DNA from: a virus
Direction: 5' to 3' (one strand)
IMG/VR virus record: IMGVR_UViG_3300031707_000006
Coordinates: 1 to 64,000 of that record
Length of the DNA: 64,000 nt
This document shows, piece after piece, positions 1 to 64,000 of this stretch. The notes under the pieces are model-generated. The model was given only the letters and a program-made list of their open reading frames with translations, did not search any database and had not been told where the DNA came from. A program made the position numbers and the translations under genes. Each line of letters begins with the position of its first letter. The stretch's first letter is position 1.

Positions 1-90
1 GCGGACGAGTAAACTTACTTGGGCGAGGTAGTGAACGATAAAATTAACTGCCAGTTGCACGAATGGGGTGAAGAAATTTATGATTATCAT
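1..90 (-). CDS. Partial hydrophobic protein, cut by the left edge
   Basis: The first 30 codons of a leftward gene are present. The ATG at 90 overlaps the TGA of the upstream gene (ATGA), the coupling style used throughout this genome. The visible N-terminus (MIIINFFTPFVQLAVNFIVH) is hydrophobic and could be a membrane segment, so a small membrane protein is likely. Function unknown; the rest lies outside the window. Confidence 0.5.
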   Translation of the reverse strand, partial: MIIINFFTPFVQLAVNFIVHYLAQVSLLVR

Positions 91-245
91 TTTTGCTTTT
101 CCTCTCTTTTTTTGGATTCTAAATCTGAATTATGCTTGTCATACTTAAGCATTAATTTTTCGAATTCCTCTTGTTGTTTAAGCAGATGTAGATACATTCT
201 CTCTAACGATTTTGGTACAGGGTTATAAACTTCTGTTTTTTCCAT
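87..245 (-). CDS. Small acidic/basic helical protein (52 aa), unknown
   Basis: A 52-codon ORF starts at ATG 245 behind a good ribosome site (AGAGGATAAC before ATG), the same one used by the gene at 400-702. The protein is charged and mostly helical (MEKTEVYNPVPKSLERMYLH, then many E and K). It ends in TGA overlapping the next start. I do not recognise a family. Confidence 0.55.
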   Translation of the reverse strand: MEKTEVYNPVPKSLERMYLHLLKQQEEFEKLMLKYDKHNSDLESKKREEKQK

Positions 246-267
246 GTTATCCTCTTTTCTTGTCTTT

Positions 268-310
268 ATTGTAGCAGAGTTTATACCCTATGCGCTAAAC
301 AGTTTAGCAA
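268..310 (-). promoter_or_regulatory. Possible leftward promoter with a palindromic operator
   Basis: On the minus strand TTGCTA (305-310) and TATAAA (280-285) are 19 bp apart, a poor spacing; TACAAT (268-273) is an alternative -10. A perfect palindrome, GCTAAACAGTTTAGC (294-308), overlaps the -35 and spacer, where a repressor would bind. It lies just upstream of the 52-aa gene. Inference only. Confidence 0.3.
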
Positions 311-349
311 GGTGTATTAAGATTGCATTCTCTACCTATTAAATAAAAA

Positions 350-385
350 ATACTCATATCCTAAAAAACAGGATATGAGTATTTT
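350..385. terminator. Bidirectional rho-independent terminator
   Basis: A perfect 13-bp stem (350-362 with 370-382) has a 7-nt A-rich loop. T runs follow in both directions: TTTT to the right, TTTTTTATTT on the minus strand. It lies just past the stop of the leftward gene at 400-702. Confidence 0.8.
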
Positions 386-399
386 CGTTTCATCCGACA

Positions 400-702
400 T
401 TAGGCCATTGTCAGATGTAATTCACCCTCGCCGTCATCGCGAGGCCGTTTGCCGATCCCAAGCATGGCAGGCAGGTACTCGGTAGTCGTCATGCTAGTGA
501 CGTTGAATTTTACACCGACTTTCTTGGAGAGGGCGACCTTTAAACTCTCCACTTTCGGCTTTTCCTCTTTGGTGAGTAATTTCGGGGTCTTGAGCGCTTT
601 TACGATCAATTTCGCCTCTCGACTACCAAACGTATCACCAAATGGAAAGTTCTTAATCTCGATACTTTCGCCAGACCCAATTTCGAACGTTTTATCTACC
701 AT
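400..702 (-). CDS. Unknown 100-aa protein
   Basis: Starts at ATG 702 behind AAGAGGATATT. It begins MVDKTFEIGSGESIEIKNFP and has a basic middle (KKVGVKFNV), with no membrane segment or cysteine pairs. It looks like a compact beta-rich protein but I cannot name a family. Its base composition is clearly more GC-rich than the rightward early genes, closer to the capsid genes at 59-63 kb, so it might be a late or virion gene; that is only inference. A strong terminator follows at 350-385. Confidence 0.7.
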   Translation of the reverse strand: MVDKTFEIGSGESIEIKNFPFGDTFGSREAKLIVKALKTPKLLTKEEKPKVESLKVALSKKVGVKFNVTSMTTTEYLPAMLGIGKRPRDDGEGELHLTMA

Positions 703-788
703 AATATCCTCTTTTCTTTTTGATTAATCTCACCGTGAGGGTGAGTTTACTTGTTAATCCATATAGGTATCATCGGGTAACATATCTC

Positions 789-1418
789 TTACATTTGTTT
801 TTTACCCGTATCGGATACCCGTTTATCCATATAATCTTTAATCCTGCTTCTAATTACTTTAAGATTATCGGTTGTAATCCCCATGATTTTAGCTACCTCT
901 TTATTATCATCCGTTAAGGTTTTAAGGTAGACAATCCGGCTATACGTTTCTGCCATCTTTAATAACCGCTTGTTTGTTGTATCCTTAGAGATGTTAAAAT
1001 AGACTAACATACGTTCTAAAATGTCCGAATATTCAATTTTTTTGGTCTCGTTAAAATCATCCTCTACTACATAACTACTCAATTCCGTATCTATGTCTAT
1101 CCCACCACTAGTATTAACTATCACGGTATAGATAATTCTACTCAGATACCGTGATAATTTTATAATCGCTAAACCGTCAATAGAATCAACGTCAATATTA
1201 TGATCTAAGATGTAGATTATAGAATCATGTATTAAACCCGTTCTATCATCCTGATCTAAAACCAGGCCATTAAACTTGCGTAGACTGATCTTTATAGCCG
1301 TATTAATCGCCTTACCAAACACTCTAAACATATAAGATGATTCTACAGATTCTATGTCTGGTATAAGATTTAATTTTCTTACCTTGCGCTTTCTAGTCTC
1401 TAATTGTTTAGTATTCAT
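789..1418 (-). CDS. Possible sigma-like or HTH transcription factor (209 aa)
   Basis: Starts at ATG 1418 behind GAGGTGATAAG. The C-terminal 45 residues (YSRIVYLKTLTDDNKEVAKI then MGITTDNLKVIRSRIKDYM) fit a sigma region 4-like helix-turn-helix: a helix, the 'EVAKIMGIT' turn, and a basic recognition helix. The N-terminal half is helical with a basic start (ETRKRKVRKLN). Length and layout suit a small diverged phage sigma factor or anti-host regulator. No canonical region 2 motif is readable, so this is a structural guess. It heads the leftward block at the left end. Confidence 0.5.
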   Translation of the reverse strand: MNTKQLETRKRKVRKLNLIPDIESVESSYMFRVFGKAINTAIKISLRKFNGLVLDQDDRTGLIHDSIIYILDHNIDVDSIDGLAIIKLSRYLSRIIYTVIVNTSGGIDIDTELSSYVVEDDFNETKKIEYSDILERMLVYFNISKDTTNKRLLKMAETYSRIVYLKTLTDDNKEVAKIMGITTDNLKVIRSRIKDYMDKRVSDTGKKQM

Positions 1419-1460
1419 CTTATCACCTCAAAAATAGTATACGCTTCCGTGAAGGCAAGT

Positions 1461-1658
1461 TTAAATGTAGTGATTTTGTGAGTCAAGGTTAAAATGAGAT
1501 TTATTAAAATACTCTAATCTCACCCCTCCCATGCTATGTATATGAAGCAAGCCTACAGCGTATCTATACGCAACATATAGACAGTTATCTATGGGGTTCA
1601 GCCGAATTACCACACGATCTTTACTTAGTGTATGTTTGACACTATATGCTGGCCCCAT
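1461..1658 (-). CDS. Unknown 65-aa protein
   Basis: ATG at 1658 follows GAGAGGGG at a rather long 10-nt spacing. The protein (MGPAYSVKHTLSKDRVVIRL...) is beta-like and ends in NSQNHYI-type polar residues. No family recognised. It is the promoter-proximal gene of the left block, next to the divergent intergenic region. Coding status is less certain than its neighbours. Confidence 0.45.
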   Translation of the reverse strand: MGPAYSVKHTLSKDRVVIRLNPIDNCLYVAYRYAVGLLHIHSMGGVRLEYFNKSHFNLDSQNHYI

Positions 1659-1743
1659 AGTTATGTTACCCCTCTCACCCTATGATCCTTAGAGGCAATA
1701 AATAATGTCAATTCCTCTATTAAAACATTTAATATTCAACTCT

Positions 1744-1770
1744 ACCAGACTCAGATTTAATGAGTCTGGT
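1744..1770. other. Perfect 10-bp hairpin in the divergent intergenic region
   Basis: ACCAGACTCA (1744-1753) pairs perfectly with TGAGTCTGGT (1761-1770) around a 7-nt loop. It lacks a clear T tract, so it may be an operator or RNA hairpin rather than a terminator. It lies in the 262-bp gap between the leftward and rightward operons. Confidence 0.55.
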
Positions 1771-1789
1771 TTAAACCGTTTAACCCTAT

Positions 1790-1865
1790 CCCGCTGTACA
1801 CTGGATTTTAATCTTTTAACATTTTAAGATTAGGATTTAAGTGTACGGCGGGATTTTTTATTTTA
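1790..1865 (+). terminator. Long leader hairpin with T tract (terminator or attenuator)
   Basis: CCCGCTGTACACT (1790-1802) pairs with AGTGTACGGCGGG (1840-1852) with one T-G pair. The inner arms (TTTTAATCTTTTAA with TTTTAAGATTAGGA) pair further. A T-rich run follows (1854-1865). It stands upstream of the first rightward gene, where no rightward gene ends inside the window, so it could be an attenuator or insulator for the early operon. Confidence 0.65.
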
Positions 1866-1874
1866 ATTTCGCAT

Positions 1875-1908
1875 CTGTAAACGGAATTAAAGATTCAATC
1901 AGAAAATT
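1875..1908 (+). promoter_or_regulatory. Repeated leader element, copy 1
   Basis: A 34-bp element beginning CTGTAAACGGAATT and ending TTCAATCAGAAAATT stands directly before the ribosome site (GGAGG) of the first rightward gene. Related copies are at 2658-2691, 3859-3891 and 53485-53517, always just ahead of a ribosome site. It may be a phage-specific promoter or a 5'-UTR element. Confidence 0.6.
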
Positions 1909-1920
1909 CGGAGGATTAAA

Positions 1921-2301
1921 ATGACAGACAAATTGGAATACATTATCGTTGAAGATATTAATATGATTGTCTGTTCTGTTTGTGGCAAACGTGCAATTAA
2001 ATCAGCACGTAATATGAGATATATTAGTGAGACTACTTTTGAGTTACATTCGTATGGTAATTTATATCTATGTGAATCTCATTGGTATAAATTAACCAAT
2101 TGGTTAAAGAAAAGTAATTTAACCTATCGGGCAACATTAAATGATGGCACTGCTAAACTAGGTTTAAAATCCCTGCATAGTACATCATTAATGAGTCCAA
2201 TAATCCCACATTCTAAAAGTGTATGGAAAAAAGAAACAAGAAATTTAAAGAATGAAATTAATGCAAGTCTCATTAATTTTGAATTAGCAGAAGATAAATA
2301 A
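1921..2301 (+). CDS. Zinc-ribbon-like unknown protein (126 aa)
   Basis: Starts at ATG 1921 behind CGGAGGATTAAA. An N-terminal metal site is visible: CSVCGK near residues 18-23 and CESHWYKL near 51-58 (CxxC...CxxH). The C-terminal half is charged and helical. It is the first gene of the rightward early block and carries leader-element copy 1, so it is probably expressed early. Function unknown; zinc-ribbon proteins in this position often bind host proteins or nucleic acid, but nothing here shows that. Confidence 0.75.
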   Translation: MTDKLEYIIVEDINMIVCSVCGKRAIKSARNMRYISETTFELHSYGNLYLCESHWYKLTNWLKKSNLTYRATLNDGTAKLGLKSLHSTSLMSPIIPHSKSVWKKETRNLKNEINASLINFELAEDK

Positions 2302-2332
2302 GAATATTAAAAGAGAGGAGATTTAAATTAAA

Positions 2333-2596
2333 ATGGAAAAATTAACTCTGGTAAAAGATCCAAACATTAAAATAACTGGAATGGCAGATGAATTTAATCA
2401 TCCAAGATTGACAGAATTGCTTAAATTATTACATAGAGAACACGCATTTGTTTCTGCTGAAACTTGGTTTTTAGATCTACTTATAAGTGATAAAATATTT
2501 ATTCAAGTAGAACAAACATTTGGGGTACTTCCAGAAGACGAGATGTCATTTGCAATGTTTTTCTTACTTGTGGATAAATTAATCAATGTTCAATAA
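2333..2596 (+). CDS. Unknown acidic 87-aa protein
   Basis: ATG 2333 follows GAGAGGAG. The protein is amphipathic and helical (FNHPRLTELLKLLHREHAFV, then a hydrophobic C-terminus). No family recognised. A terminator-like hairpin follows at 2616-2648. Confidence 0.7.
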   Translation: MEKLTLVKDPNIKITGMADEFNHPRLTELLKLLHREHAFVSAETWFLDLLISDKIFIQVEQTFGVLPEDEMSFAMFFLLVDKLINVQ

Positions 2597-2615
2597 ATTA
2601 AAATTAATAAAATAC

Positions 2616-2648
2616 TATCCATCCAGAAATGGATGGATATTTTTTTGT
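2616..2648 (+). terminator. Rho-independent terminator
   Basis: TATCCATCC (2616-2624) pairs with GGATGGATA (2631-2639), loop 6 nt, followed by TTTTTTTT (2640-2647). It closes the first two rightward genes. Confidence 0.8.
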
Positions 2649-2657
2649 TAATTTAAG

Positions 2658-2691
2658 CAGTAAATGGAAATTAAGATTCAATCAAAAAATT
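2658..2691 (+). promoter_or_regulatory. Repeated leader element, copy 2
   Basis: CAGTAAATGGAAATTAAG then ATTCAATCAAAAAATT matches copy 1 base for base over most of its length. It lies after the terminator at 2616 and before the next gene, as expected for a promoter restarting transcription. Confidence 0.6.
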
Positions 2692-2711
2692 CTAAAAGAA
2701 AAGAGGTTAAT

Positions 2712-3443
2712 ATGTATAAATTTACAGAGGATGATGCAGAAATATATATAAGAATAAAAAAGAATATTCGTATGGTAAGTTCAAAAGGTTTCCATTATTC
2801 AAGAATAATGGTAGATCTTATAACAAAGGTAACAAAGGTTTTTCCAGCAAAATTTTTAATTTTAGGTAGTGGAATTGGGTGGCAAACAGCCTATCTTTCT
2901 TTAAATTTACAGTTACTTGATCCATTTAAAGATTTGGATTATGAAATTTATTCTGTAGATTCTAGTTTAGAAATGATTGCCAGAACACCAAAACACATTG
3001 TGAATAACCCAAAAATACATATTATCCATAAAACTGCAACCGCATTTATAAGGGGAAATGGTGATGAATTTGGTGCAATTATCTACGATATGTATAAAAC
3101 TACAGAAAAAATTGTCAGATTAAGAGATGATCTTCTTAATAAAATGAATAAATCCACACACTATCTGATTTTAAATATCATCACCCCCGAAGATTTTGCA
3201 TGGATTCTCTCTAAAAAACTAAAAAGATTTGTTTGTATTTCTGGCGAAACTTTTGGGCCGTATTCAGGGGAAATTAAAAAGAAAATAGCGTGGGGAGGTA
3301 ATAAAGTAGTTACATTTTCAGATCAAGATTTATTTGCCCTCTTACCGAGTAGAGAAAATACGATTATTGATCAGGAAAAACAATTATTAAGAACCACAGA
3401 TGGGGAATTTCTTCCTCTGAATATCTGTGAATTAACGCACTAA
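2712..3443 (+). CDS. Putative SAM-dependent methyltransferase-like protein
   Basis: A class I methyltransferase fold is suggested by motif I-like LGSGIGWQTAYLS, an acidic end of strand 2 (EIYSVDSSLEM), and a later strand with AIIYDMYK. Residues past 150 are diverged, so the substrate is unknown; a spermidine-synthase-like relative is also possible. I place the start at ATG 2712 (AAGAGGTTAAT before it), 243 aa. An upstream in-frame ATG at 2664 lies inside the repeated leader element and has no ribosome site, so the first 16 codons of the longer frame are probably untranslated. Confidence 0.55.
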   Translation: MYKFTEDDAEIYIRIKKNIRMVSSKGFHYSRIMVDLITKVTKVFPAKFLILGSGIGWQTAYLSLNLQLLDPFKDLDYEIYSVDSSLEMIARTPKHIVNNPKIHIIHKTATAFIRGNGDEFGAIIYDMYKTTEKIVRLRDDLLNKMNKSTHYLILNIITPEDFAWILSKKLKRFVCISGETFGPYSGEIKKKIAWGGNKVVTFSDQDLFALLPSRENTIIDQEKQLLRTTDGEFLPLNICELTH

Positions 3444-3462
3444 TAAGAAAGGAGAATAAAAA

Positions 3463-3801
3463 ATGTCTAGGAATCTTTGTTGTCAAACTTGTGTTTATTG
3501 TGGAGATGAACCAAAATTAGTTGAATCTCCTCATGAATTAACTAAACAAGAAGCACATATATATTTTCAAGAATTTGAGGGAATGATTGTAGCAGAATCT
3601 ATTTGTCCTTCTTGTGAAGCTGAATATTTAGCTTGGATTGATGAATCTAAAAGAAAAATATATCCAAGAACAAAAGCATACCCATTAATTGAGGATTTGA
3701 GTTTTTATTCCTCATTTAATGATGAACCGGGTGATAATGATCTTCCCAAATGGGAAGTACAAACAATTATTACTCGAATTAGAATCTGTAAAAAGAGTTA
3801 A
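3463..3801 (+). CDS. Two-CxxC zinc-binding unknown protein (112 aa)
   Basis: Starts at ATG 3463 after GAAAGGAGAATAAAAA. CCQTCVYCG (residues 5-13) and ICPSCEAEY (about 47-55) form a likely four-cysteine zinc site. The C-terminus is short and polar. Family unknown. A hairpin terminator follows. Confidence 0.7.
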   Translation: MSRNLCCQTCVYCGDEPKLVESPHELTKQEAHIYFQEFEGMIVAESICPSCEAEYLAWIDESKRKIYPRTKAYPLIEDLSFYSSFNDEPGDNDLPKWEVQTIITRIRICKKS

Positions 3802-3812
3802 AGATAAATATT

Positions 3813-3851
3813 CTGCTATCAATTGAAAGATTGATAGCAGTAATTTGTTTT
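3813..3851 (+). terminator. Hairpin of the CAGTAATTTGT family, copy A
   Basis: CTGCTATCAA (3813-3822) pairs with TTGATAGCAG (3831-3840), followed by TAATTTGTTTTT. The outer CTG...CAG and the downstream TAATTTGT recur at 6204 and 11327 while the inner stem differs and stays paired. Probable intercistronic terminator. Confidence 0.7.
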
Positions 3852-3858
3852 TAATTTT

Positions 3859-3891
3859 CTGTAAACGAACCCATAATTCATTCAGAAAATT
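3859..3891 (+). promoter_or_regulatory. Repeated leader element, copy 3
   Basis: CTGTAAACGAACCCATAA then TTCATTCAGAAAATT. Here the edges also form an inverted repeat (AATTTTCTG with CAGAAAATT). It follows the hairpin at 3813 and precedes a run of small membrane-peptide genes. Confidence 0.6.
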
Positions 3892-3925
3892 TAGAATCTA
3901 ATAAAGAAAGGAGAATATAAAAAAA

Positions 3926-4084
3926 ATGAAGAATAAATTTAATGGAGTTCTAGCAATCCTATTAGCAGTTACTTTCTTTACTGTTTTAGTGGGAATACTT
4001 GCTGGAATAAAAGCTGTATGTAGTATAATAGCTCTTGCCGTTATCATTGCTTTAATGATTTACGGTCTAGAACAGATAGGATAA
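3926..4084 (+). CDS. Small two-helix membrane protein (52 aa)
   Basis: ATG 3926 follows AAAGGAGAATAT. After a short basic start (MKNKFNG) nearly the whole chain is hydrophobic: two likely membrane helices (about residues 8-26 and 30-46) with a short turn containing a lysine. First of three consecutive small membrane genes. Function unknown; candidates include superinfection exclusion or host-membrane modulation. Confidence 0.6.
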   Translation: MKNKFNGVLAILLAVTFFTVLVGILAGIKAVCSIIALAVIIALMIYGLEQIG

Positions 4085-4119
4085 TAATAAATAAGAATTT
4101 TATAAGAAAGGAAAATAAA

Positions 4120-4245
4120 ATGCCAATAACACAAGAAATTACAGGAATTGTAGCATTAATAAGTGTATGCTCAATACTATACTTTGCCATAATTTGTTTT
4201 GGTAAAGGTTTTTATGATAGAGTTGGGCATTCAAGAAAGGGATAA
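4120..4245 (+). CDS. Single-helix membrane peptide (41 aa)
   Basis: ATG 4120 follows AGAAAGGAAAATAAA. One membrane helix (about residues 9-28) is followed by a basic tail (FYDRVGHSRKG). Second of three consecutive small membrane genes. Confidence 0.55.
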   Translation: MPITQEITGIVALISVCSILYFAIICFGKGFYDRVGHSRKG

Positions 4246-4251
4246 GAGCCA

Positions 4252-4347
4252 ATGTATAAAATAATTATAAGATATTTTTCCCTAACTTTATTTACAATAA
4301 GTATGGGATTTATTGGTGGATTCGTAATCGCGTACCTAACCAAATAA
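4252..4347 (+). CDS. Single-helix membrane peptide (31 aa)
   Basis: ATG 4252 lies six bases after the previous stop, with GATAAGAG as a weak ribosome site. The chain (MYKIIIRYFSLTLFTISMGF...) is almost wholly hydrophobic. Very short, so coding status rests on its position in the series and the helix. Confidence 0.45.
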   Translation: MYKIIIRYFSLTLFTISMGFIGGFVIAYLTK

Positions 4348-4360
4348 AAGGAAATTTAAA

Positions 4361-4483
4361 ATGAAATACTCTTTCAATAATATCTCTAAACATCAAGCTT
4401 CAAAAAAGAAATATAATTTCAAGAAAGTTAAACGGAATCGTGAGATCAGCAGCGAATCTAAGAAAAAGAATCGAGGAAAATAA
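4361..4483 (+). CDS. Very basic 40-aa peptide
   Basis: ATG 4361 follows AAAAGGAAATTTAAA. More than a third of residues are K or R (SKKKYNFKKVKRNRE). It may bind nucleic acid. It ends at 4483, one base before the next gene, and its 3' part explains an apparent upstream extension of that gene in another frame. Confidence 0.5.
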   Translation: MKYSFNNISKHQASKKKYNFKKVKRNREISSESKKKNRGK

Positions 4484-4484
4484 G

Positions 4485-4817
4485 ATGTTTAATTTTTTAA
4501 ATATGATGGGTAATTATGAAGATCGAGAAGTAGCCAATTATGCTGATGGCACTTTATTTGTGGATACTGCTGAGGTTAATGATGGGAATAAACCTTATGA
4601 AACAGCAGTATCACATCCTGATTATAATAACAATAAAATGGTTATTGTACAATCCTATGATACAATTGAAGAAGCAAAAGAAGGTCATGATCATTGGGTT
4701 GATTTAATGAAAAATAATCCACCAGAATATTTAAGAGATTGTGCAAATGCAGGTGTCGCACAACTATTAGAAATTATGTCAGAAGATGCAATGATCTTTC
4801 TAAGAAAAGTAAAATAA
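4485..4817 (+). CDS. Unknown acidic protein (110 aa)
   Basis: I start it at ATG 4485 (GAGGAAAATAAG before it). An upstream ATG at 4440 has no ribosome site and overlaps the basic-peptide gene. The sequence has a middle block (YDTIEEAKEGHDHWVDLMKN) seen in many small phage proteins that end in a helix after a beta strand. Function unknown. Confidence 0.7.
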   Translation: MFNFLNMMGNYEDREVANYADGTLFVDTAEVNDGNKPYETAVSHPDYNNNKMVIVQSYDTIEEAKEGHDHWVDLMKNNPPEYLRDCANAGVAQLLEIMSEDAMIFLRKVK

Positions 4818-4824
4818 TAAAAAT

Positions 4825-4860
4825 CCTACTATTAACTGGCTATAAAACCTTAATAGTAGG
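4825..4860 (+). terminator. Terminator-like hairpin
   Basis: CCTACTATTA (4825-4834) pairs with TAATAGTAGG (4851-4860) around a 16-nt loop. No T tract follows; a second imperfect stem (ATACTC 4864 with GAGTAT) lies downstream. It may be a processing or pausing site instead. Confidence 0.5.
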
Positions 4861-4944
4861 TTGGATACTCACGAGAATGAAAAAGATAACCAATTCTTTC
4901 AAGAGTATATGGTAAAGAATTTAATAAAGAAAGGATAAAATAAA

Positions 4945-5277
4945 ATGTTTAATCCAGATGAAGCATCTACCTATGATGTATTCTTACACATCGCAACAGA
5001 TTGTATACGAGAATCAAATGAGTATAGGACTAGAATTAGCAATGCTACTCATAAAATTAATAATATCAGTGAAATGATTGATATTAAACTCTCATTGATC
5101 AGTAAAGAGTTAGATAAAGTAAGCATATGGAACCCCTGGAAATTTAAACAATTGTTAAGGGAATTTGATCTTTTACAGGCTTGGGCAAAATTCTTATTCG
5201 ACTTACAAGATACATATGGAGAAAATAAAGTTACGTTTTCTCAAGATTATTATTTTCAACCTATTACTGGAATTTAA
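4945..5277 (+). CDS. Unknown helical protein (110 aa) with shared C-terminal tag
   Basis: ATG 4945 follows AAAGGATAAAATAAA. Mostly alpha-helical and charged. Its last residues (GENKVTFSQDYYFQPI) are identical to an internal stretch of the protein at 5714-6199, because a 51-bp DNA repeat lies in the same frame in both genes. No family recognised. Confidence 0.7.
   Translation: MFNPDEASTYDVFLHIATDCIRESNEYRTRISNATHKINNISEMIDIKLSLISKELDKVSIWNPWKFKQLLREFDLLQAWAKFLFDLQDTYGENKVTFSQDYYFQPITGI
5216..5266 (+). repeat. 51-bp direct repeat, copy 1
   Basis: 51 bp identical to 6096-6146, 880 bp apart, in the same reading frame in two different genes. The identity ends abruptly at both borders. Confidence 0.95.
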
Positions 5278-5300
5278 TAGAAAGGAGGAATACTTCTAAT

Positions 5301-5717
5301 ATGTCTATGATGGAAGAAACAATTAATGAATTCTTTGAAGATCCAGTCCCCAAATTAATTAAGTGGGGATTAACTATTATTGTAGCTGTAATTGCAATTC
5401 AACTATGTTTACATGCATTAAACCACAAAAATGGTACAGAAGTAATAGAATGTTTGGGGAATACCCCCCAACAACAATGGGAAAAGATTGTTCAAAATCC
5501 TTTTACTGGAAAAACAGATAAACATGTTTATTGTATTTATCTAACAAATTCGGGAAAGTATGGGATTTTTGAATACGTACAAAATGATTTTCTTTCTAAA
5601 CTTTGTGGTGAATCTGCAATTTGCAGACAGGTTACTGCAATGGTAAAAGAGAAAATGAAAAATATTAATCAAGTAGAAAATTATTTAAGAAATGGAGGAG
5701 CGTTTAGAGTAAAATGA
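5301..5717 (+). CDS. Membrane-anchored unknown protein (138 aa)
   Basis: ATG 5301 follows GAAAGGAGGAAT. A cytoplasmic acidic start (about 20 residues) is followed by one hydrophobic helix (about residues 22-40) and a soluble domain with two cysteines close together (CGESAIC) that could form a disulfide outside the membrane. It overlaps the next gene by ATGA. Function unknown. Confidence 0.7.
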   Translation: MSMMEETINEFFEDPVPKLIKWGLTIIVAVIAIQLCLHALNHKNGTEVIECLGNTPQQQWEKIVQNPFTGKTDKHVYCIYLTNSGKYGIFEYVQNDFLSKLCGESAICRQVTAMVKEKMKNINQVENYLRNGGAFRVK

Positions 5718-6199
5718 TTAAGTTAAAAGATGTTAAATTGGAAATGTTTCCATATCCTGTAAGAGAGATTGTTAGAGGAACTTTAGAAAATGATTTAGAA
5801 AGGATTGATAATACTTGGGAATGTTATACATTCCATAATAAAACTATTGCTGCATTTGATTTTTTAGAGGAAGTATTTAGTGCAGAATATATCCTTTCAC
5901 CCAACTCTCTTGATACTATAAGAACTGGTTTAGAAATCTGGTTAAAAGAACATCAAGACTATTTAAATTGTGATGGTATAGAAAAACTATTAGATGAAGA
6001 AATAGGAGAAAAAATGATTGTTATTAAAGATAAAAAAGGTTATGATATTCACATCGAAACATTTGAAATTGAACCAGCATTAATTATTGTTTTTGATGGA
6101 GAAAATAAAGTTACGTTTTCTCAAGATTATTATTTTCAACCTATTAATAGTTTAATTGAAGACTTTGAAAAGACAATAGCCTATAAGGATAGTCTATAA
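5714..6199 (+). CDS. Unknown 161-aa protein containing the 51-bp repeat
   Basis: ATG 5714 overlaps the previous TGA. The protein is acidic and mixed alpha/beta. The repeat-encoded stretch GENKVTFSQDYYFQPI occurs near residues 128-143 and is followed by 18 more residues, whereas in the gene at 4945 it is the end of the protein. This suggests recombination or gene conversion between two related tails. Function unknown. Confidence 0.7.
   Translation: MIKLKDVKLEMFPYPVREIVRGTLENDLERIDNTWECYTFHNKTIAAFDFLEEVFSAEYILSPNSLDTIRTGLEIWLKEHQDYLNCDGIEKLLDEEIGEKMIVIKDKKGYDIHIETFEIEPALIIVFDGENKVTFSQDYYFQPINSLIEDFEKTIAYKDSL
6096..6146 (+). repeat. 51-bp direct repeat, copy 2
   Basis: Identical to 5216-5266; see that entry. 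The sequences on either side of the two copies are unrelated. Confidence 0.95.
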
Positions 6200-6203
6200 A
6201 TAC

Positions 6204-6243
6204 ACTGCCCATAATTAAACAAAAATTATGGGCAGTAATTTGT
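6204..6243 (+). terminator. Hairpin of the CAGTAATTTGT family, copy B
   Basis: ACTGCCCATAATT (6204-6216) pairs perfectly with AATTATGGGCAGT (6224-6236), followed by AATTTGT. A second small hairpin follows (TTGTAGAT with ATCTACAA, 6240-6260). TATAAATACACTG before it is repeated at the 11327 copy. Confidence 0.7.
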
Positions 6244-6287
6244 AGATTATCGATCTACAATAATAAATTTTATCTGAAAGGAAAATA

Positions 6288-7340
6288 ATGGATATTAATC
6301 TTTTGAGAGAGTTATGTTTAGGGGATGTATGGGAAACAGTAGATATTGTAGAAAAAATAACTGGAGGAAAATATGATAATACTCTAGGTTATTTCTATCA
6401 AGATAATGGTTCCAGTATTTTAGCTGTTGCTCATATGGATACAGTTATGGAAGCTAATTTAAAATGGGCAAAGTTCTATAAAAATACTAAATCATTAAAA
6501 TTAAATTTTAAGTTAAAAAAAGATAACGTAACTTGTATTAATTTAGACGACAGATTGGGGGTATTTGTAATTCTATCCATGTTAAAAGAAAGGGGGATTG
6601 TCCCGGATTATTTATTTACAATTGATGAAGAATCTTGTGCAAGTACCGCAGAAAATTTTACCACAAAAAAGAAATATAATTGGGTATTTGAATTTGATCG
6701 TAAGGGGGAACAAGTAGTTTTATATCACTATGAAGATGAGGCAACAAAAGAGTTATTAATTTCTTCTGGATATAAAATAGAACAAGGTACGTTCTCAGAT
6801 ATTTCTTTGTTAGAATTAGATGTAAAATGTTTTAATTTTGGAGTGGGGTTTCATTTTGAGCATACAGAGAAATGTACTGCAAGTTTAAAAACGGTAAGAA
6901 AAATTGTGGATAGATTTGAAAGATTTTACATTGAATATAAAGATATTAATCTACCTCACGATTCTACAAAAAAGGATTATTATTATTCTGGTTACGGTGA
7001 AGATTACTATTATGCAAATTCAGATTATATTAATGATCGAGGGTGGGCTATAAAAAATGATTTATCCAAAGGTAAAGTTTTTTGTAAATGTTGTGGGCTG
7101 ACAACTTTAAAGTTAGAATTCTATGAAGGTGTATGTTTTAGTTGTGCAGATTTCTTTCAATGGGATGAGTTTAAAATTAGAGAGTTTATTAAAGGTATGG
7201 AGTATTTAAAAGAAGATGAAATTATTGTTTGTATTCACTGTGGAAAACCAATAATAGATGTAGAAGATGAAGATTTATTAGAAAAAGAGATATGTTTATC
7301 CTGTTTTAATCAATTCTATACAGATTATAATGAGAAATAA
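6288..7340 (+). CDS. M20/M28-like metallopeptidase fused to zinc ribbons (350 aa)
   Basis: The N-terminal two thirds carry di-zinc amidohydrolase/peptidase signatures: AHMDTV (H49, D51), an aspartate in INLDDRLGV (about 86-91) that would bridge two metals, and DEES (113-116) at the place of the catalytic and metal-binding glutamates. H189 or H192 (FHFEHTEKC) could be the final ligand. The fold is shorter than a full M20 enzyme and lacks an obvious dimerisation insert. The C-terminal third adds two treble-clef or ribbon units (CKCCG...CFSC and CIHCG...CLSC). Substrate unknown; peptides or amide-bonded small molecules are possible. ATG 6288 follows CTGAAAGGAAAATA. Confidence 0.6.
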   Translation: MDINLLRELCLGDVWETVDIVEKITGGKYDNTLGYFYQDNGSSILAVAHMDTVMEANLKWAKFYKNTKSLKLNFKLKKDNVTCINLDDRLGVFVILSMLKERGIVPDYLFTIDEESCASTAENFTTKKKYNWVFEFDRKGEQVVLYHYEDEATKELLISSGYKIEQGTFSDISLLELDVKCFNFGVGFHFEHTEKCTASLKTVRKIVDRFERFYIEYKDINLPHDSTKKDYYYSGYGEDYYYANSDYINDRGWAIKNDLSKGKVFCKCCGLTTLKLEFYEGVCFSCADFFQWDEFKIREFIKGMEYLKEDEIIVCIHCGKPIIDVEDEDLLEKEICLSCFNQFYTDYNEK

Positions 7341-7342
7341 GC

Positions 7343-7594
7343 ATGAATTCTAAAAAGCAGAATCAAAAAACACATGCTAAAAGACGGGCCTTAGAAAGGC
7401 TTGAGTTAAACTTAACCAATGAGGATTTATTCCACATTGGTTCTAAAATAAAAAAAGGAGAATCTAATTTTATAAGAAAAATATCTAATCGTTTAACAGT
7501 ACACGAAGTAGAATATAATAGTCAAACATTAAAAGTCGTGTATGATACTACACGGCATCAAGTTATAACGTTCTTAAAAAAGGAGATGAAATAA
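7343..7594 (+). CDS. Small basic phage protein, DUF4258-like (83 aa)
   Basis: Starts two bases after the previous stop. The pattern HAKRRALERL near the start and VVYDTTRHQVITFL at the end resembles small phage and toxin-like proteins of the DUF4258 type (H..xR..ER, then a final 'YD..r..iiT.l' strand). Whether it is an RNase-like toxin or just a structural relative is open. Confidence 0.55.
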   Translation: MNSKKQNQKTHAKRRALERLELNLTNEDLFHIGSKIKKGESNFIRKISNRLTVHEVEYNSQTLKVVYDTTRHQVITFLKKEMK

Positions 7595-7595
7595 A

Positions 7596-8636
7596 ATGCC
7601 AGCAAATATTTCAACATTTACAAATGAAGATAACGAAGTTTTAGTTAACTTTGTTAGTAGAGATAAACCAGCATGGTGGGGTGCTGGAATTAAAACATAT
7701 GATCTTAATGATAATGTAGATTTAGTACAAGCTACAAAAGATTCTTATTGTAACTATGATTGTACGTTAGAAAGATTAACTGTAGAAATTGATGGATTAA
7801 AGTATGAGATTCCTGATCGTTTAGCGGTTTATCGTCAACCAATTATAGAAGTTGAATCATGCGCACCAAGATATTTAGGGATTGTTTCTTTAGATTATTC
7901 ATTAATTCAAAATCTAGAATTCGCAGAGATTTTTAATGAAGTTTCTAAAAAGTTTCCTGTAGAAACAGTAGGTAGTTTAGGAAATGGAGAAAAAACCTTT
8001 TGGTGTATGAATGGTGGTGAATGGGAAATTACTGCTAAAAATGGTAAGAAACAATTAGTAAAAACATATTTTAATGCAGTAGATGATAAAATTGCTAGAC
8101 AAGAATCAAAGATAATGATTACACCTGTTTTAATTGTTTGTCAAAATACAGAACAATTAGCCACAAATCAAGCAAATGTTTTAGTTGGTGTTTTTCACCG
8201 TAAAGGTAATAAAGAGAAATTGGAAGCAATTCGAGATTTAATTCTTGAAATGCAAAATAAACAAGAAACTATCCAATCTATCTTTAATAACATGGCAATT
8301 ACTTCCATGACGCCAGAAGAATTTTCAGAAGGAGTTTTAAATAAACTATATCCCAATAAAATAGAAGAAGAAACAGAAGTATTTGAACAAGGGATTTTAA
8401 TTAATCCCCCACTTAATACTGCTCCAAGTAGAGATCATTTAGCAGTATTAAGTTTATTTGGTCAATTGAATGATGAAAGAATGGCATTTGCGAACACAAG
8501 TTGGAATGCCTATAATTCAATTACAGAATATGAAGATTGGATTCGGCCTAATAAAGGTAAATTTAGTCCCGCAAATACATTATTTGGTAAACGTGCAGAT
8601 ACAAAATCAAAAGGTTTTTCTTTAATAGTAAAATAA
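7596..8636 (+). CDS. DUF932 (phage/plasmid-like TIGR03299) protein (346 aa)
   Basis: ATG 7596 follows AAAAGGAGATGAAATAAA. The family features are readable: KPAWWGAG near the start, a 'YRQPIIEV...LGIVSLDYSLIQN' block, VGSLGNGEKTFWC, and the 'ITPVLIVCQNTEQLA' block with a later 'VFHRKGN'. DUF932 proteins are common on phages and plasmids, and their biochemical role is unknown, though they often sit near replication or DNA-metabolism genes. Length fits the family. A hairpin at 8649 ends this group. Confidence 0.78.
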   Translation: MPANISTFTNEDNEVLVNFVSRDKPAWWGAGIKTYDLNDNVDLVQATKDSYCNYDCTLERLTVEIDGLKYEIPDRLAVYRQPIIEVESCAPRYLGIVSLDYSLIQNLEFAEIFNEVSKKFPVETVGSLGNGEKTFWCMNGGEWEITAKNGKKQLVKTYFNAVDDKIARQESKIMITPVLIVCQNTEQLATNQANVLVGVFHRKGNKEKLEAIRDLILEMQNKQETIQSIFNNMAITSMTPEEFSEGVLNKLYPNKIEEETEVFEQGILINPPLNTAPSRDHLAVLSLFGQLNDERMAFANTSWNAYNSITEYEDWIRPNKGKFSPANTLFGKRADTKSKGFSLIVK

Positions 8637-8648
8637 ATGATCAATACC

Positions 8649-8690
8649 CTGCCAGTTAGTTTAATAATTAACTGGCAGTAGTTGGTTCTT
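8649..8690 (+). terminator. Hairpin related to the CAGTAATTTGT family
   Basis: CTGCCAGTTA (8649-8658) pairs with TAACTGGCAG (8669-8678), followed by TAGTTGGTTCTTT. It keeps the outer CTG/CAG pair but diverges in the flank (TAGTTGG instead of TAATTTG). Confidence 0.6.
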
Positions 8691-8715
8691 TATTCTATTG
8701 AAAGGAAAATAAATA

Positions 8716-8931
8716 GTGACTATCCCATTTGAACCAGAAAAACTATTAAAAATCAAAAGTATTAAATTAGAAACATCAAGAGGAGAAACTATAGAATTAC
8801 AATATCACCAATTAAAATTAAAAATTACTCAAAATGGTTTATGTTTTACTTATGAAGAAAGTTTTATGCCTCTATGTAGAGGTGATAATTTATTAAACCT
8901 TTTTAAGAAGGTAAGGAAGAATAAAAAGTGA
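8716..8931 (+). CDS. Unknown 71-aa protein, GTG start
   Basis: Starts at GTG 8716, spaced well behind AAAGG (8701). Beta-rich and basic, possibly an N-terminal beta sheet (SIKLETSRGETIELQYHQLK) and a short C-terminal helix. No family recognised. Confidence 0.6.
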   Translation: MTIPFEPEKLLKIKSIKLETSRGETIELQYHQLKLKITQNGLCFTYEESFMPLCRGDNLLNLFKKVRKNKK

Positions 8932-8938
8932 GGAAAAT

Positions 8939-10342
8939 ATGGATTTCTCTAAAATGTCTTTAACTGATATACTGGAATACTTTGAATCAAAAGGAATTTT
9001 TAACGTTAGTCTAGCTTCAACAGTAAACATTGATGTACTTCAGGGAAGAATTGAGAATCTCAGTGATAATAATCAACTTGATCAAATACCATTTCCTACT
9101 GATTCTTCGTTTTCCTCTAGTGAAAACCAATGGCTTTTCTACTACTCACATCAGCAATTAATCTACGATAAAATTGGTAATGAATATATAACTAAAGAAG
9201 GTAGATTCATCAAGAGATTTGAAAAGGCCTATAAGGAAATTACAACGGCTAAATTATCTCAAACAGCAAAAGCTCTTATTGGGGATATTATACAAAAAAT
9301 TGCAAGTGAGCAGATATATAGAGTTGATTTTGTTGATTATATTGATTGGAAAGATGGGGAATATGGAAAAGATGATTCTTGTTGGTGGGGTTGTTATTCT
9401 GGATCACAAGAAATATTTATTGATAGTGGTGGTTGGGCAATTAGATTTTATGATAAAAATAATAAAGGTATTGGTAGAGTTTGGTGTTTTCCATTTGAAG
9501 ATTCCAGAACTTTTGTTTTATTTAATGCTTATTTGAATTTTGATGGAGGGCCATTAGATCAATTTGCAAGAATGTTAGCAAATCTTTGTGGGGGGCTTAA
9601 ATATAAAAGAGTTAGGTTAATCAATCAAAAAGAAGGCAATGATTATCCATATATTAATGATCATAAAGGATATGCAGTAAGTTTTACTGGTGAATTTGAA
9701 AGAGAATATGATATGGATATTGGTGAAAGAAAACCTAAATATTCTTGTTCTTATTGTGGGGACGGCTTAATGGAGGATGAATGTTATCATGGAAATGATG
9801 GTATATATTGTGAAAATTGTTATAATAGGTTCTATGTCGAATGCGGTTGGTGTAATATAATTTATCTCAAGGATGATCTCACTTATGTTGAATCTGAAAG
9901 TCAATGTTATTGTGAGCATTGTTTACGTTCTCATTTTTCAACTTGTGATAACTGTAATGAATCGTTCAGGGAGCGAAATATTAATTATGATGAAGAAAGT
10001 GACAATAACTATTGTAATGATTGTTATGAAGAACTATTAGAAGAAAGAGAAGAATGTGAAAAAGATGGGGAAGTTATTCAAGATACAGTAAAGATAAATA
10101 CTGAATTTAAAGTTGGAGATCTTATAATTTATAATCCAGAATTAGCCGATGATAAATATGGACTTACGGGTAAAGATATGATCTGTGGTAAAATTATTTC
10201 ATTCGATGTTGATTCAGGTGGGGGCGATATTGTAATACAAGTAGTAGAACATCAAAAACCAGAATATAATAACTCTGTTCCCCTTCCAGTTGAATCTAAA
10301 TATTTTATAAAACTTTCGGTAATTGATAATTTTCCAACTTAA
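8939..10342 (+). CDS. Large protein with C-terminal cysteine-rich zinc cluster (467 aa)
   Basis: The first 250 residues form an unrecognised alpha/beta domain. Residues about 265-370 hold at least four CxxC pairs: CSYCG, CENC, CGWC, CEHC, CDNC and CNDC. This is a string of LIM- or treble-clef-like zinc modules, similar in style to the tail of the peptidase at 6288. The last 90 residues look like a small beta barrel (FKVGDLIIYNP). Such cysteine-rich ends usually bind protein or nucleic acid. Function unknown. ATG 8939 follows TGAGGAAAAT. Confidence 0.65.
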   Translation: MDFSKMSLTDILEYFESKGIFNVSLASTVNIDVLQGRIENLSDNNQLDQIPFPTDSSFSSSENQWLFYYSHQQLIYDKIGNEYITKEGRFIKRFEKAYKEITTAKLSQTAKALIGDIIQKIASEQIYRVDFVDYIDWKDGEYGKDDSCWWGCYSGSQEIFIDSGGWAIRFYDKNNKGIGRVWCFPFEDSRTFVLFNAYLNFDGGPLDQFARMLANLCGGLKYKRVRLINQKEGNDYPYINDHKGYAVSFTGEFEREYDMDIGERKPKYSCSYCGDGLMEDECYHGNDGIYCENCYNRFYVECGWCNIIYLKDDLTYVESESQCYCEHCLRSHFSTCDNCNESFRERNINYDEESDNNYCNDCYEELLEEREECEKDGEVIQDTVKINTEFKVGDLIIYNPELADDKYGLTGKDMICGKIISFDVDSGGGDIVIQVVEHQKPEYNNSVPLPVESKYFIKLSVIDNFPT

Positions 10343-10355
10343 AGGAGACTAAATA

Positions 10356-10434
10356 ATGAATTGAAAATCTAACCTTTTTATGCCCCAATTGCCATTCACA
10401 AACTAATAATTATAAAGGAAAAAATATAAAATGA
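10356..10434 (+). pseudogene. Scar of an HNH homing endonuclease (C-terminus only)
   Basis: Directly after an intact ribosome site and start (AAAGGAGACTAAATA ATG at 10356), the frame breaks. A different frame from 10360 to the TGA at 10432 encodes IENLTFLCPNCHSQTNNYKG and KNIK. This is the well-known C-terminal signature of phage HNH homing endonucleases (LENL..LCPNCHSQT...GKN). The rest of the gene is missing, so this is a deletion remnant that kept the original start region and the last 24 codons. It abuts the broken gene at 10431. Confidence 0.75.
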
Positions 10435-11002
10435 TAAGAAAAACTGGAGGTTTGGGTATTCGAGGTAAAATATTTTTTACTTCGGATACCCACTGAAGTA
10501 TTTTGCACATAAGAATATTATAGAATATTCTCAACGTCCGTTTGAAAATGTAATAGATATGGACGATACTATTATTCGTAATTGGAATAGTGTAGTTAAA
10601 CATGAAGATGTTGTTTACCATCTAGGCGATTTTGCTTTTAATAACCCAACCTATTATTTAAAGCAATTGTATGGTAAAATATATATTCTTCCTGGCTCAC
10701 ACGATAAAAATCTCTCTAATGTACAATTACCGATTGTAATTTTAAATCCAGAGGGTTTAAAAGACGAATATGGTAATGAAAGAAAGATTATATTATGCCA
10801 TTATAGTATGAGAAGTTGGCCTTTATCTCATTATGCAAGTTGGCATCTTTGGGGGCACAGCCATAATAAATTAGAACCCTATGGTTTAAGTTTTGATGTA
10901 GGTATGGACACAAACAATTTCTTTCCATATTCTTTGGATGAAATTATAGAAAAAATGAGTAAGTTAAAACCAATCGTAGACTTCAGAAAAAAGGCGAAAT
11001 AA
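10431..11002 (+). pseudogene. Frameshifted calcineurin-like metallophosphoesterase
   Basis: ATG 10431 (AAAGGAAAAAATATAAA before it) opens with KIFFTSDTH, the first metal motif of phage metallophosphoesterases, and then hits TGA at 10494. The second frame continues YFAHKNIIEYSQRPF, then VYHLGDFAF, GKIYILPGSHDKN (GNH replaced by GSH) and WHLWGHSHNK (GHSH), ending at 11002. Removing five bases (TGAAG, 10494-10498) restores a family-like 'SDTHYFAHKN'. Either the gene is dead, only the second part is made (from ATG 10559), or the insertion is an assembly error. Family role: hydrolysis of phosphodiesters or phosphomonoesters. Confidence 0.75.
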
Positions 11003-11003
11003 A

Positions 11004-11312
11004 ATGGCGTATAAAGGTGTTATTTGTGGTGTACCCGATGAATTTTGTTCTGGTGGTAAACTTATTACTACTCAAGTTTTAGGACATAAGAAATATCATT
11101 CAGATCGAAATCAAGCATTTAAATGTATGGTAAAATTCTTATTAGATCAAGGTTATAAACAAATTGGTAATCGAGAATTTATAAATCCTGAGAATGGATA
11201 TGTAAGAGTATTAACTAAAAAATCTCGTTTTGGTGGTGCATTACGTTCTGGTAAAGAGAAAACAAGATTAATGCCAAATCAATTTGTTAATGGAATGATT
11301 ACATCTAAGTAA
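11004..11312 (+). CDS. Unknown basic protein (102 aa)
   Basis: Starts one base after the previous stop, coupled to it. Contains HSDRNQAFKCMVKFLLDQGY and ends in basic residues (TKKSRFGGALRSGKEKTRLM). It looks like a small nucleic-acid-associated phage protein, but the family is not known to me. A perfect palindromic hairpin follows. Confidence 0.7.
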   Translation: MAYKGVICGVPDEFCSGGKLITTQVLGHKKYHSDRNQAFKCMVKFLLDQGYKQIGNREFINPENGYVRVLTKKSRFGGALRSGKEKTRLMPNQFVNGMITSK

Positions 11313-11326
11313 TAGAATATAAATAC

Positions 11327-11362
11327 ACTGTCAATAAGAATATTCTTATTGACAGTAATTTG
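11327..11362 (+). terminator. Hairpin of the CAGTAATTTGT family, copy C
   Basis: A perfect 30-bp palindrome (11327-11356) with arms ACTGTCAATAAGAAT. It is preceded by TATAAATAC and followed by AATTTGTAG as in copy B, then a second hairpin (TTGTAG with CTACAA, 11360-11380). Confidence 0.7.
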
Positions 11363-11396
11363 TAGTCTATTCAACTACAAAAGAAAGAGGAATAAA

Positions 11397-11615
11397 ATGA
11401 ATAAAGAAGAATTAGAAAGATTTATACAATTTATTTTAGCAGATATTTTTTATAATAAAACTCTCGATACCATAAATATTAGGACTAATTTACATAATCT
11501 TGTAAAAGCAACAATGATCTATTGTAAATGTAATTTTGATGAAACACCAATTACAGATGATGATGTAAAATTTCTTGCATATATCCGGTATATAATTGGA
11601 GTAAATAAACTATGA
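11397..11615 (+). CDS. Unknown 72-aa protein upstream of the RuvB-like gene
   Basis: I start it at ATG 11397 (AAAGAGGAATAAA before it) rather than at an upstream codon lying inside the hairpin. Helical, with two closely placed cysteines (YCKCNF). It overlaps the next gene by ATGA, so the two are translationally coupled. Confidence 0.65.
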   Translation: MNKEELERFIQFILADIFYNKTLDTINIRTNLHNLVKATMIYCKCNFDETPITDDDVKFLAYIRYIIGVNKL

Positions 11616-12385
11616 AATTCTATGGACAAAAAGAAATTATCGATGAACTCACTATTCTATCTAAAAAAGTATTGGCAGGAAATAACTATAATATTTTAAT
11701 TAAAGGCAAGTCTGGTAGTGGAAAAACTACACTTGCTAAAATGTTTCTTTCTTGGATAGTTAGCTATAATAATGGTATTATCATTTTACCACAAGCAGAT
11801 CAAGAGTTTAGTGAATCCTTCAAGGAAAAAAGATTTATAATTATTGATGAAGTCCATGAATTAACTAAACCAGAATGGATTTATCCATATTTAGATAGAG
11901 GAGACCGTACATTTATTTTAGTAACCAATGAATCTGGAGAGTTAAAAGAACCTTTAGTTAACAGGTGTATACCTTTAACTCTTAAACCATATACAAGAGA
12001 TGAGTTATATTGGATTGCCCAAAATAACATAAAAAAAAGTATAAAATTAACTCCAGAAATGGTATGGAGAATAGTAGAAGTTGGAAAGGAGAACCCAAGA
12101 ATCATTAAATTAAATATCTGTAAACGACTTAAGTATGTAATAGAAAAATCACCAGAATCATTTGAAGAATTTGAATCTTATCTAAATAAAATTGGTTACA
12201 TAGATGGTTTAGATCCTCTTGAGAAAGAATATTTAAAAGTGTTAAATCAATTGGGTGGTGTAGCAAGCTTAACTTTATTATGCTCTGCTTTACACCTATC
12301 AAGAAATACTTTAACAAGAGATGTAGAACCATTTATTGTAGGAAAATATATTGATATCACATCGAAAGGTAGAATATTAAAATGA
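11612..12385 (+). CDS. ruvB: RuvB-like AAA+ ATPase with winged-helix C-terminus
   Basis: Walker A GKSGSGKTT (32-40) and Walker B FIIIDEVHEL (75-84) with a sensor-1 'VTNESGE' and an arginine-finger region (PLVNRC). The last 75 residues, GLDPLEKEYLKVLNQLGG and EPFIVGKYIDITSKGRIL, match the RuvB winged helix ('GLD..D..yL..l...ggg.vg...la..l..d..t.....epyL...g.i.rt.rGR'). Bacterial RuvB is about 330 aa; this one is 257 aa and lacks the beta-hairpin that contacts RuvA, so it may move junctions alone or act as a clamp-loader-like factor. No RuvA is visible; a resolvase is at 32398. Confidence 0.8.
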   Translation: MKFYGQKEIIDELTILSKKVLAGNNYNILIKGKSGSGKTTLAKMFLSWIVSYNNGIIILPQADQEFSESFKEKRFIIIDEVHELTKPEWIYPYLDRGDRTFILVTNESGELKEPLVNRCIPLTLKPYTRDELYWIAQNNIKKSIKLTPEMVWRIVEVGKENPRIIKLNICKRLKYVIEKSPESFEEFESYLNKIGYIDGLDPLEKEYLKVLNQLGGVASLTLLCSALHLSRNTLTRDVEPFIVGKYIDITSKGRILK

Positions 12386-12597
12386 TCAAGAAAGTTTTGG
12401 AATCTTTACTTGGAGAACTTGTGTATATTTTAGATGATTATGGGACTTGGATTGATTATTTAATGAAAGTGTCAGATTCAACCACATATTGTGTATATAA
12501 TACTTATTTCACAAAAGATGGAGTAGAGAGAATTGTGGTTGATTCCAAGTATATCTCTATTTATTTATATAAGAGTAAAAAAGAGGAAATAAAATGA
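12382..12597 (+). CDS. Unknown 71-aa protein
   Basis: ATG 12382 overlaps the previous TGA. Small beta-rich protein (TYCVYNTYFTKDGVERIVVD). No family recognised. Confidence 0.6.
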   Translation: MIKKVLESLLGELVYILDDYGTWIDYLMKVSDSTTYCVYNTYFTKDGVERIVVDSKYISIYLYKSKKEEIK

Positions 12598-12884
12598 CAG
12601 AATTAACAAGAAAAGAATATTTACAAGAAAGATTTGATAAAGCAAATATATATTTAGTGGGATATTTGATTGGTCTTGATTCTTTGTTTAAAGATGATGA
12701 TCTCCCATTAGATCAATTTGAACAAATCCTCATTGAGATTGAGCAATTTCCAGTTACAATTGAACTTTTAAAAGAAAAACCAATACTTCTAACAGATTTT
12801 AAATCTAGTACAGATAGAGAACCAAGATTTAATTGGAATCGTTGGTTTGAATATGATAATTTAAGTCAGGAAAATGGAGAATAA
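12594..12884 (+). CDS. Unknown acidic 96-aa protein
   Basis: ATG 12594 overlaps the previous TGA; AAGAGGAAATAAA precedes it. Helical with acidic stretches; ends FEYDNLSQENGE. No family recognised. Confidence 0.65.
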   Translation: MTELTRKEYLQERFDKANIYLVGYLIGLDSLFKDDDLPLDQFEQILIEIEQFPVTIELLKEKPILLTDFKSSTDREPRFNWNRWFEYDNLSQENGE

Positions 12885-12885
12885 T

Positions 12886-13089
12886 ATGCCTAGATATAAG
12901 AAACCAGAATTAAAAATGATTGAGGTAACTTTTGAATGTCGGGATAAAATTGTAAAAGTTGAAGTAAAGGACTATGAACTTTTCTCAAATGAATCATCAT
13001 GTGAACTATGTGGTTCACATGGTACAATAAAAGTAACTATATTATGTCCAGTATGTGATAAATATCATACACTTGAATTAAATTCTTAG
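12886..13089 (+). CDS. Zinc-ribbon protein (67 aa)
   Basis: I choose ATG 12886 (GGAGAATAAT before it) over ATG 12874, which overlaps the previous gene. CELCGSH and CPVCDKYH form a CxxC...CxxC ribbon in the second half. Confidence 0.65.
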   Translation: MPRYKKPELKMIEVTFECRDKIVKVEVKDYELFSNESSCELCGSHGTIKVTILCPVCDKYHTLELNS

Positions 13090-13106
13090 TAAAAGGAGAA
13101 TAAATA

Positions 13107-13616
13107 ATGGACTTATCAGAATTACATGATGCTGTTAAATTACATCCGTATCGAAAGGATAATAATGAACAATATCTTAAGAACTATACAGATTTACTTT
13201 TTAAGTTAAGTGATAAGTTTTATTTCACTATTAAAGATCATCTTAAATATTCTTTTTCAGACAATATGATACATGATTTTAATGGCGCAATAATGAATGT
13301 TAATCGTAAAACTTGGGCTGTCGAACATATAGAAAGATGTTTAGGAACAATTCATACTTTCATTGATACTAGAGAAATTCCTTATTTTTACACTTATTAT
13401 ACTGGTTGTTTAATTCTAAAAGCCGAATCAAAACTTAGAAAGTTTATCTATAATGAGGAGAAAAATAAGTATATTGGAGACTACACAAAACAAGAATTGG
13501 GGAACTGTATAAAGGAAATTGAAGAATATTATAAAATAAAACCCGGAAAGTGGCACGATTTTGGTCAATATTCTAAATCATCATATGATTATTATAAAAG
13601 AGAGTTAAAGGAATAA
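13107..13616 (+). CDS. Unknown helical protein (169 aa)
   Basis: ATG 13107 follows AAAAGGAGAATAAATA. All-helical and rich in tyrosine, lysine and aspartate; no cysteine pairs, membrane segments or nucleotide-binding motifs. I do not recognise it. Confidence 0.65.
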   Translation: MDLSELHDAVKLHPYRKDNNEQYLKNYTDLLFKLSDKFYFTIKDHLKYSFSDNMIHDFNGAIMNVNRKTWAVEHIERCLGTIHTFIDTREIPYFYTYYTGCLILKAESKLRKFIYNEEKNKYIGDYTKQELGNCIKEIEEYYKIKPGKWHDFGQYSKSSYDYYKRELKE

Positions 13617-13617
13617 A

Positions 13618-13716
13618 ATGTCTGAAATAAAAAAATGGATTATTATTTTAACAATGGCTATCTTAACAAGTTGCATCGGCGCACTTCTTTTACAATTTGT
13701 TATCATGCCAAAATAA
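13618..13716 (+). CDS. Small membrane or lipoprotein-like peptide (32 aa)
   Basis: ATG 13618 follows AAAGGAATAAA. A basic start (SEIKK) and one hydrophobic helix that ends in LTSC, which fits a lipobox, so a tiny lipoprotein is possible. Too short to be sure. Confidence 0.45.
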   Translation: MSEIKKWIIILTMAILTSCIGALLLQFVIMPK

Positions 13717-13733
13717 ATTAAGGAGAATCTAAA

Positions 13734-13967
13734 ATGTCAGCACAAACTACAGCAGATCTTATTAAGGATATATTAGTAGAAAATGAGATTCCTGTATTGT
13801 TACCGAAATTAGAATTAATAAGATCATATCTAATAGAAGGAATTGATCCTAAAACATGGGGTTCTGATAATTTTTCAGATATTCATGTAAAAAGTTTTAG
13901 AAAATATCAAAAAGTATTAGAATATTTTACAGCAGAAACCAGAGACTTTTTAAGGAGTTGGAAATGA
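13734..13967 (+). CDS. Unknown 77-aa protein
   Basis: ATG 13734 follows AAGGAGAATCTAAA. Helical, with MSAQTTADLIKDILVENEIP at the start. Overlaps the next gene by ATGA. Confidence 0.6.
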   Translation: MSAQTTADLIKDILVENEIPVLLPKLELIRSYLIEGIDPKTWGSDNFSDIHVKSFRKYQKVLEYFTAETRDFLRSWK

Positions 13968-14167
13968 AGGATAGTTATATTCATAATGAAAGACTAAGAT
14001 GTGTGGAATTATTAACTTCTGCTATTAAATCACTAAACAGGGATTTTAATAGCACAAATGAAATTTTAACCCTAAATCGGTTAAATGGTTTATTAGAAGA
14101 AACACAAGTAATTCAACGGCAATTATCTTTCTTAATTGTATTAAGATCACTAGGAGAATTAAAATGA
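13964..14167 (+). CDS. Unknown helical 67-aa protein
   Basis: Starts at ATG 13964, overlapping the previous TGA, with AAGGAG upstream. Helical (TLNRLNGLLEETQVIQRQLS), perhaps a coiled coil. Ends overlapping the next start. Confidence 0.6.
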   Translation: MKDSYIHNERLRCVELLTSAIKSLNRDFNSTNEILTLNRLNGLLEETQVIQRQLSFLIVLRSLGELK

Positions 14168-14265
14168 GTACACATGATTTACAAGTTTTAGTAATGGGTA
14201 TCTTTATTATAATCCTACTTATTGTTCTGCTTTATGTGGGCTATAAGATCAGCAAAGGAAAATAA
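14164..14265 (+). CDS. Single-helix membrane peptide (33 aa)
   Basis: ATG 14164 overlaps the previous TGA. One membrane helix (MGIFIIILLIVLLYVGY) with a basic tail (KISKGK). Similar in size and form to the peptides at 4252 and 13618. Confidence 0.55.
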   Translation: MSTHDLQVLVMGIFIIILLIVLLYVGYKISKGK

Positions 14266-14266
14266 A

Positions 14267-14548
14267 ATGAAACCCATATCTAATTTTTGTGGAGTAAAAA
14301 ATCAATTTGTTTGGGAAGATGATCATGGGATTCGTTATTTTCAATCTTATCAAACAATTATTGTAAAGATTACTCTAAATGGCAAAGTATTTTTAGATCC
14401 AAACTGGAATTGTTCAGTTACAACATCGAAATATCGTGCAAAGTTTCTTGGAGAATCTACTAAAGAAACATTAGAAAAAATAAAAAGCCATAAATATTTT
14501 ATTCACGATTTAAATCAAAAGGAAAATAAAAATGAATGCTATACCTGA
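14267..14548 (+). CDS. Unknown 93-aa protein
   Basis: ATG 14267 follows AAAGGAAAATAAA. Beta-rich; contains CGVKNQFVWEDDHGIRYF. The 3' end overlaps the next small gene by 17 bases. Confidence 0.6.
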   Translation: MKPISNFCGVKNQFVWEDDHGIRYFQSYQTIIVKITLNGKVFLDPNWNCSVTTSKYRAKFLGESTKETLEKIKSHKYFIHDLNQKENKNECYT

Positions 14549-14708
14549 TTATTTAAGAACATTTGCAGAAGAAACTGGAGCAGTTATTACAATAATTGAT
14601 CCAGAAGATGTACATCCCTGGTTAGGTTATATAGTTAGTTGTATGGGGATAATAGTTATTATATGTTGTTGTGCAGGATTTGGAGTTTATCTACACTTCT
14701 TTGGATAA
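14532..14708 (+). CDS. Membrane protein with cysteine-rich helix (58 aa)
   Basis: ATG 14532 follows AAAGGAAAATAAAA. A soluble acidic N-terminus (about 30 residues) precedes one membrane helix with three consecutive cysteines (IIVIICCCAGFGV), which might be acylated. Function unknown. Confidence 0.55.
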   Translation: MNAIPDYLRTFAEETGAVITIIDPEDVHPWLGYIVSCMGIIVIICCCAGFGVYLHFFG

Positions 14709-14712
14709 AAAT

Positions 14713-15624
14713 ATGGTTGAATATAAAGTAATCTTTGAGACATTGTTTGGTTCTCATTTATATGGTACTACTACCCCCGAAAGTGATATAGATTATAGAG
14801 GGGTAGTAGTACCATTTAAAGGCATACTACTATCCCCATTTAAAAACTTTGAGCAACAAGAGTTTTCTAATGAGGATAGAGTATATTTTTCTATCCGTAA
14901 ATTCTTTCAATTAGCCATTGATTGTAATCCTAACATATTAGAGATTTTATTTGCTACAAATGCCACACAACAGACTACAAGAGAATGGTTTGAAATATAT
15001 GAGAATAGATACTTATTCTTATCTACAAGAGCAAGGCAAACCTTTACAGGATATGCTTATGCACAATTAAAAAGGATTAAATTACATCGGTCGTATCTAT
15101 TAAATCCACCTAAAAAAGAACCATTAAGAAGTGATTATGGTTTAAAAGATTCACCTGAATTCGGTTTAGAAAAGGTAGAAGTTTTAATTCATGCACCTAT
15201 AGAAACAATTAAAGAAAGTTGGAGAGATTATGCATTAGCAGAAAAATCTTATCACGATGCCAGACAATCTTGGAATAGTTATAAAGATTGGGAAAAGAAT
15301 CGTAATGAAAAAAGAAAAATAATAGAGGCTAAATACGGTTATGATACCAAACATGGTATGCACTTATACAGATTATTAACAGAGGGTAAAGAATTGTTAG
15401 AGAGATTAACAATTACTTTACCCAGACCGGATGCAGAATTTCTATTGCAAATTAGAAATGGTTTGTATTCTTATGAACAATTAATAGAGGTAGGTGAAAA
15501 TTTTAAAAAAGAAATGGAAGAAACTAAAACGACTTTACCAGATAAACCTAATATTTCTATATTAGAGAATTTATATTTTGATGTCTTAGAAATAAGTGGA
15601 GTATTAAAAGGAAGATTAAAATGA
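14713..15624 (+). CDS. RlaP-like nucleotidyltransferase (PF10127 type)
   Basis: The N-terminal motif GSHLYGTTTPESDIDYRGV is the polymerase-beta-type nucleotidyltransferase signature (G-S then D-x-D) in the form used by RNA-ligase-associated RlaP proteins. The C-terminal two thirds are helical with a conserved basic face (KLHRSYLLNPPKK). Length 303 aa fits. I start at ATG 14713; an upstream in-frame GTG lies inside the membrane-protein gene. An RNA ligase is encoded at 20272, so the two may work in RNA end repair, although they are in different operons. Catalysis expected: transfer of a nucleoside monophosphate. Confidence 0.72.
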   Translation: MVEYKVIFETLFGSHLYGTTTPESDIDYRGVVVPFKGILLSPFKNFEQQEFSNEDRVYFSIRKFFQLAIDCNPNILEILFATNATQQTTREWFEIYENRYLFLSTRARQTFTGYAYAQLKRIKLHRSYLLNPPKKEPLRSDYGLKDSPEFGLEKVEVLIHAPIETIKESWRDYALAEKSYHDARQSWNSYKDWEKNRNEKRKIIEAKYGYDTKHGMHLYRLLTEGKELLERLTITLPRPDAEFLLQIRNGLYSYEQLIEVGENFKKEMEETKTTLPDKPNISILENLYFDVLEISGVLKGRLK

Positions 15625-15824
15625 AACAATCAATTTCAGGATTTCTATTATCTAAACGTACTTGGAATGAAGAGGGGATAGCAATAAAGATTCCAATTAT
15701 GGTATATCTCAATATGATTGATGCACAAGAGGTACGAGATAAGTTAAATTTATCCAGAAGCGATAAGGAATTGATTAATCCAATTAAATATGAACTAGAA
15801 AAAATTTGTGTAGTACCAGGATAA
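15621..15824 (+). CDS. Unknown 67-aa protein
   Basis: ATG 15621 overlaps the previous TGA, so it is coupled to the nucleotidyltransferase. Mixed helix and strand (MKQSISGFLLSKRTWNEEGI). No family recognised. Confidence 0.6.
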   Translation: MKQSISGFLLSKRTWNEEGIAIKIPIMVYLNMIDAQEVRDKLNLSRSDKELINPIKYELEKICVVPG

Positions 15825-15839
15825 AAAGGAGAATATAAA

Positions 15840-16019
15840 ATGAATTTTCTAAAAAGAAGTGCTTACCCTGAATGGGTTTGTCTTATTATTGGAGTCACTG
15901 ATATTCTTAATGGATTAGTTTATGCACTATCTTTTGGGCATATATCCATTGGAATATGGATAACTAAACTGCAATTCTTTGGTTGGGCAAATAAATATTA
16001 TAGAGACCCAGGAGAATAA
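15840..16019 (+). CDS. Small two-segment membrane protein (59 aa)
   Basis: ATG 15840 follows AAAAGGAGAATATAAA. Two hydrophobic stretches (WVCLIIGVTDILNGLVYALS and ISIGIWITKLQFFGWA). Function unknown. Confidence 0.55.
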   Translation: MNFLKRSAYPEWVCLIIGVTDILNGLVYALSFGHISIGIWITKLQFFGWANKYYRDPGE

Positions 16020-16033
16020 AAAGGAAAAATAAA

Positions 16034-16090
16034 ATGAATCAAGCAGAAATATTGTTGACTAAACTAGAAGATGAGGAGACTTTAAAATGA
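16034..16090 (+). CDS. Tiny coupled ORF (18 aa)
   Basis: ATG 16034 has a good ribosome site (AAAGGAAAAATAAA) and its TGA overlaps the next ATG. The peptide (MNQAEILLTKLEDEETLK) is short. It may be a leader peptide that couples translation of the next gene. Low certainty. Confidence 0.35.
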   Translation: MNQAEILLTKLEDEETLK

Positions 16091-16530
16091 ATAAAATTTG
16101 TACAGGATTAAAAGATAAATTTGGAACATCAATCTATTTGGGAGATAAACTTAGATCAGATTATGAATATGATGTAATTGTATCTAAAAGTTATGATGGT
16201 ACTTACTTTGGTATACTTGTTTGTGAACCAGAACATTCCTGTAAAAATATTCCTTATGCACTAAATAGTGGACAAGGGTATGAAGTTATTAAAGATAAAG
16301 TTGGTGTATTAATTGAATATTTTCAAGATGTGATCGTACAGCTCACTGTATATGGTAATATTAAAAAAGGGAATAAAGAATATATGAAACGGGTTAGGGA
16401 AATTATAAAAAATAATTCAGATGAATATTCAGATAGTTTATCTGATGAACAATTAGAAGAATTACGAGAAAATTTATCTGAAAATATGTGCAAAGAGATG
16501 GTAGACTATTATGAAGGAGAGGTAATATAG
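16087..16530 (+). CDS. Unknown protein, weakly YopX-like start (147 aa)
   Basis: The start, TGLKDKFGTSIYLGDKLRSD, resembles the opening of YopX-type phage proteins (TGLkD.nG..iyeGD), but the rest does not clearly follow. The C-terminal half is acidic and helical (DEYSDSLSDEQLEELREN). Function unknown. Confidence 0.6.
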   Translation: MNKICTGLKDKFGTSIYLGDKLRSDYEYDVIVSKSYDGTYFGILVCEPEHSCKNIPYALNSGQGYEVIKDKVGVLIEYFQDVIVQLTVYGNIKKGNKEYMKRVREIIKNNSDEYSDSLSDEQLEELRENLSENMCKEMVDYYEGEVI

Positions 16531-16531
16531 G

Positions 16532-16885
16532 ATGGATGAAATAGACGAACTTAACCAAAAAATTTATGAACTTTATTCAAAGCGAAATGAATTGCAAATA
16601 GCACAAAGAACTATTAGTAATTCTAAATACATAGGAAAATATTATAGAGAATTTGTGGATGATAATGATCAATATACATGGTATACTCATGTTATTAGAA
16701 TAAATTCCACTGGAGAATTAATTGCAAATATTTTTAAGGTTGATGAGTCCCCATTTAGTAGAACTCCAAAAATTGTTGTAACAACAGAAACGTACTGTAA
16801 TATATCAAGTAGTACAAAAGAAATCTCTGAAGAAAGATTTTATCAAATTTATACTTCCACTTTAGAAAAGATAAAAGAAATCTAA
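16532..16885 (+). CDS. Unknown protein with N-terminal coiled coil (117 aa)
   Basis: ATG 16532 follows GAAGGAGAGGTAATATAGG. The first 30 residues are coiled-coil-like (DEIDELNQKIYELYSKRNEL) and the remainder beta-rich. Last gene of the rightward early block, before the convergent terminator. Confidence 0.65.
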   Translation: MDEIDELNQKIYELYSKRNELQIAQRTISNSKYIGKYYREFVDDNDQYTWYTHVIRINSTGELIANIFKVDESPFSRTPKIVVTTETYCNISSSTKEISEERFYQIYTSTLEKIKEI

Positions 16886-16913
16886 TATAATCTTATATGG
16901 TTAGTTAATAACT

Positions 16914-16950
16914 AAATCCCCTCCAGTTTTTTGATTGGGGGGGATTTTTG
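16914..16950. terminator. Convergent terminator between the early and leftward blocks
   Basis: AAATCCCCTCCA (16914-16925) pairs with TGGGGGGGATTT (16936-16947) with one wobble, followed by TTTTTGTTTT to the right and AAA-flanked T's on the minus side. It separates rightward 16885 from leftward 16953. Confidence 0.75.
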
Positions 16951-16952
16951 TT

Positions 16953-17144
16953 TTAACTTGGGGTTAATTCTTTTTTATATTTAGCAGTTAAATAATATAC
17001 TTTAACTATGGGGATTGTAGTAGTATCCATAAAATCACAAACTTGAATATGTACATCTATATTCTTTTTAGCAGTACGGGTTAATAGTAAATTTAAATCA
17101 CCTATCAATCTATTAATTCCATCAACTAGCGCCTGGTCATCCAT
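16953..17144 (-). CDS. Unknown 63-aa protein
   Basis: ATG 17144 follows AAGGAGAACGACA. A helix (ALVDGINRLIGDLNLLLTRT) followed by a beta strand. Last gene of the leftward block. No family recognised. Confidence 0.6.
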   Translation of the reverse strand: MDDQALVDGINRLIGDLNLLLTRTAKKNIDVHIQVCDFMDTTTIPIVKVYYLTAKYKKELTPS

Positions 17145-17242
17145 TGTCGTTCTCCTTTTTTTTTATTTTTTAATGTAAAGGCAACTCTGATTTTTTGGAA
17201 AAATTCCAGATTAATTTCAATTACATAATTTCCAATTATAAT

Positions 17243-17992
17243 TTATTGTGCAGAATCTCCGCAGGAAAAACCACAAACTATTGGAAGTTCACTTTGGTAA
17301 TTTCCAGCAGTTATAGGTAATTGTCTCAGAGAAATATGCGTTGGAATCCCATTGATATTTATAATATTAAGTTTAGCACCATATTTTTCCTCATATTGTG
17401 CCATTTTTTCAAAGACATCTGGAAAATCTTTTCTTATTTTATTCCAATATCCTTTTGCTCCTTTTACACAACCAATACAATTATTATTTTTATAACCAAG
17501 TAGATACATCTCTGGAAGTTTAATTCTTATCTGATTGATCATCAATATGCAATTCGCTTTAGAGAGATTCTGATCTAATAGAGGAAATTCTACGTTCACA
17601 AGTGGATTTTCTTTTCTAAACCGATTGGCACGATTTAATTCTGAATTATCATATCCAAAAATCTGTAAATCAGTTTCAAGATTCTCATAGCGCTCTCTTT
17701 GTTTCTTTTTTAATTCATAAGAACATTTAGCACCGAATCGATTAGCGATAAAACCAGATTTATCATAAACAGCATAAATATCTTTAAATTCAGGATGTTT
17801 GATAATTTTAATAGCGTGGTTATACCATTTTTCACAATCTATTAAAAATCTTTTATTATCTGGATGTTCTGATCCAGTATCAAAATAAACAATTTCTATT
17901 GGATATCTATCTTTATATTTCTCCAATATTGATTTAGTTGCATAAGCACTTGTAATTCCACAAGAAAACCAACAAATTATTCGATTAATCAC
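17243..17992 (-). CDS. PAPS-reductase-like ATP-pyrophosphatase (249 aa)
   Basis: The opening IICWFSCGITSAYATK is a phage form of the SGGxxS PP-loop of the adenine nucleotide alpha-hydrolase/PAPS reductase superfamily (the 'WFSCG' variant is common in phages). FDTGSEHPD follows the second strand. A CxxC (NCIGCVKG, about 165-172) could bind a metal or Fe-S. Real PAPS reductases have a C-terminal CG-motif that is not clear here. It may activate a substrate by adenylation rather than reduce sulfate. A second, unrelated-looking member is at 43777. Confidence 0.7.
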   Translation of the reverse strand: MINRIICWFSCGITSAYATKSILEKYKDRYPIEIVYFDTGSEHPDNKRFLIDCEKWYNHAIKIIKHPEFKDIYAVYDKSGFIANRFGAKCSYELKKKQRERYENLETDLQIFGYDNSELNRANRFRKENPLVNVEFPLLDQNLSKANCILMINQIRIKLPEMYLLGYKNNNCIGCVKGAKGYWNKIRKDFPDVFEKMAQYEEKYGAKLNIININGIPTHISLRQLPITAGNYQSELPIVCGFSCGDSAQ

Positions 17993-18010
17993 TTAATTTC
18001 CAATCGCATT

Positions 18011-19624
18011 TTATAAGTTACAAACTCCATCAGGGCAATCCTCATTACCATCAAAAACTACATTTTTATGTTTTATTGCGAAAGAATATGGTACTTCTTT
18101 TAATGGCTGACCTCCTCGACTACCATCAGGATAAACTGTAATTCCCCGTAAAGATGGTAAATATTTATAGAGTAATTCTCCAAACTTTTTATAATCATTA
18201 TTACCATCTAAACCATATTGGGGAAGATTAACTGTAGAAGATATGCCATTATCTACAAAACTTTGGATAAAAGATTGAAAGTTTATTCTCCTTTCTACAT
18301 CTAAAGATAACTTATAAGCATCCTCAATACTTTCTGGATCAATTCCCTGTTCAATTAATTTTTCAGCCACAAAATCGATTATATATCTTTTTTTCCAACC
18401 ATCCGGGGTCAAATATCTTCTTTGGTATGCTACAGAAAATATTGGTTCAATACCAGAGGTCGTTTGTCCACCTGCAATTGATGTAGTTCCGTTGGGGGCG
18501 ATCGCCCTTTTAGCAATTGGGGTATTAAAATTTAATTTATCTGCCCAATGTTTTGCAGAATAATCAGATTGTTCTTTCCAAGTGGTTAACCAAGATTTTA
18601 ATTCAGGATTCTTTTCATATTTATATCCTCGAAGAAGTAACCATTCATGTAAACCCATTAAACCAAGTCCCGTTCTACGACTTTTTTCTCTTATATCCTT
18701 TACTTTAGGATAAGGAACATCTGAATATTCAGTACCAACAAGTAGAAATAATTGTCCCAATTCCGTAACATATTTCAATTCATCTAGCGTAGAAATATTA
18801 GCAAGATTAATCGATCCTAAACAGCAAGCATCACAATCATCTTCACTAACAACCTCATTACAGGCATTCCTAAGAGATTCTTTAGAGTTTAGATAATCTA
18901 TACTAAATCCTGGTTCTCCTGTCTTACACATAGATTCAATAACTTTCCAATAAACCATTGTTGCATGATTATCTTTATTATCAAAGGCAGTAAAAAATTC
19001 TTTATCTAAAATTACAGATATATTAGTCATATCCATAACTGCATGACTATCTACATCTTTTGCTTTCATTTTAACTACAGCTTCTTGCCAATTTTTTAAT
19101 TCTATAAATTCAATTATATCTTTATGTTTCCAATTCAATCCTGCCCATAATGCACTTCTTCTTTTTCCTCCAGAAATAACTCCTCTGGAAATTTCATTAA
19201 TAACATTTAAAAGAGGCAATGGGCCACTAGAAGTACCTCCGCTTCTTCTTAATATTGATCCCTTTGGTCTAATATTAGAATAATCTATTCCAACCCCTCC
19301 ACCACTCATTAACATTACAGTAACTTTTTTCATTAATTCTCCCCAACCTTCACGGGTATCCTCTGCCCTTAACATAAAACAATTATTTGTTTGGTGATAA
19401 TCTCTACCCGCTTGCGCTAAAAATCTACCTCCTGGAATAAACTTTCTATTTTCAATTAAATATTTTAAAGTACTTGGAATGTCTTTAGGCACATTTACCC
19501 CAGAAAAAACACTATCTACAACTCGATCTGCAATTTGTACCCAAGTTTCTTTTCCTGTTTCTGTTTCCCATGAATATCTCAACTCCATTATGGATGTTGA
19601 GAAATCTGTAATACTATTCATCAT
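18011..19624 (-). CDS. nrdJ: Class II (adenosylcobalamin-dependent) ribonucleotide reductase
   Basis: Makes deoxynucleotides from ribonucleotides using a cobalamin-generated thiyl radical. Visible marks: GGRFLAQAGRDYHQTNNC with redox C82; LMSGGGVGIDYS; the active-site loop NACNE (253-257), with N253, C255 and E257 in place of NPCGE; redox partner C268; APNGTTSIAGG with the phosphate-binding loop; and a C-terminal CPDGVC (530-535) shuttle pair. The pattern fits the monomeric RTPR-type enzymes often carried by phages. At 537 aa it is shorter than RTPR (about 740), lacking an obvious N-terminal allosteric part. No NrdB-like subunit is present, consistent with class II. Confidence 0.9.
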   Translation of the reverse strand: MMNSITDFSTSIMELRYSWETETGKETWVQIADRVVDSVFSGVNVPKDIPSTLKYLIENRKFIPGGRFLAQAGRDYHQTNNCFMLRAEDTREGWGELMKKVTVMLMSGGGVGIDYSNIRPKGSILRRSGGTSSGPLPLLNVINEISRGVISGGKRRSALWAGLNWKHKDIIEFIELKNWQEAVVKMKAKDVDSHAVMDMTNISVILDKEFFTAFDNKDNHATMVYWKVIESMCKTGEPGFSIDYLNSKESLRNACNEVVSEDDCDACCLGSINLANISTLDELKYVTELGQLFLLVGTEYSDVPYPKVKDIREKSRRTGLGLMGLHEWLLLRGYKYEKNPELKSWLTTWKEQSDYSAKHWADKLNFNTPIAKRAIAPNGTTSIAGGQTTSGIEPIFSVAYQRRYLTPDGWKKRYIIDFVAEKLIEQGIDPESIEDAYKLSLDVERRINFQSFIQSFVDNGISSTVNLPQYGLDGNNDYKKFGELLYKYLPSLRGITVYPDGSRGGQPLKEVPYSFAIKHKNVVFDGNEDCPDGVCNL

Positions 19625-19656
19625 ATTTTTCCCTCAATATATTTCTTATGCTATAA

Positions 19657-19839
19657 TTAACAGAAATGTTGCCCACAGGCATATTGTTCATAGTGATATA
19701 CTTTATTTAAATCTTTTGGTTTCTCTCCATATCTACGTTCTTTATGATCTTCATTTCTTCCACATAATACACATTCGCTATAATACATTTCATACCAATG
19801 TTCCTGTTTTACTTTGTATTCTTTCTTATCTTTTTTCAT
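19657..19839 (-). CDS. Zinc-binding small phage protein (60 aa)
   Basis: I start at ATG 19839 (AGAGGGATAAT before it) instead of an upstream ATG inside the next gene. Motifs CVLCGRN, ERRYGEKP and YACGQHF (CxxC...CxxH) make a compact HNH-like or treble-clef metal site that I have seen in many phage genomes without known role. Confidence 0.65.
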   Translation of the reverse strand: MKKDKKEYKVKQEHWYEMYYSECVLCGRNEDHKERRYGEKPKDLNKVYHYEQYACGQHFC

Positions 19840-19840
19840 A

Positions 19841-19996
19841 TTATCCCTCTCTTCCACCCACAATGTTAACAATACCTCTAAGCAATAAGAATACCATTCT
19901 AAATATAGCATTGAACCAAGTTAAAGGATTCAATCTTAAACCATCCACAATATTCTCTGTAACATCTACTGCAACGTCATCTAAATTCCTTCTCAT
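19841..19996 (-). CDS. Small membrane-associated protein (51 aa)
   Basis: ATG 19996 follows GAGGTGAAAAA. A charged N-terminus (MRRNLDDVAVDVTENI) and a hydrophobic C-terminal helix (WFNAIFRMVFLLLRGIVNIV). Its stop lies one base before the next start. Confidence 0.6.
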   Translation of the reverse strand: MRRNLDDVAVDVTENIVDGLRLNPLTWFNAIFRMVFLLLRGIVNIVGGREG

Positions 19997-20005
19997 TTTT
20001 TCACC

Positions 20006-20110
20006 TCATATTAGAAATTTATACATTAAATAACTAACTACAAATCCAGAAATAACTGCTAAACAAAATACACCAAATAGCATAAATATATCATACAATT
20101 TAATTTTCAT
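20006..20110 (-). CDS. Single-helix membrane peptide (34 aa)
   Basis: ATG 20110 follows AAGGAAGGATGAC. Almost all hydrophobic (DIFMLFGVFCLAVISGFVVS). One of a set of three consecutive small membrane genes in the leftward block, echoing the set at 3926-4347. Confidence 0.55.
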   Translation of the reverse strand: MKIKLYDIFMLFGVFCLAVISGFVVSYLMYKFLI

Positions 20111-20111
20111 G

Positions 20112-20270
20112 TCATCCTTCCTTAATTACTCTATTTATAAATTTATATATTAAAACTAATATTACTAATAAAATTAATGTAGCAAAATGATCTTTTGATA
20201 TACCATCCTTATATGCAATGTATCCCCATATTACAAATAGAACAAGAATAATACTCTCTAGAATATCCAT
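20112..20270 (-). CDS. Two-helix membrane protein (52 aa)
   Basis: ATG 20270 is inside GGGGAGTAATATG, two bases after the RNA-ligase stop. Two hydrophobic helices (ILESIILVLFVIWGYIAY and FATLILLVILVLIYKF) separated by a short charged loop. Confidence 0.6.
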   Translation of the reverse strand: MDILESIILVLFVIWGYIAYKDGISKDHFATLILLVILVLIYKFINRVIKEG

Positions 20271-20271
20271 A

Positions 20272-21372
20272 TTACTCCCCGTGCAATAAAAGGAACTCAT
20301 TGTTAACCACTTTGAAAGATATCATCTGATCTATAGATCGAATTACAATTCCTTCCTGTGGAGTCCCATTGGGATAATTGCCTTTAGCTTTTTCCAATAA
20401 TTCATCCAGTTTCATATTAAAATTGGAACCCTCTGATAATGGAGGAACAAATTTCGGAAGCATATTATAGGGTTGTGTAAAAATTCTAGATACTCCAGAA
20501 AATTTTCCATCATCAAAAGTAAACGGACTTTCATATTTTTGATTGTTGATATCCCATATATTAAAGATAAATAAATCAATGCTTTCTAATCCTACTTTAT
20601 TTCCCTGAATTCCTGGCCCACAGATTTCACCTTGTATAGCATATCCTTCTGGCAACCATTCTTCTATATGATACTTAGCTACCATATTCCAGTATACATC
20701 TGTTTTAGGAATTTTATAATGCAAGAATTTAATTTTGAAACTATGGATTAGTTTCTTTACAAAACCTTTAGGTGTTCTAGGATCAAGTAATAACATATTT
20801 CGAGAACACACTCCGAATTTACCATTATATCTGAAAAAAGAAGCGCTCATCCCGTCCAATTTTTGTGTAATATAATAAGACTTACCGTGTAGATTTTCCA
20901 GTAACCAGGGTTCAGATTGTATTCTTACTTCATCTGTTTTTCTAAGAAATGATGGGAAACTTCTCCCTTTTCTAGTACCTGCCCAATTACTACTAGGACT
21001 TCCAGGTAGCTGTTTCTCATACTTTTCTATACCCAATATGGGAGTTACATCTGCTCCTATCTCAATTTTAACTAGATCCCCGTAGGAATCTAGGATAGAT
21101 ATTGGAAGAACAAGTCCCTGAGAGGTAACTTTCCTCAATCGTACAGTTCTTAAGCGATATTGTTTATCGTCTGTATTTGGTTTAAATAAGAATTCAGACC
21201 AATCTTTTCTAGGCAATAATGCATCTATTTCTAGATAGATACACAAATCTCCTGAGACAAATTCACCTTTTTTTACTACTACTTGCCACCCCAAGACCAC
21301 CGCTGTTTCGATCTGATTTGCGTCAGGTATTGGTCTTATTTCTTTAATTTCTTGTATTGTTGCAAGTGTCAT
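20272..21372 (-). CDS. RNA ligase (Rnl5/DRB0094-like)
   Basis: An ATP-dependent RNA-joining enzyme. The N-terminal OB-like part (EIRPIPDANQIETAVVLGWQ, then GDLCIYLEID) precedes the adenylyltransferase domain, as in the Deinococcus DraRnl family. Motif I is KLDG with the adenylated K171; motif IIIa-like AIQGEICGPG; motif IV EGIVIR near 346; motif V SFKVVNNEF. Length 366 aa fits. It probably seals nicked or broken RNA such as host-cleaved tRNA; the genome encodes tRNAs and an RlaP-like nucleotidyltransferase. Confidence 0.82.
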   Translation of the reverse strand: MTLATIQEIKEIRPIPDANQIETAVVLGWQVVVKKGEFVSGDLCIYLEIDALLPRKDWSEFLFKPNTDDKQYRLRTVRLRKVTSQGLVLPISILDSYGDLVKIEIGADVTPILGIEKYEKQLPGSPSSNWAGTRKGRSFPSFLRKTDEVRIQSEPWLLENLHGKSYYITQKLDGMSASFFRYNGKFGVCSRNMLLLDPRTPKGFVKKLIHSFKIKFLHYKIPKTDVYWNMVAKYHIEEWLPEGYAIQGEICGPGIQGNKVGLESIDLFIFNIWDINNQKYESPFTFDDGKFSGVSRIFTQPYNMLPKFVPPLSEGSNFNMKLDELLEKAKGNYPNGTPQEGIVIRSIDQMISFKVVNNEFLLLHGE

Positions 21373-21373
21373 A

Positions 21374-21577
21374 TTAACCTTCTAATTCATCTGTCCAAAA
21401 TTCAGGACATTGCCAACCATACTCATCAAGATTATCTAACCATTTACGTTTAAAATTAGCAGTTGGTAATAAGACTTCGATTACACTCACCAAATCTAAT
21501 GAGCGTCCCTCCATAATTAATTGATCATTTAGATATAAACCCTGCCAATCATTAACTTCCAGTAGTCGGATTTTCAT
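21374..21577 (-). CDS. Unknown 67-aa protein
   Basis: MKIRLLEVNDWQGLYLNDQL start; a compact alpha/beta protein ending acidic. Coupled to the RNA ligase (stop one base before its ATG) and overlapping the upstream gene by 26 bases. No family recognised. Confidence 0.6.
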   Translation of the reverse strand: MKIRLLEVNDWQGLYLNDQLIMEGRSLDLVSVIEVLLPTANFKRKWLDNLDEYGWQCPEFWTDELEG

Positions 21578-21764
21578 TGCCTTTTATCCTTTCTTTTTCT
21601 ACCCCAATAGCATATCTTAGTCGCTGTAAAATAGCTTCTTGTGTGTTAAAACAGCCCAGTATATATCCAACATTATAATCACTTTGTCCTTCAAAATTTT
21701 GCATTTCAACATCCTCAAACATTCCTATATAATCTTCTAACCATTGTAATAAACCTGGATACAT
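21552..21764 (-). CDS. Unknown 70-aa protein
   Basis: Helical, begins MYPGLLQWLEDYIGMFEDVE. ATG 21764 lies one base downstream of the methyltransferase stop. No family recognised. Confidence 0.6.
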   Translation of the reverse strand: MYPGLLQWLEDYIGMFEDVEMQNFEGQSDYNVGYILGCFNTQEAILQRLRYAIGVEKERIKGNENPTTGS

Positions 21765-21765
21765 A

Positions 21766-22521
21766 TTACACCCCTTCTATCCTTTCCTTTGCAATATTAA
21801 AATATTTTTTATCCATTTCTATACCTATAAAGTTTCTACCTGTTTGTACACATGCTACACCAGTTGTACCACTACCCATACAGAAATCCAGTACAATATC
21901 ATCAGGATTACTATATGTTTTTATAAGATATTCATAGAGGGCAACAGGCTTTTGAGTGGGATGCGGTGGATTATGTTCAGACCCAATTTCGAGTAAACTA
22001 CCAGGAAAATTCTCAAACGGAATGATGCGATCAAGTTTATTGGATGGTCTATCATATCGATGTTCTGAATTGTACATTTGCGGACGATGCCACTTTTTAT
22101 CCACTCGCACCAGCCCTTGTGGGTTATATATCATCCTGTTCTCAGAGTGCCCATCATGGGCAATCATCCCACTTGAGAAAACAATAATATTCTCATGCTG
22201 TCTTATGGGCGAGTTTTTGGCATGGAAGAAATTAAAACCCTTACTTTTTTTCCAAATCCACTCATATTTGAACCACTTTAGATTGCTCATTACTAATGCA
22301 CTTGTGAAAGGTTGACTTGCCGTAGTGATGAATGCCCCGTGCGGTTTCAATATACGTCTAACTTCTTTCCACATTGGTTCAAACGGAATAATTACATCCC
22401 ACTTACAAGCAGTAGTTCCATATGGCAAATCAGTAGCAATCAAATCTACACTTTGTGCTGGTAAAGTTGGCAGTATATCCAAACAATCACCAAGATATAA
22501 CGTTACATCAACTGTTGCCAT
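21766..22521 (-). CDS. DNA (adenine-N6 or cytosine-N4) methyltransferase, beta class
   Basis: Motif IV DLPYGTT (31-37) comes before the SAM-binding motif I DFCMGSGTT near residue 214, the order of beta-class amino-methyltransferases (FokI/RsrI type). LYLGDCLDIL at the N-terminus and HPTQKPVALYEYLI are also typical. Solitary: no restriction endonuclease next to it, so it likely protects phage DNA or alters regulation. Its C-terminus (DKKYFNIAKERI) is nearly repeated at the end of the SLOG protein just upstream. Confidence 0.88.
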   Translation of the reverse strand: MATVDVTLYLGDCLDILPTLPAQSVDLIATDLPYGTTACKWDVIIPFEPMWKEVRRILKPHGAFITTASQPFTSALVMSNLKWFKYEWIWKKSKGFNFFHAKNSPIRQHENIIVFSSGMIAHDGHSENRMIYNPQGLVRVDKKWHRPQMYNSEHRYDRPSNKLDRIIPFENFPGSLLEIGSEHNPPHPTQKPVALYEYLIKTYSNPDDIVLDFCMGSGTTGVACVQTGRNFIGIEMDKKYFNIAKERIEGV

Positions 22522-22556
22522 AAAAATGCCTTATAGAAAGTTATAAACTGAAATTA

Positions 22557-22946
22557 TCACGCTATTCTCTCATTTGCGATATTAAAATACTTTTCATCCA
22601 TTATTTCCTTTACGAAAACTTTTAGATGATACTTCTTAGCAGTATCTATCATGTTTTTTGTGCCCTTACTTATACCATCCCAAATAGCAATTAGTGCATC
22701 TGCATTTTTAGCCATTTGCTCATTACGAATCGGGCCAGCAGCAGTACCATATCTTTCCCAATCTGCTAAAAAAGAACTAACTGGTATATCATTACTCATT
22801 GCGTAACCTAATCCTAAACTATCTACGCCCTTTGCACCACCATATACTACCACAGAAATTTGATCTTTCCAACCAGACTCTTCTATAGTAGTTTCTAGAA
22901 GTGCATAATCATCTATCGTCCTACTTCCAGCAATAATAACTCTCAT
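22557..22946 (-). CDS. SLOG (YspA/DUF2493-like) protein with a methyltransferase-like tail
   Basis: A Rossmann-like SLOG fold: VIIAGSRTI at the start, VVYGGAKGVDSLG (nucleotide loop), AGPIRNEQM and DALIAIWDGISKGTKNM. YspA/DUF2493 relatives are thought to bind or cleave nucleotide-type ligands. The last 13 residues, DEKYFNIANERIA, copy the end of the methyltransferase at 21766, so the SLOG gene seems fused to the tail of a second, lost methyltransferase. Confidence 0.78.
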   Translation of the reverse strand: MRVIIAGSRTIDDYALLETTIEESGWKDQISVVVYGGAKGVDSLGLGYAMSNDIPVSSFLADWERYGTAAGPIRNEQMAKNADALIAIWDGISKGTKNMIDTAKKYHLKVFVKEIMDEKYFNIANERIA

Positions 22947-24595
22947 ATATTCTTTTTCATTTCTTTTGTTAATTCTACAAAGGTTTCTGTTTGTCCTAAA
23001 TTAAGATATCGAGTAAGCCACATACTGTGAAATTGTGCGGATGATTTCTTAATCTGATTAGGAGTTATGTAGTCTATTCTGTGATCTGGAATTATTTTTT
23101 CACAACCATATTTTCTTATGGCATCAATTACCCATAAACTATAATCAGCTGGAATCAATAGGGCGAGGGGTAAATTATATTCTATACATTTTTCAAAGAA
23201 CTTTTTCTTTAAACTATTCCCGCTAAACGCCAACTTACCATTTCTTCTAACTAAAAATATATGATTATTTTTTAGTTCTAAACAATACACAAGATCATTA
23301 TATTGAACTATAGATTTTCTTTTTCCGAGAAATGCCCTTTTTTGTTTTGCCAAACAACCTTTATATCCTTTATTCGTTTTATCATAAATATATGAAGCAA
23401 AACTTCCCAACTTTACAGAAATTTCTACTAGATCGTTTGCTAATCTTCTAGATACTGTATAGAAATATCTTCCACCCATACTCATACAACCATCCCCAAA
23501 TAAATACCATTTCAACAAAATATCCAGAAATCTTGGTGACAACTCTTTTAGATTAGATGGAATAAATTTAGTATGAGAATTTCCAAACTGATGTAAATAT
23601 GTCCAAAGTTGAACACTGGAAATTTCAAACATACTAATTTCACCGGGATATTTGCGTTCTCTCACGTTAAAAGGAAGTTTACTAAGAAGTTCTCTAATAA
23701 TAGTTGCATTAGGTTCTTTTTGTTTTATAGAAACTTCATAAAGATGTTTTTGTTTCCCCTTATGATTTTCAAATTCTTCTTTCGTTGATCCTCTAGTACA
23801 TCCTTCTGAAACCCAAATACCAAAGAAAGCACACCAATCCTCCATTTTTACCTTAATTTCTTCAAATACTCTTTGTTGTTTATTATAAATTAGGGAGACA
23901 CTTGGAACAACAAAATATTCTTCTTCTTTCCCTTTCCATATAAATCCAGAACGGTTAAGACAGTGAGGAGATTTTACGTCACTTGCTAAGATTAATTCCT
24001 TAGATTTAGTATCCCTACCCTTTCCATATATTTTATTTGTAGTAATAACGTCTCCTTTATTATTAACCGCATAAATTCTATGATTGGGTGTTACTAATAA
24101 ATCCACTAATTTATTTTTGAAATAAATCATTTCTCCTTGATACGGGCTACTAATAACATTTTTTACATCATCCCAGGATATTTCCAGAGAATTTGAATCA
24201 AGACTAAGCACTCTATCAGCAACAGACACATCTTTAAGCAATTTCCATCCGTTATTAGTTAAGGTTTCCGTCTGAGAGTCGTAACAAAAGGGAGGATTAG
24301 TTATAATACAAGTCGCATTCCAATCTAAAATTAATTTATCAGGTATTGGATCAGATAGAAAGTTACAATTATAATTCATATCTGTAAGCCTAATATCAGA
24401 AGTAAATACACTATAACCATTTACTTTAAATACATTAGCCAGTCTGTGTTCTCCTGCGGCACATTCCCATATAATTTCAAACCGATGATTTATAAAAGGA
24501 AGAAGTAATTCTGTGGCATATCGAGGAGTAGAAAACATATCACGTCTTTGAACTGTCCCTGGAGTTTGTTTTTGTGGCTTCTTTGGTTTATTCAT
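22943..24595 (-). CDS. Intein-containing DNA methyltransferase-like protein
   Basis: The host protein after splicing is 193 aa: N-extein residues 1-103 (ECAAGEHRLANVF as SAM motif I, ending in NPPF) and a C-extein of 90 aa starting SLKKKFFEKCIEY. NPPF is the catalytic motif IV of N6-adenine methyltransferases, and the intein cuts it from what follows. Related phage proteins modify adenine; specificity unknown. It overlaps dUTPase by ATGA and sits beside another methyltransferase and the SLOG gene. Confidence 0.75.
   Translation of the reverse strand: MNKPKKPQKQTPGTVQRRDMFSTPRYATELLLPFINHRFEIIWECAAGEHRLANVFKVNGYSVFTSDIRLTDMNYNCNFLSDPIPDKLILDWNATCIITNPPFCYDSQTETLTNNGWKLLKDVSVADRVLSLDSNSLEISWDDVKNVISSPYQGEMIYFKNKLVDLLVTPNHRIYAVNNKGDVITTNKIYGKGRDTKSKELILASDVKSPHCLNRSGFIWKGKEEEYFVVPSVSLIYNKQQRVFEEIKVKMEDWCAFFGIWVSEGCTRGSTKEEFENHKGKQKHLYEVSIKQKEPNATIIRELLSKLPFNVRERKYPGEISMFEISSVQLWTYLHQFGNSHTKFIPSNLKELSPRFLDILLKWYLFGDGCMSMGGRYFYTVSRRLANDLVEISVKLGSFASYIYDKTNKGYKGCLAKQKRAFLGKRKSIVQYNDLVYCLELKNNHIFLVRRNGKLAFSGNSLKKKFFEKCIEYNLPLALLIPADYSLWVIDAIRKYGCEKIIPDHRIDYITPNQIKKSSAQFHSMWLTRYLNLGQTETFVELTKEMKKNI
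23216..24286 (-). mobile_element. Intein in the DNA methyltransferase (357 aa, LAGLIDADG)
   Basis: Residues 104-460 of the precursor. Block A begins CYDSQTETLTNNGW; block B has TPNHRIYA; two LAGLIDADG-like motifs FGIWVSEG and WYLFGDG mark a homing endonuclease; block F is YCLELKNNHIFLV; it ends FSGN before Ser+1. The penultimate residue is Gly, not the usual His. Insertion immediately after NPPF puts it in the active site. Confidence 0.88.
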
Positions 24596-25092
24596 TTTAC
24601 TAATTCTTCGTTATAGTCTTCCTTCCAATCTAAATCATCTATATCCCAATAAGATAATTGTGAATACCCTTTAACAATCCCTCCAGTACTGCCTCTTGCT
24701 GTTTTAATTTGATGAATTTTATCTCGATTAACTTCTACTACTGCGGGAGTAATTACAGGTACTAATACTAATTGAGCAATTGCAGTACCATGTTGAAGAA
24801 TTAATTCAGTATCCCAACCATTATAGATCTTTACTAGAATTTCCCCTTGGTAACTACTATCGATAATTCCTGCACCTACTAAATAATCACTACCACTTTT
24901 AGGCCAAATTTGGCCCACATACCCTTTAGGAATTTCAATAGTTATCCCTGTTTGTAATGCTTTAAAAGTAAATGGATGGACTACTGAATATTTTTCAGGA
25001 GAATAATTATATAAATCCAAACCCGCATCTGTGGGAAATTTCCGAGTAGGCAGTACTGTGTAATCATACAACTTACAAACTTTTATAAGCAT
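24592..25092 (-). CDS. dut: dUTPase (trimeric type)
   Basis: Cleaves dUTP to dUMP and pyrophosphate, lowering uracil in DNA. All five motifs are visible: PTDAGLDLY (1), WPKSGSD (2, with K in place of R), GIIDSSYQGEI (3), GTAIAQLVL (4) and a C-terminal ARGSTGGIV (5, where the usual final F is replaced by I). 166 aa, normal length plus a short acidic tail (IDDLDWKEDYNEE). Confidence 0.92.
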   Translation of the reverse strand: MLIKVCKLYDYTVLPTRKFPTDAGLDLYNYSPEKYSVVHPFTFKALQTGITIEIPKGYVGQIWPKSGSDYLVGAGIIDSSYQGEILVKIYNGWDTELILQHGTAIAQLVLVPVITPAVVEVNRDKIHQIKTARGSTGGIVKGYSQLSYWDIDDLDWKEDYNEELVK

Positions 25093-25607
25093 TTTAATAT
25101 CTCCATTAGTGAATAAATCCTAATTACATTTTCTTTTTCCCAATTTTGATTCCAGGGCTTATCTTTTAAGAATATTTTTATTGTGTCTGGAATTTTCTTT
25201 ATATTTTTAATTTGATCTTCTGTAAAGGCAATGATATTTAATCTGGAAATTTCTACCTCTTTTTTATCAGTAAGAATCAAGTTCTCAGGATAAGGTAAAC
25301 TCTCTCTTTTCAACCAGTTCTGTGTAGCAATTAAAATTTCTGGAGGACGATTAGTAATATAATAAATATTATATTTTTCTGCCAGATAATTTAGCACCAC
25401 CAAATCTTGTGGTGTTATTTTCTCACAACTATAAAGAGTCTCTATCTTTATAAAATTCTTCCAGAATTCCTCTGTATAGTATTTAAGATGATTGCCCCAA
25501 AATTCAGTATAAGTTGCACTTAATCTATGATAGACTTGTAACTCTCTATATGCAGGATCAGCAAAGTTATAGAGTACATCATCCAGATCAAATCCTATTG
25601 ATTCCAT
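25083..25607 (-). CDS. HAD-family 5'-nucleotidase-like phosphatase
   Basis: FDLDDVLYNF at residues 6-15 is the HAD motif I (DxDxxL) with the nucleophile aspartate; YYITNRPPEI is motif II; the C-terminal part carries FLKDKPWNQNW with the motif III lysine. It resembles small phage 5'(3')-deoxyribonucleotidases, fitting a place among dUTPase and MazG-like genes. Substrate not provable. Confidence 0.72.
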   Translation of the reverse strand: MESIGFDLDDVLYNFADPAYRELQVYHRLSATYTEFWGNHLKYYTEEFWKNFIKIETLYSCEKITPQDLVVLNYLAEKYNIYYITNRPPEILIATQNWLKRESLPYPENLILTDKKEVEISRLNIIAFTEDQIKNIKKIPDTIKIFLKDKPWNQNWEKENVIRIYSLMEILKCL

Positions 25608-25821
25608 TTTCTTCTTCCCAAATCTTCTGCCTTAAATATACAGCCATATCTAAACATTCAAAATAAGCATCTCTAAGTGCTTTTCTCCCATTGAAAGGTT
25701 GTAACCTTGTACCATAAGTCTGCATACCAATCTGATCTCTTTGTTTCATATCTTCAATAACTAGATCCCACATAGCAGGAAGATCATTCCTAATCGGTGT
25801 AGGTTCTTCTTGATTATCCAT
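25588..25821 (-). CDS. MazG-like small conserved phage protein (77 aa)
   Basis: Contains YGTRLQPFNGRKALRDAYFE and CLDMAVYLRQ, a block found in a common family of short phage proteins related to all-alpha (MazG-type) NTP pyrophosphohydrolases; the E..D of the last helix could bind metal. It lies in a nucleotide-metabolism cluster, which supports NTP hydrolysis, but the catalytic set is incomplete. Confidence 0.6.
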   Translation of the reverse strand: MDNQEEPTPIRNDLPAMWDLVIEDMKQRDQIGMQTYGTRLQPFNGRKALRDAYFECLDMAVYLRQKIWEEENGINRI

Positions 25822-25832
25822 TTTATTTTCCT

Positions 25833-26054
25833 TTATGCATCCACAGGTTTACTACTTGCAGCAAATATTTCACAAAATTTGATATAATTTTCAATATTAA
25901 TTCCTAGATCATAAATCTTAACTTCTAGAATATTTACATACTCAGCAATTGCATCACCATTTATCCAACCATCTTCCTCAATCTGCCCATCTCCTTTCAA
26001 GGGGGCTAATGCAACAAATCCAATATCATCATGCAGTAATTTCCACTTTTTCAT
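25833..26054 (-). CDS. Unknown 73-aa protein
   Basis: Starts MKKWKLLHDDIGFVALAPLK; mixed alpha/beta. Overlaps the upstream small gene by ATGA. No family recognised. Confidence 0.6.
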   Translation of the reverse strand: MKKWKLLHDDIGFVALAPLKGDGQIEEDGWINGDAIAEYVNILEVKIYDLGINIENYIKFCEIFAASSKPVDA

Positions 26055-26209
26055 AATATTGCATCCACATTATGCGTGTAGTTAATTACCCAGGTAAATC
26101 TAGATTCTAATAGTTTTTTTAGAGCATCTTTATCATAACCTTGACGCTGTTCCAAATCAAAAATCTCATTTACTAACGTATCTATCATATTTAAAACCTG
26201 CTCGTCCAT
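26051..26209 (-). CDS. Unknown helical protein (52 aa)
   Basis: ATG 26209 follows CTAGGAGATAAAA. The gene overlaps the primase 3' end by 44 bases in another frame and the next gene by ATGA. Acidic and helical (MDEQVLNMIDTLVNEIFDLE). No family recognised. Confidence 0.55.
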   Translation of the reverse strand: MDEQVLNMIDTLVNEIFDLEQRQGYDKDALKKLLESRFTWVINYTHNVDAIL

Positions 26210-27086
26210 TTTTATCTCCTAGTTCAAAAATATATTTTGACTTTTCCTTAATTAGATCTTGAAATTGCTCTTTTGTCCCACCATCCCTAAAAAAGTATGA
26301 TGGTGAATATCCTTTATCGAACTCCCAAAAGTTATATAATTTTGTTCTATATATTCCTAAATGTTGTACAACCTTTCTACTACCAATTTCTCCGCCTTGA
26401 TCATTATCGTAAGAAATGATTATCTCCTTACAGTTAATGAATTTAGAATACCATTCTGGCAACCAGGTCTCTGCACCTGTATCACAACAAACTGCTGGTA
26501 TACCTTGCTGTGCTAAAGCTAAGACATCATTTGGCCCTTCTACCACTACTACAAAATCCGTCACTCTCAATACACCTTCGTTGAATAATAGCGGTGGTAC
26601 TCCTCGATACCAACGTGCTACTTCTTTTTTTGGTAAGTCCCTTCTTTTCTGGAATTGCCTGAAAGTGCCATCCATGAAGATAGGGATTAGATACCAACTA
26701 TCATACCACCCCAATTGAAATCTTTGAATTGTGATGTCTGTAAACTTTCTGGTGTACCAATATTCTCTATGATATTTTCCTAACTCATAAAATGCCTCGA
26801 TCAAAGCAGGATAAACAATTACATCCTCTTGATTAGTTGTAGTTAAAACATAGGTCGATGAATACCCCAACAACTTTAAATACTCACGGGCCTCAACCTC
26901 TGGCAGTCCCCTCACATTCATAAGGTAATGAAGAGCGTCACCAACTAATCCTTTCGAATTGAAGAAATACAACTGCTTCTGCTTGTCAATTACAAGCGAG
27001 GAGTGGTCACTCGATCTGCCCCAACGGGTTGATGAATAATCAATTCCAAAATCCTCACTAATTAGTTTTTCAAGTATCGTTTCCAT
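26166..27086 (-). CDS. DnaG-type DNA primase with decayed zinc domain
   Basis: Makes RNA primers for replication. The TOPRIM domain is clear: VVVVEGPNDVLALAQ with E183, and ISYDNDQGGE with D227 and D229. The N-terminus aligns in shape with the CHC2 zinc domain (LVIDKQKQLYFFNSKG, then GDALHYLMNVRG and VEAREYL) but has no zinc-binding cysteines. A middle block (GWYDSWYLIPIFM) fits the catalytic core. At 306 aa it lacks the helicase-binding C-terminus of bacterial DnaG. ATG 27086 follows TTTGGAGAATT. Confidence 0.8.
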   Translation of the reverse strand: METILEKLISEDFGIDYSSTRWGRSSDHSSLVIDKQKQLYFFNSKGLVGDALHYLMNVRGLPEVEAREYLKLLGYSSTYVLTTTNQEDVIVYPALIEAFYELGKYHREYWYTRKFTDITIQRFQLGWYDSWYLIPIFMDGTFRQFQKRRDLPKKEVARWYRGVPPLLFNEGVLRVTDFVVVVEGPNDVLALAQQGIPAVCCDTGAETWLPEWYSKFINCKEIIISYDNDQGGEIGSRKVVQHLGIYRTKLYNFWEFDKGYSPSYFFRDGGTKEQFQDLIKEKSKYIFELGDKNGRAGFKYDRYVSK

Positions 27087-27246
27087 AATTCTCCAAATTA
27101 GAATCAGCTTGATGTCTTTTTAAGATCTCAGTGCGCTTCTTTTCTAAAATCTTTTGGATTAATTTCACACTATCCCCATCTTTTCTCATGCCATATTTTC
27201 TTTTATTAATTTTACGATCTCTTTTAATACATTTACTTAGTTTCAT
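27070..27246 (-). CDS. Basic small phage protein (58 aa)
   Basis: ATG 27246, weak ribosome site (GAAAAGATTTA). Begins KLSKCIKRDRKINKRKYGM, strongly basic; overlaps the primase start by 17 bases. A similar short basic motif is common in phage genomes; function unknown. Confidence 0.55.
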   Translation of the reverse strand: MKLSKCIKRDRKINKRKYGMRKDGDSVKLIQKILEKKRTEILKRHQADSNLENYGNDT

Positions 27247-27621
27247 TTAAATCTTTTCACAAATATAATAAGGAAATTCAGAAATACTAAAAAATATTCT
27301 CCTAATCCCTCTTTTCCTAAGAAGATTATAGCAATTATTGCATGGTCTAGCTAGCATAGGATTTCCATTATGATCCTCTCTATAGACATATACTGTAGCC
27401 CCGATCAAATCATATTTACCTGAAATTGTAACAGCTCTATATTCAGCATGAAAACTCTTTTGAAATGTGCCTAAATTTGATGGATGTGTTTTATTAAGAT
27501 TACATGCAGCAGAAAAAGGTTTTTTCTTAGCAATTATACATCCAACCCTTATAGAATGATCAGAAAATTTGCTTATGTTTCTTGCTAATTTAAAATATCC
27601 TATATTCAATAAACTGTTCAC
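27247..27621 (-). CDS. Deoxycytidylate/cytidine deaminase-like protein
   Basis: Zinc motifs HAEYRA and PCNNC are present. The family converts cytosine nucleotides to uracil forms, here plausibly supplying dUMP next to dUTPase and the reductase. 124 aa is on the short side; no allosteric site is visible. It starts at GTG 27621, overlapping the upstream TGA (GTGA). Confidence 0.82.
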   Translation of the reverse strand: MNSLLNIGYFKLARNISKFSDHSIRVGCIIAKKKPFSAACNLNKTHPSNLGTFQKSFHAEYRAVTISGKYDLIGATVYVYREDHNGNPMLARPCNNCYNLLRKRGIRRIFFSISEFPYYICEKI

Positions 27622-27767
27622 TTACTTCTTCTAGCTCTCTTTGGAAGTTTTACAACCAGGATAGCCGTACCATTTTTATACTCTGTATTACATTTTGGAC
27701 AATAAGTAATTAATTTATTATTTTCGATCTTTGTTCTAAGGTGAATGTTACAATCTTTACATCTCAT
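27618..27767 (-). CDS. Zinc-ribbon protein (49 aa)
   Basis: ATG 27767; CKDC at 3-6 and CPKC near 24-27 make a ribbon; basic tail (KLPKRARRSK). It overlaps the upstream gene by 11 bases and the deaminase by GTGA. Confidence 0.6.
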   Translation of the reverse strand: MRCKDCNIHLRTKIENNKLITYCPKCNTEYKNGTAILVVKLPKRARRSK

Positions 27768-28077
27768 CTGCATCTACTCCATCTGTACAATACTCTCCTG
27801 TATAAGATTCTGTCACAAATAAAGTGACAGATAATTCATCATCCGGATATTTTTGGAATAACCAACCACCCGTCTCCAGGTCAGCATATTCAGTATCATA
27901 TCTGGTCTCTGTATAAAGAAGGACTAGATGTTCTCTAAGAAAGTCTAGTAGATCCCAACCACCCTCAAACGACCTATAACCAGCCCCAAAATGGCCTTCG
28001 ATAAACTCTAATGCTCTACCTACATCTACTAAGTTTAATAATTTTCTAATTTTCAGTTCCCGTTCTGGTGTTAACAT
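27757..28077 (-). CDS. Unknown acidic protein (106 aa)
   Basis: Starts MLTPERELKIRKLLNLVDVG behind AAAGGAGAAAAT. Contains GGWDLLDFLREHLVLLY. No family recognised. Confidence 0.65.
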   Translation of the reverse strand: MLTPERELKIRKLLNLVDVGRALEFIEGHFGAGYRSFEGGWDLLDFLREHLVLLYTETRYDTEYADLETGGWLFQKYPDDELSVTLFVTESYTGEYCTDGVDADEM

Positions 28078-28088
28078 ATTTTCTCCTT

Positions 28089-28274
28089 TTAATCTATTCT
28101 AGATAAATCTAATTGTTTCAATATTTTATTTTTTAGTTCTATTTCTACTTCTTGCAGACTACTGCCTTTTACTAATCTCCAGACCTTTAAACATAATTTA
28201 CAATAGATAAATAATTGATTATCTGTAATGGTTTTATTTCTTCCAATACACGAATTACAATGGGGACACTTCAT
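28089..28274 (-). CDS. Zinc-ribbon protein (61 aa)
   Basis: CPHCNSC at the start and CKLC near residue 26 form a ribbon typical of transcription-associated fingers. Coupled by ATGA to the upstream membrane peptide. Confidence 0.6.
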   Translation of the reverse strand: MKCPHCNSCIGRNKTITDNQLFIYCKLCLKVWRLVKGSSLQEVEIELKNKILKQLDLSRID

Positions 28275-28372
28275 TTATCCTTAGGGCCTTTTATACGCAA
28301 GATAATAAATGTAAGTAAATATCCTGATATTCCAAACAATAAACTGATTAAAATTACTCTTATTATTTCCAT
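28271..28372 (-). CDS. Single-helix membrane peptide (33 aa)
   Basis: ATG 28372 (weak site GACGAAAAT). Hydrophobic helix VILISLLFGISGYLLTFII with a basic end. Lies just downstream of a tRNA gene. Confidence 0.5.
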   Translation of the reverse strand: MEIIRVILISLLFGISGYLLTFIILRIKGPKDK

Positions 28373-28385
28373 ATTTTCGTCTTAG

Positions 28386-28460
28386 TCGAGGATGTAGAAA
28401 TCGAATCTACCTATTGACAATGTATATAAGACATTCGCTTCACCAGCCAGCCCATCCTCG
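28386..28460 (-). tRNA. Probable tRNA-Ile(UAU)
   Basis: On the minus strand CGAGGAT and ATCCTCG form the acceptor stem. The anticodon arm is AATGT-CTTATAT-ACATT with anticodon UAU. The T arm is GTAGA-TTCGATT-TCTAC. The D arm is weak (GCT/AGC) and position 8 is G rather than U. No CCA is encoded. UAU reads AUA, a frequent codon in this AT-rich genome. Confidence 0.65.
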
Positions 28461-28461
28461 G

Positions 28462-28695
28462 TTAACATTTAAGCCACCCCATAAGATAAGCAGCATTGAG
28501 ATTAAAGACGATCTCATCCACTTCTATCGGTTTAAGAGATAAAGGTAAAGACATCATTATTATTTCCTTAAAGAAAATATTATAACAACTTGAACATAAA
28601 TTCACACGGTATGGTGCTTTAGGAAATTCTTTTTCATTCATTTCGTATTGCCTATCTAACCTTTCTAAATAATAATCAACTCTTTCCATGTTCAT
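28462..28695 (-). CDS. Unknown 77-aa protein
   Basis: ATG 28695 follows AGAGGTTTAAT. Helical, with one CxxC (LCSSCYNIFF). Ends one base from the tRNA. No family recognised. Confidence 0.6.
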   Translation of the reverse strand: MNMERVDYYLERLDRQYEMNEKEFPKAPYRVNLCSSCYNIFFKEIIMMSLPLSLKPIEVDEIVFNLNAAYLMGWLKC

Positions 28696-28714
28696 ATTAA
28701 ACCTCTATTAAGAT

Positions 28715-28749
28715 AAAAAGCAGAACCTTTTTGTGTGGGAAGATCCTGC
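28715..28749 (-). terminator. Rho-independent terminator (leftward)
   Basis: On the minus strand GCAGGATC pairs with GGTTCTGC (two G-U pairs, which only work on this strand), followed by TTTTTATC. A second hairpin, CGGGTTTCCCG, lies just upstream (28748-28760). Confidence 0.7.
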
Positions 28750-28766
28750 GGGAAACCCGAACTAGA

Positions 28767-29237
28767 TTAAAGTTTATAAGTTCTATTTACTGTAGCGGCA
28801 GAAACAACTGCTGCAACTGCTAAGACAATAAATTCTTTGGTAGAATCTAATTGGGCTAAAGTATCCGCGTTTGCGATTGCTACCTGATAAGTTTTATACA
28901 CATGGGGTGAGACTGTTGTAATTGACCAATATTTTTTAGTTTCCTTATCTCTTGATGCAATTACATAATCTTCTACATGTACTGTTTCTTTCATATTCTC
29001 TTCTCCTTTTGGAAAAATACCATACATTAAACCTTCAAATAATTTATTTGTTTCGTCCTCAAATTCATCTTTCCAGAACATATTTTTCTCCTTTTGTTTC
29101 CATTCTCCTAAACCTTTACACGAAAAACCAAGTTGATTCTCTAATCCGTGATCCATTTGAAACTCAAAAATAGTTGACATTTCAAATATTGTATCTTCTA
29201 TTGTATCTTCAAATTCTACAGTTACCTTTTTTATCAT
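28767..29237 (-). CDS. Unknown protein (156 aa)
   Basis: I start at ATG 29237 (AAAGGAGTAATT before it); an upstream in-frame ATG would lie inside the tRNA-Arg gene. Acidic first half with beta strands (KVTVEFEDTIEDTIFEMS), then a hydrophobic alanine-rich C-terminus (FIVLAVAAVVSAATV) that could be a membrane helix. Function unknown. Confidence 0.65.
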   Translation of the reverse strand: MIKKVTVEFEDTIEDTIFEMSTIFEFQMDHGLENQLGFSCKGLGEWKQKEKNMFWKDEFEDETNKLFEGLMYGIFPKGEENMKETVHVEDYVIASRDKETKKYWSITTVSPHVYKTYQVAIANADTLAQLDSTKEFIVLAVAAVVSAATVNRTYKL

Positions 29238-29251
29238 AATTACTCCTTTAG

Positions 29252-29325
29252 CACCCTCGGTGAGATTCGGACTCACAACCCCATTTTTAGAAGAAATGTG
29301 CTCTGATCCGTTGAGCTACGAGGGT
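29252..29325 (-). tRNA. tRNA-Arg(UCU)
   Basis: A full cloverleaf on the minus strand: acceptor ACCCTCG/CGAGGGT, U8-A9, D arm GCTC...GAGC, anticodon arm CATTT-CTTCTAA-AAATG (anticodon UCU), variable GGGTT, T arm GTGAG-TCCGAAT-CTCAC. No encoded CCA. UCU reads AGA and AGG, the main arginine codons here. Confidence 0.92.
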
Positions 29326-29459
29326 AGTTTATCCTGGACTGTCTGTGTGAGTTTGATCAGACTCTGGTATATGACCTGACAGCAAGGCTATGCATCTTTG
29401 GATCCAAGCCAATTGGAGATCAATCCGTGCATACTTCCCTCTCACACCAGGATAAATTA
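29325..29459 (-). ncRNA. Candidate structured non-coding RNA
   Basis: The ends form a 13-bp stem (29325-29337 with 29447-29459, one G-U on the plus strand). Inside: GTGTGAG (29345-29351) with CTCACAC (29441-29447), CTGTC (29339-29343) with GACAG (29378-29382) as an alternative or pseudoknot, TATGCA (29389-29394) with TGCATA (29428-29433), then nested GGAT/ATCC and CCAA/TTGG around a GCCAA loop. There is no credible ORF. A consensus promoter upstream (29565-29592) would transcribe it leftward together with tRNA-Arg. No known RNA family recognised. Confidence 0.5.
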
Positions 29460-29460
29460 G

Positions 29461-29550
29461 GCAGAACTCCTTAGTTGCAGTCTAAACTGCCCGATCTTCT
29501 TTTTGCATCTGGTGGGAAGGCTAGACCACAGTTTTTAGAGCAAAGATGGA
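29461..29550 (-). other. Further structured leader between the promoter and the ncRNA candidate
   Basis: Two more foldable units lie here: GGCAG (29460-29464) with CTGCC around an AACT-CCTT-AGTT hairpin, and CATCT (29506-29510) with AGATG (29544-29548) around GGTGG...CCAC. Together with 29325-29459 this makes about 230 bases without a gene. Confidence 0.4.
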
Positions 29551-29564
29551 CTTGACTTATTTAT

Positions 29565-29592
29565 ATTATACACCAATTTTCTACTTTGTCAA
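29565..29592 (-). promoter_or_regulatory. Consensus sigma70 promoter for the tRNA/ncRNA locus
   Basis: On the minus strand TTGACA (29587-29592), 16-bp spacer, TATAAT (29565-29570): both boxes match consensus perfectly. Transcription would start near 29558 and run leftward into the structured RNA and tRNA-Arg. Confidence 0.75.
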
Positions 29593-29599
29593 GTACCAA

Positions 29600-29677
29600 T
29601 ATAGCGGGAATGTGATTCGAACATCCGATCTCAAGGTTCAAAGCCTCACGTTTTTATCCAGTTAAACTATATGCCTA
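29600..29677 (-). tRNA. Degenerate tRNA-Gln(UUG)-like sequence
   Basis: On the minus strand a D arm (GTTT...AAAC with GG in the loop) and an anticodon arm (TGAGG-CTTTGAA-CCTTG, anticodon UUG) are readable. The T arm is distorted (GGATGTTCGAATCACATTCC) and the acceptor halves pair only at ATAG/CTAT. It is probably a decayed tRNA lying just upstream of the promoter at 29565. Confidence 0.35.
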
Positions 29678-29679
29678 TT

Positions 29680-29883
29680 TTAATAAAACACAATATTAAT
29701 TACATATCCCAATTGCTGTAGTGCCTTTACAATAAAACTATTCATAATCACTGTTGAATCACCAGACTTCGTTATCCAAACGGTAACAACCCTGGCAGCA
29801 AAGTCTACAGCAGCGGAGACTCCAAAGAGAAGATTTATCTCCATAAGCAGATCGGATATTTTACTTTTATCACCAATAGCCAT
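29680..29883 (-). CDS. Unknown hydrophobic 67-aa protein
   Basis: Begins MAIGDKSKISDLLMEINLLF; amphipathic and hydrophobic with no polar catalytic residues. It overlaps the holin-like gene upstream by 14 bases, so it may act with it in lysis or membrane work. Unproven. Confidence 0.55.
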   Translation of the reverse strand: MAIGDKSKISDLLMEINLLFGVSAAVDFAARVVTVWITKSGDSTVIMNSFIVKALQQLGYVINIVFY

Positions 29884-30205
29884 TGCGTTCTGCTAACTCA
29901 TCTTTATATTCTTTCATTGGTTTAACAGTCAGTTCGTATGAACCAAATGTTATTAACGATTGTAGAACGATTACCGTTGCACCAATACCCCACTGTTTCC
30001 AGTCCGTAGGGATTAAGTATCCTTCTATTTTAAGTAGGGCTAAGGGCAATGCTGTAAATATATTTAAAATTGCTACCATTAATACATAGAGTTTTGGAGA
30101 GAAATCATATTGCCCTCCTAATTTCAATCTAAGTAATGGTTTCACAACGAATTGCAGGATGAACATAGATAATGCACCTGCTGATACAATAACGATCTCA
30201 TTCAT
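29870..30205 (-). CDS. Holin-like three-helix membrane protein (111 aa)
   Basis: Three hydrophobic helices: about residues 2-22, 38-60 and 72-92, with a charged C-terminal tail (KEYKDELAERNGYW). Size and topology fit class I holins. No lysin gene is adjacent, so the lysis role is inference. ATG 30205 follows AAGGAGCAAAATT. Confidence 0.55.
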   Translation of the reverse strand: MNEIVIVSAGALSMFILQFVVKPLLRLKLGGQYDFSPKLYVLMVAILNIFTALPLALLKIEGYLIPTDWKQWGIGATVIVLQSLITFGSYELTVKPMKEYKDELAERNGYW

Positions 30206-30216
30206 AATTTTGCTCC

Positions 30217-30516
30217 TTAATCATCTGTTTTCCATTCTTCTTTTATGGAGAATAAATCTCCTTCACATCTTACTAAATAAGTTTGTACATCGGTTAGTGT
30301 CTGTAAATAAGCTGTTTCAGGTACTTCATTAATTGATTCACTGTAAACCATTTTCCTATTTGTAGATAAATCAGGCATGGTTTTTTCTTGCACAATTTGA
30401 GTCATTGCTTTCCAACCACCATCATCTAATTTAGCAAGACTGCTTATAGTTACCTGTTGAAATCTTTTTAATTCTTTAAAGTCCATTGTGAATCCTATAG
30501 TGGATTTCTTGTCCAT
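30217..30516 (-). CDS. Unknown 99-aa protein
   Basis: Begins MDKKSTIGFTMDFKELKRFQ; mixed alpha/beta, acidic end (KEEWKTDD). Overlaps the exonuclease 3' end by 22 bases. No family recognised. Confidence 0.6.
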   Translation of the reverse strand: MDKKSTIGFTMDFKELKRFQQVTISSLAKLDDGGWKAMTQIVQEKTMPDLSTNRKMVYSESINEVPETAYLQTLTDVQTYLVRCEGDLFSIKEEWKTDD

Positions 30517-31208
30517 TTCGAGAAGGAATAGAGTCGTTTGTGAAGTTCCTCTAAAATTTTTACGTCAGCCCTGTTATGATCTAAAACTTCTAAAATTGAT
30601 TCTGGATCACCATATCTTGCCTTACGCCACGTTGATTTTTTCAAAGGAGTCTTTCCCTCTATTCCCAACCAATCACAAACATTTTCTAGACTTTTCCTAG
30701 ATAGTGCTCCTAATTTACTTCTTACAAGATAATATAAATCGAAGTGATATAGTTCTGCATTATACTTACAAACTTCTTTTCCAGATTTAGTTACTATAAT
30801 CTCATCTACAAATCCAGGAAAGTCAAGTCCATAGTGTAAACTTTTAGCCCGTAAGAAACTGGCATCGAAGCGTGTACCAAAATAAGTAACTATAATCTTA
30901 TACTTTTTAATCTCTTCAATGCAAGAACGTACTATTCTCTCATCAAATTTTAGATCAAATAGTTCTTTTTTAGTCACACAATCATAAGCGATTTCTCCGT
31001 CTTTTCGTTTAATGCTCCATGATAACATGGTGCTGAAGTCCACAGTTAACCCGTCAGTCTCAATATCTAAATAACCCACGTTCTCTTCGTCCTTTATAAA
31101 CCAGGGAATATATTCTTTTTCTTCTTTTGTATCTCCTTTCCTAAAGCAATTTGGATGGTGCTGTATATCTTGTCTGTGTTTGCAACGATTTTGTATTATG
31201 TATTTCAC
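30495..31208 (-). CDS. DEDDy-type 3'-5' exonuclease, RNase_H_2/YprB-like
   Basis: YLDIETDGL is exonuclease motif I (D-x-E); YFGTRFDASFL is motif II; a late NRADVKIL with the aspartate is motif III, as in predicted RNase_H_2 exonucleases. Near the N-terminus CKHRQDIQHHPNC gives a C-H-H-C metal site seen in this family. I prefer GTG 31208, preceded by AGAGGAAAAA, giving 237 aa; a longer TTG start at 31259 would extend the overlap with the upstream gene. It may trim RNA or ssDNA during replication or repair. Confidence 0.72.
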   Translation of the reverse strand: MKYIIQNRCKHRQDIQHHPNCFRKGDTKEEKEYIPWFIKDEENVGYLDIETDGLTVDFSTMLSWSIKRKDGEIAYDCVTKKELFDLKFDERIVRSCIEEIKKYKIIVTYFGTRFDASFLRAKSLHYGLDFPGFVDEIIVTKSGKEVCKYNAELYHFDLYYLVRSKLGALSRKSLENVCDWLGIEGKTPLKKSTWRKARYGDPESILEVLDHNRADVKILEELHKRLYSFSKWTRNPL

Positions 31209-31650
31209 TTTTTCCTCTATAAATTTTGAATTTTCCTTGTATATATGTTTCTGCTGCAAGAGTTTCTTCGTCTGTTAAATGATATTTCTCTTGTAAGTAA
31301 TTTAAATATCCAGCATCTGTAAATCGATCTCCAAGTAGAAAGCCAAGCCTATCGCATAATTCTCTTACCTCTCGTGCGAGCACACTCCGATCAATACCTT
31401 CTTCTTTTCCTATTAGAGTTAAAGATTTATTATCTTGAATCCGAGATAAAATAATACGATCATAATCAGATAGTAACTTTCGTCTATTAAGTTCGGATAT
31501 CTTGGTTTCTACTGTGAGTAGATCATCAAAACTTTCAGACTCAGGAATAATAATAATATCTCCTTCTGAATCTATTCTCCCAACTTTTTTATATAAGCCT
31601 TCGCGTATTTGCTGGCTATTTGCTAGTAATTGATAAACATACCATGACAT
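31141..31650 (-). CDS. HTH protein, possibly sigma-like regulator (169 aa)
   Basis: SDYDRIILSRIQDNKSLTLI and GKEEGIDRSVLAREVRELC read as a sigma region 4-like helix-turn-helix with one helix either side. The N-terminal 45 residues are different (VGRIDSEGDIIIIPESESF). It overlaps the exonuclease by at least 68 bases in another frame. With 789-1418 it may be one of two phage transcription factors. Function inferred. Confidence 0.5.
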   Translation of the reverse strand: MSWYVYQLLANSQQIREGLYKKVGRIDSEGDIIIIPESESFDDLLTVETKISELNRRKLLSDYDRIILSRIQDNKSLTLIGKEEGIDRSVLAREVRELCDRLGFLLGDRFTDAGYLNYLQEKYHLTDEETLAAETYIQGKFKIYRGKSEIHNTKSLQTQTRYTAPSKLL

Positions 31651-31684
31651 ATTCTAATTATACACCTTTACTGTGATTAGTTGC

Positions 31685-32044
31685 TTACAGTACAACTGAG
31701 TTCCTTCTGTTTGCTGATTCGGTTCTGTAAAGTTCCAGCATACCATAGTATACCTTAAATTTTAATTCTTCTTCTGCTAATAAACCTTTAACATTAGCTA
31801 GACGCATTCTACTTGTTGCTAATTCACCATGAAGTCCTGGATAATGATACGTATTTTGAATAAAAGACATGGATGGGATCTTACCATCTGGAGAATATTT
31901 CTCAGGATGTGTTACACATTCTTTAGTTATCTTAGCCTCTGCTAACTTTAACTCCGCCTCTATTATTTCTTCCTCAGTTGTTAATTTTCCAATTGCAGAA
32001 ACAATTATCATAAATGTATCAAAATCGGGGGGTTGTTCGATCAT
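31685..32044 (-). CDS. Unknown helical protein (119 aa)
   Basis: Alpha-helical (TEEEIIEAELKLAEAKITKE), likely an elongated or bundle protein. Overlaps the upstream gene by 26 bases. Helical phage proteins with this profile exist without known role. Confidence 0.65.
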   Translation of the reverse strand: MIEQPPDFDTFMIIVSAIGKLTTEEEIIEAELKLAEAKITKECVTHPEKYSPDGKIPSMSFIQNTYHYPGLHGELATSRMRLANVKGLLAEEELKFKVYYGMLELYRTESANRRNSVVL

Positions 32045-32420
32045 AATACTCCTCTATAATTTTTGATATCTTATTAAAATTTTCACATGCTGTAAAATAT
32101 GCTGATATTGTATTTTTATCCAAATATGAATCTTCATTTTTGCATAAAATATTAAAAGTTTGTTTCTCGCCCTTTGCTATAGTATAAATAGCTAATGGAT
32201 TAATATAAAGAGTTTCATTCCAACCATATACTTTAAGGAACTCTATAATTGTTGCTTGTATATAACCTAGAGATAAATCATTTATCTCAGAGATGTCACG
32301 ATTAGACACACCAGCAACACAACCTTCTAGAATATTAAATACTGCAATATATTCCAAAGTTTTTGGATCTATATTAATTTGATTCGCTAAAAAATCTCTA
32401 ATGGTTGTCCAGTTTAGCAT
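32019..32420 (-). CDS. Unknown protein with an HTH-like middle (133 aa)
   Basis: The middle (GVSNRDISEINDLSLGYIQA) resembles a helix-turn-helix ('..s..eIa....s...V...'), followed by a tyrosine-rich helical end. It might be a DNA-binding adaptor; unproven. It overlaps the resolvase end by 23 bases. Confidence 0.55.
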   Translation of the reverse strand: MLNWTTIRDFLANQINIDPKTLEYIAVFNILEGCVAGVSNRDISEINDLSLGYIQATIIEFLKVYGWNETLYINPLAIYTIAKGEKQTFNILCKNEDSYLDKNTISAYFTACENFNKISKIIEEYYDRTTPRF

Positions 32421-32850
32421 ATGCTTTGTCTAACTCCTCTCTCATCTTGGTTATATGATTCGCAAGAGAAAGAAATGTATCTAAATCTAACGTTACAAAT
32501 ATCTTAACTCCGTTACGAACATTATCAAACTTACCAAATAACATAGGCATTCTAAAACCATTGATTGCCTCTACTTTAATTTTATCTAACCAACTCTTTG
32601 CTAACGTTAAACTCTTAGCATCTGCACCTGTTTTATTAGAATAGCCTACTTTACACTCTGCTTTGATTGCAGTAGGGAATCCATAGATCGTACCATTAAC
32701 ATCTCCAGTTAATAAAGGTTCACTCATAATAGTGCCGATTGATCCTGAACTCGGACATCTTTTAAAAGAACCATGAGTTAGATTCTCATTCAGAGTATTT
32801 ACAATATCTCGTTCAAAACTTGATCCCTTTCTTTTCTGACTAGATGGCAT
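32398..32850 (-). CDS. Holliday-junction-resolvase-like PD-(D/E)XK nuclease
   Basis: KGSSFERDIVNTL holds the first acidic residue; CPSSGS and TGDVNG the catalytic aspartate; TAIKAECKVG the E-x-K, in the arrangement of Hjc-like resolvases. 150 aa is typical. I start at ATG 32850 (GGAAGTGTAGTG before it). It would cut branched intermediates left by RecA and the RuvB-like protein. Confidence 0.72.
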   Translation of the reverse strand: MPSSQKRKGSSFERDIVNTLNENLTHGSFKRCPSSGSIGTIMSEPLLTGDVNGTIYGFPTAIKAECKVGYSNKTGADAKSLTLAKSWLDKIKVEAINGFRMPMLFGKFDNVRNGVKIFVTLDLDTFLSLANHITKMREELDKAYAKLDNH

Positions 32851-33121
32851 CACTACACTTCCCATACATTACTTCTATTTCAAATTTACAAGCGCCTTTA
32901 GAAATTGATTCAATAATCTCTTGATGTGTAACCATAGAACCATCTCTAAGTTTATAGACATTATTTATACCCAAGTCGAGAACTGCTATTGTTCCTTCAA
33001 TTGTATCCGATTTAGGAATAGAATATTTATTTCTAAATTCAGATTTAATCTTTGGTACGAATTTCACAAATGGTGTGATAATTATCATACCCAAAAATTT
33101 AAGAAAATTTCTACGATTCAT
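32840..33121 (-). CDS. Protein with twin-arginine-like signal (93 aa)
   Basis: The N-terminus MNRRNFLKFLGMIIITPFVK matches a Tat signal pattern (RRxFLK followed by a hydrophobic stretch). The rest (GTIAVLDLGINNVYKLRDGS) is a small beta domain. If exported as folded protein it would act outside the cytoplasm; alternatively the segment is just a membrane anchor. Overlaps the upstream gene by ATGA. Confidence 0.6.
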   Translation of the reverse strand: MNRRNFLKFLGMIIITPFVKFVPKIKSEFRNKYSIPKSDTIEGTIAVLDLGINNVYKLRDGSMVTHQEIIESISKGACKFEIEVMYGKCSDAI

Positions 33122-33294
33122 TTAAATACTCTTTTTAACCAATTATAAAATCTATTATGGAAGAGAATAAATTGTATAAAATTAACTCTTTTAAGCCCCA
33201 GATATAAGGCCAATAACCAATAAGGATCTACAGTATTAGAAACACTAATAGATATTCTGGTTCCGTTTTTATCAATCATAGTATAATATTTCAT
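33118..33294 (-). CDS. Unknown basic protein (58 aa)
   Basis: ATG 33294 follows ATAGGGAATTAAT. N-terminal beta hairpin (YYTMIDKNGTRISISVSN) and a basic amphipathic C-terminus (FYNWLKRVFK). Unknown. Confidence 0.55.
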   Translation of the reverse strand: MKYYTMIDKNGTRISISVSNTVDPYWLLALYLGLKRVNFIQFILFHNRFYNWLKRVFK

Positions 33295-33303
33295 ATTAAT
33301 TCC

Positions 33304-34605
33304 CTATCCATGTTTAGTAATCCTTCCAGTCTTATCATCAAAGTCTGAAAAAATAGAACCTAAAATTCCTGTTTGTCTATTTTTTACTATCATGTGTTCT
33401 AATACTCCAGGCATAGTAGTGTCCTTTGGTTTATAAAGTTCATCTCGATAATACATGATTATTACATCTGCATCTTCCTCTAAGTTTCCCGATTGTCTTA
33501 AATCGGCCTGCATTGGATGTTTATCCTCGCCTCTTAACTCAACACCACGATTTAATTGGGATGCAAGTGTAATTGAAATATTAAGTTCGATTGCTAATAA
33601 TTTCATTGCCCTAGAAATCTGGCCTAATGCGTTCGTAGCATTTTGGTCTCTTGCTGCCATGAGTTGAATATAATCTATAAATACTTGATCTAGATGTTTC
33701 AATTGACAGAATTTTCTTATCGTACCTGTAACATAGGGGATACTCGCTGAGAAATTATTATCCACATAAATTGGTAAAGATTTAATTCTAGGAATTGCAT
33801 CATCAATTAGTTGTAATTTTTCTTTATTCAGATAGCCAAGATGAATATCAGAAATGGGAATTCCTGTTTCAATTCCTAACCATCTCTCTGCTAACATATA
33901 TTTGGGCATTTCATAAGAAAACAGTAAAGAACTATACCCTTTTTTAGCAGACTCCAACATAGATAAACAAATGCTGGATGATTTTCCCATACCTGGCCTG
34001 CCCGCCTCAATCCATAAATTTCCTCTGCCTCTGCCCCCTGTAGCAAAATCTATATCTGGAAAACAAGTAAAAATACCAGAAGTACCTGGATTATTAATTC
34101 TCTCTTTAATTTCATTCCAACCTGCTCTTAATACGTCTTCAAAAGTAGAGGTAGTTTCCCCGCCGGAAGATAAAGAAAGATTATCTATTCTTACCCTTGC
34201 TTCAGCAATAACTGTATCAATATTTTCCAGATTGGATGCTGGAAGTGAAACAAGCGTACTACCTAATTCAACTAACTGTTTGGCTTTAAAACTCCCAACC
34301 AATAACCTTTCAAATTCCAAAAGGTTATCAACAGAGTAAGCCTGATTTTTTAAGTATTCTAAGTACGTTGTACCTCCAGCATCCAGCAATCTGGCATTCG
34401 TTTGTAAATAATTTGTTATTAATGATATATCAGGTATAGAACCTTTTGCCGCTAATTCTTGAATTGTAGTAAATAATAACTCATTTGCAATAGAACTCAT
34501 CATAAAAGATTTTAGATAAGTTAATTCAAATACCTTTAATGGATTATTAAGTAAGATACATAAAATTGCTGTCTCGTTTTCAGTGTTAAATATCTTCGTT
34601 GGCAT
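33304..34605 (-). CDS. dnaB: Replicative DNA helicase, DnaB type
   Basis: Unwinds DNA at the fork. An N-terminal helical domain (about residues 1-110), a linker, then a RecA-like core: Walker A GRPGMGKSS (about 202-210), FIDYIQLM as Walker B, SQLNRGVE, and the late DLRQSGNLEEDADVIIMYYR motif of DnaB. 433 aa, normal. I start at ATG 34605 (GAGGATAGCC before it). The primase is encoded separately at 26166. Confidence 0.9.
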   Translation of the reverse strand: MPTKIFNTENETAILCILLNNPLKVFELTYLKSFMMSSIANELLFTTIQELAAKGSIPDISLITNYLQTNARLLDAGGTTYLEYLKNQAYSVDNLLEFERLLVGSFKAKQLVELGSTLVSLPASNLENIDTVIAEARVRIDNLSLSSGGETTSTFEDVLRAGWNEIKERINNPGTSGIFTCFPDIDFATGGRGRGNLWIEAGRPGMGKSSSICLSMLESAKKGYSSLLFSYEMPKYMLAERWLGIETGIPISDIHLGYLNKEKLQLIDDAIPRIKSLPIYVDNNFSASIPYVTGTIRKFCQLKHLDQVFIDYIQLMAARDQNATNALGQISRAMKLLAIELNISITLASQLNRGVELRGEDKHPMQADLRQSGNLEEDADVIIMYYRDELYKPKDTTMPGVLEHMIVKNRQTGILGSIFSDFDDKTGRITKHG

Positions 34606-34981
34606 GGCTATCCTCGTCACAAAATGGATCTTGCATAACTATATCTTTTAAATCATCTCTAGCACTATTGTATTGAAACTCTAATTGTTTTATATCAATT
34701 CGATTAATGGGATTCACCTTATCTTCTAATCTTTTCTTTAGGAAATATGTAAGTAACGCATATGGATTCTCTGGTCTAAAATTATCCACATCATACGTAT
34801 CTAATATTGCAAAGAATATATTTTTCCTACTATATACTTTAACAAGTTTGCCAAATATTTTTATATAGGTTGCAAAATTTGTTAAATCATATAACTTACA
34901 ATACAATGAGGTTAATACCACCGCCGGATTGGAAGTGGTATTAATCTCATTTAGAAACTGGTCACTAATATTCTCATCCAT
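34586..34981 (-). CDS. Unknown helical protein upstream of dnaB (131 aa)
   Basis: Helical; begins MDENISDQFLNEINTTSNPA, ends in an acidic tail. Its place next to the helicase gene would suit a helicase loader or accessory factor, but no AAA+ or zinc motif is seen. Overlaps dnaB by 20 bases. Confidence 0.6.
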   Translation of the reverse strand: MDENISDQFLNEINTTSNPAVVLTSLYCKLYDLTNFATYIKIFGKLVKVYSRKNIFFAILDTYDVDNFRPENPYALLTYFLKKRLEDKVNPINRIDIKQLEFQYNSARDDLKDIVMQDPFCDEDSHANEDI

Positions 34982-34985
34982 AAAA

Positions 34986-35801
34986 TTAATCTGCTAGAAT
35001 ACTATTAACTCTGTCAACAATATCTGCTGGGACTGCTGCATCACTTTCAGCGACTTCCATCGTTTTCTCCGCACTTTTCTTAGCAAAGATATCCTTTAAA
35101 GAAGCGCCCCTTAGAAAATCTTCCATCTCAGCCAATTCAAGACGGATAACTGCCCTTGATGTATCAAAGTATGCCTCTTCAGGCACAATAATCACATCAC
35201 ATCTTTCTCTTGCCACTTGTGGGGTCATCTCCTTTTTCTTTCCCTTTTGCATGACAAGAAGTTCAAAATCATACCTGGTTACGGGTACAGGATTACCAGC
35301 CTCATCTAATTGTGCGGCTTCTAATTGACTAATTAAATCCGCAATAGTAGGAGGAATGGATAATACTTTAACTTTCCCGGATTCCTTTATAGCCGCTTGA
35401 TTCAAAATAGAGTTACAGTACGGACAGGTATCTGGAAATCTGCCCGTAAATCCTGCTTTGACTTCTGCCTGACATTCCGTTTTTGGACAAACTTTTACCA
35501 TAGTCCGATCTAGAATATTAATTGCTATTCGATCACTTAAAGAAATTAAACCTTCAATATCTTTCCACTTCTTCCCAGGATTCTCTAACCACAATCTACG
35601 ATTGTTTTTACATGCTGGGCAATCTTCACCTAAACATTGTAAAGAAATTCCAGTTTGTCCTCTAGGGAAATAATGAGAGGGGAGTATTGAAGCTTTCTCA
35701 GTTGGCTCTATAAAACGAATGTAATGTTTTCCTGGTTCTTGAAAAAAATAGTCTAATTTTTTAAATGTACTTGTTGCTCTTGGTGTAAGTTGAAATGGCA
35801 T
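34986..35801 (-). CDS. gp32-like single-strand DNA-binding protein
   Basis: CLGEDCPACKNNRRLWLENP, then SDRIAINILDRTMVKVCP and TCPYCNS, follow the style of phage gp32-type SSBs with a zinc site inserted into an OB fold. An acidic C-terminal tail (VAESDAAVPADIVDRVNSIL) would recruit partners. 271 aa fits. It sits between dnaB and recA, as expected for a replication/recombination SSB. Confidence 0.65.
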   Translation of the reverse strand: MPFQLTPRATSTFKKLDYFFQEPGKHYIRFIEPTEKASILPSHYFPRGQTGISLQCLGEDCPACKNNRRLWLENPGKKWKDIEGLISLSDRIAINILDRTMVKVCPKTECQAEVKAGFTGRFPDTCPYCNSILNQAAIKESGKVKVLSIPPTIADLISQLEAAQLDEAGNPVPVTRYDFELLVMQKGKKKEMTPQVARERCDVIIVPEEAYFDTSRAVIRLELAEMEDFLRGASLKDIFAKKSAEKTMEVAESDAAVPADIVDRVNSILAD

Positions 35802-35816
35802 TTTATTTTTCCTTTT

Positions 35817-36107
35817 TTATATTTTTGATTGTGTTGGATTTAAATATTCTTTTATTTTATTTGTTGTAAATTCTTTGAAAGTTTCTAGATATACATCTTG
35901 ATCTGCCTCATTTGACAATTCACGTAACAATTTTAGATATCTTTTATATTGACTCTCCACTTCTGCTAACTGTTGAGCATGAATAATATTTGAGAACTTA
36001 TGGTCATTCACCAGATGTTCTGGGATCTCTGCCATCGTTTCCACAACTTCCAATGAATTGAAAGGTGATAACTGAAATACTCGCCTGGTTACTACTGTTT
36101 TATACAT
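35817..36107 (-). CDS. Unknown helical protein (96 aa)
   Basis: First gene after the promoter at 36131. The second of two adjacent ATGs (36107) has the better spacing to AAAGGAG. Helical; contains HAQQLAEVESQYKRYLKLLR. Unknown. Confidence 0.65.
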   Translation of the reverse strand: MYKTVVTRRVFQLSPFNSLEVVETMAEIPEHLVNDHKFSNIIHAQQLAEVESQYKRYLKLLRELSNEADQDVYLETFKEFTTNKIKEYLNPTQSKI

Positions 36108-36130
36108 CCTCATACTCCTTTATTATAAAT

Positions 36131-36159
36131 ATTGTACCACATATCTCTTACCTTGTCAA
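36131..36159 (-). promoter_or_regulatory. Sigma70-type promoter
   Basis: TTGACA (36154-36159), 17-bp spacer, TACAAT (36131-36136) on the minus strand, followed by the 5' end of the gene at 36107. It overlaps the stop of the upstream gene and would drive the SSB and dnaB genes. Confidence 0.75.
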
Positions 36160-36422
36160 GAACTAATTGTCGTCAAAATTGCCCGGATAGCCCGGATGCC
36201 AATGATATCCCCAAAATTAATTTCATCTCTGTCATTTAGAATATCCTCAAAATAATCCATTGTTACTGCGTCTAAATCAAAATCAGGGATATTCTCGATC
36301 ATCCACTCTACATATTCGGGATCGGCATCAATGATCTGTTGTAGAGTTTCACCTTGATGTTTACCGAAGGTTAACCTATCCCTCAGATTGTATACTTTTA
36401 TTTTCTTTTGTAAGAATGGCAT
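36156..36422 (-). CDS. DUF3820-like small protein (88 aa)
   Basis: LTFGKHQGETLQQIIDADPE and YVEWMIENIP match the 'FGK.rG..l..i...dp.Yl.W' block of DUF3820/QSregVF-type proteins, often found as a tail of exonucleases. Here it stands alone, overlapping recA by 47 bases. Function unknown. Confidence 0.65.
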   Translation of the reverse strand: MPFLQKKIKVYNLRDRLTFGKHQGETLQQIIDADPEYVEWMIENIPDFDLDAVTMDYFEDILNDRDEINFGDIIGIRAIRAILTTISS

Positions 36423-37434
36423 AGCATGTGCTCTTAATCCTTTCTAATACTTCTGGAGTTTGTTTAAGATACTCCATTGTTTTTACAAATCCTTGGCCCA
36501 ATCTTTCTTCTCCAAAATAATACCACGCACCGTGTAAACTTAGTATCCCTAAATCCTCTGAGAACCGTATAAAATCCCTTAATCTATCTATGCCTTTTCC
36601 AAATAGAATTGGAATCTGATAACTTCTAAATGGAGGAGCTAATTTATTTTTCATGATAGTAAATTTACACATAATCCCAATTGCTTCTTTATCTAACATG
36701 AGCATATTTTTTTCCCCTGTTAATGCTTTAGTTTGGATTTCAACAGAAGAAAAATGTTTTATCGCATTGCCTCCAGTAGTTGTAACCATAGGTATATACG
36801 AACCAATTACTGCCCTTGCCTGCCCAATAAAAATCATTGCTACTTCATTTCTCAAAATAGAGAATTGATTCCTTCTAAAAAATTTGGCTAATAACCTTGA
36901 TTGTTGAGTCATTGTGGATTCAATTAATTCCTTTTCCAATTCCTCATCGGGAGATCCAGCACTAACTGAATCTATTACAACTACTCCTACCTCTTTAGAA
37001 CGTACAGCATCCTCACATAACGTCATACAATCCTCAAATGATTCTGGTTTTAATATCTTTAACCAATTACCTCCTATATGTAAAGTATAATATAAAACAT
37101 TACCACTAATTAGATAATCATAACCTTTAAAATATTCATCTACTAAGCCCTGTTCAAGTCCGGCCTCTGAATCAATATAAACAGCATTCAAATGATATGT
37201 AAGAACTGCATTCTTAACTATCTCCAAAGCCAAATGTGATTTTCCTGATCCGGCAACTCCCCAGATAAAGGTTGTTTTTCCTCTAGGAATACCCCCAATA
37301 CCCAAAGATACATCTAAAGATAAAGCACCTGTTTCTATAACTTTTAAGGTCTTTAATCTTTCTTCTTCTTCCTCAGATAAATCGTATAATTTTTTATATT
37401 TTTCTTCTAATAGTTCTTCAAAAGTTTCTACCAT
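36376..37434 (-). CDS. recA: RecA-family recombinase
   Basis: Strand exchange and homologous recombination. GVAGSGKSH (59-67) Walker A, AVYIDSEAG, VVVIDSVSAGSPDEELEKE Walker B, and GQARAVIGSYIPMVTTTGG with the L2-like loop and NAIKHFSSVEIQ. The N-terminal helix (FEELLEEKYKKLYDL) would mediate polymerisation. 352 aa, close to bacterial RecA and to phage UvsX-like proteins. Confidence 0.9.
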   Translation of the reverse strand: MVETFEELLEEKYKKLYDLSEEEEERLKTLKVIETGALSLDVSLGIGGIPRGKTTFIWGVAGSGKSHLALEIVKNAVLTYHLNAVYIDSEAGLEQGLVDEYFKGYDYLISGNVLYYTLHIGGNWLKILKPESFEDCMTLCEDAVRSKEVGVVVIDSVSAGSPDEELEKELIESTMTQQSRLLAKFFRRNQFSILRNEVAMIFIGQARAVIGSYIPMVTTTGGNAIKHFSSVEIQTKALTGEKNMLMLDKEAIGIMCKFTIMKNKLAPPFRSYQIPILFGKGIDRLRDFIRFSEDLGILSLHGAWYYFGEERLGQGFVKTMEYLKQTPEVLERIKSTCYAILTKENKSIQSEG

Positions 37435-37635
37435 TTATTCTTCCCTTTTCTTAGAAAAATTACTTATAAATAGATCTAATCCTTTTTCTAGCGCGTCATC
37501 TTCCAAATAAAAGATATCTGCATTCCCTAAATTAACAAGGACAAAGAGGACTTGGCCCAATCTCCAATCAGGAAAAATAGACCATATTGCCTCTAATTTA
37601 GTTATTATCCGCGTAATTCTAGTTATATCTCTCAT
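37435..37635 (-). CDS. Small conserved phage protein (66 aa)
   Basis: Starts at ATG 37635 (GGAGCAAATAAA before it). ITRIITKLEAIWSIFPDWRL and GQVLFVLVN with FYLEDDALEKGL follow a widespread short-protein pattern ('PD.RLgQl..n.....ffy.eDd.le..l'), DUF1040-like. Role unknown. It sits between polA and recA. Confidence 0.6.
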   Translation of the reverse strand: MRDITRITRIITKLEAIWSIFPDWRLGQVLFVLVNLGNADIFYLEDDALEKGLDLFISNFSKKREE

Positions 37636-37636
37636 T

Positions 37637-40489
37637 TTATTTGCTCCAATAATCATTTACTGTAATCTCTACAGCAGCAGGAATTACTTTTAGATATATT
37701 CTTTCTGCTGTTAACATAGTTTCTTCTACAAACTTTATTGCAGCATTTACGATTTCATCTTTTACCTCTATTACAACTTCATCGTGTACTTGCATAAGAA
37801 TATGAAAATCTTTATATTCAAAAGGATTATTATAAAATAGATTACACATTGCATCTTTAATAATATCCGCCGCACTCCCTTGTATGAGCATATTGTAACC
37901 CTCTCTCATACTTGCCGCATTTTCTTTTTCAGCTTCTTCCATATTTTTGTAGATTCTTCGATGATCAAAATATCTTTTTCTACCTAATAAAGTTTTAGTA
38001 TGCCCTTTACTTAATACTGCCTCACCAAAAGATTTTCTAAATGCAACCATTGTTGGATATCCCGTATTAATTGCAATAAGAACATCTTCTGCGACATCTT
38101 GAGAAATATGTAATTTCTTAGAAAGTCCCCAAGCACTGCTTCCAAATAAAGAAGCAAAGTTGATATTTTTGGCATCATCTCTTTGTTCCTTTATAACTTC
38201 ATCAAGGGTACAATGATTAACCAAAGCAGCAGTAGAGGTATGCATATCCTTACCTTCCTGATATGCTTTAATAATCAATTCATCTTCTGTTATTTCTCCC
38301 ACCAATCTATACTCTTCTTGATTATAATCTGCACGTAAAAGTTTATATCCAGGTCTCGCTATAAATGTTGCACGATATTCTGCCAATTTAGGTATGTTTT
38401 GTAAATTTATTGAGTCACTATTTCCAGTGATAGCCACAATATGTCCTTGTTTCATAACCCAAGTTCCACATTCTGTTGTTGGACACCAAACATCCATTTC
38501 TTTTTCTGGAGCCCAATTACAATTTCGATTCGCATATAATTCATCAGAACAAGTAAGATGATAATAAATAAAGGGTTTCCCTGATTTTAATTTTCTTTTA
38601 CTAAAACTATATGGCTTCGCTAAGGCTAAAGAAAGTAATTCAAAGTACTCACAGGATTGTTTCTTTTGGGTTTCCAAACTTCCAAATCCAATATATTTCT
38701 TTAATTCTCTCCGATAAGATCCATCTCCCTCAATCATAGATAAGTACATTATTTCCCAGCATTCCTCTGATAAACTCATGATAATTTTACTTGGGGGATG
38801 TGTAAGAAACGTTTGATAGATTGGCTCAAATATTTCAGAACTAATATGAAAAGCACTCACATAATGTGAATCGTATTCATATTGTTTATATCTATTTAGC
38901 GTATAAGATACATTATTTTCATCTAACCAACCTTTTAATAATTGAATACTCCTCCCTTTTACAAGGGAAATTCCTAATCCATGATTTTTCTTTCCGGTTA
39001 AAAATCCATCGGATAAGTACCAGCCAAGTAACAATGCTTGTGTTTTATCTAAAAGAGACGTTTTACAATCCTGCAATTTAACGTTTGGCATTAAAACTGT
39101 GTCATATTTTCTTGGAATACTATTTGCATTACTAAATCCAATTATCTTTGAATCCTTAGTAATCCATTTATGATTGGCTGTACATAAAATTCCTTTTTGA
39201 TATTTAGAATCATGACCTTTGTTAACTACTAATCTTCCAACAAGGTCTTTTCCAATCGTTATATCATCTATAGTTGTAATTTTATATTGATATTTTTGTA
39301 AATCAAAACCAATAACTTGATCCCCAATATTTACCTCATTATATTTTTTCCAACCATTCAACGTGAGTATTTCTGAATCCAAAGGTACACAACTGTATCT
39401 CCCAGAAGTTGCCCCAAGTTGATTAAATTTAGAATGTATTCTACCTGTAGTTGGGTGTATATTTTCAAACCAACTTACACCATAAGTAGATACTCTTTTA
39501 GCGCGATTTCTATATTCTAATATTAAATCTATAAGAGGTTCTCCAGCAAATAATACTAATGTATCTTCATTCGTATCTTCTACAGGAATATTAAATAGAT
39601 TTAATGCATTCTTCATATGTACATGAGAACCAGGATTTAATCTTTCATAAATCCAAGAAGTAAGTGCATAAGTTGAATCTACTTGTTCGAGATATTTCTT
39701 ATCTCTGACCAATTTTACTTTAATTCCTAATGTTTCAGATAACTCTATAGAACTATTGAACTTAGTTGTATCTATATTATTAAGTATATAATCTTTTATT
39801 TTTTTATGGAATAAATCTCTTTCAACTTCTGCTAATTTAGCAAGATTCTCCCATGCAACTTTATCTAATAAGATGCCCTCTAATTCCATCATTACGGTAA
39901 CTGGAGTTAATCTATTCTCAAGATTAAATACATCTAGTTGTTTTTGTTCTATTAACTTTACTAAAAGAATATCTTTTAATCTCTTAAGATACATTACATC
40001 CTCGGTAGAGTATACTAACATATCTTCAGTGATTTGTCCAAATGGATCTTCATAGAATTTTTTTCTTACTGTTTTATCTAATTGTATTCCTAGATATTTT
40101 AAGCAAATATCGTCTAAAGATGGATATCTGGATAAGGCTAGACCATTTGTAACCATTACTTCAGCAGATTGTAAATCTATTAAATCTGTAAAGAGTAGAT
40201 TATATTTAGATTTAATGAATTTTAGGTCAAACTTTAGATTAAATCCAACAAGGATTGAATCACTTTCTTGTAATAAAGAACAAATATAAATAATATTCTT
40301 ATCTCCTAAGAGTTGAGCATCAAATAAGAATATTTTATTATCTATCTCTACTTGAATTAATCTAATAAAATTCAGATAAGGATCTAATCCACTTGTTTCT
40401 ATATCAAATCCTATTACAGTATCTTTTCTATTAATAAGAGACTTTTGAAAAGATGATAATTCACTTAAAGAAGCGATATAAGAATACAT
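37637..40489 (-). CDS. polA: Family A DNA polymerase with intein
   Basis: Replicates the phage genome. After removal of a 324-aa intein the mature protein is 626 aa: 3'-5' exonuclease at the N-terminus (GFDIETSGLDP, D29/E31; VGFNLKFDLKF), no 5' nuclease, then the polymerase: TSGRYS-SDSINLQNIP, motif A LRADYNQEEYRL (D721), O-helix DDAKNINFASLFG, motif C QVHDEVV (H903/D904). The O-helix keeps F for sugar discrimination but has F in place of the usual Tyr near its end. The gene is the first of the leftward replication operon together with 40491. Confidence 0.93.
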   Translation of the reverse strand: MYSYIASLSELSSFQKSLINRKDTVIGFDIETSGLDPYLNFIRLIQVEIDNKIFLFDAQLLGDKNIIYICSLLQESDSILVGFNLKFDLKFIKSKYNLLFTDLIDLQSAEVMVTNGLALSRYPSLDDICLKYLGIQLDKTVRKKFYEDPFGQITEDMLVYSTEDVMYLKRLKDILLVKLIEQKQLDVFNLENRLTPVTVMMELEGILLDKVAWENLAKLAEVERDLFHKKIKDYILNNIDTTKFNSSIELSETLGIKVKLVRDKKYLEQVDSTYALTSWIYERLNPGSHVHMKNALNLFNIPVEDTNEDTLVLFAGEPLIDLILEYRNRAKRVSTYGVSWFENIHPTTGRIHSKFNQLGATSGRYSCVPLDSEILTLNGWKKYNEVNIGDQVIGFDLQKYQYKITTIDDITIGKDLVGRLVVNKGHDSKYQKGILCTANHKWITKDSKIIGFSNANSIPRKYDTVLMPNVKLQDCKTSLLDKTQALLLGWYLSDGFLTGKKNHGLGISLVKGRSIQLLKGWLDENNVSYTLNRYKQYEYDSHYVSAFHISSEIFEPIYQTFLTHPPSKIIMSLSEECWEIMYLSMIEGDGSYRRELKKYIGFGSLETQKKQSCEYFELLSLALAKPYSFSKRKLKSGKPFIYYHLTCSDELYANRNCNWAPEKEMDVWCPTTECGTWVMKQGHIVAITGNSDSINLQNIPKLAEYRATFIARPGYKLLRADYNQEEYRLVGEITEDELIIKAYQEGKDMHTSTAALVNHCTLDEVIKEQRDDAKNINFASLFGSSAWGLSKKLHISQDVAEDVLIAINTGYPTMVAFRKSFGEAVLSKGHTKTLLGRKRYFDHRRIYKNMEEAEKENAASMREGYNMLIQGSAADIIKDAMCNLFYNNPFEYKDFHILMQVHDEVVIEVKDEIVNAAIKFVEETMLTAERIYLKVIPAAVEITVNDYWSK
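38420..39391 (-). mobile_element. Intein in DNA polymerase (324 aa, LAGLIDADG)
   Basis: Residues 367-690. Block A CVPLDSEILTLNGWKKY; block B CTANHKWIT; endonuclease motifs LLLGWYLSDGF and MYLSMIEGDGS; block F DVWCPTTECGTWVM; end AITGN before Ser+1. The penultimate residue is Gly. It splits the conserved SGRYS/SDSxNLQNIP nucleotide-binding motif, a hot spot for inteins in phage PolA. Confidence 0.92.
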
Positions 40490-40490
40490 A

Positions 40491-40745
40491 TCAGTCTACT
40501 GTAAAATTAATTATATCGTTTTCATGCTTTAAGCAATGCATCTTCTCATAAGCATTAGCAAATGCCATATAATAGCCTGCCTGTTCACTCCACACATCTC
40601 CTGGTAAACATCTTGCAATTCCTTTAACACCATTAGGTAGGATAACGATTGTAACAGGTTTTGACCAAATTACATTTACCAATCCAATTCCTCGAACAGG
40701 GAATTGATGATGCTTGCACGATTTTTCCTTAACCTTTTTATTCAT
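40491..40745 (-). CDS. Unknown 84-aa protein
   Basis: First gene after the promoter at 40911, behind AAAGGAAAAATAAA. CLPGDVWSEQAGYYMAFANA resembles a short phage block 'GvArc.p.D.f....G..lAf.rA' of unknown function. CKHH near the start could bind metal. Confidence 0.6.
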   Translation of the reverse strand: MNKKVKEKSCKHHQFPVRGIGLVNVIWSKPVTIVILPNGVKGIARCLPGDVWSEQAGYYMAFANAYEKMHCLKHENDIINFTVD

Positions 40746-40910
40746 TTTATTTTTCCTTTCAAATTATTTCTTCTTGCTCAGTTCTATCTTTTGAATACTG
40801 GAGAAGCACTGAATAAGTTACATTTATTACTTATAAACTTTAATGGTTTATTTCCTCTTGCTCCCCGTCTTGGCTTCGCAAGTATAACTCTAGTTTATTC
40901 AATTATGAGT
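40746..40910 (-). promoter_or_regulatory. Structured 5' leader of the polymerase operon
   Basis: About 160 bases between the promoter at 40911 and the first gene. On the minus strand it can fold into CTTGC...GCAAG, ATAAAC...GTTTAT and ATAAGT...ACTTAT hairpins in succession. No ORF. It may control translation or stability of the replication message. No known riboswitch recognised. Confidence 0.4.
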
Positions 40911-40939
40911 AGTATAGCATAATTTTGAGGGGCTGTCAA
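40911..40939 (-). promoter_or_regulatory. Sigma70-type promoter of the polymerase operon
   Basis: TTGACA (40934-40939), 17-bp spacer, TATACT (40911-40916) on the minus strand. The -35 lies within the 3' end of the small gene at 40936. Confidence 0.8.
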
Positions 40940-41049
40940 GAGGCAATTTTCTCTAAACACCATTCACGAACACCCTCATAGGTAACTTTATCATCCAATT
41001 CTATCTTTGCCTCTACTTCAAAATTAATTGTGAATCTCCGTTTAGCCAT
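40936..41049 (-). CDS. Small protein (37 aa) from the symmetric promoter region
   Basis: ATG 41049 with a strong AAGGAGCAAAAT site. Sequence MAKRRFTINFEVEAKIELDD, then a helix. Short beta-alpha protein, unknown; its ribosome site is part of a 17-bp inverted repeat (41050-41066). Confidence 0.6.
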   Translation of the reverse strand: MAKRRFTINFEVEAKIELDDKVTYEGVREWCLEKIAS

Positions 41050-41059
41050 ATTTTGCTCC

Positions 41060-41088
41060 TTGACAATCTTAGACTTTTAGGGTAAAAT
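41060..41088 (+). promoter_or_regulatory. Rightward sigma70-type promoter
   Basis: TTGACA (41060-41065), 17-bp spacer, TAAAAT (41083-41088). It drives the glycan and morphogenesis block starting at 41181 and leaves a leader of about 85 bases. Confidence 0.7.
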
Positions 41089-41144
41089 ACACACTAATTC
41101 ACCTATGAGAGGCAAATTTTTTTGTGTATCTCATTCTGAATTAC

Positions 41145-41172
41145 ATGATACCCTAAATTTGTAGTTTGTCAA
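41145..41172 (-). promoter_or_regulatory. Leftward promoter facing the rightward one
   Basis: TTGACA (41167-41172), 16-bp spacer, TATCAT (41145-41150) on the minus strand, transcribing the 37-aa gene at 40936 and perhaps the replication operon. It lies inside the leader of the rightward promoter, so the two transcripts overlap as antisense. Confidence 0.6.
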
Positions 41173-41180
41173 GGAGCAAA

Positions 41181-41420
41181 ATGCCAATCCGTCATGATTT
41201 CAATTTCTGGGAGTGTAAATATTGCCACAAAGATTACAAGTTAGAACTCATGGCTTTAGGTTGCGAGCAAAGCCACGAGATTATATACCTCCCTATCCGT
41301 AAAGATGATCTTCAAAGGTTAATCCAATTCATCTACATGAAGGACGAGCGATTACTTACACCTACGTTATTAGAGACCCTTATGCCATATTCCCAGAACA
41401 TGCGGGGAGGGAATGCATGA
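41181..41420 (+). CDS. Zinc-binding unknown protein (79 aa)
   Basis: ATG 41181 with AAGGAGCAAA. ECKYCHK and ALGCEQSHE (CxxC...CxxxH) form a metal site found in several phage proteins of similar size. First gene of the right block. Confidence 0.7.
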   Translation: MPIRHDFNFWECKYCHKDYKLELMALGCEQSHEIIYLPIRKDDLQRLIQFIYMKDERLLTPTLLETLMPYSQNMRGGNA

Positions 41421-41641
41421 TCTGTATCTTCTGTGATAAAGAAGTATTAGATGATATATTTACTCTGGGAATTGATATCCCCTATATTAACTTAAAAGTG
41501 CATAAATATTGCTGGAAAATGCATAAAAATACTAATTATCTACAACAAAATGCAGAAGTGTGCTATAATAGGATCGTAAAGATTATTGAGGAAAGAGATA
41601 ATGGATCAACCAGAAAAGAAAAAAAGAAAACCACGAACTAA
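41417..41641 (+). CDS. Cysteine-containing basic protein (74 aa)
   Basis: ATG 41417 overlaps the previous TGA. CIFCDKEV and a later HKYCWKMH could bind zinc. The C-terminus is basic and acidic mixed. Unknown. It overlaps the next gene by 41 bases. Confidence 0.6.
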   Translation: MICIFCDKEVLDDIFTLGIDIPYINLKVHKYCWKMHKNTNYLQQNAEVCYNRIVKIIEERDNGSTRKEKKKTTN

Positions 41642-42320
41642 AACCGTATTGTCGTCTAAAAATCAGATGCGGAATCTGAGTCAATTTAAGGAATTATCAA
41701 ATGATGAATTTGATGAGATGTTTGCTAAGAGGCTTTTTGGAATCGAAAAGGCTCAAATTTTTGAACAAAGGATTGAAAAGAAACTAGCCGATTTTGCTGA
41801 AGATTATGACGTTTCTGATATGAAAATTAATGACAAATATCTTCTAAGAGCATTAGCACAGGCAGTAGTTTCTCTAGAAGATTATGAAAATTTTGTTTTT
41901 AATATTCGTGCAGAAGGTATTGGTACAGAGAATATCTTTCTAATTGAAAAAATTCAAAAGGTTATGACCGATCTTAGAAGAGATGTTTCTACGATGCAGG
42001 ATGATCTTAAAATTACCAGGAAGATTAGAAAAGGAGACTCAGAAACATCAGTTATTAATTATATTGAAACTTTAAAAGAAAAAGCAAAAAAGTTTTATGA
42101 ATCTAGAATGATGATAGTTACCTGTCCTAAATGTAATAAGTGGATCTTTTCTGGTTGGTTTTTATTTCCACATGAAAAACAAAATAAAATTATTTTACAG
42201 TGTGATGGTGATATGGGAGATGGGACAAAATGTGGAGAAGTTATAAGATTAACTTCTACAGAGTTATTGGAAAAACGTGGGTATAGTGATCCAGAAATTT
42301 TTCCTGAGTCACTTATCTAG
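41601..42320 (+). CDS. Helical protein with C-terminal zinc finger (239 aa)
   Basis: I start at ATG 41601 (GAGGAAAGAGATA before it). A basic start (EKKKRKPRTKT) and long helical region lead to a C-terminal zinc site TCPKCNKW...CDGDMGDGTKCG. It may bind DNA or act in packaging, but the terminase lies 12 kb away, so this is only a thought. It also ends near the start of the glycan island. Confidence 0.6.
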   Translation: MDQPEKKKRKPRTKTVLSSKNQMRNLSQFKELSNDEFDEMFAKRLFGIEKAQIFEQRIEKKLADFAEDYDVSDMKINDKYLLRALAQAVVSLEDYENFVFNIRAEGIGTENIFLIEKIQKVMTDLRRDVSTMQDDLKITRKIRKGDSETSVINYIETLKEKAKKFYESRMMIVTCPKCNKWIFSGWFLFPHEKQNKIILQCDGDMGDGTKCGEVIRLTSTELLEKRGYSDPEIFPESLI

Positions 42321-42332
42321 TTATGGAGAAAT

Positions 42333-43016
42333 ATGTATAAAGGATTTAATATTACAGTTGGAATTCCTGTTTATAACAATTATCGGGGATTAAGGAAATG
42401 TATTATTTCTGCCGAAATGGGAGAGGTAAAGCCTGATCTTTATTTTATATTTGATAATGGTGGTTTATATAATAATATTTTATTTAAAGATGAAATGGAT
42501 GTTAGTAAGATCCGGTTATATAGACCTGGGTATAATCAAGGTGTCGCAAAGGCATGGAATCTTATTATTAGAAATACAACAGATATAAGAATTATCTGTA
42601 ATGATGATATTGAATTTCATACGGATACTGTAAAAGTGTTTGTAGATAATTTTGATGAAAACAAGATAACATTCCCGGATGAAAAGAGAGATAATCTTTT
42701 TTCTTGTTTTAGTATACCAACAAAATTATTTAATGCAATTGGTGAGTTTGATGAATCGCTGAGTCCTAACTATGGATATTTTGAGGACAACGATTATTAT
42801 CGTAGAGTAATTCTTTATGGACAAGAATTTGGTTTCCAATCTATTCCTACTGGATATGAACACATTGGTAGTACTACATTGAAAAATTATAGTCCAGGTG
42901 AATTATCTTTACACCATAAAAAGTTTGAATTAGCAAAAGCCAATTACATAAAAAAATGGGGAAATCTCCCACATCAAGAAACTTTTACAATTCCTTATAA
43001 CGGTGTGAAACAATGA
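42333..43016 (+). CDS. Family 2 glycosyltransferase
   Basis: GT-A fold: FNITVGIPVYNNYRGLRKC at the start (first strand), FDNGG, YNQGVAKAWNLII and the nucleotide/metal-binding ICNDDIEF (DDI in place of DxD), then FDESLSPNYGYFEDNDYYRR with the acceptor-side acidic motif. 227 aa, catalytic domain only. Probably transfers a sugar from an NDP donor; acceptor unknown. First transferase of the island. Confidence 0.82.
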   Translation: MYKGFNITVGIPVYNNYRGLRKCIISAEMGEVKPDLYFIFDNGGLYNNILFKDEMDVSKIRLYRPGYNQGVAKAWNLIIRNTTDIRIICNDDIEFHTDTVKVFVDNFDENKITFPDEKRDNLFSCFSIPTKLFNAIGEFDESLSPNYGYFEDNDYYRRVILYGQEFGFQSIPTGYEHIGSTTLKNYSPGELSLHHKKFELAKANYIKKWGNLPHQETFTIPYNGVKQ

Positions 43017-43780
43017 TAACATATCTGCAACTGAATAACAGAAGTGTAGCAGGCCGCTTGGGAAACAATTTATTTGAGATCGCAAGTACGATAGGAATCG
43101 CAGATTCTTTAAATATTCCTTTTTACTTTCCTACTTGGCCGTACAGCAGGTATTTTAAACATGAGTTACCTCAAAAAAGTTATGATGAACTTTCTTCTTA
43201 TAAACTAAAAATATTTACTGAGAAACAATTCAATTATGATTTTATTTCTTTAGATGTTCGCCATTCTTGGAGTCTCTGTGGGTATCTACAATCCTGGAAA
43301 TATTTTGTAAATTCATTTGATAAAATTAAATATTATTTTGAACCTAATTTTGAAACAAATGATAATTCAAAAGACCTAGTTTCAGTGCATGTGAGGAGAG
43401 GCGATTATCTCGATCGTAAAGGATTCCATACTTGTTTAACTGAAACAAATTATTATCAGAAAGCAATGGCCCTATTTCCTGATGATAAATTCCTAATCTT
43501 CTCTGATGATATTCACTGGTGTATGCAAAGTGATTTATTTGATAATGATCGATGTATCTATAAAATGAATGAGACATCTGATACTGCAACTCCCGCACCC
43601 TTTGATTTATTACACATGGTTTATATGGCAAAATGTAAACATCATATTATCGCCAATTCTAGTTATTCCTGGTGGGGTTCTTTTCTTGGAAATTCAAATA
43701 GTATAACTATTGCTCCTAGACAATGGTGGGTTAATAATAATTCCAGCGATATTTACTTACCACATTGGATTCAAATATGA
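43013..43780 (+). CDS. GT11 (alpha-1,2-fucosyltransferase-like) enzyme
   Basis: GRLGNNLFEIAS corresponds to 'G.LGNQmFqya', VSVHVRRGDYL to the HxRRGDY GDP-binding motif, and IIANSSYSWWGSFLG to 'NSsFSWWga'. These are the three family motifs. Expected to add fucose or a similar deoxysugar from GDP. Overlaps its neighbours on both sides by ATGA. Confidence 0.85.
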   Translation: MITYLQLNNRSVAGRLGNNLFEIASTIGIADSLNIPFYFPTWPYSRYFKHELPQKSYDELSSYKLKIFTEKQFNYDFISLDVRHSWSLCGYLQSWKYFVNSFDKIKYYFEPNFETNDNSKDLVSVHVRRGDYLDRKGFHTCLTETNYYQKAMALFPDDKFLIFSDDIHWCMQSDLFDNDRCIYKMNETSDTATPAPFDLLHMVYMAKCKHHIIANSSYSWWGSFLGNSNSITIAPRQWWVNNNSSDIYLPHWIQI

Positions 43781-44727
43781 TTGAGGATCAATTAGTCTTT
43801 ATAGACACATTTGCAAAACTTGATTCCATTATGGATAAGTATAAAAATAAGAAAATTAGAGTAGCCTATAGTGGGGGATCGGACTCTGATAATGTAATGT
43901 GGTTATTACGAACTAGAGGATATAATGTTCCCGCTGTATTTTGGGATACAGGATTAGAATATGCTGCTACATATGAACATTTAGATTATATGAGATCAGT
44001 TGGATTTAGTATTGAAAAAGTTAAGGCCAAAAACCCCATCCCAACAACTTTGATGAAATATGGTCAACCCTTTGTAAGTAAAAGAGTCAGTGATTATTTA
44101 TCCAGACTACAAAAGCATGGTTTTAATTTCCAGAATGATGGGAATAAAACTTTTAAAGACTTAACTGTAAAATATGAAAATTGTAAAACAGCATTATCGT
44201 GGTGGTGTAATAAGTTCCCCTATATAACAACAAATATTACTTATAATCGGTATTTAAAAGAATTCTTAATAGAATATGGACTCCCCTTTTCTGTATCCGA
44301 TCAGTGTTGCACTTGGGCGAAAAAACAACCTAGTAAGGACTATACAAAAAAAAATCATATTGATTTAATGATTTTAGGAATTAGGAAAGCTGAAGGGGGT
44401 TCTAGAGCCAGAGCATATAAAACTTGCTTTTTACCTCCAAAATTGCACACATATGCTTTATATTTCCCCTTATTTTGGTGGAAAAAAGTCGAGAAGCAAC
44501 TTTTTTGTGGGGAATTGAATATAAAATATAGTGATTGTTATACAAAATATGGGATGACAAGAACAGGTTGTGCTGGTTGTCCTTTTAGTAGAACTTTTGA
44601 AAATGAATTGGATATCCTGAGACAATATGAACCAAATCTATATAAGGGAGCAACAAAAATGTTTAATTCTTCTTATGAGTGGACTAGAAAGTATAAACAA
44701 TTTATAGAGAATGAAAAACGTGGATAA
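43777..44727 (+). CDS. PAPS-reductase-like ATP-pyrophosphatase in the glycan island
   Basis: PP-loop AYSGGSDSDNVMWLL (SGGxDS) followed by FWDTGLEY. The C-terminal half has a cysteine cluster: QCCTWAKKQP, then RTGCAGCPFSRTFENELD, as in phage PAPS-reductase-like proteins that may hold Fe-S or zinc. Start ATG 43777 overlaps the previous TGA. Its place between sugar genes hints at sulfation or thiolation of a sugar, or at adenylation of one; the reaction cannot be read from sequence. Confidence 0.75.
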   Translation: MIEDQLVFIDTFAKLDSIMDKYKNKKIRVAYSGGSDSDNVMWLLRTRGYNVPAVFWDTGLEYAATYEHLDYMRSVGFSIEKVKAKNPIPTTLMKYGQPFVSKRVSDYLSRLQKHGFNFQNDGNKTFKDLTVKYENCKTALSWWCNKFPYITTNITYNRYLKEFLIEYGLPFSVSDQCCTWAKKQPSKDYTKKNHIDLMILGIRKAEGGSRARAYKTCFLPPKLHTYALYFPLFWWKKVEKQLFCGELNIKYSDCYTKYGMTRTGCAGCPFSRTFENELDILRQYEPNLYKGATKMFNSSYEWTRKYKQFIENEKRG

Positions 44728-46036
44728 TATTGAAGAAAGAATCAAGGATCTTATTGGTCTTTTAAGAGAAGATGGAAGTAATGTATTAGGCTATGTCTAT
44801 AATGATGACGCTAAATTTATACCTGGTATTACTCCAGTATACTACTCAGGCCCGTATTGGGATAATAAAGAAATTATTGCGGCTGTAAAGGCATTACTTA
44901 CTGGTAAGTGGTTATCTTCTGGAGAAAAAGTTAAAGAATTTGAAGATAAATTCTCTGAAAAATTTGGTGGTGGTTATTCTGTAATGGTTAACTCAGGCTC
45001 ATCTGCTAATTTAGTTATGTTAGCAGCATTGAAAAAATATTATGGTTGGGCAGATGGTGCAGAAGTTATTGTTTCTTGTGTGGGTTTTCCTACTACAATT
45101 GCCCCCATCGTACAGAACAATCTAAAACCAGTTTTTGTAGATATTGAATTAGACACACTAAATGCAGACTATTTAGAGATATATAATTCTATAAATGCTA
45201 ATACAGTAGCAATATTAATCTCTCCAGTATTAGGTAATCCTCCTGATATGGGTAAATTACTAAATTTACATTCTATATTAGACTTAGAATTAATCTTGGA
45301 TAATTGTGATAGTTTGGGGACTACTTGGGATTATACTTTACTTAATCAATTAGTTGTGGCATCTTCTTGTTCATTCTATCCGGCTCACCACTTAGCCATC
45401 GGTGAAGGAGGAATGATCTCATCTAAAAATGAAAGTATTATTAAACTTGCAAGAAGTATTGCATGGTGGGGTAGAGATTGTGAATGCACTGGCGCTCAGA
45501 ATTTATTGTCTAATGGGATGTGTCATAAACGATTTGCTTGTTGGTTGGATAACTATGATGGGATTATTGATCATAAATATTTATTTACAAATATGGGATA
45601 TAATTTAAAACCATTAGATTTTCAAGGCGCAATGGGGTTAGAACAACTCAAAAAATTTGATGAGATACATTATCGTAGAGTACAGAATGAACACATTATT
45701 ACAGAGACTTTTCTAAAATATCTTCCAGAATTAAAAACCCCAACAGTATTATCAGGAGCGAAACCATCCTGGTTTGGTACTCCTTTTATTTGTCCTAATA
45801 AGGAATATAAAAATAAATTAGTGGCATTTTTAGAATCTAAGAAGATTCAGACACGGAATTATTTCGCTGGTAATATACTTTTGCACCCCGGCTATAAACA
45901 TTTGGGGAACTATAGGGATTATCCTAATGCAAATAAGATATTGGATACCGTATTTTTTATCGGTTGTGCCCCGCATTATGGGGAAAATATTTTGGGTTAT
46001 ATAGAAGATTGTGTAAAGGAGTTCTATATTAATTAG
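44711..46036 (+). CDS. rfbH: RfbH-like NDP-4-keto-6-deoxyhexose 3-dehydratase
   Basis: Fold type I PMP enzyme. The usual PLP-lysine is replaced by histidine in SFYPAHHLAIGEGG (H226/H227), exactly as in RfbH/E1, which makes 3,6-dideoxysugars. Fe-S cysteines: C199 (DNCD), C257 and C259 (WGRDCEC), C271. The spacing C-X57-C-X-C matches the published E1 pattern C-X57-C-X-C-X7-C, but the last cysteine is four residues later. GYNLKPLDFQGAMGLEQL also fits RfbH. The matching reductase is not in this window. Transferases for the sugar product lie on both sides. Confidence 0.87.
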   Translation: MKNVDNIEERIKDLIGLLREDGSNVLGYVYNDDAKFIPGITPVYYSGPYWDNKEIIAAVKALLTGKWLSSGEKVKEFEDKFSEKFGGGYSVMVNSGSSANLVMLAALKKYYGWADGAEVIVSCVGFPTTIAPIVQNNLKPVFVDIELDTLNADYLEIYNSINANTVAILISPVLGNPPDMGKLLNLHSILDLELILDNCDSLGTTWDYTLLNQLVVASSCSFYPAHHLAIGEGGMISSKNESIIKLARSIAWWGRDCECTGAQNLLSNGMCHKRFACWLDNYDGIIDHKYLFTNMGYNLKPLDFQGAMGLEQLKKFDEIHYRRVQNEHIITETFLKYLPELKTPTVLSGAKPSWFGTPFICPNKEYKNKLVAFLESKKIQTRNYFAGNILLHPGYKHLGNYRDYPNANKILDTVFFIGCAPHYGENILGYIEDCVKEFYIN

Positions 46037-46123
46037 AACAAGATGGCTAGTGATAGCTACACGAAAAAGCATACCTCCATGCTCTGCCATTTTGTATTTT
46101 AAGGAGAACTAAAAGGAGAAAAG

Positions 46124-46180
46124 ATGAGCAAATTAATTAATTTAATCGGTCAAAGATTTGGTAGATTGACCGTTAAATAA
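46124..46180 (+). pseudogene. Scar of an HNH/AP2 homing endonuclease (N-terminus only)
   Basis: A well-formed start (AAAAGGAGAAAAG ATG 46124) encodes MSKLINLIGQRFGRLTVK and stops. NLIGQRFGRLTVI is the opening of many phage HNH/AP2-type homing endonucleases. The rest is absent. The surrounding gap, 46037-46207, has no other gene. Confidence 0.7.
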
Positions 46181-46207
46181 CATAATTAGATATATGAAAG
46201 AAACTTT

Positions 46208-46897
46208 ATGACATTATTAAGTATAGCAATTCCAACATATGGATATCACGGAAGGGGAGAAGGACTTTTAGAATATTCCTTTAATAAATTAGAATCTCAG
46301 TATTTTACAGATTTTGATGTAGTTGTTGCAGATCATTCTGAAGATGATAAGATTAAGAATTTATGTGAAAAGTGGAATCATAAATTGTCTATTCATTATC
46401 TCAGAAATGAAGAAAATAGAGGATCGGCAGCATATAATACTGACTTTGTTATAAGACATAGTACTGGTAAATTTATTAAAATTCTTTGCGGAGATGACTA
46501 CCTTTATGATGCATTTTCACTAGAAAAACCCATTCTAGCATTTGATGAAACTACTATGTGGATTGCAACTGCATATATGCACACAAGAGATAAATTACAT
46601 TTTTTCAAATACCATTGTCCTAGTTTAAATCCTAAGATTTATATGTGTAATACTATAGGAACTCCAAGTTGTATTACTATACGCAATTCCTCAGATATTC
46701 CTCGAATGGATACAAATCTTAAATATGCATATGATTGTGATTGGTATTATAGAATGATAAATAGTCCATACGGTAATCCTAAAATTATAAATGATATTAC
46801 AATTATTAACTATTTATGGGATGGTAGTATTACATCAGAAATGTCTGATAAACAAATCTCTGATGAATTAGAAAAGGTAAGAAAGAAATATGAATAA
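46208..46897 (+). CDS. Family 2 glycosyltransferase
   Basis: LSIAIPTYGYHGRGEGLLEY at the start, VVVADHSEDD, RGSAAYNTDFV and a metal-binding LCGDDYLYD. 229 aa, catalytic domain only; it lacks a clear C-terminal acceptor module. Donor unknown. Confidence 0.8.
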   Translation: MTLLSIAIPTYGYHGRGEGLLEYSFNKLESQYFTDFDVVVADHSEDDKIKNLCEKWNHKLSIHYLRNEENRGSAAYNTDFVIRHSTGKFIKILCGDDYLYDAFSLEKPILAFDETTMWIATAYMHTRDKLHFFKYHCPSLNPKIYMCNTIGTPSCITIRNSSDIPRMDTNLKYAYDCDWYYRMINSPYGNPKIINDITIINYLWDGSITSEMSDKQISDELEKVRKKYE

Positions 46898-47528
46898 ACT
46901 GTTTATAATTAGTAGGTATGAAGAGAATTTAGATTGGTTAAAATCTTATAACTTTAATTATCTTATTTATAATAAAGGAAAACCAATTGAAGACCCAAAT
47001 ATAATTAATATTGAGAATATAGGTGGAAATCAAATAGATATTTTTAGATTTATTTATGATCATTATGAAGATCTTCCTGATGTTATGGTGTTTATACAAG
47101 CCCATCCTTTTGATCACTGCCGTAAAGAACTTTTTGACTTACTTATAAATAATATAGTTTTTACACCACTAGAATATTATGGAAAATTTCCGGCAAACTC
47201 TTGGGAAAGACGAACAGAGGAGGGGGGATATTTAGAAATAAATAATAATTGGTATATAAAAAATAATAACGATCATTATAATATAACTTGTAGATATTCA
47301 TCTTTTGATGAGTTTATGAATAAATATTTTAATAATTATGAACACATAGAGTGGATACGTTTTTCCCCTGGTTCTCAGTATATTGTGGAGAGAATGCGAG
47401 TACTGCACTATCCCAGGGAATTTTGGAGAAAATTAATGGATGAACTTAATAGTAGATTTTCAACTGAGGGACATATTATTGAAAGGAGTTTATGGATGAT
47501 ATTTCAATGCAAACTAAACCTGAGATAA
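46890..47528 (+). CDS. DUF3431 family protein, glycan-linked
   Basis: ISRYEENLDWLKSY, YNKGKP, IENIGGNQIDIFRFIYDHYE and DLPDVMVFIQAHPFDH follow the DUF3431 pattern, as does SPGSQYIVERMRVLHYPREF near the end. These proteins occur in sugar operons and may be transferases with a GT-like fold, but activity is not established. 212 aa. Confidence 0.75.
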   Translation: MNKLFIISRYEENLDWLKSYNFNYLIYNKGKPIEDPNIINIENIGGNQIDIFRFIYDHYEDLPDVMVFIQAHPFDHCRKELFDLLINNIVFTPLEYYGKFPANSWERRTEEGGYLEINNNWYIKNNNDHYNITCRYSSFDEFMNKYFNNYEHIEWIRFSPGSQYIVERMRVLHYPREFWRKLMDELNSRFSTEGHIIERSLWMIFQCKLNLR

Positions 47529-48451
47529 ATCATTTCTCTCCAGGGTTGCACAAGTTGATTCACCATACAGAACACTTAGCAAAAATACAAAGAGGTGAAA
47601 TTGTTGGGCCAATTCATGTATCTGTATGGCCTACAAATAAATGTCAATTAGCCTGTACATACTGTTGTTTTAGGAATGTAATGAGAAATGATATAGAATT
47701 AGGTTTACACGATTTCAAACATGCTACAAATGTACTTAGATCTCATGGACTTAAAGCAATGGAATTCTCTGGTGGAGGAGAGCCATTACTTTGGAAACAT
47801 TTTGATGAAACTGTGGAGTTTGCTTTTCAAGAGGGTTTGAAATTATCTTTAGTAACCAATGGACTTTTACTGCCTAAGATTCCTACGAAAACATTAGAAA
47901 AATTTACCTGGATTCGGGTAAGTATCCAATCTGCAAACTATGCAAGAAAGATTGATTTTGATTGTATTCCCAAAAATGTTCGACATAGTGCCTCATTTAT
48001 CGTTCATGATGATCATACTTTAGCTGGGATAAAAAATTTATATCTATTTGCCAAAGATTTAAATTTGGTTATCAGAGTGGCTCCTATACGTCCGTGTACA
48101 TTAGAGTGGGAGAAAACAGTGGGAGATGAAACTGATAAATATGGATATCCATTAGTATTCTTTAGAAAAGAATCGGGTACACCATTAGGTTGTTATATGA
48201 TATATCTTCGGGCGGCAATAGATTGGAATGGTAATTTTCTTCCTTGTCCATCTATAGAATTAGGGTATGAATCTGAAGCGAATATACCAGATGATTTTGC
48301 TGTTTGTCATGTTTCTAAATTAGAGGAATGGTTACAAAACAATCCTCCTCATGATATGGGATATCGTTGCAAATTTTGCAACTGCGGTAAGGAATCAAAT
48401 GATCTAATCTATAATTTATTACAGCCGATTGAGGATGTGGATTTTGTATAA
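47492..48451 (+). CDS. Radical SAM enzyme (SPASM-like end)
   Basis: NKCQLACTYC gives C51-x3-C55-x2-C58 for the [4Fe-4S] cluster; EFSGGGEPLL is the SAM 'GGE' motif; VTNGLLLP follows. Late cysteines (CPS, then CKFCNCG) could bind a second cluster as in SPASM/Twitch enzymes. Its start lies 37 bases before the end of the previous gene. In sugar islands such enzymes epimerise, dehydrate or methylate; which one here is open. The next gene, a GIY-YIG endonuclease, is inserted directly after it. Confidence 0.82.
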   Translation: MDDISMQTKPEINHFSPGLHKLIHHTEHLAKIQRGEIVGPIHVSVWPTNKCQLACTYCCFRNVMRNDIELGLHDFKHATNVLRSHGLKAMEFSGGGEPLLWKHFDETVEFAFQEGLKLSLVTNGLLLPKIPTKTLEKFTWIRVSIQSANYARKIDFDCIPKNVRHSASFIVHDDHTLAGIKNLYLFAKDLNLVIRVAPIRPCTLEWEKTVGDETDKYGYPLVFFRKESGTPLGCYMIYLRAAIDWNGNFLPCPSIELGYESEANIPDDFAVCHVSKLEEWLQNNPPHDMGYRCKFCNCGKESNDLIYNLLQPIEDVDFV

Positions 48452-49019
48452 TTGTGGGATTTATCAAATTAAGAATTTAGTAAATAAAAAATGTTATGTG
48501 GGACAGGCCGTCAGATTACATAAAAGAGAAATAGATCATTTTTCCCAACTTAGATCGGACAGACACGAGAATCAACATCTTCAAAGGGCTTGGAATAAAT
48601 ATGGAAAAGAAAACTTTAAATTTGAAATATTAATCTATTGTGAACCGTTTGAATTAACTAGATATGAACAATTTTTTAGTGATTACTATAAAAAACTAGA
48701 TCTTCCTTATAATATAAGAAATTGTGTAGACAGTAATAAGGGTTTACCTTGTTCTGATGAAACTAAAAGAAAGATATCTGAAAAACAAAAAGGAGAAAAA
48801 GCATATAATTACAAAAAGATTTTTTCTAAAGAAACAAGAGATAAAATTTCCAAGGAACTAAAAGGACGAAAAAGAACAGAAGAACACATAAAAAATTTAT
48901 TAACTTCTTTAAATGGAAGTTCCGGAATGTTTGGCAAACAACACAGAGAAGATACAAAGAAAAAAATGTCAGAGGCTAGAAAACTATATTGGCAGAAGAG
49001 GAGAAAAGAACGTGCTTGA
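48435..49019 (+). CDS. GIY-YIG homing endonuclease (intact)
   Basis: CGIYQIKN...CYVGQAVRL is the GIY-YIG signature; the later FEILIYCEPFELTRYEQFF with E (metal) completes the nuclease domain. The C-terminal half has NUMOD3-like repeats (SDETKRKISEKQKG, SKETRDKISKELKG, REDTKKKMSEARK) that bind DNA. A freestanding mobile gene inserted between two sugar genes. Start either ATG 48435 or TTG 48429. Confidence 0.88.
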   Translation: MWILYNCGIYQIKNLVNKKCYVGQAVRLHKREIDHFSQLRSDRHENQHLQRAWNKYGKENFKFEILIYCEPFELTRYEQFFSDYYKKLDLPYNIRNCVDSNKGLPCSDETKRKISEKQKGEKAYNYKKIFSKETRDKISKELKGRKRTEEHIKNLLTSLNGSSGMFGKQHREDTKKKMSEARKLYWQKRRKERA

Positions 49020-49701
49020 TCGGTTGGAAAAACAAAAAATGTTTAGTGAGTACATAAATTCCGATGGAAGTTTTAAACCCGAATTCTACAATGAAGATTA
49101 TTATGAAAGAGGAAAAGAAAGTGGCCGCGGCTGGCTCGAAAATTACCATTTAATGCCCGAAAGAAGTATCAGAGAGTCTTTTGCTTTTATTGATTATATG
49201 GGTTTAGATTCTCAAAGGGATTTTATTTTAGACTTTGGTTGTGCTAAAGGATTCTTAGTATGGGCATTTAGATTCTTAGGATATAAAGCAGAGGGTTGTG
49301 ACATCAGTGATTATGCACTCTCTTTTGCCCCAGATGGTTGTTGGAATTGTGCTACTTTAGATTCCTGGAGAGACCATGAATTAAGATATAGTCACATCGT
49401 GTGTAAAGATGTGTTTGAACACATTGAAGAGAAAACATTATTCTCTACCTTACGAGGATTAACTATGTTTGCTCCTAAGATGATGTGTGTAATCCCTATG
49501 GGAGATCATGGTAAATATCGTATCCCGGAATATCATATGGAGATTTCACACGTAATTATTGAGAATGAAATTTGGTGGGAAGATATGTTTATCGGTGCAG
49601 ATTGGAATGTTATTAAGCATACAAATCATGTACCTGGATTAAAAGACAACTGGATGAATGTGCCTGATGGGAATCATGTATTTGTATTGGAGGCTAAATG
49701 A
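49012..49701 (+). CDS. SAM-dependent methyltransferase (class I)
   Basis: FILDFGCAKGFLVWAFRFLG is motif I, followed by AEGCDISDYAL (motif II) and VCKDVFEHIE. I start at GTG 49012 behind GAAGAGGAG; an upstream ATG at 48913 runs through the endonuclease gene and is unlikely. 229 aa. Within a glycan island a sugar O-methyltransferase is plausible. Its start lies inside the 3' end of the GIY-YIG gene. Confidence 0.75.
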   Translation: MLDRLEKQKMFSEYINSDGSFKPEFYNEDYYERGKESGRGWLENYHLMPERSIRESFAFIDYMGLDSQRDFILDFGCAKGFLVWAFRFLGYKAEGCDISDYALSFAPDGCWNCATLDSWRDHELRYSHIVCKDVFEHIEEKTLFSTLRGLTMFAPKMMCVIPMGDHGKYRIPEYHMEISHVIIENEIWWEDMFIGADWNVIKHTNHVPGLKDNWMNVPDGNHVFVLEAK

Positions 49702-50579
49702 CAATTTGTGCCGATCTCACGGGCAATATAGGAAATAATTTATGGCAGTACTCGGTCACGAGAACGGTGGCTGAACATAGTGGATTTGAGTTTGGATTCA
49801 ATCGTCATCCATCCAATGATTATTTTCATGGCAAAGAACAGATGGACTTTATGGAGATTGATTATGGCAAAGAACATGATGCGCCCTGGTGTAGAGACTT
49901 AAGTAACCCTCCTCCAGGAATTAATAAAATCTGGTGTGAACCTAGAGAATATCGAAATACAGATGGGCATGAGTATACTTATTTTCCTTATACTCCTGAG
50001 ATCTTTAATGTACAAGACAATACGAAACTCATAATTGATTGCTGTCAGAATTTCAAATACATTGAGGAGAGAAAAGAAGATATCCGAAACTGGTTTAAAA
50101 TAAAACCAGAGTGTGCAGATAAATTTGCACAAACTATTCACTTCTATGATGGTTTAGAATTAGATGAGAATGTCTGTATAATCAATGTTAGAGGTGGGGA
50201 ATACGTAGGAGTAAAAGATTTTAATCTGCCTGTAACGTATTGGAACAATGCGATTAAACAGATGTTGTCCAGGAATCGTAAGATGAAATTCATTGTAGTT
50301 ACTGAGGATATTGGTTATGCAAAGAGTATCTTACCTTATCCTGTAGTGCATTTTGGCATTAGTATTGACTACTATATGGTTAATCAAGCGAAGAATTTGA
50401 TTATCTCTAACTCGTCTTTTGCACAATTTCCTACATGGTTGAATCCTCATAACCCATTTGTGATTGCTCCTCTTTATTGGGGGAGATATAATGTATCTAC
50501 GGGATATTGGTCGGCTTGTGAAATGAATCGCCCGGACTGGAATTTTATGGATAGAGGAGGAAATCTACATAAAGTATGA
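49698..50579 (+). CDS. GT11-like glycosyltransferase, diverged
   Basis: TGNIGNNLWQYSVTRTVAEH corresponds to the N-terminal motif, CIINVRGGEYV to the RRGDY motif with 'RGGEY', and LIISNSSFAQFPTWL to the third motif. More diverged than 43013. It may use a different deoxysugar nucleotide. 293 aa. Confidence 0.75.
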   Translation: MTICADLTGNIGNNLWQYSVTRTVAEHSGFEFGFNRHPSNDYFHGKEQMDFMEIDYGKEHDAPWCRDLSNPPPGINKIWCEPREYRNTDGHEYTYFPYTPEIFNVQDNTKLIIDCCQNFKYIEERKEDIRNWFKIKPECADKFAQTIHFYDGLELDENVCIINVRGGEYVGVKDFNLPVTYWNNAIKQMLSRNRKMKFIVVTEDIGYAKSILPYPVVHFGISIDYYMVNQAKNLIISNSSFAQFPTWLNPHNPFVIAPLYWGRYNVSTGYWSACEMNRPDWNFMDRGGNLHKV

Positions 50580-51436
50580 AAGTATTTGATCTTATAAATT
50601 TTTATCATGAAATGGATCTTTTGGAGATCCGACTAAATACCTTAGATCCCATTGTAGATTATTTTATAATTAGTGAATCTAATGTAACATTCTCTGGGAT
50701 TCCTAAACCATATTACTATCTTGAAAATAAAGATAGATATAAAAAGTTTGAACATAAAATTATTTCACAAATAATCACAGATACACCGGAAGATTATTTA
50801 CATCTTTCTCCTGATAGTGCTAAAGATCCTCTTCATAGATTGGTAATAGAAAGAGTTAATAAGGGAGATTGGTGGCCCCACAATATCCTTACGTATGGGA
50901 GAAATACCTATCAAAAAGAATGTCTTATTAGATCATTGGGAAATTGTGCCCCAGATGACATTATAATGACTTCTGATACAGATGAGATATTTAATCCAGA
51001 AAAAGTTAAAACAGTTCTTGATAATTTTGATCCAAATCAGGTATATAATTTTAGAAATAAAAATTATATCTTCTATTTTAATCTATGTAATGGAGAACCC
51101 TGGTTAGGTGGACAGTTACTTACTTGTAATAAACTTTTAACTGAAGCAGGTTTATGTGAATTAAAAATGAGAAGAAGAGGAGTATTTATAGAAGATGGTG
51201 GTTGGCACTTTAGCTATATGGGTGGTATAGAAAAGGTAAAAGAAAAATTAATTGCACTTGATGAACCAGAACTTAAAAATGTTAAAGGTGACATACGAAC
51301 TATTGTAAACACTTGTATTACTAAAGGATTTGATTTATATGGCAGAAATTATGGAATCTGGAAAGTTCCTATTGATGAAACTTTTCCAAAATATCTTATT
51401 GATAATCAGGATAAGTTTAAGGAGTATATTTATTGA
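50576..51436 (+). CDS. GT17-like N-acetylglucosaminyltransferase
   Basis: KVFDLINFYHEMDLLEIRLN and TSDTDEIFNPEK (DxD), then GGWHFSYMGGIEKVKEK near the end match GT17 enzymes (family known for beta-1,4-GlcNAc transfer in eukaryotes, also in phages and giant viruses). 286 aa. Overlaps its neighbours by ATGA and TTGA. Confidence 0.82.
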   Translation: MKVFDLINFYHEMDLLEIRLNTLDPIVDYFIISESNVTFSGIPKPYYYLENKDRYKKFEHKIISQIITDTPEDYLHLSPDSAKDPLHRLVIERVNKGDWWPHNILTYGRNTYQKECLIRSLGNCAPDDIIMTSDTDEIFNPEKVKTVLDNFDPNQVYNFRNKNYIFYFNLCNGEPWLGGQLLTCNKLLTEAGLCELKMRRRGVFIEDGGWHFSYMGGIEKVKEKLIALDEPELKNVKGDIRTIVNTCITKGFDLYGRNYGIWKVPIDETFPKYLIDNQDKFKEYIY

Positions 51437-51960
51437 CTTTAATAAAATATAGGGATGAATTTATAGATTTATTGAATACTTTAGATAAAGTATGTATTGA
51501 ACATGTTATTAATTTAATATCAGTGCGCAAGACCTATCCATTTTTTGTTATTGGTAATGGTGGTAGTGCTTCTAATGCATCTCATTTTGCACAAGATTTA
51601 CTTAATACAGTAAAGATTAATGCAATTAGTTTATGCAATGACATCTCAACTATAACTGCAATTGCTAACGATATATCCTATGAAGATATTTTTAGTGAAC
51701 AATTAGAAAGAATGGGAAAAAAGTGGGGGGTATTAGTTGCTATTAGTGGTTCTGGTAATAGTAAAAATATTATTAAAGCAGTTAATACCGCAAATAAAAT
51801 TGGTATGACTATACTTGGTTTTACAGGATTTGATGGTGGGGAACTTGCAAAATTAATAGATTATTCAATTATTGTTCCATCAAATGATATGAGGATGATA
51901 GAAAGCACCCATTCTTTTGTCTTACATTATATAGTTAATGAATTAGTCCATGAAACTTAA
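51433..51960 (+). CDS. gmhA: Phosphoheptose isomerase-like SIS protein
   Basis: SIS domain: FVIGNGGSASNASHFAQDL (GNGGSA), then AISGSGNSKNIIKA and TILGFTGFDGGEL, and ESTHSFVLHYIVNELV at the end. GmhA makes D-glycero-D-manno-heptose 7-phosphate from sedoheptulose 7-phosphate for LPS core heptose. The start is TTG 51433 (AAGGAG upstream). No heptose kinase or adenylyltransferase is next to it. Confidence 0.82.
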   Translation: MTLIKYRDEFIDLLNTLDKVCIEHVINLISVRKTYPFFVIGNGGSASNASHFAQDLLNTVKINAISLCNDISTITAIANDISYEDIFSEQLERMGKKWGVLVAISGSGNSKNIIKAVNTANKIGMTILGFTGFDGGELAKLIDYSIIVPSNDMRMIESTHSFVLHYIVNELVHET

Positions 51961-52588
51961 TGAATTATCCCCTTTATCTTATTACATAAACCTGGATTAT
52001 CGCCCAGACCGGAATACTTATGCACAACAAGAGATTATGAAACTAGGATTAATTCCTATTAGAATCCCAGGAGTTATTTATACAGGGACAAATAATACAG
52101 TATTTAATAGACAGATTGGGTGTGGTTTAGCACATTTAAATGGCTTAAGATTAGCTAAAGAACAAAACCAAAATGTGTTGATGTTTGAGGATGATGTTAA
52201 ATTAATTAACGACTATACTAATATTATTCAAGGGGCATTAACTGAATTACCTGAACAATGGGACATGCTTTATTTAGGTGGGAATATCTGTAGTAGTATC
52301 TTTCAAATTTCAACACATTTGGGAAAATTAACTCACGCACAATCCACCCACGCATACGCGATTAATAAGAATTTTCTAGATAGATTAATAAACCATATTG
52401 AACCAAGAATTACTACAACTATTATTGATGTGATGTATGCAAATGATATTGTTCCCTCTCATAATTGTTATATCACTATACCTATGGTTGCTGTACAAAA
52501 ATCTGGATATTCTAACATTGAAGAACGAAATGTTTCATACCAAGACTGGATGGAGACTCGATTTTACGAGCAATTAAGGAGAAATTAA
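51950..52588 (+). CDS. GT25-type glycosyltransferase
   Basis: YYINLDYRPDRNTYAQQEI is the GT25 opening, GCGLAHLNGLRLAKEQ follows, and VLMFEDDVKL holds the metal-binding acidic pair. The family adds galactose or glucose to LPS or collagen. 212 aa. Overlaps its neighbour by 11 bases. Confidence 0.85.
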   Translation: MKLNELSPLSYYINLDYRPDRNTYAQQEIMKLGLIPIRIPGVIYTGTNNTVFNRQIGCGLAHLNGLRLAKEQNQNVLMFEDDVKLINDYTNIIQGALTELPEQWDMLYLGGNICSSIFQISTHLGKLTHAQSTHAYAINKNFLDRLINHIEPRITTTIIDVMYANDIVPSHNCYITIPMVAVQKSGYSNIEERNVSYQDWMETRFYEQLRRN

Positions 52589-52589
52589 T

Positions 52590-52859
52590 ATGTGTAAACA
52601 TGGCGATGAAGTAGTTTTACGAGTACCGATTAATCCTGAATTATCTTTTGATGGTCAATCTCGTTGGGACGATAAAGGTATTGATCGTTGTATTGCCCCA
52701 TTAGTACAAGCACTTAATTTCGCTGGAATTTATACATCCAGTTGTTGTTGTGGACATAATGCTGAATATGGTCATATATGGTTGCAAGATGGGAGGGTTT
52801 TAATAATATTACCTTTTGGAACAAAAACTATTATAACAGAATATGTAAGGAAAAATTAA
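52590..52859 (+). CDS. Small conserved phage/bacterial protein (89 aa)
   Basis: MCKHGDEVVLRVPI, then DDKGIDRCIAPLVQALNFAG and SSCCCGHN form a cysteine-rich short protein that recurs in phage and bacterial genomes. The three adjacent cysteines near a histidine suggest metal binding. Function unknown. Confidence 0.75.
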   Translation: MCKHGDEVVLRVPINPELSFDGQSRWDDKGIDRCIAPLVQALNFAGIYTSSCCCGHNAEYGHIWLQDGRVLIILPFGTKTIITEYVRKN

Positions 52860-53477
52860 ATGAATAAGGACAATCCATCAATTTGTTATTTTATTCCTAC
52901 TCTTGGTAGAAAAACATTGACCAACACCCTCCGTTCTTTATATGGACAATTTGGACATAGTTTAGATAAAATAGAGGTGTTTTTTGATGGGTCTAATTTT
53001 ACAGAAGTTGGGCCAGATTATTTTCAATCAGAGCAAGACTTATATGGGAGTGACCTAATATTTCATGTTTTAGATCATAATCTTGGTTGCTATGGGCATG
53101 GGATTAGGAATACTTATCAAGGTACATTCCAAACAGACTATATTCATCATATGGATGATGATGATATGTATGCAAATAATGTGATCCCATCAATCCGTAG
53201 TGATCTAAGAACTTGGTATGGTAAGATGATTATTTATAAATTTAGAGCACATGGAGTGGGGATTGTAGGAGGTTCTGATGATTTTAGGCATGGTTTTGTA
53301 GGCACACCTGCTGGTTTAATTCCTAATAGGCCAGAAATATTTGGACATTGGGTAGAGGCATATGGGGGAGATGCTGATTTCTATTCTCAAACTAGAGATA
53401 AGATTGGTAAAGGAAATGTAGTCTATAAAAACAGGATTATCGTTTTGACGAGGCCCCATGTGTACGGGTATACCTAA
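52860..53477 (+). CDS. Family 2-like glycosyltransferase
   Basis: SICYFIPTLGRKTLTNTLRS at the start, VLDHNLGCYGHGIRNT, and HHMDDDDMYANN with the DxD-type metal motif. 205 aa. It ends the glycan island, directly before leader-element copy 4. Confidence 0.78.
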   Translation: MNKDNPSICYFIPTLGRKTLTNTLRSLYGQFGHSLDKIEVFFDGSNFTEVGPDYFQSEQDLYGSDLIFHVLDHNLGCYGHGIRNTYQGTFQTDYIHHMDDDDMYANNVIPSIRSDLRTWYGKMIIYKFRAHGVGIVGGSDDFRHGFVGTPAGLIPNRPEIFGHWVEAYGGDADFYSQTRDKIGKGNVVYKNRIIVLTRPHVYGYT

Positions 53478-53484
53478 AACCTTG

Positions 53485-53517
53485 CTGTAAACGAAATTCT
53501 AATTTATTCAAAAAATT
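53485..53517 (+). promoter_or_regulatory. Repeated leader element, copy 4
   Basis: CTGTAAACGAAATTCTAA then TTTATTCAAAAAATT, followed by GAAGGAG and ATG 53531. About 50 kb from copies 1-3 but highly similar, and again just before a ribosome site. It opens the packaging and capsid block. Confidence 0.6.
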
Positions 53518-53530
53518 GAAGGAGATTAAA

Positions 53531-53794
53531 ATGTTTCATACACACGATTTAAATTATATACAGATACAACCAGGAAATCAGTTACCTGGCACATTAACAG
53601 TTGGGAGCACTTATTCTCCACATCAACATACTCATACATGTATACACAATCTTGCATACTGTTCAGTGTGTGATGCAGTATATTGTACAATCTGTGGGAA
53701 AGAGTGGGGTCAACCTTATCGTTGGTATCCTTGCACTTGGCAACCCTATACAGGTATTACTTATAATAATCTTCCAGGACTTACTTATACATAA
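53531..53794 (+). CDS. Zinc-binding protein next to terminase (87 aa)
   Basis: ATG 53531 follows AAGGAGATTAAA. Histidine-rich start (FHTHDL) and CSVCDAVYCTICGKEW (CxxC...CxxC). Many phages have a small zinc protein beside terminase; a role in packaging is possible. Confidence 0.7.
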   Translation: MFHTHDLNYIQIQPGNQLPGTLTVGSTYSPHQHTHTCIHNLAYCSVCDAVYCTICGKEWGQPYRWYPCTWQPYTGITYNNLPGLTYT

Positions 53795-56548
53795 ATGGCA
53801 ATACGAGAGGTAATCACTCAAGGGGATATTCTACTATACGAAATTTTGAGGAATCCCTGTCTTTTTGGAGAGTTTGTTGAAAATATAGATAAACTCCCTT
53901 ACGAAGAGGAATTTAGATTCCATGATTATCAGAATGAAATGATTATGGACTTCAGTACCTATGTAAGTTTTTGTACAGGAAGAAGTGTTGGAAAAACAGT
54001 TTCGATAAGTCATTTAATGTCTTGGGCATTAACTTTTAATATCTTTCCCTCTGAGTATCTTGTTTATACTGTACCGGGAAGAGCACATCTAGAGCCTGTA
54101 TTTAATGCTTTGGTTAGGTTATTCAGAACCAACTCTTTTCTTAAACATTTTATTGCCTCAAACTCAGGTGTGAATAACTCAGACTTTACAATTCATTTAT
54201 TAAATCAGTCTGATTTATTTTGTAGAATTGCAGGACAAAGCGGTAGTGGTTTACCTGTAGTTGGTTTACACTCTCCATATGAATTCGTGGATGAATGTGT
54301 TGTGGGATCACAACTCGTAAGATGCAAAAACGGGAAAAACCCAATCTCTCATATAAAATCTGGAGATATCGTCATTTCATGGGATGGGGAAAATACTGTC
54401 GAAGATCGAGTTATTTCTACTCAAAAGGTCAAAAAAAATCAAAACGTATTAGAGATAGGATTTGATGGAGGATATATTAGAATTGGAGAACACCATAGAA
54501 TATATACAGATGCCGGATATATAGAGGCACATTTACTAAACATTAAAGATAATATTTATCATTCTACAAATTCGATTAGACAACGTTGGACTAAAAATGA
54601 AATAGATATTGTTAAAAAACGGATTAAAAATTCTGTACCTGTATATGAAATTGCTAAAGAATTGAATCGGACAGAATTAGGAGTTTTTAGAAAAATTAGT
54701 CATCTGGGATTATCAGTAAGAGAGATCTTTGATTCCATTCCTTTAACAGAGGAAGAATTTCAAGTGATTGCGGGATCATTTTTAGGGGATGGATCAGCAC
54801 AAATAGAACCATATAGAGCAAGATATACTACAAATCACAGTTTAAAACAAAAAGAATATGTCGATTGGCTTAGAATAAAGTTAAATAGACTTATAAGGGT
54901 TGAACCAAGGATCTCAAAAAATGGTGGATGGGGGACTTATAATTATTCTTTAAGTACCATAGGCCACCCAACAATCCTAACTCTTGCAAACGAATTGTAT
55001 ATTAATGGAAAAAAGACAATTACTCGATATTATTTAGATAGATTAACTCCACTTGGTTTTGCTATTTGGTTTATGGACGATGGATCAGAAAGTGGAATGT
55101 TATCTACACATTCATTCTCTGAATCTGAAAACGAAATTATAAAACAGTATCTATGGGAAAAATGGGGTATTGAATCGAAAATTTATAAAGACAAGAGAAA
55201 AAGTTTATATTTTATAGTAATTAGAATTAAGTCATTATCCATTCTTAGAAAAATTATTGAACCATATATTCCAGAATGTATGGGATATAAAATAGGAAAG
55301 GGAAAGTATAATAATACACTTCCAGAAATATCTATTATAAAGAATGGAGAAAATAAACAATCCCTAGAGAAAAAAGAAATTACTTATATTAAAAAGATTA
55401 AATCAACGGCAAGATACTTATATAATATTGAGGTTGAAAATAATCATAATTACTTTATTAATGGAATCCTAACAAAAAATTCGGGCTACTATCCGTATCC
55501 AACCTTCATTGAATTTAGACCTACCTTTAATAAATGGATGCCAGGATGCAAATTAATTGTATCTGGTGTCCCTACAGGTTTAAGAGAAAATAATGTTTTA
55601 TATCACTGTGATCAAGAAGATTCATCTTTCTCAAAACATAGAATCAGTGCAGATGATAATCCAAGATTAACCAAAGAAGATAGAGAACAAGCAATCGTTG
55701 ATTATGGTGGAGAAGATTCGGAAGATTTTGAGCATTTGTGGCGGGGCAGACATGGCCGTCCTGTATTTGCACTCTTTGATCGCAGTCTAATGGAAATATC
55801 TAACTATCCTGTATCTAAATTAGAGATAGATGGAATTAAATTAGCGGATAATATTGCTCTTTATGTTGAGAGATTGTCCCTACTTCCAGGATTACCACAT
55901 AAAGATTATTCCTGTTTTTTTGGAATAGATCTTGGTTATACGCAACCATCCGCTATTTATGTTCTTTATATAGATAATTATGGAAGAATTAAGTTTCATG
56001 CCAAAATAAAATTAAGTAAAGTTTCTTATCCTATACAAGAAAGATTAATAGATTATTTAGATTCTAAATATAATCCATTATTCTTAGGAATGGACGAGGG
56101 TTCATCTGGTAAATCAGTAAAACAACATCTTATGGAAGATAAAGAATATTGGCATAAAGATTATGAAAAAAGATTAATACCGATTGATTTCTCATCTTGG
56201 GTTATATTAGGATATGATTCAGAAAAGAAAGAAATTAAAAGTAAAACTAAACCATATGCGACTACCATTCTACAAGAATGGGCAAATAGTCACAAAATAA
56301 TATTTACATCAACTGACCTTGAAACAGTTACAGAACTGGAGAGAATGACGTTTACAAAGAATCCATCTGGAGAAATCGTTTATCGTACCTTAACAGAACG
56401 TGGGGGTAAACGAGGCGAAGATCACTTCACCGCTGCTTTACTTTGTGCAACAATGGCACATTATATTACTTATGATTCTCTTACTTCAGTTAAACATGTA
56501 CAACTTTTTAAAGGTGGTTGGATAGGAAATATAGGGAGACAACTATGA
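53795..56548 (+). CDS. terL: Terminase large subunit with intein
   Basis: ATP-driven DNA packaging motor and nuclease. CTGRSVGKTVS (about 60-70) is Walker A; EFVDE (163-167) is Walker B, where the intein is inserted. After splicing the host protein is 522 aa. The ATPase continues with VSGVPTG (motif III, coupling), and the RNase H-like nuclease follows: FFGIDLGYT (first aspartate), LGMDEGSS, and GEDHFTAALLCA (last aspartate). 53795 begins with ATG one base after the previous stop. Confidence 0.93.
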   Translation: MAIREVITQGDILLYEILRNPCLFGEFVENIDKLPYEEEFRFHDYQNEMIMDFSTYVSFCTGRSVGKTVSISHLMSWALTFNIFPSEYLVYTVPGRAHLEPVFNALVRLFRTNSFLKHFIASNSGVNNSDFTIHLLNQSDLFCRIAGQSGSGLPVVGLHSPYEFVDECVVGSQLVRCKNGKNPISHIKSGDIVISWDGENTVEDRVISTQKVKKNQNVLEIGFDGGYIRIGEHHRIYTDAGYIEAHLLNIKDNIYHSTNSIRQRWTKNEIDIVKKRIKNSVPVYEIAKELNRTELGVFRKISHLGLSVREIFDSIPLTEEEFQVIAGSFLGDGSAQIEPYRARYTTNHSLKQKEYVDWLRIKLNRLIRVEPRISKNGGWGTYNYSLSTIGHPTILTLANELYINGKKTITRYYLDRLTPLGFAIWFMDDGSESGMLSTHSFSESENEIIKQYLWEKWGIESKIYKDKRKSLYFIVIRIKSLSILRKIIEPYIPECMGYKIGKGKYNNTLPEISIIKNGENKQSLEKKEITYIKKIKSTARYLYNIEVENNHNYFINGILTKNSGYYPYPTFIEFRPTFNKWMPGCKLIVSGVPTGLRENNVLYHCDQEDSSFSKHRISADDNPRLTKEDREQAIVDYGGEDSEDFEHLWRGRHGRPVFALFDRSLMEISNYPVSKLEIDGIKLADNIALYVERLSLLPGLPHKDYSCFFGIDLGYTQPSAIYVLYIDNYGRIKFHAKIKLSKVSYPIQERLIDYLDSKYNPLFLGMDEGSSGKSVKQHLMEDKEYWHKDYEKRLIPIDFSSWVILGYDSEKKEIKSKTKPYATTILQEWANSHKIIFTSTDLETVTELERMTFTKNPSGEIVYRTLTERGGKRGEDHFTAALLCATMAHYITYDSLTSVKHVQLFKGGWIGNIGRQL
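54296..55480 (+). mobile_element. Intein in terminase (395 aa, LAGLIDADG)
   Basis: Residues 168-562. Block A CVVGSQLVRCKNGKNPI; block B RIGEHHRIYT; endonuclease motifs AGSFLGDGS and IWFMDDGS; block F YNIEVENNHNYFI; end ILTKN before Ser+1. The penultimate residue is Lys. It interrupts Walker B directly after the catalytic glutamate. Confidence 0.92.
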
Positions 56549-58047
56549 TAGACGAAAAATATAAAAGTGGATTCGCAGGACTACTTGTAAATACAGGAGA
56601 AGCCCAGTTTATTACTGGAAGTCAGAATACAGTATATCCACAAGACATAGATAAGATGGATAGTATGGATATTAAGGAATATCGAGAGGTTGTGAAGAGT
56701 TGTAGATTCTTCTATAGGAAAGATCCTATCGCTGGAACCGTGATCGATAAGATGATTGATCTCGGAATCACAGATATCTATATTGAGAAAAATGGATTAT
56801 CCGAAAATGAATTCCGAATTTTCACTGGAATTAAACCAATATTGAAAAAACTTGCTGCCACTTGTGGTTTAGAATGGTTACTATCTGGTTTGGTTATTCC
56901 AGAAATTTCATATGGTGCAGCAACTAAGGATGTCTTAAAAGAAATGGGGGTTAAAAAATATGAAACTATGACCATTCCACAAGACTTCTGGTTAGTTCCT
57001 TCTGAAACAGTTAAAATTAATTCCGTGTTGTTAACTTCAACACCATCTTATTATATTGAAATTCCCGCAGAATTGATCCATTTTATCCAAACTGAGGGAA
57101 CATACCCAGATAGTACAGAGGATAAACCAGCTTATGTAGCTTTAGCAGAAATGTTTCCCGAATTTGTGGCGGCAATTAAGGCAGGGAAACTTGAAATACA
57201 GATTAAGAATCCATTAATTGTAAGACGTAGACCATTATCTGATTGCCCATATCCAACTCCGTATCTTTATAGATCATTAGAATCTATGAAAGAAAAAAGA
57301 AATCTAAAAAGAATGGACTATTCTCTTGTTTCTAGAGTGACTACTGCTATTGAACATGTTAAGGTCGGTGATAAGGATTTCCCTGCTGTAGAACAAGACC
57401 AAGATCGTATTACTCATCTACAAAATCAACTCATCCATAGAAATTCTGGTAGAGTAGATATAGATAGGATCTTCCAGTTAGTTACTGATCACACTGTATC
57501 AATCGAATGGGTTTTTCCAGATGTCCAGGCATTACTCGCGGATTCAAAATATATACCAGTGAATAATGATATCTTTTTTGGACTTGGCTTTCCTAAAATT
57601 TTAACTACAGGAGAGACAGACCGCTCATCTGCCTCTGATCCAGAGTTTGCTACTATGTCACCAGTGAAAACTATGGAAGCAATGCAAGAAGATATTTTAC
57701 CTATTATTAAAGGAGTATTAAAAGAAGTATCTAATTATAATGGATTTAAGAGTGTACCTACTGCAAAATTTGATAATATTAACTTACATTCTTTTACTAC
57801 ATTTGTAGAGGGCATGACTGCACTTTATAATACAGGTAACTTATCTAGAACAGATTATGCTGCTGCACTTGGTTATAATTGGCTTAACCAAATGGTACAA
57901 AAATCAGATGAAAAGAAAGTTATGACAGAACTTGGTATAGAAGAATTCCCACAAGTGCCTTTCTCTCCACAACCAAATAACGATAAAAGTAAACAAAATA
58001 GACCTCAAGAGAAAAAAGATATAACACAAAACGAAGAAAATAAGTGA
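56545..58047 (+). CDS. Portal protein
   Basis: The DNA-entry ring of the head. Position directly after terminase (ATGA overlap; start ATG 56545 behind AGGGAGACAACT), 500 aa, and domain style (KSCRFFYRKDPIAGTVIDKM, a wing, then a helical stem region near DPEFATMSPVKTMEAMQEDI) fit phage portals. The C-terminus is polar and unfolded (NDKSKQNRPQEKKD). Sequence motifs are weak, so much of the call comes from context. Confidence 0.75.
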   Translation: MIDEKYKSGFAGLLVNTGEAQFITGSQNTVYPQDIDKMDSMDIKEYREVVKSCRFFYRKDPIAGTVIDKMIDLGITDIYIEKNGLSENEFRIFTGIKPILKKLAATCGLEWLLSGLVIPEISYGAATKDVLKEMGVKKYETMTIPQDFWLVPSETVKINSVLLTSTPSYYIEIPAELIHFIQTEGTYPDSTEDKPAYVALAEMFPEFVAAIKAGKLEIQIKNPLIVRRRPLSDCPYPTPYLYRSLESMKEKRNLKRMDYSLVSRVTTAIEHVKVGDKDFPAVEQDQDRITHLQNQLIHRNSGRVDIDRIFQLVTDHTVSIEWVFPDVQALLADSKYIPVNNDIFFGLGFPKILTTGETDRSSASDPEFATMSPVKTMEAMQEDILPIIKGVLKEVSNYNGFKSVPTAKFDNINLHSFTTFVEGMTALYNTGNLSRTDYAAALGYNWLNQMVQKSDEKKVMTELGIEEFPQVPFSPQPNNDKSKQNRPQEKKDITQNEENK

Positions 58048-58102
58048 TTAATCTTGCAATATCTCTTGTAATAGACCAATTATCCACAAGTTTTTAGTGT
58101 GA

Positions 58103-58113
58103 TGTGGTATACT
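58103..58113 (+). promoter_or_regulatory. Extended -10 promoter before the head genes
   Basis: TGTGGTATACT gives a TGn-TATACT extended -10, with no clear -35. It lies in the 114-bp gap between portal and protease genes and would start transcription near 58120. Confidence 0.5.
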
Positions 58114-58161
58114 AATAATAGAAACTGAGATCCCCAGGAAGATCTTACAGAGAAAAACTTT

Positions 58162-59151
58162 ATGGAAGATAAACTAATTTATTTAACTTCGGATTTTGAG
58201 TTAGTTGAGGCGACTGCCGAGACTGAAGCTTCTGCATCTGCTATTTCTCTAAATCCATATGTATCTTGGGCTAAATTTGTCTTTACAGATGATTTACCCA
58301 ATGCTAACAATCAACGCATTCCAAAAGAAGAGTTTCCAAGCATAATTAAAACTGGTGTACATATGCCGATTAAAATGGCTATCGGGAAGATTAACGAAGA
58401 TCATTCTTTAGCTATTCCATTAGGCACAATCGCACAACTAAAAGTAGAAGGAAATAAAGTCCTTGGTCTTGCTGCACTTTGGATGAAAGAAAGACCAGAA
58501 GATGTTGAAATGCTTAAAAATAAAGAATCCAAACCACAATTATCGTGGGAGGTTCTTTATTCAGGCGCTGAGAAAGATGACGCTGGTATTGAAACATTAT
58601 CTGGAGTGGTAGTAAGAGCATCTACGATAGTTGGCTTGCCTGCTTATAGAGGCAGAACACCCTTTTTAGCCTTTGCTTCGGAAGATGCGGAGGAAAATAA
58701 AGTGACAATGGAAGAGTTATTGGCTAAAATAGCCGATCTTGAAAATACAATTAAACAACTACAGGCATCTATCGTTGAGAAAGACTCAGCACTTGCGGAA
58801 AAAGAAACTGCTTTATCTTCACAGATTGATGAACTAACTCAGTTAAAATCATATAAAGAAGAAAAAGAAAAGAAAGAGCAAGAAGAAGTAAAGATGGTTG
58901 CAATTAGAACCAAATTTGCGGATGCTGGTATTGAAAAAGACGAAACATACTTTACAGAAAGACGTGAAAATTTCTTAAAACTAGAAGATTCAGAAATTGA
59001 ATTTATGGTTCAGGAATTGGTTGCTTTTAAACCAGCAATAGCTGGAGAAAGTTCTGCTAAAGTACCTAATCTAACATCTGTTGCTCAGATTCCAAGTGAT
59101 CCTAGAGAACTTGGTAAACTATTAAGAGAACAAGTTAGTATCAAATCATAA
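58162..59151 (+). CDS. Prohead protease fused to scaffold
   Basis: The first 175 residues form the protease-like part (FTDDLPNANNQRIPKEEF, then PQLSWEVLYSG and VGLPAYRGRTPFLAF), a pattern seen in head maturation proteases fused to scaffolds. Residues about 185-240 are a coiled coil (LAKIADLENTIKQLQASIVE) typical of scaffold delta domains, and the end is disordered. 329 aa. The catalytic residues cannot be assigned with certainty. Confidence 0.68.
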   Translation: MEDKLIYLTSDFELVEATAETEASASAISLNPYVSWAKFVFTDDLPNANNQRIPKEEFPSIIKTGVHMPIKMAIGKINEDHSLAIPLGTIAQLKVEGNKVLGLAALWMKERPEDVEMLKNKESKPQLSWEVLYSGAEKDDAGIETLSGVVVRASTIVGLPAYRGRTPFLAFASEDAEENKVTMEELLAKIADLENTIKQLQASIVEKDSALAEKETALSSQIDELTQLKSYKEEKEKKEQEEVKMVAIRTKFADAGIEKDETYFTERRENFLKLEDSEIEFMVQELVAFKPAIAGESSAKVPNLTSVAQIPSDPRELGKLLREQVSIKS

Positions 59152-59165
59152 CGGAGATAAGAAAC

Positions 59166-59744
59166 ATGGAAATAAATGTTTATGGGGACACAATTCTACC
59201 CGCTGTAGCGGCAGAAACGTTATACGAAGGTAGAATGGCTCGCCTATGCACACATTCCACTGATTATGATTTTGGAAGTTTACTAGATCTCCCTGGGGCC
59301 GAACTACCTGACAATGCTGCGGAAGCACTTACTGCCAGATATGTTATTGCCTGGGCGGAAGATAATCGTAGCCTTCCAATTTATACTCCACAACCTCACT
59401 ATGATTGGGCATTACGTGAAGGTTGGGATCAGACTGAGAATGTACCCTTCGATGCAACTGTATGGTTAGACCATCCAGCTAATATGTACACACCTCCAAG
59501 CATTGCTTCTGGTACTGGTGTTAGACTATTAGGCGAAGGTATCTATACAATTCCATCTGGCGTTTATATGTATAACGTTTTGATGGAAACCCCCGGTACA
59601 CAACTGACTGTTGCCAGTACAGATGTGAACGGTGCAGGTAACGCCGGTAAACTAAAATATTTAGATGGAACTACAGGAATTGTAGCTGAAGTTTATAAAT
59701 ATAATAGTACTAACGGTGATTTAACCTTTAAGATCTTACACTAA
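59166..59744 (+). CDS. Possible head decoration or capsid accessory protein (192 aa)
   Basis: Lies between the protease/scaffold and the major capsid gene, the place of decoration proteins. Beta-rich, ends TTGIVAEVYKYNSTNGDLTF. GC content is higher than that of the early genes, as for other head genes. Structural role by context only. Confidence 0.6.
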   Translation: MEINVYGDTILPAVAAETLYEGRMARLCTHSTDYDFGSLLDLPGAELPDNAAEALTARYVIAWAEDNRSLPIYTPQPHYDWALREGWDQTENVPFDATVWLDHPANMYTPPSIASGTGVRLLGEGIYTIPSGVYMYNVLMETPGTQLTVASTDVNGAGNAGKLKYLDGTTGIVAEVYKYNSTNGDLTFKILH

Positions 59745-59757
59745 AATGGAGGCTAAT

Positions 59758-60678
59758 ATGGTAGATCAAAAACAACTTTACGAAGCTGCTGCCTCCTTGA
59801 TGAAAGATAAGGCAAAAAGAGAAGCATTTGCTGCAATGTTGGTAGAATTTGTACAGCCCAATCACATTGTACCAGATTTTGTCAGTATGCTTCTAGATAC
59901 GAGAGCATTACAACCCGGTGACTCTCTAGTCAAGAAATTACGCACAGGCATTACCGTTAGAACGCTAGTCCCTGGCACTATTCCACTAGCTAGTGAAGTA
60001 GTCGTGCGCGATAGAATGAACTATGTGCTTGATCAAGCAGTAGTTAAAATTAGAGCCTCACAGTGGGATCTAGATAATGGTGATATTGGTACAGTAGCCA
60101 GCCTCAGAGCTGAGATGATGGCTAAACTAAGAGACTATTATCAGAACAAAGTTTTTTCTGCACTAGGTTCTGTATGGAGTGCAGTTAATACTCCTCTCAA
60201 CTATATTAGTGTTGGCGGGCCTATTACTGCTACCGTACTAAAAGCCGGTATTGACTACATCACAAGAATTTGTGGTGGAGTTAAAGCAGTGGTTGGTGTC
60301 AAAGCGGTAATGAACCCTATTACTGAATTTGGTGCTTTCTGGACTGATCCTAGTTCTGGTGCAACTGGTGTTAGTGATCCCGCCCTCGAAGAGATTAGAA
60401 CTTCAGGGAAATTAGGTGTATTCTACGGTGCTCCTTTGGTTGGTCTTGAGCAAGTATGGGATAACCCAACGGATTATAATACTCTATTACCAGAAACTAA
60501 GATTGTGATCATTGGTAAGAATGTCGGTGACTTTATTACCTTTGGGCCAGAGAAATCTCAGGAATATACAGATATGAGATTAGTTCCCCCAGATTGGTTC
60601 TTAGCTATTTATCAACAATTCGGTTTATTAATTTGGCGTGCCGAAGGCATTTATGTGATCGATAACGTTACTAGTTAA
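59758..60678 (+). CDS. Major capsid protein (HK97-like)
   Basis: Preferred start ATG 59758 with GGAGG directly upstream; another ATG at 59746 overlaps that site. 306 aa. TIPLASEVVVRDRMNYVLDQ and AEMMAKLRDYYQNKVFSALG correspond to the spine helix and E-loop regions; ending KSQEYTDMRLVPPDW and IYVIDN is typical of the P domain. A strong terminator follows. Confidence 0.75.
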   Translation: MVDQKQLYEAAASLMKDKAKREAFAAMLVEFVQPNHIVPDFVSMLLDTRALQPGDSLVKKLRTGITVRTLVPGTIPLASEVVVRDRMNYVLDQAVVKIRASQWDLDNGDIGTVASLRAEMMAKLRDYYQNKVFSALGSVWSAVNTPLNYISVGGPITATVLKAGIDYITRICGGVKAVVGVKAVMNPITEFGAFWTDPSSGATGVSDPALEEIRTSGKLGVFYGAPLVGLEQVWDNPTDYNTLLPETKIVIIGKNVGDFITFGPEKSQEYTDMRLVPPDWFLAIYQQFGLLIWRAEGIYVIDNVTS

Positions 60679-60683
60679 CATAT

Positions 60684-60728
60684 AAATAAAGGGGTTATAT
60701 GATAATACTATAACCCCTTATTTACATT
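60684..60728 (+). terminator. Terminator after the major capsid gene
   Basis: AAATAAAGGGGTTATA (60684-60699) pairs with TATAACCCCTTATTT (60709-60723), one bulged A, followed by ACATTT. It probably limits readthrough so that capsid is made in excess over tail genes. Confidence 0.65.
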
Positions 60729-60740
60729 TAGGAGAATAAT

Positions 60741-61031
60741 ATGGCTTTAGCACAATACTTATCATTTCTTCCCTACGTAGTTGTATCTAAGCCTTGGACT
60801 ACGGCTCAAGCTGCTATAGACGACTTTAATACTCAATGGAAAATCGAATTCCCTGTTGGTATGGCCTTCTACATTACTGGTTGGGAGGGGCCAAGTGACC
60901 CAGATGACTATGGGTATTTAGCCATAGAGGATGGGGTTGCCACCTTTGGTGCAGATTTTATCACCTCACCTCCAGTTGGTACTGTGGTATTCATAGTAGA
61001 TTTTGATGCTTATGCAGATCGTTGGGAGTAA
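60741..61031 (+). CDS. Unknown virion-region protein (96 aa)
   Basis: ATG 60741 follows AGGAGAATAAT. Beta-rich (WKIEFPVGMAFYITGWEGPS). By position a head-tail or capsid accessory protein, unproven. Confidence 0.6.
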   Translation: MALAQYLSFLPYVVVSKPWTTAQAAIDDFNTQWKIEFPVGMAFYITGWEGPSDPDDYGYLAIEDGVATFGADFITSPPVGTVVFIVDFDAYADRWE

Positions 61032-61090
61032 ATTTTTATTTTATATAATAAGTTAAATTAGGTTAGGATAATAAAAGGAATGGAGAAAAA

Positions 61091-61618
61091 ATGAGTGAAT
61101 TTAATAAAGAACTTTATGCTGCTGTACAATTAGAGAAACCTTATAAGTCCTATATTAAAACAATATTAGGTCAGATATACATTACGATTTTAAACCCCTT
61201 CAATGAGGAGGAGATTACGGGGTTAATCTTAAAGGGGAATCAAAGAAGAGAAAAAGATAAAGAAGCTTGTATTATAGATGTTTGGTCTGAAGTACAGGAT
61301 CGTTTCTTTAAAAAAATGAATAAAAGGCACTTTGAGAATAGAAGATTAATTCCTTATCAAAGAACAGAAACAGAGCAAATCGTAGAGAGAACCTTTGCTG
61401 ACTATTCCGATATCGAACTTTTAGCAATATTCAAACAACCTTTTGCTCAATTTCAAAAGACAATTAATCAAATTGAATTGCCTGCGGTATTAGCAGCAAT
61501 GATTGAACTAGCAGAGAATGAAGGTAAGATCTCTAAACGCATATTTACAGTATTAGAGAGTAAATTATCTGAACTGCAAAAAGCAACTTACACGACTCCT
61601 GATCTGGAACAAGATTAG
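61091..61618 (+). CDS. Helical protein, possible tail assembly chaperone or connector
   Basis: All-helical, 175 aa, with EEEITGLILKGNQRREKDKE and a C-terminal acidic helix. Position after capsid fits a head-tail connector or tail chaperone. No motif proves it. Confidence 0.6.
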   Translation: MSEFNKELYAAVQLEKPYKSYIKTILGQIYITILNPFNEEEITGLILKGNQRREKDKEACIIDVWSEVQDRFFKKMNKRHFENRRLIPYQRTETEQIVERTFADYSDIELLAIFKQPFAQFQKTINQIELPAVLAAMIELAENEGKISKRIFTVLESKLSELQKATYTTPDLEQD

Positions 61619-61627
61619 GAGTTAACT

Positions 61628-61771
61628 ATGAAAAAACTCTTGTGGAATTTATCTGTAAGATTTAATGACTGGTTTAGAGTTTTTTATAGAAAAATTAAAC
61701 CAGCAAAAAAGAATCATACATTATCCATTGATAATCTAGAGATAGATATTAATATGATACTTGGGAGATAA
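61628..61771 (+). CDS. Small basic protein (47 aa)
   Basis: ATG 61628 follows TTAGGAGTTAACT. An amphipathic basic N-terminus (KKLLWNLSVRFNDWFRVFYR) and acidic C-terminal helix. It could be the short product downstream of a chaperone, as in many tail operons. Unknown. Confidence 0.55.
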   Translation: MKKLLWNLSVRFNDWFRVFYRKIKPAKKNHTLSIDNLEIDINMILGR

Positions 61772-61774
61772 TTT

Positions 61775-62143
61775 ATGGCAAAATTAGTCCATAATGATGT
61801 TTTAGATGGTGCTCTTAATATTATTAAAGCTAACTGTAATATCATGACGGTTTGTAATGCACAACCTACTACTAGAGATGAAGCAATCACTACTTATAAG
61901 TTAGCGGATGTCGCAATGGCGACTGGTGATTTTACTCTTAGTGTTGGCGATACAAATGGTAGAAAAATGGCAGTAGCACAAAAAGCTGCTGTAGCAGTTG
62001 ATTCAGGTGGAACAGCAAATCATGTTGCGCTTTGTGATGCTACTAGATTATTGGCAGTAACTACTTGTACTTCACAGGTATTAACAGCAGGAAATACTGT
62101 TACATTCCCAACTTGGGATCATGAAATTGCCGATCCCGTGTGA
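61775..62143 (+). CDS. Conserved phage structural protein (122 aa)
   Basis: MAKLVHNDVLDGALNIIKAN and VAVDSGGTANHVALCDATRL follow a common phage virion pattern. It ends EIADPV. The sequence of its end, GCCGATCCC, is found again 173 bases downstream at 62303, on the far side of the homing-gene scar. Confidence 0.7.
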   Translation: MAKLVHNDVLDGALNIIKANCNIMTVCNAQPTTRDEAITTYKLADVAMATGDFTLSVGDTNGRKMAVAQKAAVAVDSGGTANHVALCDATRLLAVTTCTSQVLTAGNTVTFPTWDHEIADPV

Positions 62144-62149
62144 AATTCA

Positions 62150-62326
62150 ATGGAATATAAATCCTTAAATATTTCTGGTATATATCAAATAAGAAACACT
62201 AAAAATAATCATATCTATATTGGAAGTGCCAAGAATATACGTATTCGTTCGTGATTCAATGAAAATAGCACGTTCTATACGATTTTGGTCTACCAAAATG
62301 GTAGCCGATCCCACGTAAGGAGAATA
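62150..62326 (+). pseudogene. Scar of a GIY-YIG homing endonuclease (N-terminus)
   Basis: ATG 62150 encodes SGIYQIRNTKNNHIYIGSAK then NIRIRS and TGA at 62252. This is the GIY...YIG start. The same frame continues open past the TGA to about 62326 (FNENSTFYTILVYQNGSRSH), so a premature stop and a large deletion removed the nuclease. Inserted between two structural genes. Confidence 0.78.
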
Positions 62327-62330
62327 TAAA

Positions 62331-62759
62331 ATGGCAATTTATTCAGCAGCGCAAAGAACTTCAACTTTTACTATTAATGTTGGTTGTTGGGAATTACGTA
62401 CCACAGCAACTGACCGACCGCGTGTTATGGAGATGGGATTTTTCTCTGCCACTGCTACAGTACAAACTATTGGTATTGGCAGACCGGCAGCGATTGGTAT
62501 TACTCCAGCGGGTGGGGTCACTGTGCAAGCAGAAGACCCCGGTGATCCTGCCGGTACAGTAGTTACCGCGTTATCGTGGGCAACACCTCCTACCGCGCCA
62601 ACCGTGTTTCTGCGGCGTTATCCCCTGGCCGGGACTGTAGGAGTTGGGTTTATTGCTACCTTTCCCAATGGATTGGTAATTCCAATTTCCTATGGACTGG
62701 TATTCAACAATATTACCGTTTCAGTAGCAAGCGATGTTCACTGCGTCCTCGATGAGTGA
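62331..62759 (+). CDS. Structural protein (142 aa), phage tail or head
   Basis: ATG 62331 follows AAGGAGAATATAAA. Beta-rich (FTINVGCWELRTTATDRPRV), alanine/glycine and proline rich. GC content is clearly higher than the surroundings. Likely virion protein, function unknown. Confidence 0.65.
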   Translation: MAIYSAAQRTSTFTINVGCWELRTTATDRPRVMEMGFFSATATVQTIGIGRPAAIGITPAGGVTVQAEDPGDPAGTVVTALSWATPPTAPTVFLRRYPLAGTVGVGFIATFPNGLVIPISYGLVFNNITVSVASDVHCVLDE

Positions 62760-62762
62760 TCC

Positions 62763-62978
62763 ATGCAATGGGATAACGATAAGAAAAGCGCCCCGAAAGA
62801 ACTCGTGTGCGGGCACTGTATGCGTTTATTCCAGGTTGATGATTTGACTTGGAGCGCTGCGGAGCATCGTGTATGCCCATACTGTAAACGTACAGATGCG
62901 ATAACACCCATATTGGATGTTCGTATTGGTGCTAAACGCATGGTAAATTATTCTATTGCATATCATCCAAAGAGATAG
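62763..62978 (+). CDS. Zinc-binding protein (71 aa)
   Basis: CGHCMRLF and CPYCKRTD form a four-cysteine zinc site. It sits between virion genes; perhaps part of tail assembly. Unknown. Confidence 0.65.
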   Translation: MQWDNDKKSAPKELVCGHCMRLFQVDDLTWSAAEHRVCPYCKRTDAITPILDVRIGAKRMVNYSIAYHPKR

Positions 62979-62981
62979 CAA

Positions 62982-63476
62982 ATGGCAACCTCACTCAATA
63001 GATTTTTTGATGGCGTACAAACTCATCCTGCGATGGGGTCAATGAGTTGGTTTAGCAATGTTTTATATCCTTTGGATAATGATGATCGCAGTCGCAGAGA
63101 TTTACGAGTAAGATCATTGTGGAAACGAAATCAACCTGCTCCTAAATGGCCTTGGAGCAGAAGTCAATTTCTGGCTGAATCGTCTGACTTTGGTGTTTGG
63201 CGTACTCAATGGTGGGGTAATGCGCGCTGGAGACATGGGGCAAACTCGCGTTTTCGCATCGATGGTATTACTCGTGATCCTTATGGTACACCTATGCCCG
63301 GATGTGTTGTATTGTGTTTAGGTCAAGTAGCAGGTGATATAGTTTATACAACAATTTCAGATGCGAATGGGGCATACAGTGTTTATACTCCTTATTATGG
63401 GGCAGCGAATATCGTTGTGAGCTATAAGGCTGTTCCAGATATTGCAGGGGCAGTGATTAATGTACAAGGAATTTAA
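62982..63476 (+). CDS. Tail-associated protein with a carboxypeptidase-regulatory-like domain
   Basis: The second half (FRIDGITRDPYGTPMPGCVV, SDANGAYSVYTPYYGAA) reads as a CarboxypepD_reg-like/Ig-like beta sandwich common on tail surfaces and baseplates, where it may bind glycan. The first half is aromatic and basic. 164 aa. Confidence 0.65.
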   Translation: MATSLNRFFDGVQTHPAMGSMSWFSNVLYPLDNDDRSRRDLRVRSLWKRNQPAPKWPWSRSQFLAESSDFGVWRTQWWGNARWRHGANSRFRIDGITRDPYGTPMPGCVVLCLGQVAGDIVYTTISDANGAYSVYTPYYGAANIVVSYKAVPDIAGAVINVQGI

Positions 63477-63478
63477 TA

Positions 63479-64000
63479 GTGCCAGATGTTAAACTGTATT
63501 CCAGTCCTGCAATTCCGAATGAAATTCGGCAATATCGAGATACAGGTTGGATTTGGGATGTTACTTTACTTCGTGTATTAGGTAATAATGATGTAATAAT
63601 GATTCGTCGGATGTTTACTCCGATTATTCTAGAAACATCAATAAATCTTATTATTAGTGAATTACTATATTTCTACATTCTTGATCCAATAACTTTAATA
63701 CAACTACATAATTTAATAATTGATACATTAGATCACAGCGAAGTTTTAGATTCTATTCTACTTTCACAAATACATAGTCTTGTAGTAAATGAATTACTAG
63801 ATGCATTTTCTATAGATAACATTACTTTAACACAGTTATCTTTATTAATAATAAATGAACTTTTACATTCAGAAACTTTAGATAATTTAGTATTAACTCA
63901 AGCACATAGTTTACTTATTGCTGCATTAGATCATAGTGAAACATTAGATAATTTAACATTAACTCAAGTACATAATATTATTGTAAACGAACTTTTACAT
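63479..64000 (+). CDS. Tandem-repeat virion protein, partial at the right edge
   Basis: A GTG (63479) starts an ORF that runs off the edge (174 codons present). After about 70 residues it becomes a repeat of roughly 22-23 residues with the core HSETLDNLTLTQVHNI (H-S-E-x-L-D-x-x-x-L-T-Q-x-H-x-L). Such repeats are known in proteins near phage tails, possibly forming a solenoid or fibre. The true length is unknown. Confidence 0.7.
   Translation, partial: MPDVKLYSSPAIPNEIRQYRDTGWIWDVTLLRVLGNNDVIMIRRMFTPIILETSINLIISELLYFYILDPITLIQLHNLIIDTLDHSEVLDSILLSQIHSLVVNELLDAFSIDNITLTQLSLLIINELLHSETLDNLVLTQAHSLLIAALDHSETLDNLTLTQVHNIIVNELLH
63677..64000 (+). repeat. In-frame tandem repeats (about 66-69 bp units)
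   Basis: At least four imperfect units recur, seen best in AGTGAAACATTAGATAAT-type and ACTTTAACACA/ACTCAA-type blocks at 63745, 63805, 63874 and 63940. DNA copies are diverged; the protein repeats are clearer. Confidence 0.7.

Follow-up and report, generated by a model that had tools for sequence, protein, structure and literature searches.

A putative non-coding leader RNA upstream of a phage tRNA-Arg gene, resembling T5 RNAX in layout

What is transcribed between a promoter and the first tRNA gene of a phage transcription unit when the intervening DNA holds no convincing gene? The locus considered here lies in a 64-kb window, by which we mean the whole stretch of DNA that was analysed, taken from an 84,498-base linear IMG/VR virus record. 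Among the genes of this tailed phage are those for DnaB, a family A DNA polymerase and ribonucleotide reductase, and the gene in the terminase position contains an intein. The features of the locus, in the order of predicted transcription, are as follows.

29565–29592, minus strand: sigma70-type promoter, TTGACA-16-TATAAT, an exact match to the consensus at 12 of 12 positions
29326–29560, minus strand: putative non-coding leader RNA from promoter to tRNA-Arg, about 235 nt, distinguished by its GC content, with no Rfam family and no well-placed open reading frame (ORF)
29466–29541, minus strand: domain I, a promoter-proximal hairpin region, as modelled by folding with the domain II stem enforced
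29328–29456, minus strand: domain II, 129 nt, with a perfect 10-bp closing stem, ending 2 nt before tRNA-Arg
29447–29456, minus strand: 5' arm of the closing stem, TTTATCCTGG
29328–29337, minus strand: 3' arm of the closing stem, CCAGGATAAA
29251–29325, minus strand: tRNA-Arg(tct), identified by ARAGORN and Rfam (60.4 bits), the first tRNA of its transcription unit

An earlier reading made from the letters alone (hereafter the sequence-only reading) had proposed a consensus promoter at this position, and this is borne out: it is the sole exact TTGACA-N15–18-TATAAT in the window, where 0.24 would be expected per shuffled window. A single exact match is not overwhelming on its own. Related phages repeatedly have perfect promoters of this type, often upstream of tRNA groups and with a non-coding leader between, and this recurrence beside tRNAs adds weight. 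From its position, transcription is predicted to start at ∼29557–29560 on the minus strand. Just upstream of the promoter (29602–29676) lies a degenerate tRNA-Gln(ttg)-like sequence, which scores 27.9 bits in Rfam (cut-off 29) and has mismatches in both the acceptor stem (four) and the T stem (two).

Inspection of ORFs and ribosome-binding sites reveals no convincing gene between the promoter and tRNA-Arg. The statement that the first ∼230 bases hold no ORF was nearly right: there is no well-placed ribosome site, but a 38-codon frame starting with GTG is present inside the leader (29329–29445). The only Shine–Dalgarno-like sequence, AAGGAG, lies ∼19 nt upstream of this frame, which is too far. 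The GC content of the leader is 0.44 versus 0.32 for the window and places it in the top 2.5% of tiles of equal size. The first base assigned to the structured RNA in the sequence-only reading (29325) proves to be the first base of tRNA-Arg.

We then searched for known RNA families and for sequence relatives. No family in Rfam 15, GOLLD and ROOL included, reaches its gathering threshold in the leader, in agreement with the earlier failure to recognise one, and tRNA-Arg is the sole match at that threshold in the whole window. Relaxing the Rfam search of the leader to E = 10 gave nothing meaningful (best match 17.4 bits vs 70 required), and the matches in its vicinity are of tRNA type only. The following identities of the leader were considered and rejected: (i) ToxI, DdR1 and PreQ1, with Rfam scores far below threshold; (ii) RNase P RNA, tmRNA, a group I intron and a T-box, which are without Rfam support; and (iii) a tRNA-like RNA or a series of decayed tRNAs filling the leader, with zero matches to the tRNA model in 29326–29562 at E values up to 10. 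Sequence relatives of the leader were found neither by blastn among GenBank phages nor by blastn and nhmmer in all collected loci and eight related records, and exact leader patterns gave four matches in viral and bacterial contigs, all by chance. The only near-identical contig, 3300031999_003922, matches the region with 100% protein identity and stops ∼0.4 kb before the RNA.

The predicted fold of the leader was compared with those of shuffled sequences. The claim that the transcript folds extensively does not hold, because its fold is no better than chance (minimum free energy (MFE) z = 0.14 over 241 nt, with 108 of 200 shuffles folding equally well). The 137-nt part containing domain II gives z = −1.22, and the promoter-proximal 101 nt give z = 0.03, i.e. 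the fold of domain I equals that of shuffles. Global folding energy was thus rejected as evidence of structure. By contrast, the reported 13-nt inverted repeat (29325–29337/29447–29459) is real, being 92% complementary with a perfect 10-bp core. The pair probability of this closing stem is ∼1 in the isolated 137-nt context; in the full leader the stem occupies ∼0.5 of the ensemble and competes with an alternative fold that is 0.9 kcal/mol better. Enforcing the 10-bp stem in the full leader accordingly gives a structure 0.9 kcal/mol above the MFE, from which domains I and II result. An inverted repeat of 10 bp is not rare per se: it occurs in 8 of 200 shuffles and in 26 of 270 window tiles of 237 nt (∼10%). 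For a stem arm that ends 2 nt from tRNA-Arg, the position has P = 0.0033 in shuffles. The outstanding feature of the leader is the position of its stem beside tRNA-Arg, not its fold energy.

Is such a stem found before the tRNAs of other phages? Relatives were gathered by DnaB alignment (80 loci), and those that are ∼35–41% identical include tRNA-rich phages. Of 38 first-in-group tRNAs, 10 are preceded by a perfectly paired stem of at least 8 bp that ends no more than 8 nt from the tRNA, compared with 0.95 expected from shuffles and with a frequency of 3.4% at random positions; a stem of at least 8 bp is absent before the other 28. Pre-tRNA stems of differing sequence are found at this place in loci L059 (GGGAAGGGCA/TGCCCTTCCC), L061 (GGAGAGTGG/CCACTCTCC), L079 (13 bp), L061 before tRNA-Ala (10 bp) and L089. 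The leaders of L059 (15383–15593) and L061 (10164–10340) run from promoter to tRNA over 211 and 177 nt, respectively, contain no ORF longer than 22 codons and have tandem stem-loops, the last of which stands 5–6 nt before tRNA-Pro; their fold z-scores are −4.0 (L059) and −2.2 (L061). Short versions are plain hairpins (i.e. L061 before tRNA-Ala, L079 and L089). The sequence of these stems differs from phage to phage, their position is constant, and the enclosed stretch may measure only a few bases or some tens of them. They back the closing stem in the window by analogy, not by homology. In both the L059 and L061 leaders, the loop of the first hairpin carries ACCTCCTTT, identical to the anti-Shine–Dalgarno end of 16S rRNA; this motif is absent from the leader in the window.

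We also analysed the spacers between tRNAs of the relatives, using 54 distinct non-coding spacers of 45–340 nt and, as criterion, a perfect end-to-end stem of at least 7 bp. Seventeen of the 54 are closed in this manner (0.37 expected), compared with none of 15 spacers that contain an ORF. The pattern had been partly noticed before it was tested, and loci collected later were used as a held-out set: among these, 10 of 28 spacers are closed end to end versus 0.23 expected. Units with stems of at least 6 bp are 53–308 nt long, and most stem-closed units have no tRNA match. Some could be unrecognised odd tRNAs; the unit at L073 16839 is such a tRNA and carries an insert.

The tRNA arrays of the relatives also contain a recurrent sequence, termed here the CAGCAA element, with copies in L059 (15672–16489), L060 (1354–1956), L061 (10417–11153), L139 (3440–4047) and L135 (9985–10044). 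It consists of a 7-bp stem with compensatory changes followed by a conserved A-rich AYACAGCAAC and often by a second hairpin; it often stands directly 3' of a tRNA, and we recognised no known family in it. A covariance model of the element (R1) picks up new copies in loci outside its building set, while the covariation count within its seed is partly by construction because the seed stems were picked for complementarity. Within the leader, 29460–29494 (GGGCAG-TTTAGACTGCAAC...CTGCC) appears similar by eye, but R1 does not find it and this identity was rejected; with filters off, the best R1 match overlapping the leader has E = 5, and the rest of the record contains none near it. Other peculiarities of these arrays are tRNA genes with inserts of ∼40–55 nt in or near the anticodon arm (L059 ∼16013–16131, L060 1559–1671 and L073 16839–16968), with the CAGCAA motif inside the insert in L059 and L060; a tmRNA gene (119 bits; L079 20103–20419); and, according to ARAGORN, a tRNA-Pyl(cta) (L061 13491–13562) and a tRNA-SeC(tca) (L136 16920–16993).

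Known phages offer several precedents for RNAs at such places. In phage T5 (GenBank AY543070), the promoter P16-17, RNAX and tRNA-Arg are contiguous. RNAX (40848–41566, 719 nt) is described in the annotation as a stable RNA with unknown functions and contains a 12-bp perfect stem whose end lies 5 nt before tRNA-Arg. Like RNAX, the leader in the window stands between its own promoter and tRNA-Arg and has a long perfect stem near the tRNA; unlike RNAX, it is ∼235 rather than 719 nt long and its transcription is only predicted. The two sequences share only chance matches of 8–12 nt. The other T5 RNAs among the tRNAs (i.e. RNAI, RNAIII, RNAIV, RNA1, RNA2, RNA2H and RNA3) are compact non-tRNA RNAs of ∼70–170 nt between tRNA genes. 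Among them, RNA2H has a 10-bp end-to-end stem (0 of 100 shuffles), RNAIII and RNAIV are closed by 6 bp, and the annotation describes RNA1, RNA2 and RNA3 as tRNA-like, which the leader is not. In phage T4, RNAC and RNAD (species 1 and 2, or bands C and D; 139 and 119 nt) are non-tRNA RNAs of the tRNA cluster with unknown function (PMC9697503; PMC4933390). They directly follow tRNA-Arg, whereas the leader precedes it; RNAC has a tRNA-like T arm, and neither T4 RNA is predicted to fold with a long closing stem. Sequence comparison of the leader with the tRNA-cluster RNAs of T5 and T4 revealed no similarity. The sRNA2 of Pseudomonas phage PAK_P3, ∼100 nt in the intergenic space between two phage tRNAs, is strongly expressed late in infection (PMC4933390); it was seen by RNA-seq, whereas the leader is known from sequence, and we liken the two by position. 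GOLLD and ROOL, which the sequence-only reading named for comparison, are phage RNAs often found near tRNA islands (PMC12286853), but they are several times longer than the leader and form conserved Rfam families that do not match it. The layout of T5 RNAX is closer. Calling the RNA one of unknown kind was therefore too strong in view of RNAX and RNAC/RNAD, although it is true that no Rfam family fits.

The leader shares three traits with stable RNAs of phage tRNA clusters: it directly adjoins a phage tRNA and shares its direction of transcription, it is non-coding, and it has a long perfect stem beside the tRNA (10 bp), as in T5 RNAX and RNA2H but not in T4. By analogy, the best reading is that it represents a new, short member of these RNAs, nearest in layout to T5 RNAX, and the proposal of a promoter-driven non-coding RNA beside tRNA-Arg stands as far as a promoter can predict transcription. 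Specifically, we suggest with a probability of roughly 0.55 that it is the RNAX-like 5' leader RNA of the tRNA-Arg transcription unit, with the closing stem as a boundary element. Host RNA polymerase would start at ∼29558 and produce the non-coding RNA of ∼235 nt, tRNA-Arg and the downstream genes. The tRNA-proximal domain of 129 nt is predicted to be held shut by the 10-bp stem, with its last base 2 nt from the tRNA. RNase P generally cleaves tRNA precursors at the 5' end of the tRNA; a cut at the 5' end of tRNA-Arg would free the leader with its 3' end beside the stem. The stem would then most likely serve as a boundary that prevents pairing between leader and tRNA and guards the transcript against exonucleases. 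The stem rather than the interior is favoured as the selected part because the relatives keep a stem there in unrelated sequences and with varied enclosed lengths; what lies inside seems unconstrained. Several points weigh against this model: the fold energy and the competing structure described above, the lack of sequence relatives in the collections searched, the 28 first tRNAs without such a stem, and the possibility that a stem only 2 nt away from the cleavage site impedes RNase P instead of assisting it.

Four other explanations have to be weighed against the RNAX-like leader. The leader, or domain II alone, may accumulate as a stable RNA and act in trans on RNAs or proteins of host or phage, with the tRNA neighbourhood supplying only its processing. 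At such places T5 RNAX, RNAI, RNAIII, RNAIV and RNA2H, T4 RNAC and RNAD (PMC9697503) and PAK_P3 sRNA2 (PMC4933390) are stable or strongly expressed, and the 129 nt of domain II are more than a boundary hairpin requires. However, the leader has no conserved sequence, Rfam family or sequence relative, its fold equals shuffles, and matching positions in relatives are often occupied by short plain hairpins, all of which makes a trans-acting RNA improbable here. An unselected leader, i.e. decayed sequence (old tRNAs or spacer) with one chance stem, appears equally improbable. The folding energy and the frequency of 10-bp repeats in 237-nt tiles (both given above) and the degenerate tRNA-Gln-like sequence just upstream are in its favour, whereas the GC content, the stem position (P = 0.003), the recurrence of the architecture in relatives far above expectation and the failure to detect a tRNA remnant in the leader at any score above the reporting limit argue against it.

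A cis-regulatory leader (an attenuator or a ligand-binding element) controlling the tRNA-Arg operon would suit the leader position and the alternative folds within 1 kcal/mol, but we consider it very unlikely: there is no terminator-like site within 28000–30500 and no riboswitch family (the PreQ1 match has 11.8 bits vs 39 required). Least probable of all is a short coding gene in the open 38-codon GTG frame, given the distance of AAGGAG, the course of the frame, which crosses domain II and enters the 3' arm of its closing stem, and the absence of any relative.

A broader interpretation is that stem-closed non-tRNA RNAs (∼50–310 nt) form a large and so far unrecognised class that includes the leader, and that these RNAs are interleaved with phage tRNA genes, released by tRNA-processing enzymes and trans-acting in infection; we regard this as speculative and rather doubtful. 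If true, T5 RNAX and T4 RNAC/RNAD would be its first-seen examples, and the CAGCAA element an already definable sequence family within it. That T4 and T5 carry such RNAs next to their tRNA genes has long been known, for decades in fact, and to our knowledge no function has been assigned to them. Stem-closed RNAs at the same places across an uncultivated phage group, far above chance, provide comparative material for asking whether the stem, through processing or protection, or the enclosed RNA is under selection. The RNA in the window alone is a modest case; its recurrence in relatives is the useful part.

Several other features of this phage were also observed. The gene in the terminase position (53795–56548) contains intein splicing domains together with a LAGLIDADG endonuclease, intein splicing domains also occur at 22943–24595, and the DNA polymerase gene has a large insert (37637–40489) that is perhaps a further intein. 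A contig binned into a Brevinema metagenome-assembled genome (DYKD01000020.1) carries a relative (54%) of the major capsid protein, which gives a weak hint at the host, as the binning may be wrong. Two putative glycosyltransferase genes (42333–43780) share only 72–80% identity with those of the near-identical contig (L002), which is elsewhere 100% identical at the protein level, a pattern that looks as if this cassette had been swapped.
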